Positions 1 to 45,885 of a DNA stretch of 45,885 bases are shown here, piece after piece (within the stretch, counting starts at the first letter, position 1; the number at the start of each line of letters is the position of its first letter). Origin of the DNA: an uncultured bacterium. Lineage in GTDB: Bacteria; Patescibacteriota; Gracilibacteria; Absconditabacterales; Absconditicoccaceae. Where the stretch lies: assembly GCA_903918675.1 (NCBI GenBank), contig CAIXFE010000082.1:1-45885 (forward strand), written 5' to 3'. The notes below the pieces were generated by a model. That model did not search any database, had not been told where the DNA came from, and saw nothing but the letters and a program-made list of their open reading frames with translations. The position numbers were made by a program, and so were the translations under genes.

Positions 1-73
1 GGCAATGAGAAAACTTACCCTCGTGGTGAGTTTTTTTTTGATTGAAAAAAAATCCACATATGTGGACTACATT

Positions 74-147
74 TCGGGGCGACAGGACTCGAACCTGCGA
101 CCTCAAGACCCCCAGCCTTGCATTCTAGCCATCTGAACTACGCCCCG
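74..147 (-). tRNA. tRNA-Pro (anticodon GGG)
   Basis: Reverse complement folds as a cloverleaf: acceptor CGGGGCG/CGCCCCG, anticodon stem CAAGG/TCTTG with loop CTGGGGG, T-arm GCAGG-TTCGAGT-CCTGT, discriminator A. Confidence 0.9.
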
Positions 148-257
148 GTATCCTTTTGATATGGATATGTCTCGAAATATCAACTCTAAGTATATTTTCC
201 TGTTGGAATTTATTTCCTTTTCTGTATCATTTTATCAATTTATCATTTTATCATTCC

Positions 258-1781
258 ATGTTTAAACTCCAATCCACTTACCAGCCCGCAGGAGATCAAA
301 TTAGAGCGATCGATGAGATTCAGAAGATTTTTGCGAAGGGGAAAAATAAAGTGACGCTCTTAGGAGCTACGGGGACAGGAAAGACCTTTACGATGGCAAA
401 TATTATCCAACATTTACAGAAACCTACGCTCATTATTTCCCACAACAAAACACTCGCGGCTCAGCTTGCCACCGAATTCAAGTACTTCTTCCCAGACAAC
501 GCTGTACACTATTTTGTATCTTACTTCGACTACTACCAGCCTGAAAGTTATTTACCCGCACAAGGCCTCTACATAGAGAAGGAGGCGACCGTCAACCAGG
601 AGATAGAGATGTACAGACTCGCAACTATGGCTTCCCTGCTCAGCAGAAAAGACGTGATCGTCGTGGCTTCCGTGTCTTCGCTGTATGGATTGGGGCAGAA
701 AAGATTCTTTGAAGAAAATTGTCTGATCTTGGAAACCGGCAAAGAATATGATTTTAAATTACTCAAAAGGCAGCTTCTCCATATGCAATACAAACCCGTG
801 CAAAGTAAGATCGAACACGGGATGTTTGATATGCATGGCGAGACGGTAGATATTTTTTCGAGTACAGAGAAGTTTCTGTATAGACTGCACTTCAATGAGG
901 AGAAGCTAGAACTTATCGAGCTGAGAGATTCTATGAGTTATGAATTTAGAGGTAAAGTAAATAAAGTAACCGTCTGGCCGGCGACACAATTTTTGCAAGA
1001 CGTGACTGACCTGGAGTTTATCTTAGCACAGATGGACGCTGAGAAAGAAGAGAGAGTCAAAGAATTTGAAAAAGCTGGCATGCTCGTAGAAGCAGAAAGG
1101 ATCAAGAAAAGAGTCGAATATGATATTAGGATGATCAGAGAGACATGATTCGTAAATGGTATCGAGAACTACTCTCTCTACTTCGATCGCAGACTGCCTG
1201 GTCAGCCCCCAAATACGATCTTCGATTATTTCCCAGATGATTTCTTACTCATCATCGATGAATCACATATGACACTGCCCCAATTGCAGGCGATGCCTAG
1301 CGGCGACAAATCCAGAAAAATGAACCTCGTGAAATACTGATTTAGACTGCCATCGGCGATCGATCATAGACCTCTGAATTTTCAGGAGCTAGAAACGAAG
1401 CTTGGATGGAAGGATGAATTGAAAATTGAAAATTGAAAATTAGAAATTGCGGAGCTGTGAGAAACATATAAACATTTACAGAAGAAGATATGATTAGAAA
1501 CGTGAATCAAGATGAAGCAGCATGTAGATGCGAAAACAATCTTCCTTTCTGCGACACCTGCTGAATATGAATTAAAATTATCAGATAAAATTGTGGAGCA
1601 AATTATTAGACCGACAGGATTATTAGATCCGATCACGTACGTCTATCCCAAGTCAGGAGAATATGACCCACTGATGAAAAGTCTAGAAACTCTGATCGCC
1701 AAGAAGCCACATTTGAAAGAATTTTTGGAGTGATATAGTCTGAAGGATGGAGTGGAAGAAATTTTTGGTAATGAAGAATAG
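258..1781 (+). CDS. uvrB: UvrABC system protein B, N-terminal part (truncated; UGA=Gly)
   Basis: [58 protein letters not shown][G][30 protein letters not shown]. Ends at TAG shortly after RPTGLLDP, so the C-terminal helicase domain is missing. Confidence 0.85.
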
Positions 1782-1814
1782 AAATAAGCTTTTTTATTAT
1801 CTTTGATCTTACTC

Positions 1815-2276
1815 ATGCTCGATTCCATCGGACTAACCAGTAGGGCTAAGAAAACTACGCAAGGACAGGATACTCCTATCACAGAGATTGTTGATATTTT
1901 TTCTTGTAATCAGGAACCGCTTCTAAATAACCTTCGCTGACATATCAATGACTTAAAGAAATTACTGGGCATAGATTTTGATCATCCCCATGGAGAAAGA
2001 TTTACCGATCTCTTCTGAAACACATGTGAAGATATCAGATACTATATGCGCCACAATAAAGCCATAGCACAAAGATTATATGATAGTCTACATCACCTTG
2101 TAGCTATTGCAAAGCAGTTATCTTCACAAGAGAAAGAATATTTCTTACAGGCTGTGATAGAAACGGTGGCGCTAAAGAAGACTAATGAACCCTCGGTTCT
2201 GGACGAAAAGACTATATGGTTGAATATATTTATAGAAAAGCTTAAAGTATCACTTTCAAAGTATTTTACTCCATAA
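1815..2276 (+). CDS. hypothetical protein (153 aa; UGA=Gly)
   Basis: In-frame ORF from ATG 1815 through two TGA codons to TAA; no recognised family. Confidence 0.55.
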
Positions 2277-2284
2277 TAATATGC

Positions 2285-3208
2285 ATGCCACTTACCCCAG
2301 AGTTAGAGAACATAATAAATATACTGAATGAAGGGAAAACGATTTGCTTGCTAGCCCCAAGTTTCCCTGTGGATTTCGCGTATCCTCAGATTGTCATAGA
2401 TCTGAAAGGGATCGGATTTACTAAGGTAGTCGAACTGACTTATGCAGCGAAGATGATCAATATGCACTATCATGAGCTGATCAAAAAAGATCCTACAAAG
2501 CAATGGATATGCACCAACTGCCCCACTGTGGTAAAATATATCACGAATAAATATCCTCAGCATAAAGATAAATTGATCGATATTGCTTCGCCCATGGTCA
2601 TCATGAGTAGATTTGTGAAGAAAGCGTACGAGCAAAGCGAGGGAGTCCCGCAAGGCGGGAAATACTGACCAGATCGGAAGACGGTTTTCGTTTGACCGTG
2701 TTTAGCAAAAAAAATGGAGGCGAAGGAGTCAGGCGATGTGGACGAGGCCATCACGTTCAAAGAACTTCAGCAAATATTTGATCACTACAAAGAAAATAAT
2801 ATCCCGTATAAGGAGTTCTCATTTGATGTCACGGAGAGTGGCGATGCGGACTTCGATAAATTTTACAACGATTATACCAAAGTATTTCCACTGACGGGAG
2901 CTGTCGCGGATACGCTGCATTACAGAGATGTCCTCTCCCCTGACCAGGTTTTGGTCGTAGATGAGATCAAACATTTGGATGCCGCTTTAGACTATATGGA
3001 GAAAAATCCCAACATCAAATTCCTAGATCCCCTCTCCTGTCCTGGAGGCTGTATCGGATGACCATGAATAATTTCCCTCGCTCCAACTGAAGAAAGAGTG
3101 AAAAAAATCAAGGCATATAGAGATCATTGCAAGAAGAATAAGATGGGTAGCAAGGAAGGGAAAGCGGAATATATGGATGGAGTGGATTTTGATAATAAGA
3201 TTATATAA
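2285..3208 (+). CDS. [FeFe]-hydrogenase large-subunit C-terminal-domain-like protein (UGA=Gly)
   Basis: Three H-cluster-like motifs: ICTNCPTVV (L1), VFV[G]PCLAKKMEA (L2), DPLSCPGGCIG[G]PG (L3). No N-terminal ferredoxin domain in the ORF. Confidence 0.7.
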
Positions 3209-3216
3209 GGATAGCC

Positions 3217-3273
3217 GAAAAATGGCCGAAAATAGCTTAAAGTAGCTTAAAATTGCTGGGCTATTTTTGGCGC
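3217..3273. terminator. possible hairpin downstream of the hydrogenase-like gene
   Basis: GCCGAAAATAGC ... GCTATTTTTGGC imperfect inverted repeat just after the TAA at 3208. Confidence 0.35.
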
Positions 3274-3349
3274 GAAGGCCGCCTTGGTGGTGGACGAGCG
3301 TTTGGCTATCTTTCAGCACGGAGTGTTAAGCATTTATTTACAATTATTT

Positions 3350-4696
3350 ATGATGACTCAAGAGTTTAACTTTTCATTAATAAATCTCTGATGTACCAAA
3401 AACCTGGTCGATAGCCAGCATTTCCTGGGGCGTCTTTTTGATATTAGCATCAAGACTCCTGATTATACACTGAATTATTTCACGGATCCGTTTGATAAAA
3501 ACGCGGATATCGTTTTCGTGAATACCTGCGGATTTATTTCTTCATGAAGAGATGAAGCTGAACAAAATGTACGTAAACTTTTGAAGGCAGGAAAGATTGT
3601 CTATCTCTTGGGGTGTGCGGTTCAGTATTATAAACAGTTACAGGTTTCAGGTTCCAAGTTACAGGTTAGAAACGTCCATTATCTTTCACGGCACGATGTT
3701 ACATCGGTCAGTCTCAAGGATCTCATGCAATGATACAACAGTACAACTTTCTGAAATTTTGAATTTAACAAAGGACCAAGAGTGTATACCAATATTGAAA
3801 ATAAATTTGAATATCTCAAGATCGCTGAATGATGCGACAATCACTGCTCATTCTGCATCATCCCCCAACTCAGATGAAAACAAAAATCATTAGCGATAGA
3901 GAAAATTCTAACTGGAGTGAAACAGATGATCGATGCGTGAATCGAAGAGATTATCGTGATCGCGCAAGACACTACGAGATACGGGACCGACCTGTATGGA
4001 AAACCAGCTTTGCTTGAGCTTCTGAAGAGGATAGAAGAGATCTGATGAGAATTTAGATACAGACTCCTCTATCTCTATCCAGATATCGTGACGCTCAAAC
4101 AATTGGAGCAACTCACGAAGCTCAAGAAATTTATTCCTTACTTCGATGTCCCGCTTCAGCATATCAGTTCTTCGGTATTGAAAAGAATGGGAAGATTTTA
4201 CGATGAGTGATATATCGGAAAATTTTTGGATCAGATTAAGAAATTATTTCCAGTCCATTTCATCAGGACAAATTTGATCATAGGATTTCCTGGAGAGATG
4301 AAGGAAGATTTCCAACAGTTGAAGAAATTCGTGCAGGAAGAAAATTTCGACAATGTCGCATTGTTTGAATATCATGATGAGCCTCTCGCTCCATCGAGTA
4401 AATTGCTAGATAAAGTGCCGGATAGGGAGATTAGGAAAAGATTTAATGAAATGAAAACAATAGTCGAAAGTCTTAGATCCACAAGAGCCAAGATGAGAAA
4501 AGGGAAGGAAGAAATTGGTTACATTATGGATGTTGAGAGGTTGAGACGTTGAGAGATTGAGAGATTAACAATTAGGCCATGGCTTAATTGTCCGGAGATT
4601 GATGAGTATGATAAGATTTCTGCGAAGCAGATTATCGGATGCTTTGATGATTCTGAAGAACTGAAAATATGAGATAAGATAATCTATACCATATAG
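3350..4696 (+). CDS. rimO: ribosomal protein S12 methylthiotransferase RimO (UGA=Gly)
   Basis: L[G]CTKNLVDSQ, FVNTCGFI, IAE[G]CDNHCSFCIIPQLR[G], IAQDTTRYGTDLYG, PYFDVPLQHIS, RTNLIIGFPGE. Ends TAG. Confidence 0.92.
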
Positions 4697-4763
4697 TTTT
4701 CTTTTAAAAACCCACTTGAATTTCTTATGTCTATTCCTATAAACGATATTTGTCAACCACTTT

Positions 4764-7700
4764 ATGGTTTTTGACTATAATATGGGAGATACGAACACAG
4801 GAGCTGATTCTCAGTTATCTTTTACTTTTGATGAATTCTCATCTACGGAGAATAATTTTGTTAATACAGAAACTTCAAAAATTACGAAGGTTACTGGTAA
4901 TGCGATCGTTAATATAGATCATAGCACACCTCCTCTCCTTAATGAACTCTCGCCTCACGACAAATATCTTGAGCTCGAGCTTATTCTCAAGAACCTTTCA
5001 ACAGGTGAAATTCTTTCTCATTTTCTTAACAACCAAAGAAAATTGTTACAAAATATTGGCCTTTATAAACAATGAACAAAAATAGTCTATATAGGCATAC
5101 AAGGGCAGATCTCCTTGCAGTTGTCTTTACCGCAGGAATTACTTTCTTGGCGAGGTAAGGTTCTATGACTTAACGATAAAGATGATTTGCCCGAGCAATG
5201 CATAGGGAATCACCTTCTTGATAATCCAGAGACGCCTCCACTGATTAAGGAGTATGAGGATCCCTGTCCAGAGCTTTATCCTGCAGATTATTTGGATTCA
5301 TTTAGTGAAGATGATGTCCCAGAAGTTATCGAAGATACATTGGATACATTGGATTTATTGGAAGAGCTTCTAGCACGAGGGTATTTTCCTCTTCAAATGG
5401 AGGATACACCGACACCCGATGATCATGGAGAACCAAACAGAGATACCGATCCAGCTAATATTAACCCTTGAAATAATTCGAAAACAGATAGATATATCCT
5501 TTGATCTGATTGAAGATTAGACTTATTTTCTATGGTATGATCGTATGGAGTCGAGAAAACATGTAGTATGATCAAACAACTGATAGACGCTAAAGAAAAC
5601 GGCTACTGAGACGTCCTGAACATTCTCTGGAGAGAAATAGGCGTCTGGGGGAATATTGAGAGACTGCAAGAAGATTCTTCCTTCATATTTAATTTCTTCG
5701 GACGTATCAAAGAGAGCTTCAAAAAGGGAAATATCTGGTTTCGCCTCTTGGAAAAGAGTGATAATGAAGATGGAAGTCTCTGGAGCGAATTATGGCAGTG
5801 GTTTGATAAAATTCTCGAAGGAATGAGATTTATGTGGTCCCAATGAGAGCATCGTCAAGATCTGGACGACTTTTCTGGTCTCAGTGTCCGATTTGATAGA
5901 TACACAGATAACTATCCCCATATGTACGGGACACTCCTTTCTATTATCTGACCACAGAATGTTGATAATTTTAGACTTCTTAGCCCTTTTCAGGATGCCT
6001 TCCCTGATATGTTTCAGGAATATATTTCCGATGATATAAGGACTGATCTTCTTACAACATATAAAAAAAGTTGTATTATGACTCCTTTGTTGGCTATTGC
6101 TCAAGCACTTAAAGAAGGGAAAGTATGACAACACATAGATACATTATTAAAAGATTTTAATGAGATCCTCAATAGTTGTATCGAACATTCTCCTACTCCT
6201 CTGGATGAACTCTGTACATGTACTATGTCACTCTCAATAATCGGTATCAGCCTCTTACCAGAGAATAAAGGATTAAAATATATCGATACAGGTGAAACAA
6301 TACTCTTTGGTGAGATTCCAATTGATTCTGGAGATGCCGAAGAAATATTCGAATGTATAAAACTAGGGCTTCTAGAGTGGCTTGAAGAAATCATAGAAAA
6401 AATGGAAGCGAAAAAGCCAGTAGAGGGGAATCTTTCTCAATTTTTCTGGCTTCAGAAAGATACAAATAGATTACCTCCACCACAAGAAAACTTTGAGGAA
6501 GTAGACTTTGTAATGGATAATGATAAGATTGATATCTCTGCAAGCATGCTAGAATATTGAAAAAAAATAGTCTATCGTATGATGATTGATACCCTGAAAA
6601 GATGAGAAGACGATCCCGATTACATCAAACATCATGAAACTTTTTATGAATATCTTGGATGAAAATTTTGACGAGTATATCTCAAAAAAGATATAGTAGA
6701 CTTCCTAGTTATTCGATATCAAGTAGAGTATAAAGGACTTGATATACCACTACGCTTTGGTCCTTATGGATTGATAGACTTTGGATATGTAGAGTTATTA
6801 AGATTTGATCAGAAAGAGAGGGAAGAGTTCTATATGGGAGTTCTAAACTGATGACCTGAGTATGATCAATACTGCATCTTTATACCACAAATATGGCGTT
6901 ATATCAAAAGATACTATTCTCGAAATGGTACTATGAAAGAGCTTATAGGCGCTAGAACGGCTGAGATTAATGAGCTACCATCCGCTGCTTTTGATGTCTT
7001 CCTCACACCGGATTCGGCATTCGATATTGATAGGATGATCAAGAAACATGGGACAAAAAAGACCTCAGAGATCTTCGATTCTATTTTCGTAGGAAATTAT
7101 CCATATAGTAGTAAGTTTTTCAAAACACTTATAGAGAAGCTTATGGTAAAAATGAAGAAACAAGAATTCATTCTATTACTAAGATCAGGCGATATTGAAT
7201 ACATAGCAGACCTTTTTTCAGATATTTATGATGCACTTGATTCATGTGGCATCTATGATACATTTTATATAGGTCCTAATATGAATCGGCTCCCAATAAA
7301 AAAGCGATCTTCACTGATCGTTGATGCATTAGCAATTATGCCCACTCCAGCACCACAACAAACCCTAAAAACAAATAATATTAATGCAAACATATTATAT
7401 AAGACTATATGAATGAGAGATAAGCCGGTTATTGATCTTATCAATGACATAATCCGTCAGGCATGACCACAGACATTTATGAATATGTTCGCAAGTTATA
7501 TGAGTATGAAAAAAAATAATAGTGTAAGATCACAACAATTGATTACTGCCTGCCAAAAAAGTCTTGTCAGAGAATATATAAAGAATTTCGTTACCTCTCC
7601 TGAAAAAGTAAATTATGAAGATGAAATTAAGTTTAAGTTCATTGCAGATCTACAGAAACTAATAAGAAACAATCAACGACTTTCTTATAATCCACTTACA

Positions 7701-8141
7701 GATAGACTACTTGATAATAAAACCTGACTCTCTCTTCCTATAGACTGTTTTATTACAAAGTATTCTATACAAGAACTAGAAACGCAAACAGAAGAAATCA
7801 TCGATGAACGGCTCAGTTATTGTACAGTAGATGCAAACCACGCAGAGAAGATATGAATCATCATAAAAGATAATCGGTTAGGGGAGGAATTTCTTTCCGT
7901 CATTCGTCCAACGAATACAATATCTTATTATGTACAATATCTATGACTCAGAATACCAGTCAGAGACCTCTGTGAAGGATGCGATGAACAGTACCGACCA
8001 AAGAATCTTAAAGATCGAATGGGGCGAGTTGACATACAATATGCCGAGAAAGGGAACACCCCTTCACATCGTCTTCCTTCCACTAATCCCTATCATAGGA
8101 ACAACTTTTCAACAGAAAAAGATGAAAGTCTCCCCTTCTAA
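4764..8141 (+). CDS. large uncharacterised protein (1125 aa; UGA=Gly)
   Basis: Standard-code ORFs at 4764, 5187, 6225, 6933 and 7479 are all in one frame. Reading about 20 TGAs as Gly gives one open frame to TAA 8139-8141. No recognised domain. Confidence 0.8.
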
Positions 8142-8350
8142 GCTCTCCTTGTTTTCTCCTGCGCTTTCTTTACTAATCGGTAGTCGGGAATTGGCTTGAG
8201 GCTTAAAGCGTAAAGCTTGAGACCTTGAAAATTAAAAATTAAACTTTGTCAACTCTTCGAAAATTAGAAAATTTTGTTATTTGTAAATTGTTTGTAAAAT
8301 TCAAAATTCTTAAATTTTAAAATTCCATTTTATTCTTTCTCTCCTCTCTC

Positions 8351-9688
8351 TTGCTTTCCCTCTACATCCATATTCCTTTCTGTGCCAGTAAATGCGCTTA
8401 TTGTAGCTTCAATAGTTTGCCCATAGATTTTTCTGATAAACTCATTGATAATTATATCGTTGCGTTGAAAAAAGAGATCGATCATTATAGTGTGACGCTT
8501 ATGGATAAAGAAATTAAGACCCTGTATATCTGATGAGGGACGCCAAGCAGAATCTGAGTAGAAAGAATTATCGATATCGTGGAGTATATTGCGACAAAAT
8601 TTGATCTCGAGAATATGGCTGAATTTAGCATCGAACTTAACCCCTCCCCTGCTCAAGAGGTTTTGGATTTTGTAAAAAAGCTGAATCACAGGTACGCGAA
8701 GTTTCCCAGAGTGAGGTTTAGTTTTGGGATTCAGAGTCTGGATGATGAGATATTAAAAACTGTCTGAAGAGCATACTCTTTTGTCGGAATCACAGATTTC
8801 TTAAGGAAGCTCGTACATCTCAAGCAAGATAACAATGTCTTCAATTTCGATTTCATCGCATTCGGCAAATTTCATGTCAGCAAAAATGGAACTAAACAAT
8901 TACGACATGATTTTAATCGTGAATTTTTCCAGAAATTTCTAGAAAGCGGGCGGGCAGATAGTATCTCCCTCTATACTTTGGAACATCATGAAAATTCTAA
9001 GCGATATAGTGATCTCATCGGAATTGAAAATTGAAAATTGTCCTTACAGGATGAAAGGATTGAGGATTGAAAATGATGCAATACATACTGAGAAGTCGAA
9101 AGTCTAAGGTCTAAGGACCAAGCTCTAAGTTCTGATGAGAACATTATGGAAGAATTTATTTTCTTGAAAGATATTATTTTGCATGCCTGATTTTCTAGAT
9201 ATGAAATATCTAACTTCACTAAGGCAAGCAAGGCATCGATCCACAATATGGTGTATCGGAATATGGAAAATTATTTGGGACTTGGTTTATCAGCAAGCTC
9301 CTTTCTCCCAATGACTAATGACCAATGACTAATGACTCATGTATTTCCATCGTTCCAGAATTCTATCGTTCCATCGTTCTGAACGCGTTGGACCAATACC
9401 GCCGATATGAAAACCTATCTCGAGGGAAATCGAGTCGATGAAAAGCAAGTCCAAACGCTGGACAATTCAGACCTTCTGATAGAAGAATTTTTCCTCAGCC
9501 TGAGAACAAGAGAAGGGATTGCTGATATTGATAAGTTTAAAGACGTACTCATTCCAAATTACAAATGACTAATTACGAATTACGAATGAGCGTGATTGGT
9601 TCTTTTCGACTGAACAAAATTACAACTCACTGATGAGGGAATGAATGTATCGAATACTATTGTCACTGAATTATTGAGAGAAATCTAA
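8351..9688 (+). CDS. hemW: radical SAM HemW-like (coproporphyrinogen III oxidase-like) protein (UGA=Gly)
   Basis: LYIHIPFCASKCAYCSFNS, TLYI[GG]GTPS, FSIELNPSP, RFSFGIQSLDDEIL, SRYEISNF, NYLGLGLSASSF, RWTNTADMKTYLEG, FFLSLRTREGI. TTG start, TAA stop. Confidence 0.9.
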
Positions 9689-9861
9689 ACAGATTATTGG
9701 GCGTTTGGAATCGGGGATCTGGAATCGGGAATATCCCTGCCAAATAAACAGATTCCCAATAAACCGATAAACCATTTTCCCCTTGAATCCTTGTCATAAA
9801 TGACTACATTGATTATGAGCATAGTAGAATATGCTTATTTTTTATTTACTCAGAAAAAAAT

Positions 9862-10890
9862 ATGAAATTAGATGGTAAAAGTATCCAAGCTGCAATTATG
9901 CAACTCGTAGATGATTATAAATTCGATCCGTATCAAGTATTGGAGATCGTGAAAGCCGGCATCAAGTCTGGATTTAAAAAGGACTTCGCTCAATACAAAA
10001 AGTCTGAAATTCTGGTAAATATCGAGGACGATGGGACAGTAAAGATCTATAAAGAGCTTGAAGTAAGTGAAGAGATCGAAGATGAGGAGAAGCAAGTCAC
10101 GGTGAAAGAAGCGAAGAAAATTAGAAAAGATGCTGAAGTGTGAGAGCAATTATTGATCGATGTCACTCCAGAGACGATGGAGCTTTCTAGGATTGCAGCT
10201 CAATCTGCTGCGCAGACGATCAAGCAAAGTTTGAAAGCGATCGAGAGAGAAAGATTTTACGAAAAGTTTCAAAATAAACAGTGAGAGTTGCTCAAGGCGA
10301 GAGTCATCAGAGTTCATGCAGACAGCGTGATCTTAGATATAGAAGGAACCGCGGTGGTATTGCAACCCGATGGGCAGATCCCCAACAGAATGTATGAACC
10401 AGGAGAAGAAATTTTTGTACTCTTGAAACAGATTTCAAAAGATCAAGGAAGTATCGTCTTGGAGATTACTCAATCTACAACTGAATATATCGAAGCTATC
10501 CTGAGAAAAATCGTTCCAGAATTGGAAGAATGAATCATCACTATAGAAAAGATTGTCAGGATCCCTGGTAAGAGGACGAAGATCGTCGTAGCTTCTCATG
10601 AGGAAAAAGTCGATCCCGTCGGTGTGATGGTAGGAAGTAGAGGAGACAGAATAAATACCGTGTTATCATTGTTGGATGGAGAGAAGCTTGATTTCATCGA
10701 ACAGACTGAGGATCCTTTGCAGCTCATCAGAAATTGTTTGAAGCCTGCCCACATCGATCATATCGAGATCCAAGATCATAAAGCCATTGTGACCATAGAA
10801 GAAAGTCAGAAGGCTCTCGCTATCGGCAAATGAGCTTCTAATGTGAAATTAGCGTCACAATTGACAGGATATCAGATTGAAATAATATAG
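9862..10890 (+). CDS. nusA: transcription termination/antitermination protein NusA (UGA=Gly)
   Basis: KVDPVGVMVGSRGDRINTVLSLLDGEKLDFIE, AIGK[G]ASNVKLASQLTGYQIEII; S1/KH organisation. Confidence 0.92.
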
Positions 10891-11026
10891 ATCGGAGAAC
10901 TTAGCGCTTAGACCTTAGATGGATACGGTTTTCAATAGCGTGTTGGTAGGCAGTTTTAAGGTTTACCCCTTGAACTACAGCTTTTGCCCTTCAACATTTT
11001 AACACTTTAACATTTTATCCATTCTC

Positions 11027-11404
11027 ATGGAGTGAGTAGAAATTATAGAGTTGGAAACAGTCAAACAAGACGAGAGAGGTTCAATTTTTCAATTTCTTAA
11101 TAGAGACTCGTCGCATATCCTTGTCATCAAAAGGGGAAAATGAAGTATCAGCGGCAAGCATTATCATACAGGCAAAGATAGAATGAAAGACCCCGAAACG
11201 CTAGTTGTGATCGATGGAGAGCTCGAGATGATTTTGAAAAATATAAAAACCGGAGAAGAATTTAGTCAGATATATAATCGCCCTATCATGTTTAAGATTG
11301 CCCCATTTATTTATCATGAGATCAGGGCGATTACCGATATCGTGATGCTGGATATGAATAGCATAGACGATGATGACGACACGATCAAAATCAATCGTGA
11401 ATAG
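11027..11404 (+). CDS. cupin-fold protein (WxcM-like/sugar ketoisomerase-like; UGA=Gly)
   Basis: DERGSIFQFLNRDSSHILVIKRGKGSISGKHYHTGKDRMKDPETLVVIDGELEMILKN; HYH-type cupin motif. Confidence 0.6.
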
Positions 11405-11425
11405 TTTTTACTCTCCAGAGATCAG

Positions 11426-12151
11426 ATGATTTTCTTAATATTTTTATTAGGCCTTGTCGCCGGCACTCTCTCTGCTATTTCATGAGGAGCGGGACTCATA
11501 GTTGCTCCTGCGCTCATGCTTTTGTGATTGCCACCACAAGCGGCTATCGCCACCAGTAAATTTGCTGGCGTATGAAATGCACTATGAGCTATAGCTAAAT
11601 TTTGGAAAGAGAAAAAGATTATTTGGAAGATAGCATTACCCTTATGTATCTTTGCTGTCATCGGAGGATATCTCTGAGCGCATATTGTCATCAGCATAGA
11701 TGCACGTACATTATCCATCATCATCTGAGTGCTCTTACTGGTATTGCTTCCGATAGTATTGATAGGTAACATTGGCGTTACTCAGAAAGCGACTTCACTT
11801 ATAAAAAAAATACTGTGATCTCTTATCTATTTTCTTCTCTCTATCCTTGGATGATTCCTTGGGGGACTTGGGCCATTGTATATGGCTAATCTGATGTATT
11901 TTTATGGATTGGATATCGTCCAAGCGAATGCTACAGACATTATCCCGTATTTTGTACTTACCGTTACTTCCGTGATTGTCCTTATTAGCCAATGATTCCT
12001 GGATCGAAAGATTTGAATCACTTTGTTCTTAGGTATGATGATCTGAGGATATGTAGGAGCTCATCTTGCTATCAAAAAATGAAATAAACGAGTGAAAACG
12101 GTTTTTGCCATAGTTGTCGTAGCATCTGCGATCAAGATTTTATTCTTCTAA
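11426..12151 (+). CDS. TauE/SafE-family membrane permease (UGA=Gly)
   Basis: GLVAGTLSAIS[G]GAGLIVAPALMLL[G]LPPQAAIATSKFAGV[G]NAL, hydrophobic TM segments, GGYVGAHLAIKK near the C-terminus. Confidence 0.82.
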
Positions 12152-12161
12152 GCATTATCCC

Positions 12162-12536
12162 ATGCTTGAAATCTCCAAGGCCGTGATCCAGAAAGATGGC
12201 AAATATCTCCTGCTCAAAAGAGCTTCTAATGCTTTAAGCTTCCCTGGTTTACGAGATTTCACGGGATGAAAAGATGATCCTGGAGAGACGCACACCCAGT
12301 CGGTTATGAGAGAAGTGAAAGAAGAAACCTCTTATGATATTATCCCTTGAGATGAAATGAAACGCGCAGAATATCATGATAAAAAATATGATCTTTCTTT
12401 TCATTACTTCATCCCTGCATCAGTAAGAGGCGAGATTAGGTTAAGTGATGAACATTCCGACTTGCTGCGAGCCACTCTGGAAGAAATAAAAAATCTGGAA
12501 TTACATCCCAGTGTGCCACTGTTTTTTGATTTATAA
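12162..12536 (+). CDS. Nudix hydrolase (copy 1; UGA=Gly)
   Basis: LRDFTG[G]KDDPGETHTQSVMREVKEETSYDI. The first Gly of the Nudix box is a TGA. Confidence 0.88.
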
Positions 12537-12580
12537 ATGTTTTTAGTGACCATCGTTTTATTCTTTTGCTACATTTTTTT

Positions 12581-12964
12581 ATGCTTGATATCTCCAAAGC
12601 TGCGATTCAAAAAGATGGGAAATTTTTACTTCTCAGAAGATCTCCTGATTCTTGGAACCATCCTAATGTACGAGACTTTCCTGGATGAAGATGTGAACCA
12701 TGAGAAAGCCCAGTCGATATTATCATGAGAGAGATCAAGGAAGAGACGGGACTTGATATCGAACCTGGAGAAGAGGTGAAACACACGGCATACCATGATG
12801 AGAAAATCCCTGATGCAATCATCCACTACTTTGCTCCTCTCTCTGTCAAGGGAGAGCCAAGACTGAGTAGCGAGCATACTGCTATGGGCCGGTTCACTAG
12901 AGAAGAAATAAAGGACATGGAAACCACGCCTAGTTTGAAATTATTTTTTGATTTTCCACTTTAA
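12581..12964 (+). CDS. Nudix hydrolase (copy 2, tandem paralogue; UGA=Gly)
   Basis: MLDISKAAIQKDGKFLLLRRS...VRDFPG[G]RCEP[G]ESPVDIIMREIKEETGLDI. Confidence 0.88.
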
Positions 12965-12971
12965 AAAAATA

Positions 12972-12991
12972 CTGACAATATCCATTGTCAG
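12972..12991 (-). terminator. intrinsic terminator, probably of mutL (possibly bidirectional)
   Basis: CTGACAAT-ATCC-ATTGTCAG perfect stem; on the minus strand it is followed by TATTTTTTT. Confidence 0.65.
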
Positions 12992-13013
12992 TTACCTTTA
13001 TTTCTATCCCTTT

Positions 13014-13101
13014 CTCCTCACCCTAACCCTCTCCTTCTGAGAGGGCATCTTGGCACGTTAAGCTCCCCTTCTCTGAAGGAGAAGGGGGTGGGGGATGAGG
13101 A
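13014..13101. repeat. REP-like inverted repeat element
   Basis: CCTCACCCTAACCCTCTCCTT ... AAGGAGAAGGGGGTGGGGGATGAGG; GC-rich long imperfect hairpin in an AT-rich background. Confidence 0.6.
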
Positions 13102-13124
13102 AAAGTGCGCTGATTAAGGTGAGA

Positions 13125-14864
13125 CTATCTGTCAAAGAGCTTATCGACATCTTTCTTATCAATCTTCACAAAAAAAGACCTTCAATGCTGGCAGACAAAC
13201 ATTCATGGAATAGCAGTAAATCCTTCTTGTACGAGGTGCTGCATTTCTTGATAAGATAATTTATCTCCTGCTTTGATGGAGATCTTACAGGCTTTGCTGG
13301 CGAAGATTTTATCTAAGATATGATCATAAGAGATCTGCGGTAAGTAGAGAATATGGTTGAATAATTCTTCTATATCGACTTTGTAGATCATGAAAATCTG
13401 CGGGATGGCATAGATGACGATCTTATTTTCTGAAAGCAGTCCACAATCAAATCATAGGGCATTGAGCTGATCTATCTTATCCTGGATATTGGGGATGCTG
13501 TGCATCTCGACGGTAATAGGTTGCAAGACCACCTCTGATTTGAGTCCTGTCTTGTCTGCGATATTTCTTTTCATTTTCTCAAAAGCGATCCTCTCTGCGA
13601 GGGCATGTTGATCGATATAATAGATAGCCTCGTCTGATTGCAACACAATGTATGAATTCCACGCCTGCCCTACGATTTTATAATTGCCAATTTCTTGGTT
13701 TCGGAATTCAGGCGTTTCGTCATGATCGAAGTTACGCGACGTCTGTAGGACGTCAGTTGAAAGTTGAAAGTTGAAGGTTGAAGGTTGTGGATTAATCGTC
13801 GATGATTGGAAGCTAAATCCCTTTTCAGATCTTTCAGCCCCTTCTCAGATTTGTCAGATTCAAACCGAGGCAACCTTATTTTCCCCTAACGTTTTCTGGA
13901 CAGTATGGAAAATGATATCATACATCTTTCCTGGATCAGCGAATTTGACCTCGAGTTTTCTGGGATGGACATTGACGTCTACCATACCGGGAGTACTCTC
14001 TATCATCAATAAAGCAAAAGGATATTCTCCTGGTGATATCTGTCTGTGATATGCGTCCATCAATGCCTTCTTGATAATTTTATCCTGGATCGGTCTACTA
14101 TTTACATAGATCCTTGTATGTTCTGCTGATCAAAAACGAAGTTGTGCATCTGAGACCAACCCGGTCAAACTAATGTTCTCATCTTGGTAAGTAATGTCCT
14201 TGAGATTGGCTGATCGATCTTTTTTGAAGACATCTTGGATCCTTGTGAAAATATCATCTGTAGGGGGAAGATCAAAAACTATTTTTTCATTTTTCTTGAA
14301 GACGAAGTGTTTGTCGTGATGATACAACGCCACGTCCACGAAGTAGTTGTAACAGTAGAAAAATTCAGTCTGAGAAGATTTGAGAAACTTGAGTCTTGCA
14401 GGCACATTGTAGAAGAGATCCTCTACGGTCACAATCGTCCCATGTTCAAAGCCTACCGGCTGATGCTTAAGAATAAGTTCTGACCCTACTTTCGTCAGTT
14501 TGCTTCCTATCTCGGCGTAGGTAGTCTTAGAAATCACGGAGGTCTTGCTTACCTCAGCGATACTGGCCAATGCTTCACCACGGAATCCATAACTTTGTAA
14601 ATTGTATAAATCTTGTTCACCATTGATCTTGGAAGTCGCATATCTTTCAAACAAGAGATCCATATCGGAAAGCTCGATTCCCGTCCCATTATCTTGGACG
14701 CTGATCAAATTTTTCCCTCCATCGTTTATGGTAATAATGATTTCATCAGCTCATGCATCTAAACTATTTTCTAATAATTCTTTGAGCAAAGATGCAGGTC
14801 TCTCTACGATTTCACCTGCCTTGAGTCTATTGATGAGATATTCTGGAAGTCTATGAATTGCCAT
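13125..14864 (-). CDS. mutL: DNA mismatch repair protein MutL (UGA=Gly)
   Basis: [37 protein letters not shown][G][68 protein letters not shown][G]RSFF; stop TAG. Confidence 0.93.
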
Positions 14865-15080
14865 GGAAGGAACGTTGAAAGGTTGAAAAGTGGGATGGTG
14901 GGAAGGTGGATTGAGTTACTGAATATTTGATGATTATATATTCCTAAGGACCTAAACCTCTAAGCCCCTAAATTCAAGATTATTTTAAACAATAAGTAAA
15001 CCAACTTATACAACTTTGCCTTGAATTTTCAACCGAGAATAGCAAATTCTATAGATGTATTTACTTTGCCAGATCATTTT

Positions 15081-15503
15081 ATGCCGAAACTGAAATATTA
15101 TCTCAGAAAGTATCCCAATCGCATCAAATACGGCCTTCTCATCATAGATATTTTTGCCATGATTATCGCGATCAGGGTGTATGTGAATTATGTAGCTATC
15201 GAGACGACGATCTCTAGTACTACATTGGAAAGAGAAGGTAAAATGGCCGAATTGGCTTTTTCGCAAAACTTTTTGGTGAACTACGAAAAATCAGATTATG
15301 CGAAATTTTTTCTCCAGCATGAAAACAATATGCTTGCCCCAGATGAATTTATCATCAAGTTTGAAGAGAATACGAAACCGATACTGACGTGATCGACAGA
15401 AACAGATACTTCTACTTCGCAATCGCAGACACCACAAGATCCCAATCTCATCACGAGCCCACAAGCTTCTTGGGCAAAGTTTTTGCAGGATAAGATTAAA
15501 TAA
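15081..15503 (+). CDS. small membrane-associated hypothetical protein (one N-terminal TM; UGA=Gly)
   Basis: MPKLKYYLRKYPNRIKYGLLIIDIFAMIIAIRVYVNYV... to TAA. An alternative TTG start is at 15021. Confidence 0.5.
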
Positions 15504-15686
15504 AGTTGAAGGTTGAGGGCCACACCACAATTTCTGTAGAGCCACATTGCATGTGGCTACGGAGCTTAAAATAATGATGGTGTGGCACAGTGGAGGCTCG
15601 CTCTGCTCGGCAGTGGAGAATTGCAATTGGGAATCGTCCTTTAGCGGATAAAGAAATTGAAAATTTTTATTCCATAATATTCATTC

Positions 15687-16184
15687 ATGAAAAAATTATC
15701 TTATATCGCCTTTGCTGTAATGGGGGCTACTGCACTACTCTTAACTGGTTGTGGGAAAAGTGCTGTCGTCCAAATCGGCGATAAGATCAGCGCTAATGTC
15801 GTATCACACTTCTCTGATGGGACTAATTTTGAAAGTGGGAATCTAGATTTTACTGTAGGCTCAGGTGAAGTGATCAAAGGGCTCGAAGATGCAGTAATCG
15901 GCATGAAAGTTGGAGCGACTAAAACATTCTCTGTGACTTCTGGACAATGATATGGGGCTCTGTACAATCCCATGAAGCTCCAAAGGATTTCTCAACTGAT
16001 CTTCGATAAGATTCATGTCGATGGAGTAAAAGGAGCTCAAGTCAGCTTAGGAGATCTTCAAGGCATCATCCAATGAACGGAAACGGATAGTAGTGGCTTC
16101 CAATTTGTCCTTTTGGAAACGAATCCAAGACAGACTTGGGACAACTTGGCTTATGAAGTTAATGTGTTGAGTATAAACAAGTAG
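15687..16184 (+). CDS. FKBP-type peptidyl-prolyl isomerase lipoprotein (UGA=Gly)
   Basis: Lipobox ATALLLTGC; GDKISANVVSHFSDGTNFESGNLDFTVGSGEVIKGLEDAVIGMKVGATKTFSVTSGQ[G]YGALYNP. Confidence 0.8.
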
Positions 16185-16401
16185 AATGACAATTTAAGAA
16201 TTTAAGAATTTTGAATTTTCTAAACAATTCACGAATTTACGAATTACCAAATTACCAAAACGATTTATGCATTTACAAATATAACAATCTTTACAAGTTA
16301 GCCCTGTTTTCTTCATTCTGTCATTCGGTTATTTGAAAATTGTTTCGTAAATTTGAAAGTATTTGAATATTTGTAAATTATTTAGATGATAAGCTCATGA
16401 T

Positions 16402-18603
16402 ATGCAATTGTTCAAAAGAGTCTTACTCTCGATCTTTCCCGACGATATTGTAAACCAATCCGTGAATCCGGCCAGCATGTTTATTTCGTTTATCTCTACG
16501 AAAGAATTTTTTTCTGTCATCAACAGAAAAATTGTAGAAAATTATAAGCTGAATCTTTTTGACGTGACGCAGGATCCTTTCGAGTTTAAGATCGGGTTTG
16601 GCGAGAACATTCCTATCAAACCCAAGGACGTAGATCTCTACTATGGCTATGCTGCCACTGCAAATCTCAATGGCTATAGATTTTTTTCTCCTGCGAATAT
16701 TGCCAATAGTTTGAGCTTGGTCTCTGCTTTGTATGTCAAAGATATTTTCTGAAAGTATGACCCGGAGTATTATCTCCACTTTCTGTACACGATATTTCTT
16801 CTGCATTTTGTCTTCCTCTCTAGGATGAAGATCTTTCCCTCTCAAGATAAAGAGAGAAATTATAACTGGTTTGTGGATGTATTTTTCTCCTTTTATGCCT
16901 TCGTTTTCCAGCAAACCGGACAGACGCCAGATCCCAAAAAGTTGTTGGAGATCAAAAAAGCCGTTTTAAATACCACAGAAATATTTTTCGTGCTCTTCGC
17001 TGTATATCAGAGACTCAATACGACATTCCTCTACAGCAAAGTGACGGACAAGGATATCTATGCGTGGCTCTTCCATGATGAATTGAAGGGCGAAGATACG
17101 AGAAAATCCTTTGCAGACTTTGTGGGGCATTATCAGCAATACGCCTACTCATCAGATTTCACTGCCTTAGAAGGGAAGATTTTACATCATGTTTTGCCTG
17201 CAGATATTCTACTGAGGTATCTTTTCCTAGAATCTGACATGTCGCTGATGACGGAAACGGTAGTCGCTAAATTGTTTGATAAAAAGATATTGGATGAGTT
17301 TGTCGTCCGTTTCCGTAAAGATGATAGTGCTTTAGAGAGTTTCCTTCTCTATATCACGGATTACAGACATTTCAAAAAGAAATTTTTCCAATGAGTACAG
17401 AAATATATCATCACCCTATTTAAAGACGAAGATCAATGAATGATAGGAGAAGATCTCGATGATCTCATGTCCTCTATCGGAGAGGACGTCGAAAGTATCG
17501 ATAGCTTCAAGGTCCCCGAAAGGATCAAAAAAGAATCCAAACTCATGGAGAAAATTCTTAACTTCTACATCACTTTTATCTGATGATTTCGAGTCTCCAG
17601 AGGCGACAATTTCTTTCTCAGGCTCTTTAAATATCCTCTCATCCAGAAGGTGATGACTGTCATCGATAGTTTGGGAGAGAAAAATTATACACTGATGTAT
17701 TACGGGGCGTTGCTTGACCAGTACAGGACGAATGTATTTTATTACAGATATACTGCAGACAATGTCAGAGCAGGAAAGCAAAAATTTATACTCCCCAACA
17801 AATCTGACAACGCGAAACTCGCACCCAATATCAGTCTATTGAAATCTTTTGATGTAAATTCCTTAGCAATCATCTTGCAAGATATCAATCCCAAAGATAT
17901 CAGGATCTACCTCAAGCACAAGAAAATCTTGGACCTATTTAGAGCGCTCTTGGGCAAGCAAGTCTCTGATTTGGTCACGAGCAAAAAGCAAATCTTCCTG
18001 GATGGTGTATATGGTAGCATTGCGCAGCATCTGGTAGATTTCAAGGATTTCGTCAAAGATATCAAAGGAGCATTTACTGATCAAGATATCTTCCATCTCA
18101 AGGAAAATATTTACAACATTGATTATCGAGTTTCTCAAACCTTCTATCAACATCTCCATGGCGCGAAGGTGGCTTTGCATGTAAATTATTCTGACATTAC
18201 TATCTTGGGTATCTTTGCACAAGTGAGAGAGACGCTCTTCGGGTTTTTGCTGTATATGACTTTTCTCCGTAAAGAAGAAACCAGCACGAAACAGCTCCAT
18301 GCAGATCGGCTTACCAAGCTATATATCAAGCAGGTCCTCCATATCGATGATGACTATGCAGACAAAATTACTAAAGTCATAGAACGTGTCGCCGATACTT
18401 TCCAAGACATCCTTCTGCAACGAATCTCATTGGACGACAACAAAGAATATCTCAAAATAGCAATGGACAACCGGCTTATCTTTACAGAGTGAAAACAAGC
18501 GACGGACATGGAAAAAAAATACAGCGATCAAGATTTTATCCGATATGCTTGATTTTTGAAGAATATTACATACTACAATAAGAGGTTTCTTATACCAAAA
18601 TAG
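16402..18603 (+). CDS. large uncharacterised protein (733 aa; UGA=Gly)
   Basis: Standard ORFs at 16402, 16825 and 17650 share one frame and join through TGA codons to TAG 18601-18603. Confidence 0.75.
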
Positions 18604-18606
18604 TGG

Positions 18607-18697
18607 ACAACTAACAACTAACAGATAACAGCGTAGGAGTTCTTGTTTATAAAAAAATACCAACGCTGTTCACTATTCACTGTTCACTGTTAACTAA
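18607..18697. repeat. microrepeat hairpin element, copy 1
   Basis: AACTAACAACTAACAGATAACAGCGTAGGAGTTC...AAAAAAATACCAACGCTGTTCACTATTCACTGTTCACTGTTAACT; arms are complementary. Reverse complement resembles the elements at 40448 and 45383. Confidence 0.75.
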
Positions 18698-18736
18698 AAT
18701 ATTGTGTAGAATTTTATCCATTTAAGTAATTGTACA

Positions 18737-19171
18737 ATGAAATGTCCCAAATGCCAAAACATGGATACCAAAGTGATTGATTCCAGGGTCATAGATAATG
18801 GACAAAGCATTAGACGTAGGAGAGAATGTGAATTTTGCCAAAATAGGTTTACTACATTTGAAAGAAAGTGAACTACAGAATTGACTGTGGTCAAAAGAAA
18901 TGGAGAAAAACAGATCTATGATAGAGATAAGCTCAAGAGAGCCATCCGTCTCGCCTGCGCCAAAAGAGATATCAGTGATGAAGACTTGGAACGCATTATC
19001 AATAATCTGGAATCTGAATGGACCACTGACAAAACGGAAGTGAGCTCCAAAGAAATCGGAGATGATGTATTGAGAGCATTGAAAAAAGCTGATTCTGTAG
19101 CATATATCAGATTCGCTTCAGTATATAAGCAATTCGATAGTTTAGAAGATTTTCAGAGATTTATAAAATAG
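18737..19171 (+). CDS. nrdR: transcriptional repressor NrdR (UGA=Gly)
   Basis: [44 protein letters not shown][G][25 protein letters not shown]; Zn ribbon plus ATP cone. Confidence 0.94.
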
Positions 19172-19261
19172 GAGCAGGTGGAAGGTAACAGGTAGAAGGT
19201 TGTTGTCATTCTTGACGTGCAATGCTATCAATATATCTCTTTATTATAACATTCCTCGCCC

Positions 19262-19279
19262 CGGAGTCCCGGGACTCCG
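19262..19279. repeat. perfect 18-bp palindrome
   Basis: CGGAGTCCC|GGGACTCCG. Confidence 0.6.
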
Positions 19280-19319
19280 CCTGCTGAAGTTTTCTAATAC
19301 GTTTTTCTTTCTAATAACG

Positions 19320-21044
19320 TTAACCATAGATTTCATGGTTATAGCAGGCTTCGCAATACACCATCTCCTTCCTCCCTGCCTGTCCGGTAGGCAGGTCTGG
19401 CGCATAACTGGTCTTCATATCGACTCCACATTTCATACATTTCCTCTCATATAATTTTCTTGGATTTCTGAGTGACGTCCTTTCTCTATGACGAACGTCT
19501 GGATGCTTTGTAGGAAGCGGCAATCCATGTTTGCGATAAAATTCAAGTTCTTGTGCAGTAATCTTAAAAGGTTTTCCGCTCACCTCACAAGTGATTGCTC
19601 GAGCGAGAATATCATTATTTACAAATTTAATATCAGGAAGCTCATTGGCCTTCAATATTTTCTCGACCTTAGGAAATGGTGCTTCATAGTCAGACCACTT
19701 AAATCAGGCTTTTAAAGCCTCCTCTTTCGTCAGAGGATAATACTCCATAGCAACCGATTCGTTGTATCCAAAGGGTGAAACGCGAGATGGGAAAAACTCT
19801 CCCCGTTCTCAGTCAGAGATCATTTTTTCTATAATCTGAGGAACTAACTTTTCATATTCGTCTTTGGAATATTGTTTATTTAAGATGCAATATTGCTGAT
19901 TTTTCAATCCTGCACAACCGAAACAATTTTGGCAATTCATGCAATAATCGCAATACAGCAACTCTGAATTTGTCCGACAGAGGTTGACGAATGCGCTCTT
20001 GTAGCCGTTGTATCCGCTCGCATGCGCCTCTAGCATAAGATCTACGACATCTCCTATCATAGAGACATCCATACAGTTTTTCACTCCCACACAGGAATCT
20101 CGTGTATATTTTGAATCCTCAGCATCGGCCACGTTGAAACAAGAAGTACATTCTTTGCAATTGGTAAGATAATCCCCATCGGAGTTGAATGTCTCTTTCC
20201 CTGTATAATATTTTCTGATCTGTTTGGCTTTGAGTGTATTGAAAGTGTCTCTGAGCTCAGTGATTTTTGCCTGTGCACAGGGGAAATTTGCCTTTAGCTT
20301 CTCCTCATATTCTTCTTTGGTAAGCTGCTGATTTCATCGACAATAGTTCTTGTTTCTCAATCAAGTACATAGGCAACAATTGTTACAACCGACACAGTCA
20401 TAGAGAAAATATCCATCTCTGCAATCTTTGCAACTTTCGGAATAATTGAGATTGTATACCGTATGCACATCAAAACACTCATACGAATTTTCGCTACCAA
20501 GAATATTGGAACTATCTACACAAGTATTGGATTCCACGCATCGATATGAATACAAACATTCCTCGGATTGAAAAGTAGTAGAACACATATAACAATTTTT
20601 ACAATTACCTACAATCACATTATATTCACAATTTAATGAAGTCTTTACTAGATTGGATATTTTAGGCACTTGAAGGAGCAGATCTTCGTATTGCTGAAAG
20701 AAATTTTTACTTGGGTCAAAATCTTTTCCATAATCGAAGCCACTCCATTTATCAGACCGCCGTTCTTCTTGCCCATAGACTTTATAAGGTTTATCGGCAG
20801 AATAAATCGATAATATATTTTTACCTGTGAGATCACATTTCCTATGATACAATTTTCTTTCATTCCTAAAACTCAGTCTCCTCTGCTGTCTGCAATCAGG
20901 ACAAAAAGTCGGCGAAGAGATAGTATATTTTTTTCATGCGAAGATCGGAGAAACCTTGTCGTAGAATCCCAAGTCTTTGTCTGTGATATCAAAAGACGAT
21001 CAACAATGCGCACATTGTTTGGTTTGGATGATTTTTTCGGCCAT
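19320..21044 (-). CDS. CPR-type Cys-rich zinc-ribbon protein (574 aa; UGA=Gly)
   Basis: QTKQCAHC[G]SSF, FCPDCRQQRRLSFRNERKLYHRKCDLTGKNI, many CxxC pairs, C-terminal HPDVRHRERTSLRNPRKLYERKCMKCGVDMKTSYAPDL...VYCEACYN. Confidence 0.8.
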
Positions 21045-21096
21045 GAAGAAAATAGAATGTAAAAGTTTTTTGAAGAAAAACGAAAAGCCCCGTTTT

Positions 21097-21150
21097 AAAA
21101 TCCCCCGCCGTACCGGCCCTCCCCCTTTCAATAAAGGGGGGACTCAATTT
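21097..21150. repeat. GC-rich dispersed element, copy 1
   Basis: AAAATCCCCCGCCGTACCGGCCCTCCCCCTTTCAATAAAGGGGGGACTCAATT; near-identical to 23133-23185; internal hairpin CCCCCTTT/AAAGGGGG. Confidence 0.75.
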
Positions 21151-21200
21151 GGGATATATTTTTTCTCCTGATTATTATTTCGAATGACGGTCTATCCCGT

Positions 21201-21707
21201 CTATTCTACAAATTCTTCAAAATTAATAAATTCAATTTCTTCTCTCGTATCATGCAGATCAGCGAAGGTTTGCTCTTGTTTCTCTGGAGTATGTGCTGCG
21301 CAACAATCCTTGATGACTGTGATCTTGAGGTCTCTATCATACGCCTCTGCTATAAAACTTCTGACGCAGAGATTGGTCAAGATACCACATACGACGACAT
21401 TTTTCACGCCTTCTAATTCGTTATCCAATTCGGTTTTGTAAAATGGGCTGATCTTATGTTTCACTACGATGACATCAGCTTCAGATAATTTCAGCTCAGG
21501 GATAATCTGAGTGGTGTTATTGAAATAGTCCAACGATTCCGGTTCTACATGTTTGGTGAAGATAATTTTATATCCTCTCGCTTTGCAGAAGTCGATCAGG
21601 AAATTTACTTTAGAGACGATGTCTACTAGATCGCCCACATAATACTCAGACTCAGGATTTCTCCATTCAGTCTGATAATCTATAAGGACTAAAGCGGATT
21701 CTTGCAT
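21201..21707 (-). CDS. isochorismatase-family (nicotinamidase-like) cysteine hydrolase
   Basis: ALVLIDYQTEW, VVVCGILTNLCVRSFIAEAYDRDLKITVIKDCCAAH. Confidence 0.85.
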   Translation of the reverse strand: MQESALVLIDYQTEWRNPESEYYVGDLVDIVSKVNFLIDFCKARGYKIIFTKHVEPESLDYFNNTTQIIPELKLSEADVIVVKHKISPFYKTELDNELEGVKNVVVCGILTNLCVRSFIAEAYDRDLKITVIKDCCAAHTPEKQEQTFADLHDTREEIEFINFEEFVE

Positions 21708-21864
21708 GGAGTGGTTTGGCTACAAAGCTAAAAGATCGCTGCGTGAATAGATTGTATTGTCTGGGGGATATGTATCTACTATTTGATAGTTATATGTAAG
21801 GGATATTTTAATAAAAAGCTAGATAATCTCAATAGGAGAATTAATGGAGCAAAAACCAAAAAGG

Positions 21865-21881
21865 CCCTGTTATAAACAGGG
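21865..21881 (-). terminator. intrinsic terminator downstream of the 21901-22221 ORF
   Basis: CCCTGTT-ATA-AACAGGG stem; the minus strand continues CCTTTTTGGTTTTTG. Confidence 0.65.
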
Positions 21882-21900
21882 TACCTTCTGGAAATACCAT

Positions 21901-22221
21901 TTAACTGATTTTCATATCTGGTGGACACTCTCTGGCAATCAACGCCTTCATAAGTTCTAATGACTCGTCGTCATAGACTCTCACTGATTGAATTGCCTTT
22001 CCATTTCTTACCGGGATATGCATACCGGTATCTTTCAGACACCCTTTCGTCAAGCAATGGGATTTAGTATCATCGCTATTTATTTTACGATGTTTTATCC
22101 CTGCTTTACGGATTTTTTTCATCAGGAGATCAATTGCCTCCTGTGATTGGTGTCTAAATGTGAACACCACGTGGTAGGAGACTTTCACTCCCCCCACTAA
22201 CTTTAAAGATGAGTCTTTCAT
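21901..22221 (-). CDS. hypothetical protein (106 aa)
   Basis: Complete ORF ATG to TAA followed by a terminator hairpin. Confidence 0.55.
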   Translation of the reverse strand: MKDSSLKLVGGVKVSYHVVFTFRHQSQEAIDLLMKKIRKAGIKHRKINSDDTKSHCLTKGCLKDTGMHIPVRNGKAIQSVRVYDDESLELMKALIARECPPDMKIS

Positions 22222-22349
22222 ACTTTTTTCTTAATTTGTATTTATTTTTCTTTTCACTTCCTCTTATAACAAAACGATCCTCGAAATCAAGGAGAATCCC
22301 GAATATGTCAACATCAGATTCTTTTACTCCCACCGAAGGTGGGCAAGCC

Positions 22350-22409
22350 CGGGAGCAAATGAGCGAGTTGGTAGTTAAGTGGCTCCTTTTAAGCGATTAG
22401 CTCCCGGGA
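22350..22409. repeat. spaced inverted repeat CCCGGGAGC ... GCTCCCGGG
   Basis: 9-bp perfect arms about 40 bp apart; preceded by a CCCACC-GAA-GGTGGG hairpin. Confidence 0.5.
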
Positions 22410-22418
22410 GATTAGCAG

Positions 22419-23069
22419 CTATTTCCTTCCATTTTTTCTTCTGATCAAGAAAATGATTGCGAGAATGAGAAGTAAGAGTATAATGAATGTCCCTGTTATC
22501 ATCTGGACTATCAGTCATTGAAATATGGCTCGTGCTGAGGTATCGAAGAACTGAGTTTTTAATATTGGTAATACTTTGAGTGTCTTGATAATTTCATTGA
22601 GTGGAAAGCTTTCTATCTTTCCTATTGCGAGGGAATACTTGCCTTGATTGCCTGGATTGCTAATGATGATCGTGTAGACTCCTGAGCCTACTTGTCTTTC
22701 CCATAATGGTCACTGAAGATATTCGTCTCCTGCAAATTTTTCATAAAATCCTGATCGCTGCAGACGTGATCCCTCTCATTTCTCGAGACGGACGTTTCCC
22801 TGCAGGATTCCGAGGACAAAATCAGTTCTACTTCCTGTCAAATCTGGGACTACGATACTTGCATACAAGAGAAATCAGGTATCGGAAGTGATCTGATAAT
22901 AATCCGATTGCCCTGAGAGATCGCCGTAAAAAGCTTGAGAAATTTCTGGATGGGTCACAATGACGGGATTCCCTTTGGGGTGAAATTCACCGAAGGTGAT
23001 CCTAGGTTGATGAGCGGAGCAGGTTCCCAAGAGCATTAGGAGAGCTAACAAAGAGAAAATCTTTTTCAT
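22419..23069 (-). CDS. membrane-anchored secreted hypothetical protein (UGA=Gly)
   Basis: MKKIFSLLALLMLLGTCSAHQ signal-like N-terminus, extracytoplasmic region (YTIIISNPGNQGKYSLAIGKIESFPLNEIIKTLKVLP), C-terminal TM (ITGTFIILLLLILAIIFLIRRKNGRK). Confidence 0.75.
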
Positions 23070-23132
23070 AATGTACACAATATGGAGGTAAATATCTTTT
23101 AACAAGTAGAGGTTTGTGTTTCGAGGTGAAGA

Positions 23133-23185
23133 AAAATCCCCCGCCGTACCGGCCCTCCCCCTTTCCATAAAGGGGGTACTCAATT
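23133..23185. repeat. GC-rich dispersed element, copy 2
   Basis: AAAATCCCCCGCCGTACCGGCCCTCCCCCTTTCCATAAAGGGGGTACTCAATT; same orientation as copy 1. Confidence 0.75.
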
Positions 23186-24563
23186 ACGTTATTTCCTTAA
23201 TATATTTCTGAAATAGATCTCCTTTTTCTTCAAAATCTTTCCACAGACTATAACTGGGAGATGCCGTCGAAAGCAAGCAAATCTTTCATTTCTCGGTATG
23301 TTCGTAGGCAAATTGTACTGCCTCTTGCATAGAAGAAGTTTGGATTAAATGTGGGAGGGTTGGATCCTCCTTGGTGGAGGACAAGACGTTGGAACGTTGC
23401 AATGATTCAAGAATTCTTTCTCATGAATCGGGGAAGATGACGATATTTCTGATCTTAGATTGATGGATATATTTTGCTAATTCATCAAATTGATAGCCTC
23501 TATCGGTTCAGCCTAAGAAGATGGTATCGATCTGATCGCCATAGGTTTTGAGGGCTTCGATCGTGCTTTCTGGCGTAGTAGAGATCGCATCATCGATCCA
23601 ACGGATACCGCCATACTCCCCTACTTCTTGTAATCTATGGGGCAATCACTGAAATTCACGCACCGTTGTATGCAAGATCTCCATAGGGATTTTCAAAGTA
23701 TCAGCAAGTGCAACGACTGCGGTAATATTTTCTAGATTATGATCGCCTGGGATTTTTCTATCATCTACAGAGAAGATCATTTTGTCTCCGAGCGTAAAAT
23801 GCCCATCCATCCGGGCATAGGCAGACCCCTGATCATAGGGGATCAGATTTGTGTATGCTTTATCCAGATCAAATCTTTGCAATGTTTCATGGTTGACGAT
23901 ATTGATTTCTGACCCCTTGAGGATATTGAGTTTGGCGCCCACATAGTTATCGAAAGAGCCATGTCGATCGAGATGCTCTGGGAAAATCGTTCCCAAGATG
24001 GAGATGAAATTCTTCTTACGCAGGTCATGCAGCATATAACTCGAGAGTTCTATCACGACGAAATCATTCTCTCTGACAGGGCAGAATTCAGGGTCCCCAT
24101 CAGTTTTGAACGGAGGACAAATATCTATCTCATCCAAAATAGGTACGCCGATATTGCCGACAAGCTTAACGTTATATCCGGCATTTTTTAACAAAGCATA
24201 AATCAATGATACTATCGTAGATTTCCCTTTACTTGCGGTAACCGCGATCACTTTCCCCGGATAATTATCAAAAAATAATTGCACTTGAGTCACGATCTTT
24301 TCTTTAACGTGTACGAGTTCAGTCGTGATAGGTACCCCAGATGATTTGAAAATGATATCGTATTTATCGAGATCTTGCAGATATTTACTTCAGGTAATAG
24401 CATGGATAGCGTCAGGATTATCTAGGTCATCTTTAGCATCTAGGATAGTAATATTGCTGAAGTGGATTTTCTGATCCATCAGAAATTTGAGCGTGGATTT
24501 TCCTTCACGTCCAAATCAGAGGATAGCGATATTTTTATTTCTGAGATCTGCGAAATCAACCAT
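23184..24563 (-). CDS. murD: UDP-N-acetylmuramoyl-L-alanine--glutamate ligase (MurD or MurD2 type; UGA=Gly)
   Basis: IAIL[G][84 protein letters not shown], [G][26 protein letters not shown][G]TDRG. Confidence 0.88.
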
Positions 24564-24713
24564 TGAGTGTAAATAGAGTAAAAGGCGGAAGTGTGTAAAA
24601 AGCGTAATGACCATGTACGGTATTTACGCAAGAACGGTATTTACTGCTTTTACGATGATGCATCTAAGGTAATTATTTGAAATAAAAATGCAATGGGAGT
24701 GGGTTGGTATATT

Positions 24714-24747
24714 TGGGTACCTGCCTACCGGCAGGCAGGTTGGTTAT
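24714..24747. repeat. palindromic element CCTGCCTACCGGCAGGCAGG
   Basis: GC-rich palindrome; a related palindrome lies inside the CDS at 19373-19400. Confidence 0.6.
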
Positions 24748-24870
24748 TGGTGTATTGGAGATTAGGAGAAGGCTTCCGGCCAAATAACAAATAACTAATG
24801 ACCAATTACAATCACTTTTATATATCAACAATTTCATTGATTTTCTGCAGTAAATATATAGATTCACTGC

Positions 24871-26289
24871 ATGAAAACATTCCAAAATTTCTTCATAGAA
24901 TCCTGCAATTTCGATGTACAAACGCTGACGGCGAGCTTCAGCTATAGTTTTGATCATGAGGTAAAATTTACGGAGACAATAAATTTCTCCAGCCCATGAT
25001 TTACATCTATCGTGAACATCGATCCGAGCGTGATGCAGCATCTGCTTTTTCATCTTTCTTTAGCGATAGGGATCAGTTATTACAAACTTTGTCCTACTCC
25101 GAATATCACTGTGCAGAATTGATATTTAAGCAATGACCAACAAACCTTTCGAAATACTTTCTATCTCCATGGATTAGGAGAGTATTTTTTTAGAAATAAG
25201 ATTTCTCCTAAAGGATTAGCGCAATTTGTGAATGGAAAAACAGAAAAAGATTTTAATTTTTTGCATGCGCATTTTGCGAGTGAGAGCAAGAAAATTATGG
25301 TAGCGATAGGTGGAGGGAAAGATAGTTGTGTCAGTGCAGAACTCGTGAAAAAGGCCTGACTCCCCCTCTCCACTTCTACTTTCTGAAAAGATTACTTTCT
25401 TCATCAGATAGTGAATGAAAAAATAGGTGCGCAAAGATTGGTCATGAAAAGGACGATGGATCCTCAACTTTTCGCGATGAATGAAGAAGGATATTACAAT
25501 GGGCATGTGCCCATCAGTGGCATGATCGCCTTTGTCCTCGTCACTGCAGCATATCTCTATGATTACAAATATATCATCATGTCCAATGAGAAAAGTGCGA
25601 ATGAGTGAAATACAATCCTTGATGGCATCGATGTCAATCATCAACGAAGCAAAAGTCTGGCATTTGAAGAGGCATTTGCTCAATATATAAAAAATGCACT
25701 TTCTCCCGATGTGAAATATTTCAGTCTCTTGAGAGGTATGTATGAGATCAAAATCGCTCAACTTTTTGCCTGATATCCACAATATTTTGACGTCTTCAGC
25801 AGCTGTAATACTAATTTCAGAATTCTTGAAGAGCTTCCAGCATCTAGCATCCAGCATCCAGCTTCAAGCTCCAACCTTCCACCTGCGCCTGCGGCGCGCC
25901 GTCGATGCTGATCCTGCCCGAAATGTGCTTTCGTATATGTGATTCTGAGACCATTCGTGGATAAAATCCAGACTCAAACTATTTGGTGAAAAGAATTTTT
26001 CGAAGATGAAACATTATTGCAGACATTTAAACAATTGCTTGGGATCGAAGGGATGAAGCCATTTGAATGCGTAGGGACCAATGAAGAAGTAGTCTTGGGG
26101 ATGAAAAAAAGTTATGAACTTTGGACTGAAAAATATCACGAACCGTTACCTGTGATCTTACAGATGTTTGCTGACCTTGTTTTGCCTACGATGAACGAAA
26201 CCGATTTCATTGCACTTGAACAAAAACTCATGCATATCGATCAGGAGGATATGATCCCTGCTGAGCTTCGTTTTCTTTTACCTTTGTAA
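24871..26289 (+). CDS. MurL-like UDP-N-acetylmuramoyl-L-alanyl-L-glutamate epimerase (UGA=Gly)
   Basis: ISYYKLCPTPNITV, FYLHGLGEYFFRNKI, VAIGGGKDSCVSAELVKKAG, GHVPISGMIAFVLVTAAYL, MSNEKSANEGN, C[G]SCPKCAFVY, FxxExLLQTFKQLLGIEGMKPFECVGTNEEV; next to murD. Confidence 0.7.
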
Positions 26290-26301
26290 AAAAAATTTAT
26301 C

Positions 26302-26436
26302 ATGGACCTCTTTTCTCACACGGAATGCATCTGATGCACTGAAGAAGCACAATGAAAGACAGCGCTTCTTAGTGAAGACGTCGATGAATATGAAATTTCA
26401 GAAGCCAACGCAACCGATCCCTTGCCGGAAGAATAG
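26302..26436 (+). CDS. small hypothetical protein (44 aa; UGA=Gly)
   Basis: MDLFSHTECIGCTEEAQGKTALLSEDVDEYEISEANATDPLPEE; immediately downstream of the murL-like gene. Confidence 0.4.
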
Positions 26437-26443
26437 ATATTAG

Positions 26444-26510
26444 CTTCTAGGTTCTAGGTTCTAGGTTCTAGGTTCTAGGTTCTAGGTTCTAGATTCTAGA
26501 TTCTAAGTTC
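26444..26510. repeat. tandem heptamer array (GTTCTAG)n, about 9 units
   Basis: TTCTAGGTTCTAGGTTCTAGG...TTCTAGATTCTAGATTCTAAGTTCT. Confidence 0.95.
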
Positions 26511-26538
26511 TCAATTACTCACTGCCTAAGTGTCCATT

Positions 26539-26560
26539 CGCCCATATTGGGCGCTTTTTT
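26539..26560 (+). terminator. Rho-independent terminator
   Basis: CGCCCA-TAT-TGGGCG followed by CTTTTTTGTTT. Confidence 0.85.
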
Positions 26561-26688
26561 GTTTATCTGTCAACCCTATTATATAGTAGAGAGAGGCATT
26601 TTTTGCTTATTTTCTCCCCGCGCATATAATAGTAAGGTGAATAAACTGAATATTACGAAACATCTCTTTATACTTTTCATGAGTTATC

Positions 26689-29600
26689 ATGCTTAAAACG
26701 ATCAAACATCATTACCGCAAGCTCCCTACATTTCACAGGGCACTTCTTGGGATTATGTTGTTCCTAGGAATGTTTGTGGCAATGCTTAGAGGCCTCTCTG
26801 CGGCATATCTTCCCTTTGAAAATGGATGGACTATGATGTTCACCTGATTAATAAATACTTGAGTGTATTCTGAGGCACATTTTGCCTACGGAGGGAATGA
26901 CTTTGCCGGAATTATTTTCTGGGAACCCGTTACTACATTAAGCACTCCACAGAACATAACTATTGGATCTCAATCCATCAACTGTTCTACTCAACTCAAT
27001 GGACTCTATTATGATAATCAAAGAGGATGGAGATTGTGGCCTTTGGATACAGGGGACCTCGCTATCTTGAGCTGACAAGGGCAATCGTGATATAATCTGA
27101 TGACTATGAGTGGCTGATGGTTTACCAATTGTACGGGTGCTGGTGTCCATGCGAATGAAGTATATGGGCAGATCAACCATAGCTGGTCAGGCATAGATTT
27201 TCATTTGATCGCAGGAGTAGAGTATGACTTTTCAAATAATCAGATGGAATGAACCACGGTATTTTCTGGTTCATTGAGAATATTATCATGAAGTATGACC
27301 TGATTTATGCGAGATAACTATGGTGGTATCGCTGATATTGATCTCTGGACTTGATCATTCCTTCTTGGGTGTGGTGATGGTATGCTCGATACAGGGACAA
27401 ATGAACAATGTGATGATGGAAACAACAACAATGGAGACGGATGTAACTCTACTTGCCAGATTGAACTACCATCTTGTTCCGGGCTGCTCGCTTACCCAAG
27501 CACTTGGAATGTTAACACTCCAATAACTTTTAGTTTAAGCGGAAATCGAGGGAATGGTATTAGCCTCCATTCATTTGTGGGAACAACATGAGAAGTGTTC
27601 TCAACATGACGAACGGCTACGGGAACTATTAGCTATTCTCACACATTTACTGGTGTGGGAACATACTGAGGGGTATATACCCGAATAAGTAATTACTCCG
27701 GAGCTATAGGAAGTGGCTGTGCTCGGCAAACTACTCTCACGAGTGGAACTACGCTCTGTCAGTCATTCACTACAAGTACATCAACGCCTGTTCTTGGGCA
27801 AAATATTAATTTCACCTGTACGTGACAAAATGTTACTTGATATACTTTGAATATCTATTCTGGGTCTATAGATCCTATGCATATCGCATATTCCACAGGA
27901 GTTACCACTATGGCCAATAGCTATACGTGGACTACTGGAAGTTTTCTGCCTCTCGGCCATTATGTAGCTACCTGTACTGCTCGATCAGGGACAACACACG
28001 ATATCTGTCCTACTACCTACTCTACATTTAATGTAGTCAATGTATCCAGTGGATGTAATCCCAACTTCCAGGGTGATGTGACGTTCTGACCTGGACCACA
28101 TGTGATCAACGCAGGATGAATCTCTTATTATACGGACCTCACAAATATTATTACTTACGTCTCTGTAACGGAACCAGTAAATTATCTCATTACCTGAGAC
28201 TTCTTACCTGGGATCTTTACTGGATTCCATCCATGAACAGGACTCATTTATCCTATTGCCCTCCCTGCGACACTTACAGGGATCAATGTACGAAATCGAT
28301 TTTATAGCACTTATCAGACATGATCATGTACCTACCTAGATGCAGGCAAGAGAATCTATGTAGATACTCTACCACCTACGCCTCCTACACTTCTAGGACC
28401 TATCAATGGTACTGGCGTCTGCGCATCAAGCCTGTTCCAATTATCTTGGGCGGGAGCATATGATACGGGAGCTGGTATTGCATCATATACTTATAAATTG
28501 TACAATAGTGGACTCGTACTTTCCGGTAGTGTATGACCTACTGCTACAGGAGCACAGATCAATGCATCATTATTACCTATCGGATCATATTCACGAGTCG
28601 TAATTACCACCGATCAACTTGGACACTCCTCTACTTCTGCCACGGGCACATTTGTGATAGGCTCACAGTACTGTAGTGGCTCATGTAGTTGTTGCCTCCT
28701 AAATGGAGTCATGTATCTGAGCTCTATCCCTTCTGTGAGAGATGCAGACCTTTCCAGAGCATATCTGTCTGACGTCTTCTATGTGTTTGGTCTTTCCACA
28801 CCCACACGAGTATCTGTCAGCAACGGAATGCTTTTCGTCAACGGAACTGGTGTAGGATCAGGAGCATATGTGACTTCTAGCGATCAATTGCAGATCGATC
28901 TCATATCAAGTGATCAGTTTGATACTACAGTAAGTTCTGTCGTCCATACTAATGGATTTAGTATGACTGCCGCCTATAATGTGACAACTAAATTGGATGG
29001 TAGTGAATCATGTAATCTTACTGATGCCGAAAAATTGAGTATCGTAAATATTTACGACAACATGAAGGCCCAGTATGATAATGATCCAAATAGATTGCAA
29101 GATTTCTTGAACACCTTTGATAGCATGGTACAAGATAACGTAGACCTTACAAATGATTGTAGTCTCCAATACCTCTTGGATCTCCTAGATGGTGATCTCA
29201 ATAACAATAGCGATACTATAGATACCAGTATCCATATCGCACCAAACTGTAAACAATACAATATAGGATACGACAATAGTAATTCGGCTTATTATTCACC
29301 TGACATGAGCACCAGGTATTATTTCATCAACCGTGAATCATTGATCAGACATATAGATTATTACAATCCAGGTGATTGTCATATCAATACCTATGGGAAT
29401 GATTCTCGAAGTGATACGTTGAATAACGATCAAAAGCACATCGCTCCAAATGGTAAGATCTATACCATTGCAGGTAGCAATGGAGCATATACTTCTCCAG
29501 AATTTGTCTCAGCGAAATACTTTGATAGCATGGATGGTATCCTTAGATATATAGATGGCAAGAACCCAGCGAAAGAGATCTGGAATCATCAGGTAGATAC

Positions 29601-29763
29601 CTCATTCACGCCTATTACTTATGCCGCACCAAATGGTAAAGAATATAAGATCTACAAAACCAATAGATGATATATGTCGTATAAACTGATGAAAGTAAAA
29701 TATTATGAGACACTCAGCGAACTAGAAAATCATATTACCACACAGAATCCTGCTCATTATTAA
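26689..29763 (+). CDS. large secreted/surface protein (1024 aa) with DUF4215/Myxococcus Cys-rich repeat and shared C-terminal module (UGA=Gly)
   Basis: N-terminal hydrophobic segment (LLGIMLFLGMFVAMLRGLSAAY); GCGDGMLDTGTNEQCDDGNNNNGDGCNSTCQIE; Ig/FN3-like region; C-terminal APNGKxYxI repeats. Standard ORFs at 26863, 27382, 27847 and 28654 share one frame. Confidence 0.85.
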
Positions 29764-29801
29764 TAGTAAGTACATTATATATTTATATTCGCTTCGCGAT
29801 C

Positions 29802-32800
29802 ATGAAAGGCATCGGCAGAACATTTAGCGCAAGAAACATTCGAAGATTCTGACTATCACTCATAGCCATCTCTTTCCTATGCATATTTTGACTTTGTATG
29901 AAATCGCAGGCTAACTGGCAACGATGAGCATTTCTTAATGCGGATTTCCGAAGTCAAAGTCCGACTACGGGGAATATTATCTACGCCTTATTCGGTGATG
30001 GGACTACGTGATCTACAGCATACACGAGAAACTGGACAGGTAGTTGTATCCCGACATCCATCCAGCATCTTCTATCTTCATTTAATGGAGGCCCTTTAAA
30101 TGCGAACACGATCTATATTATTAATTCAGGAAATTATACCTTATCCTCTAATATTACTTTCAATGGGAATTGCATCGCATTGGTAGGAAGTGGTGATGTG
30201 ATTATTAATTGAAGTAATAAATCCATCTCTGTTAATACTAACGATGTGATTGTAGATAATATCCAGCTTTATAGTGGGAGTAGCACCACTGCAGGGTTCC
30301 TCATTAATGGAAGCACAAATGCCACCTTTAATAACATCCAATGATATAGTTCACTGAATAATTGACTAATTATTACTGGGGGAGCATCATTCATCAATAT
30401 CGATAATTCACAATTTTATAATAATCAAGTTCAAGGCATCTCTGTAATTAATTCTACCCATGCCACGATCAACAATACATTGGTGTATAATAATGGGAAC
30501 AATGGGATAGAATTCATTACTGCCTCTGAAAACTCACTCAACAATTCACAATCCTTCAACAATGCTAACGTCGGTGTTTATATTGATACTGGGAGCAATA
30601 TTATCCACAATAGTATGATCTACAATAATGCTTATGGAATTTTCGTCGAAAACCCCTGGATAAATTATATCAATAATGTTTCTATTTATAATAATAGTAT
30701 CTGAATTTTTGCCCTGACCGGAGAACTCGATTTCTTTGGGACTATTAAACTTTTTAGTAATACTAATGATACTTGATGACCATGATTGTTTAATACAAAT
30801 CCTTGAAGCGGTCCTATTACTTCCTGGTCTGCTGCTGGAAGCTTTGATACTACCGATCCTGGTCTTGATTACGATCGAGTTACCAATCCTAAAAATGGAA
30901 GTAATTCATTCCTTCTGAGCGGTGGGTTAACGCCTCCTCAATGATGGCAATCGTTCAACGCTACTTCCAGGCCCATCAGATATATCTTTGGATTGCATAT
31001 CTTGAAGCAACTTATACCTGTGAGTTATTCTCAGGGATGAGCGGTGGAATATGGAAATGATCTAGAAGACTTCGATAGCAGTAAATATATTGCTGAATTG
31101 GACTCCGTTTTGCCTCCTGCACAACAGACTATCATCAATCAGTATTTCTGATCGGGATCTATGTATACTCAAAACCGACAGAACAATGGATGTTCTCTTT
31201 CATCTTTTCAAGTAGTAAATCTTCCTGGCAATATAATGGGGTTTAACTCACCTATATACTTACAAGACCATACCATCTATATCCTTACGGGCTGAACTGA
31301 TGAATATAGATTCATCCGGAATTCTCCAACAACAAGTTTCTTCGTCTTCAGTGGGGATTGTATTGCCGTCGTTGGGAATGCAAACACAAGGATTACGGCG
31401 GACGCACATAATCTTGTGAATATGTTTTATGCTAATAATCAGCGCAATCTAATAATTGATTCCGTTAAGATCGATGGGAAGTATTATGGGAATGGCTGAT
31501 TTAATGTCACGGGGACTCTTGCTGGGATAAATTTTGATGGTACCACGAATAACAGTACGATCAACAATACACAGGTATATAATAATAAGGAATATTGAAT
31601 TGCGTTTGGTATAGGGTCTCATGACAATACTATTCTCAATGCTCAACTTTTCAATAATGGCATCGCTGGGATCTATTTGTATTATTCGTCTAACTACAAT
31701 GTCATCAATAATACTCAGACCTACAACAATTCATGATATGGAATCCGATTCGCCAATGGCTCTATCAGAAACACGATGAACAACTTCCAATCCTATAATA
31801 ATGATATCGGACTCTTTGGCGATATGACGACCAAGGAAAATGTAATCAATAATGCATTGATCTATAACAATTCTACTGCATGAATCTATTTCAAGAATTC
31901 ATCTGGGAATATACTCAATCACGTCTGAATCTACAATAATAAAGTTGGGATCAAAACAGCGTACAGTTCATTAAATAATACCTATTATGATACCTTAACA
32001 ATGTTCGGTAATTGGTCTGGTGATTTCAATGGGACCAATGGAAGCGATATGTATTTCGCTCAAGGGACCAATGGAGGCGTTCCGTTTACTACTCCATGAT
32101 TAAGTGGATGAGGGCTAAGTATGTCCTGTGTCTATACGACTAACCCTACATTAGTCTCTGGGAACAATCTGACTCTCCTCACTGGCAACTGTGATGCTAC
32201 AAGAGTAAACAGCGGGTTCAAAAATCAAAATGACATGAACGTAAATTACACGTTCTGATTAAATATCTACAAGCAAGTCCAACCTTTTAGATATGATAGT
32301 GGATGAAATCTTTTGCCTATCCTCGATCAGTATGATACGAGTAAATATATCGCCGAAGTTTTTCCCATCCGAGTCACATTCCCAGAAGGACTTGATACCT
32401 GGGTATCATTATCATCTACTGGGAATTATCAACTCAACACAGGGTATACCACCAACATATATATTGTAAATGGCATAAACACTCCTGTCACTGGATCGCT
32501 CACTTTGACTCCTTCTTCAGCTTCCTGACACCTTATTATCAACAATACTCCCGTAGGCATGACTGGAGTAATAAACGATGGGGATAGTATCCAAGTATGG
32601 TTGCTGAGTAGCACAGGGTTTGATCAAACCATTACCTGAGCGGTGACGATCGGTACTTCAGGTCCTCGACCTCTTACTCTCACTACTAGGGATCCTAGTG
32701 TAAGTCCTACCACAGGGTCATTCAACTTTCTCAATATCTCTGGAGTGCAAATAAATACGTACACAGGAAGTACAGTCACGGTCAATGGTATCGAAACGTG

Positions 32801-35192
32801 AGTATCCGCCAGCATAAGTTTCCTTCCTCCCCTTACCTCTGGATGGTTGGAAATATATTCCGGGAACAATTTCTTATATTCATGAACTACGGGGCTCGTA
32901 TTCAATGGGAATAAAGTGAAAGTCGTGGTCAAAAGCAGCGCACAATATGGAGATATCATTACCTGAACGGTGTTTATCGGTTTGGGATCTGGAAGTTTTA
33001 CCGTGCAGACCTTACCCGATATTTATGCGCCGATCATTGCATTTATCGATGATGTCACCCCATGATATTGGGCAGATAGTATCAACATCTATTTCTCAGG
33101 TGCTAATGCATTGAGTGGATATATCTTTGTCAATGCTCCCGCTCTCTGTAATACAGGAATGAGTACTACAGGGATTGTCCCCTATACCACAGGATTCACC
33201 GTTACAGTTCCACTCTATAATGGGCAATATGTCTGTGCTTATGGACGTGATCTGGGAAATAATATTAGCACCCTTGTTTCTAGTTCCGCATTTAATGTCG
33301 CTGGACTCTATTTCGCAGATGGAGTAGAAACTTGACCCGTTGCCTATGATCTCGTAGATATCAGATTCCCTAGCACTACAAATAGCGGTTATGCGCTTGT
33401 GAGTAGCCCTGCTCAATGCACGGTCGGTATTTCCTTAAATCATTATACATCGTCATTGTTATTCACTAACACTTGATCCAACGGGCAATATGTCTGTGCT
33501 TATGGTGAAGATGCTGGTGGGAACTGAAGATTGATTGTCTCTGCTAATGCCATAAATATCGATCCGAGTTTGCCATCATTACATTTCACGGATGATGTCT
33601 CCTCTGGAGCGGTGTACTCTGACACTATAGCAGTAGATTTTTCTGGGGTTGTCCCCTTTATGACGAAGCTTTATAAATTTGTAAATTCTAGCAGTGATTG
33701 TAATGCTACATGAGCAACGAATTATACAGGAGCCATAACTATCACGAATGAATGACTGAATGGGAAATATTTCTGTGCTTATGGCATAGATCTTAGTGGA
33801 CATCAATTGATGCTTACATCACAATACCCTCTCAATATTGATCGTACCCATCCGACTGCTCCAACTGCTACGTTCCCTATCAATAATGAAGAGCTCTTCT
33901 TTATCAGCTTTGAATCCACAGGTGCTGTAGATACTGGATCCGGGATATCTGGGTATAATTATGAAGTCGCTGATGATCATAACTTCTCAGATATTATTAA
34001 TTCTTGATTCGTAGAAACTACTGGTGAGACAGTTGTCCCTGAAGATTTTACAGAAGTAGATGGAGATTATTATCGAAGAGTACAAGCCATAGATAATGTA
34101 GGACTCGCATCCGCATGGAGTTCTCCAGGATCTTTCACTGCGAAAGATAATCCAGACTTCTTTTTTGACGAAGTAACGCATGCAAACCGCACTACCTATT
34201 ATGATTCTGAGGATTTTACAGTCAACGGATTGGATCAAAACGATACCGTATGGGCAAGTGTAGATAATGGAGTCATCTATAAAAATGGTCATGATAAATG
34301 AGCCCGCACTCCTGTGCAAAATGATGATGTCATATCTATCCATTTGAAGTCTAGTAGCCATTATCATAGTTCTGTCACAAGCACCTTAACCATAGCTAAT
34401 AGAAATACTGATTTTATGATCACTACTATCACGGATGGAGAATCTTGTAACCTCTCCGATCAAGACAAGGGGATCATTCAGACCGTATTTAGTGGCTTAG
34501 TGAGCCAGTTTTCAGGCGATCAAAATAGATACAACACCTTCCTTTCTACCATGGAAAGCATGCTCCAAGATCAAATCGACTTCACTAACGACTGCAATCT
34601 CCAATATCTTTCAGATCTGATCAATGGCACTACCCCATCTATACTTACCATCAATACCGGTGACTATATCGCGCCCAATTGCAAAGACTATCATGTAAGT
34701 TACGATAACGTGAAATTGGCCTATACGTCTCCTGATTTCAGAACGCCTGTATTCTATGCAACCCGTGAATCATTAGGCAGATTTATTGATGCCAAAAACC
34801 CTGGCGATTGTCACATCAGTGCGAACACCGTTCCCGTAACCTGGTATTTCACAAATTCTGATCCGACCAAACATATTGCACTCAATGGTAAGGTCTATGG
34901 CATCCAATCTAACGGAAATGGATACACCTCCTCTGATCTCAGCACCGTCAAATACTTCACTTCTCTAGTTGCATTACGTAGCTATCTGGATAAGAAAAAT
35001 CCTCCTTCTCAAATCTGGAGTCATACCGTAGATACGAGTTTTACCCCAGTGGCGTATACTGCTCCTAATGGGAAAGAATATACCGTCTATAAGACCAATA
35101 GATGATATATGTCCTACAGATTATTACAGGTAAAATATTTCACTACGCTGCAAACGCTTGAGACTTTCATCAGTAAGAATAATGCGAAGTAG
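29802..35192 (+). CDS. giant secreted surface/adhesin-like protein (1796 aa): beta-helix repeats, Cys-paired Ig-like repeats, shared C-terminal module (UGA=Gly)
   Basis: Signal-like MKGIGRTFSARNIRRFGLSLIAISFLCIFGLCMKSQA; two blocks of NNTxVYNNxxxGI parallel beta-helix repeats; three NG(Q/K)Y(V/F)CAYGxD repeats; C-terminus homologous to the preceding gene. Stop TAG 35190-35192. Confidence 0.85.
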
Positions 35193-35206
35193 CCTTAGAT
35201 ACAAAA

Positions 35207-35782
35207 TTAATTAGAAACTATCTTATGCATGATCCCGTTGATCAATTTAGGTGCTCCCTCGTCGGAGTACCTTTTTGCGAGTTCTATCATTTCATTGAGT
35301 AAGATTTCTTTGGGCGTCTGGATTGTCATCCGCTCGGTATATCAGAGCAAAAATATTGCTTGATCGATAGTATCCATCTCATCGTAAGTAAAACTCACTG
35401 CATGGGCATTTACCTTTTCTATCAATGCTGGTTCATATTTAATGAAATCTTTAGCAACCTTGCTCAGATAATCAAAATCGATATCTTCATCCTTCCGCTG
35501 ATCAAAAAACATATCAGAAAATTCTTTCATTTCTTCTGCGCTAGGATTGGAGATATGCTCTTTAAACTTGCTTATGAGCTCGTCTTTTGCTTGATCGAAT
35601 TTTCCGCTATCCGTCTTGAAGATATTGCCTATGAATAGTGACTCTGTGATGATGATCCCTTTTTTTATCAGATTAGAAAAAAAACAATGCTGATAGAGAT
35701 ACGATAAGAGTATCTTCCTGGCATTGATTCTTCCGGTAACATTGACCATATTGATTACAGTAAAGACACTAAAGACCAGCAT
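35207..35782 (-). CDS. nusB: transcription antitermination factor NusB (UGA=Gly)
   Basis: GRINARKILLSYLYQ ... DTIDQAIFLL[G]YTERMTIQTPKEILLNEMIELAKRYSDEGAPKLINGIMHKIVSN. The start may be the internal Met at 35749. Confidence 0.85.
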
Positions 35783-35847
35783 AGAGCTTAGATGGGAGGT
35801 CTTAGACCTTAGACTCTAAGTCCTAAGCTCTAAATTCTAAGTTCTAT

Positions 35848-36078
35848 TTATGCGTTAACTACTTTCTCTTTTGACTTAGATTTGATAGTGATGATCTGTT
35901 TCCCCTTGTAATATCCACATACAGGACAAACCCTGTGTGTCAGTTTTTGAGATCCACAGTTAGAACATTTTCCTATCTGATAGGTTTTTTCCAATCTCTT
36001 GATATTTAGTCCTTCTCGCGTAGAATGCCTGCTGCGTCCTTTCGCTTGAGAAATTTTCTTCTTTGGTCAGATTGTCAT
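35848..36078 (-). CDS. rpmF: 50S ribosomal protein L32 (UGA=Gly)
   Basis: MTI[G]PKKKISQAKGRSRHSTREGLNIKRLEKTYQIGKCSNCGSQKLTHRVCPVCGYYKGKQII. Confidence 0.9.
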
Positions 36079-36127
36079 AATGAACGATTAAACGATAAAA
36101 CGCTTAAACGCTTAAACGTTTGGTCGC

Positions 36128-36406
36128 TTAGGCGTTATTTACTTCCACAACTGTCTTGATATATTTTCTTCCATCAAACCTTTCAAATTTCTTGGTCTTG
36201 AAAGCTACTATCCCATCCACTTCTGCATGGATAGAAAAATCATTGGCCAAATACGTGTTTTTACCACACTCATATTTGCTGCCACATTGTTTGAGGATAA
36301 TATTCCCTGCGATCACTTTTTGTCCGCCAAAAAGCTTGAGTCCACGGTACTGCGCATTAGAATCTCTAAGGTTTTTTGCCGATCCACCGGCCTTTTTGTG
36401 TGCCAT
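36128..36406 (-). CDS. rpmA: 50S ribosomal protein L27
   Basis: MAHKKAGGSAKNLRDSNAQYRGLKLFGGQKVIAGNIILKQCGSKYECGKNTYLANDFSIHAEVDGIVAF. Confidence 0.92.
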   Translation of the reverse strand: MAHKKAGGSAKNLRDSNAQYRGLKLFGGQKVIAGNIILKQCGSKYECGKNTYLANDFSIHAEVDGIVAFKTKKFERFDGRKYIKTVVEVNNA

Positions 36407-36597
36407 CTTTTTACAATAAATAAATATAAATGATTTATCCCCTTCAGTAAATTATTAAGAATTAAGAGCTTTGCTTATTAAGGATTAAGTATTCTTGAGA
36501 TACTCCGAAATTATTCATTCTTAATTATTAATTTGAGTAGAGACGAACTTATATAATGATTTACTTGTCTTTTTCAAGTTTTTCTTACCTCTACTCA

Positions 36598-39500
36598 CTA
36601 TTCTACTCCATGATCCTTCCTGTAGATCTCACCGACTGGCAACAATCTACCGATGATAACGTTTGATTTGAGATCGGATAAGGTATCTATAGATCCTTTA
36701 AGTGATGCCGCCACCATCACTCTGATGGTCTCCTGGAATGATGCAGCAGAAAGCCATGAATCAGTCTCCTTAGCAATATTGGTCAGGCCAAGCGCTAACC
36801 TCCTTCCCTTCGCTTGTTTCTTTCCTTGCTGTTCTAAGTCTTTATTTATCTTGATGAAATCTTCATATTTCGCATAGGTACCTGGGACAAAACTAGACTC
36901 TCCAGAATCTTCTACAAATACTTTGGAGAACAGCTGCTTGATGACTACTTCGATATGCTTATCATTCAAATCTTGTCCCTGTGCAGAGTACACTTTTTTC
37001 ACTTCTCTGATGATATGTCTCTGTGTCTCGAGATCTCCCACAATTTCTTTGTATTCCTTGATATCTAACGCACCATTGGTCAAAATCTCTCCTTTGAATA
37101 CCTCAGTGCCATCCTTTGTTTTGAGGGCCGTCAATCCCAATAACGGTTTCGTGAACGTCTCCTGTACACCGAGAACGATACGATCCTTATGTGCTTCCAG
37201 CACTGTACCTTCTTCCTTTACCTTAAGCTTACTCTTAGACTTACTTGCATATACTCCTCCTTTGGCTAATACCTGGCCCTTCTTGATGTCCACGGTGTAT
37301 CCTGCCTTTACCAAATAGGTCCTTTTGAGGAATTCTGAAACGATTTTCACGTATCTCATTTTACCCGTTTCGTAAAATGATAAGACTCCGTCAAATGGGG
37401 CAATGATGGCTGGAGACTTAGGAGCTCTCACTTCAAATAATTGCTTTACTCTATCGATACCTTGTGTCATATCTCATCACTTGCTTGCTACTCCTCCTTC
37501 ATGGAAGGTATCCAAGGTCAACTGTGTAGATGGCTCTCCAATAGACTGAGCTGCGATGATCCCTACAGGGACACCAATCTCTACCATCTGTCTGGTAGAA
37601 AGATCTACTCCATAACATTTCTGGCATACTCCGCTAATACTACTACATATCAATGGTGTTCTTATTTTTACTTCTGAAATATTAGCGCCTTCTATCAGTT
37701 CCATATTTTCTTTATTCAAAATCTCTCCTTTGGTCAACAAGATATTCTTCTTGTCATCAAATACATCATCAGCCAATACCCTACCACTGATCTGATTGAT
37801 GAAATGATCTCCATGCAACTCGGCTTCTTGTTTGGAAAATGTAACGTATTTGTCTGTACCACAATCGTTTTCCCTGATGATGACTTCTTGTGAAGCATCA
37901 CAAAGTTTTCTGGTCAAATATCATGATTCAGCTGTCCTCAACGCAGTGTCTGCTTTCCCCTTTCTTCCTGCATGAGCGGAGATAAAGTATTCGATAGGTC
38001 TCAATCATTCCACATAAGAATTTTTGATAGGAAGTTCGATAATCTCTCCTCTTGGATTAACTACTAGTCCTTTCATACCTGAAATCTGTGTCATATGTGT
38101 CTGAGAACCTCTTGCTCCTGAATCCACCATGGTATATAAGTCCTGTCCTGGACCAGTAATTCCCTTCAAGCTTTCTTCGATCTTCTTTTTGACTTCAGTC
38201 CAAAGTTTGACTACCAATCTATGTTTCTCTTCATCAGAGAAGAATCACTTGAAGTAGTATTTGTAAATCTCATTGGATTTGATATCTCATATTTTCAGCT
38301 CTTCCTCTTTCTCCTTTGGTACTTTCATATCCAAGATATTGATAGAGGTCCCAGCTAAAGTAGAATATTTGAATCAGAAATCTTTGATATCATCGGCTAC
38401 ATGTACTGTCGTCTGCATATCATATTCATCGAAGATCCTACTCAATATCTTTTTTAGATCTTTATTTTTGAGTTTCTGATTGGTAAATCTCAATCTCTCT
38501 GGTAAAATAGAATTGAGGATGACTCTTCCTGTGGTAGTAGTGATCGGCTCCTCATTGTATACCAAGACGATTTTGTCCTTTACATGGAGATTCCCATTGT
38601 CATATGCATCTAACACTTTTCCCATGGAAGAAAATATTCCCACGAGTGGATTTTTTTCTTTCCATTCCTCTTCAGTTCTATTTTCTGGATATCTCAGATC
38701 ATAATAATCTGTCAGGTAATATACTCCCAAAACCATATCCTGTGAATGAGTAATAGTAGGTTCTCATGATCCTGGTTTCAAAATATTTTTATCTGAAGCG
38801 ATCAACTCCTTTGCTTCTCTCTGAGCCTCATCGGAAATAGGCAGATGGACTGCCATCTGATCTCCATCGAAATCGGCATTGAATGAAGGACATACCAACG
38901 GATGGATCCTTATCGTCTTTCCTGGCATCAGGATAATCTTAAATGCCTCGATAGAAAGTCTATGCAAGGTAGGTGCACGATTGAGCAGTACATATTTATC
39001 TTTGATAACTTCTTCCAAAAATTTCAATGCGAGTGGAGATTCTTCTTTGATGAGCTTTTCAGCTTGTTTGGGCGTATATACGATCTTCTTCTCGATCAAT
39101 TTCCCGATGATAAATGGAGTAAACATCTTCACTGCAATATATATTGGTAATCCACATTCATCCAATCTCAAATCTGGCCCTACCGTAATAATTGATCTTC
39201 CAGAGTAATCTACTCTCTTTCCTAGCAGGTTTTTTCTAAAGATACCCTCTTTACCAGAAAGCATATCGGACAGCGATTTGAATACTTTGATACCAGCTCC
39301 CGCGCCTCCGACTCCAGCTTTTTCTCCTACAAGCAAATTATTTACTGCTTCTTGCAACAATCTGATTTCATTTTTTTTGACGACATCTGGCATCCCAACC
39401 TGGATCATCTTTTTCAATCTGATGTTTCTCATCAGTACACGTCTGTAAAACAGATTCACATCTGATGACGCAAACTTACCTCCTTCCAACTGAACTACCG

Positions 39501-40419
39501 GCCTCAAATCTGGTGGGATAACGGGCAGTTTTTTGATGACCATATTTTCAGGCTTGACTCCAGATACGTGGAGATTGATCAATAATTTGATCAGTGCAAT
39601 TCATTTTTTCTTCTGGTCCTCTGATTTGATGGTTGCAAATTCTTTGATTTTCTTCTTGATCTCATCTTCGACATTGATATTTTGCAGCATCCTTAAGAGT
39701 GATTCTGGACCTGACTGAAGATTGATCAGGTGAGTAAATTTGGAGAAAATATTTCTGAAATCATTTTCAAAAATCGTTGATCCTACCTCCAAATCAGAGA
39801 CGATAGATTTGATCCTATTGAATTCTTTTTCCAAAGAATCTTTATTTTCCTGATACATTTTTTCAGTTTCTTTGATTGACTTCTGATTTTCTTTATTTTC
39901 TGCGAGCTCGCTTTTGTAGAGCTCATCTAATTCTTTGAGTTTATTATCATAATCTTCTTTGACCTTTGCCATGATTTTCTTTTTGAAATCGGCATCCGTC
40001 TTCCCTACTACTACATATTTCACGAAGCTCAAAATCTTATCAATCTCATTGGCAGATAGTCCGAGCAATTGATTGACTCCTCCAGATGGAGATGATTTAT
40101 ACCAAGCATGAAGCACAGGGACAGCTAATTCGATATGCCCCATCCTAGATCTTCTGACTCTTGAGGTAGTGACTTCTACTCCACATCTTTCGCAAACGAT
40201 ACCTTTATATCTTACTCCCTTATACTTGCCGCAACTACATTCATAGTTTTTGACAGGTCAGAAGATAGATTCACAGAATAGTCATCATTGTTTTGGCTTC
40301 CCTGTCCTATAATTGACGGTATCTGGATTATCTACTACTCCATGGGATCGCTTCTCGATATCTTCAACTGATGCAAGTCTTACTACAAGTCATTCGAATC
40401 TTGTTTTATTCATGCTCAT
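36598..40419 (-). CDS. rpoC: DNA-directed RNA polymerase subunit beta' (UGA=Gly)
   Basis: FE[G]LVVRLAS, CESIF[G][103 protein letters not shown]. Confidence 0.97.
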
Positions 40420-40447
40420 TTGCTTGATAAGGGTAAGATGATAAAGG

Positions 40448-40591
40448 CAGTGAACAGTGAACAGTGAATAGTGAATAACGAAGGTGTCTTTTTTGTTTTA
40501 ACTCCAACGCTGTCAACTGTTAGCTATTAATTATTTGTATTCTTCAGAAACACTCCTACGCTGTTAGTTGTTAACTGTTAGTTGTTAACTA
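40448..40591. repeat. microrepeat hairpin element, copy 2
   Basis: GTGAACAGTGAACAGTGAATAGTGAATAACGAAGGTGTCTTTTTTG...CTCCTACGCTGTTAGTTGTTAACTGTTAGTTGTTAACT; arms complementary. Confidence 0.75.
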
Positions 40592-40595
40592 TTTT

Positions 40596-44414
<3,819 letters not shown>

Positions 44415-44504
44415 AGGACGTTTTGCCGATTAAGAAAATAAACAATTACATACAATGCTCATTATACCTTAGACGATTTTCACTTCTTTCGCAAAAAACT
44501 TACA

Positions 44505-44660
44505 CTATGCCTTTTGCACAGTAAGTTCTTTTCTTCCCTTTGCTCTTCTTCTTGCTAACACTTTCCTGCCGTTCTTTGTTTGCATTCTTTCTCTGAAACC
44601 ATGTTTATTGAGTCTTTTACGTCGAGAATATTTTCTCACTCTCCTTAACTTGCTTGCCAT
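44505..44660 (-). CDS. rpmH: 50S ribosomal protein L34
   Basis: [51 protein letters not shown]. Confidence 0.93.
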
Positions 44661-44776
44661 CTTTTATTGTTACAATCTAAAGATTTGAATCTACTGAGAT
44701 GATGGTGTATTGGTGTATTTGTGTATTGGTTATCGGTGTACTGGTTCCCCAATAACTAATAACAAATGGCGATTTT

Positions 44777-45346
44777 CTATTCCTTAACGTACTCTAACAA
44801 CCCAAGTTCTCTTGCCCTGAGAATCGATTCCCTAACTTTCTTTTGAAGGTTGACAGGATTGCCTGTATATTTTCTCGGTTTGATATTGCCAAATCTCGTA
44901 ACATATTTTTTGAGCATAGGGATTGCTTTCCAGTTGATGTATTTTGCATTCTTCTTATCAGCGAAGAAACTGAGCTTCTGTCAGAGTTTCTTTTGTTCCC
45001 AGCCTTCGATCACTTTTTCCATCTCCGCATTGATATCAGCAAATTTGAAAAATTCTTGAGTCGGATCCATTTTGTAAATTACATATCTTTTGATGGCTTT
45101 GTTGTAGACCATTTGTTTCTTAAAGGTCTCAATATTTTCAGCTGGCGATTGGATATGATAAGAATAGAGGTATGCTTTATCATTTCCTGCCTTATCCTTT
45201 AGATTGTAGGCTAAGGTTTTGAGTCCGATATCGTCCTTGAGGAGGATATTTTTGTCAAACATAGCTTCTACATTCTCCAAGACAGCATTGCGATCTTTGT
45301 CTGCCAGACTCGCATCTACCAAGAGAACTACATCATACTTTTGCAT
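44777..45346 (-). CDS. fused ribosomal proteins bS6-bS18 (single 189-aa ORF; UGA=Gly at the junction)
   Basis: S6: MQKYDVVLLVDASLADKDRNAVLENVEAMF...NKAIKRYVIYKMDP. Then EGWEQKKL[G]QKLSFFADKKNAKYINWKAIPMLKKYVTRFGNIKPRKYTGNPVNLQKKVRESILRARELGLLEYVKE (S18). Same frame; the only separator is TGA 44981-44983. Confidence 0.85.
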
Positions 45347-45382
45347 TAGACTATTATTTAAATATTAAAACCTATTTTTTGA

Positions 45383-45480
45383 ATGAGTGAATAGCGAACA
45401 GATAACAGTTAACAGCGGTGGTATTTTTTTTATATGAAACTTCCTACGCTGTTAGTTGTTCACTGTTAGTTGTTAACTAA
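45383..45480. repeat. microrepeat hairpin element, copy 3
   Basis: GTGAATAGCGAACAGATAACAGTTAACAGCGGTGGTATTTTTTTTATATGAAACTTCCTACGCTGTTAGTTGTTCACTGTTAGTTGTTAACT. Confidence 0.8.
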
Positions 45481-45885
45481 TTTCCGATTGCCATCCTTAT
45501 AAATCCGATGACTTTCATATCGGCTGGCAGAATATCTTTTATTTTCTTGCTTTCGTCTCTAATATATGACTGCTCCAATAATACATTTTCAGCCAACGCT
45601 TTCTTTATTTTTCCTTCCACGATCTGAGCGATCATAGCTTCTGGTTTCCCTGCAGCTTTGAGCTCTGCACCAAACTCTTCCTTCATCTGAGCTACTTGAC
45701 CTTGATCTACCTCATCAAAAGAGACATAGGTAGGATTCATAGCAGTCACTTGCAATGCTAGCTCCTTAGCTACTTCGTCATTTCCTCCTTCGAAGAAAAT
45801 AAGTGAAGCCACTTTATTGCCTGGATGATTGTAGATGAATGCTTTCTTGTGAGTAACTAAGACACTTCCAATTTTCATATTTTCA
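45477..45885 (-). CDS. tsf: elongation factor Ts, C-terminal part (continues beyond window)
   Basis: GNKVASLIFFEGGNDEVAKELALQVTAMNPTYVSFDEVDQ...GKPEAMIAQIVEGKIKKALAENVLLEQSYIRDESKKIKD; frame stays open to the window edge. Confidence 0.8.
   Translation of the reverse strand, partial: ENMKIGSVLVTHKKAFIYNHPGNKVASLIFFEGGNDEVAKELALQVTAMNPTYVSFDEVDQGQVAQMKEEFGAELKAAGKPEAMIAQIVEGKIKKALAENVLLEQSYIRDESKKIKDILPADMKVIGFIRMAIGN

Follow-up and report, generated by a model that had tools for sequence, protein, structure and literature searches.

Ribosomal protein genes rpsF and rpsR joined in one reading frame in a code-25 family of Patescibacteria

The window, by which we mean the whole stretch of 45,885 nucleotides that was analysed, very probably encodes ribosomal proteins bS6 and bS18 as a genuine fusion, likely to work on the 30S platform as a tethered heterodimer of its S6 and S18 parts. 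Coordinates of the gene, its parts and its neighbors are collected in Table 1.

Reading frame, domains and copy number

The proposal in the initial annotation that S6 and S18 form one polypeptide frame is borne out by an uninterrupted reading from ATG to TAG, 189 amino acids long, in which both domains score above their Pfam gathering thresholds. Ribosomal_S6 (PF01250) is found at residues 3-92 with an E-value of 2e-10 and 41.1 bits against a gathering score of 27, covering profile positions 1-90 of 90, while Ribosomal_S18 (PF01084) is found at residues 134-184 with an E-value of 1e-12 and 48.3 bits against a gathering score of 21, covering positions 2-52 of 52. The linker sequence quoted in that annotation is correct, and the entire frame, translated by code 25, contains a single TGA. 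No strand was stated there; the gene lies on the minus strand. Among NCBIfam models, the cut-off of the S18 model TIGR00165 is passed by the fusion; the S6 model TIGR00166 reaches 36.7 bits, under its cut-off of 42.9, and no NCBIfam model for an S6-S18 fusion matched the window protein.

The source genome is a draft of 1.39 Mb in 123 contigs, 92% complete. A genome-wide search matched S18 once and S6 once, each time inside the fusion frame, with no separate rpsR or rpsF copy elsewhere in the 92% recovered. A separate rpsR had been named as a finding that would speak against fusion; instead, S18 is present in exactly one copy in the window genome and in every genome of the family that has an S18 match. 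With single copies of S6 and S18, one frame, and no conserved start for the second domain, the locus, as judged by comparison of sequences, is an S6-S18 fusion at the gene level.

Table 1. Features of the fused gene and its surroundings, in positions of the window
Feature	Position	Strand	Description
rpsF::rpsR fusion gene	44777..45346	-	189 aa, ATG to TAG, code 25; ORF listing, Pfam S6 and S18 matches, kept in 30 family genomes
bS6 domain, residues 1-93	45068..45346	-	Pfam PF01250 at 3-92; AlphaFold2 model agrees with solved bS6 (P. gingivalis bS6: 1.5 A over 98 residues)
S6 C-terminal helix (102-117), junction and beginning of S18, residues 94-130	44957..45067	-	ungapped in 28 main-clade genes
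TGA read as Gly122	44981..44983	-	homologous codon TGA in 11/28, GGN in 17/28 main-clade fused genes
bS18 core domain, residues 134-184	44795..44947	-	Pfam PF01084
In-frame GTG, codon 112, S18 start suggested by the initial annotation	45011..45013	-	unconserved among fused loci
tsf (EF-Ts), C-terminal part, upstream neighbor	45477..45885	-	NCBIfam TIGR00116; extends beyond window edge
rpmH (bL34), downstream neighbor	44505..44660	-	NCBIfam TIGR01030
rpoB, downstream neighbor	40596..44414	-	9 in-frame TGA; fits code 25

Conservation, genetic code and the junction

Homologous loci in relatives, a check suggested at the outset, were collected from 50 genomes of the window's family (f1), which are all the genomes of its order that were examined. 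The fusion is uninterrupted in 30 of the 50 and frameshifted in one (G064); 17 have separate genes, and two have no match. Intact fusions are spread over 11 genera, including a single-contig assembly (G060), and their frames run from 185 to 189 amino acids; since the same frame persists in so many genomes, several of them without any TGA in it, a chance frame is excluded. The G064 gene (L056, approximately 1520-1560 of the reverse strand) is frameshifted directly ahead of the junction, which may be an assembly error or a real split. The two genomes without an S18 match, G011 and G057 of genus g4, both have rpoB at a contig start, and their S18 locus is probably cut off at the contig edge. The only relative contributed by a contig scan, L033, is apparently the same 5254-base contig as L035 of G042.

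These distributions bear on two explanations that would dissolve the fusion. One is that assembly or sequencing error removed a TAA or TAG, or a change of frame, from the window's draft of 123 contigs; a lost stop codon is ruled out by 29 further genomes with the same fusion, and with 30 intact examples in 11 genera, one of them in an assembly of a single contig, an artefact of any such kind is exceedingly improbable. The other is that TGA is a stop, as it would be under the standard code, so that S6 terminates there and S18 is made by re-initiation, giving two proteins from one operon. The initial annotation instead read the TGA at 44981-44983 as glycine, and all 28 intact fused genes of the main clade (defined below) agree: the column of residue 122 is glycine throughout, encoded by TGA in 11 and by GGN in 17, with GGA in the nearest relative, G005 (66% identical). 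The homologous GGN codons mark TGA as a sense codon and the fusion as independent of it; some fused genes of the family contain no TGA codon at all, and the nine in-frame TGA codons in the window's rpoB place use of code 25 beyond doubt. Use of this code suggests Absconditabacteria (SR1) or Gracilibacteria, and family f1 probably belongs to Absconditabacteria. Termination at this codon therefore has next to no chance of being correct. The claim that standard-code annotation would hide the fusion, by ending S6 at the TGA, does hold. From the codons at this column, the alternative code is what conceals the fusion from annotation but is not its cause, GGN standing at the position in 17 of 28 genes. 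Annotators should be warned that S6 will appear to end at the TGA under the standard code and that, with the S6 model below its cut-off, the protein may be called S18 alone.

Between the two domains lies a linker of 39 residues, with no gap in the 1092 cells of the main-clade alignment and a typical junction motif of KK-x-G-[QNK]-[KR]. In-frame TAA or TAG codons number 0 of 1138 in the linker, versus 90 of 2276 off-frame triplets in the same DNA (31% GC), tallies that are counts from related sequences and so not independent trials. Differences per linker site within the genus are 0.28, 0.18 and 0.54 at codon positions 1, 2 and 3; the second position is the least variable and the third the most, as expected of coding sequence and as also seen in the S6 and S18 parts.

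A gene may be fused while its products are separate, through post-translational cleavage or through an internal start yielding free S18, and the initial annotation had itself pointed to a GTG as such a start. The codon exists, at position 112 of the window's gene, with GGAG 9 nucleotides upstream, and a locus of genus g8 (L017) retains an in-frame ATG where S18 would be expected to begin. The GTG, however, is unconserved, being common to only two other loci; codons 104-126 are free of in-frame ATG in 24 of the 30 fused genes, and in six of the 30 no ATG, GTG or TTG occurs anywhere at codons 93-130. Separate S18 genes in the family, on the other hand, start with ATG in 17 of 17 cases (a Shine-Dalgarno-like stretch directly upstream, GAGG, was seen by eye in one of the 17, L018). 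A conserved separate start for S18 was considered and is unsupported, most fused genes lacking a candidate ATG. Fixed length and coding constraint in the linker would likewise be needless for a disposable spacer. We regard separate products as improbable, and infer that the fused chain remains uncleaved, although a protease cut or occasional initiation at GTG112 of the window's gene could set some S18 free.

Separate-gene relatives and number of origins

Operons in which the two genes are separate (L018-L026, L032, L037-L041, L044, L045, L057) keep the gene order of the fusion and, within the family, follow tsf as the fusion does wherever that neighborhood is seen. They differ in that each gene has its own stop and ATG and, in basal genera, in an intervening ssb paralog. 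In the fused clade, neither a stop nor a start stands between the two parts. In basal genera, tsf is followed by rpsF-ssb-rpsR, and the genome carries another ssb at a different site; in others, rpsF and rpsR lie 25-69 bases apart. An ssb gene is found elsewhere in nearly all of these relatives. At L018, L019, L024, L044 and L045, the ssb paralog inside rpsF–rpsR is divergent, and another ssb is encoded elsewhere. Outgroups of the class, where the stretch could be read, mostly have rpsF-ssb-rpsR, and these include a code-25 genome, G037. In that genome (L115 and L032; family f14, outside family f1), rpoB contains 24 in-frame TGA codons, and its lineage appears to use code 25 together with a separate S6-ssb-S18 arrangement. 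Alignment by eye places Gly122 approximately at the former S18 initiator. On the simplest path suggested by these arrangements, the ssb paralog inside rpsF-ssb-rpsR would disappear first, leaving the two genes adjacent, and the S6 stop and the S18 start would be lost last.

The main fused clade comprises 28 intact fused genes from nine genera, which fall on one side of a branch of the rpoB tree with SH-aLRT 99 (two of the 28 genes have no rpoB row; G064 and the two genomes whose locus is unseen are included on that side). Genera g8 and g34 are also fused, with junctions unlike those of the main clade. By AU test on rpoB, a single origin for all fusions in the family is rejected (p 0.011), as is a grouping of the main clade with g34 (p 0.005), while a grouping of the main clade with g8 is compatible with the data (p 0.64). 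The g8 fusion may thus be part of the main-clade event, and the g34 fusion looks independent of it; counts of origins inside the family are drawn from rpoB as the one marker, with some long branches, and are provisional. The g8 locus L017 (genome G015) keeps in its fused frame an in-frame ATG followed by KKKLTLF, which resembles the start of a separate S18 and is possibly a transitional state.

In a sample of 389 genomes from across the phylum, S6 and S18 in a single frame were found, beyond the window's own genome, only in family f27. There, five of six genomes (L121-L125) encode S6-S18 as one stop-free chain of approximately 192-199 amino acids under the standard code. The f27 fusion resembles the code-25 fusion in having S6 followed by S18 in one chain, but differs from it in genetic code, in gene neighbors, and in its junction, which has a conserved H..xNK; identity between the two sets is 18-24%. 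Because the sampled intermediates are unfused, the neighborhood and junction are different, and identity is so low, the f27 fusion is most likely of independent origin. An AlphaFold2 model of the f27 chain, built from five sequences, reached a pLDDT of 62, a low confidence, and was set aside.

Predicted structure and proposed role on the ribosome

Structure prediction for the 189-residue protein, another of the checks first suggested, returned a single chain that folds confidently: AlphaFold2, supplied with a 30-sequence alignment, gave a pLDDT of 90.4 and a pTM of 0.85. The model runs from the S6 strands and helices through a C-terminal S6 helix at 102-117 and a junction with pLDDT of about 75 to the S18 helices. 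Its S6 part superimposes on solved bS6 chains with an rmsd of 1.5 A over 98 columns and a TM score, by target, of 0.88 (Foldseek).

In ordinary bacteria, bS6 and bS18 associate as a heterodimer, in which form they bind both the uS15-organised central domain and their own mRNA leader, and they jointly repress their operon (PMC10931766). The fusion has both domains of that pair and the same operon order, but where the ordinary bS6:bS18 is two proteins it is one polypeptide, its S6 without a free C-terminus and its S18 without a free N-terminus. A search of 44400-45885 for the S6:S18 autoregulatory leader RNA gave no Rfam match apart from one sub-threshold chance hit. The predicted chain, consisting of the S6 domain, the C-terminal helix of S6, a short Gly-containing junction and the S18 domain, would most likely be incorporated into the 30S platform already paired, its S6 and S18 parts forming a covalently tethered heterodimer. 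One chain would fix a 1:1 supply of the two proteins and make their assembly with each other intramolecular, and these benefits to stoichiometry and assembly are what a tether may be expected to offer. In E. coli, RimK glutamylates the free C-terminus of S6, a site that S6 in the fusion would lose.

On the 30S platform, bS21 adjoins bS6 and bS18. No match to bS21 (PF01165) was found in 49 of the 50 genomes of family f1. The only match in the family is in G023, a genome without TGA, and may be contamination.

The statement in the initial annotation that no S6-S18 fusion had been described stands, provisionally, for the literature searched, in which we found no such description; subscription papers and UniProt/RefSeq were outside its scope. 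Bacterial proteins in which one core ribosomal protein is fused to another seem to be rare.

A broader reading is that covalent merger of S6 and S18 recurs in the reduced Patescibacteria, with at least three origins (main clade, g34 and f27), and that the code-25 family has a remodelled platform without bS21, on which the tether may alter how the 16S 3' tail or upstream mRNA is handled; we offer it tentatively, as a possibility more doubtful than probable. The fusion offers a ready-made tether for assembly experiments. Fixed across a clade and arisen more than once, it is evidence from nature that the two proteins work as an obligate unit.
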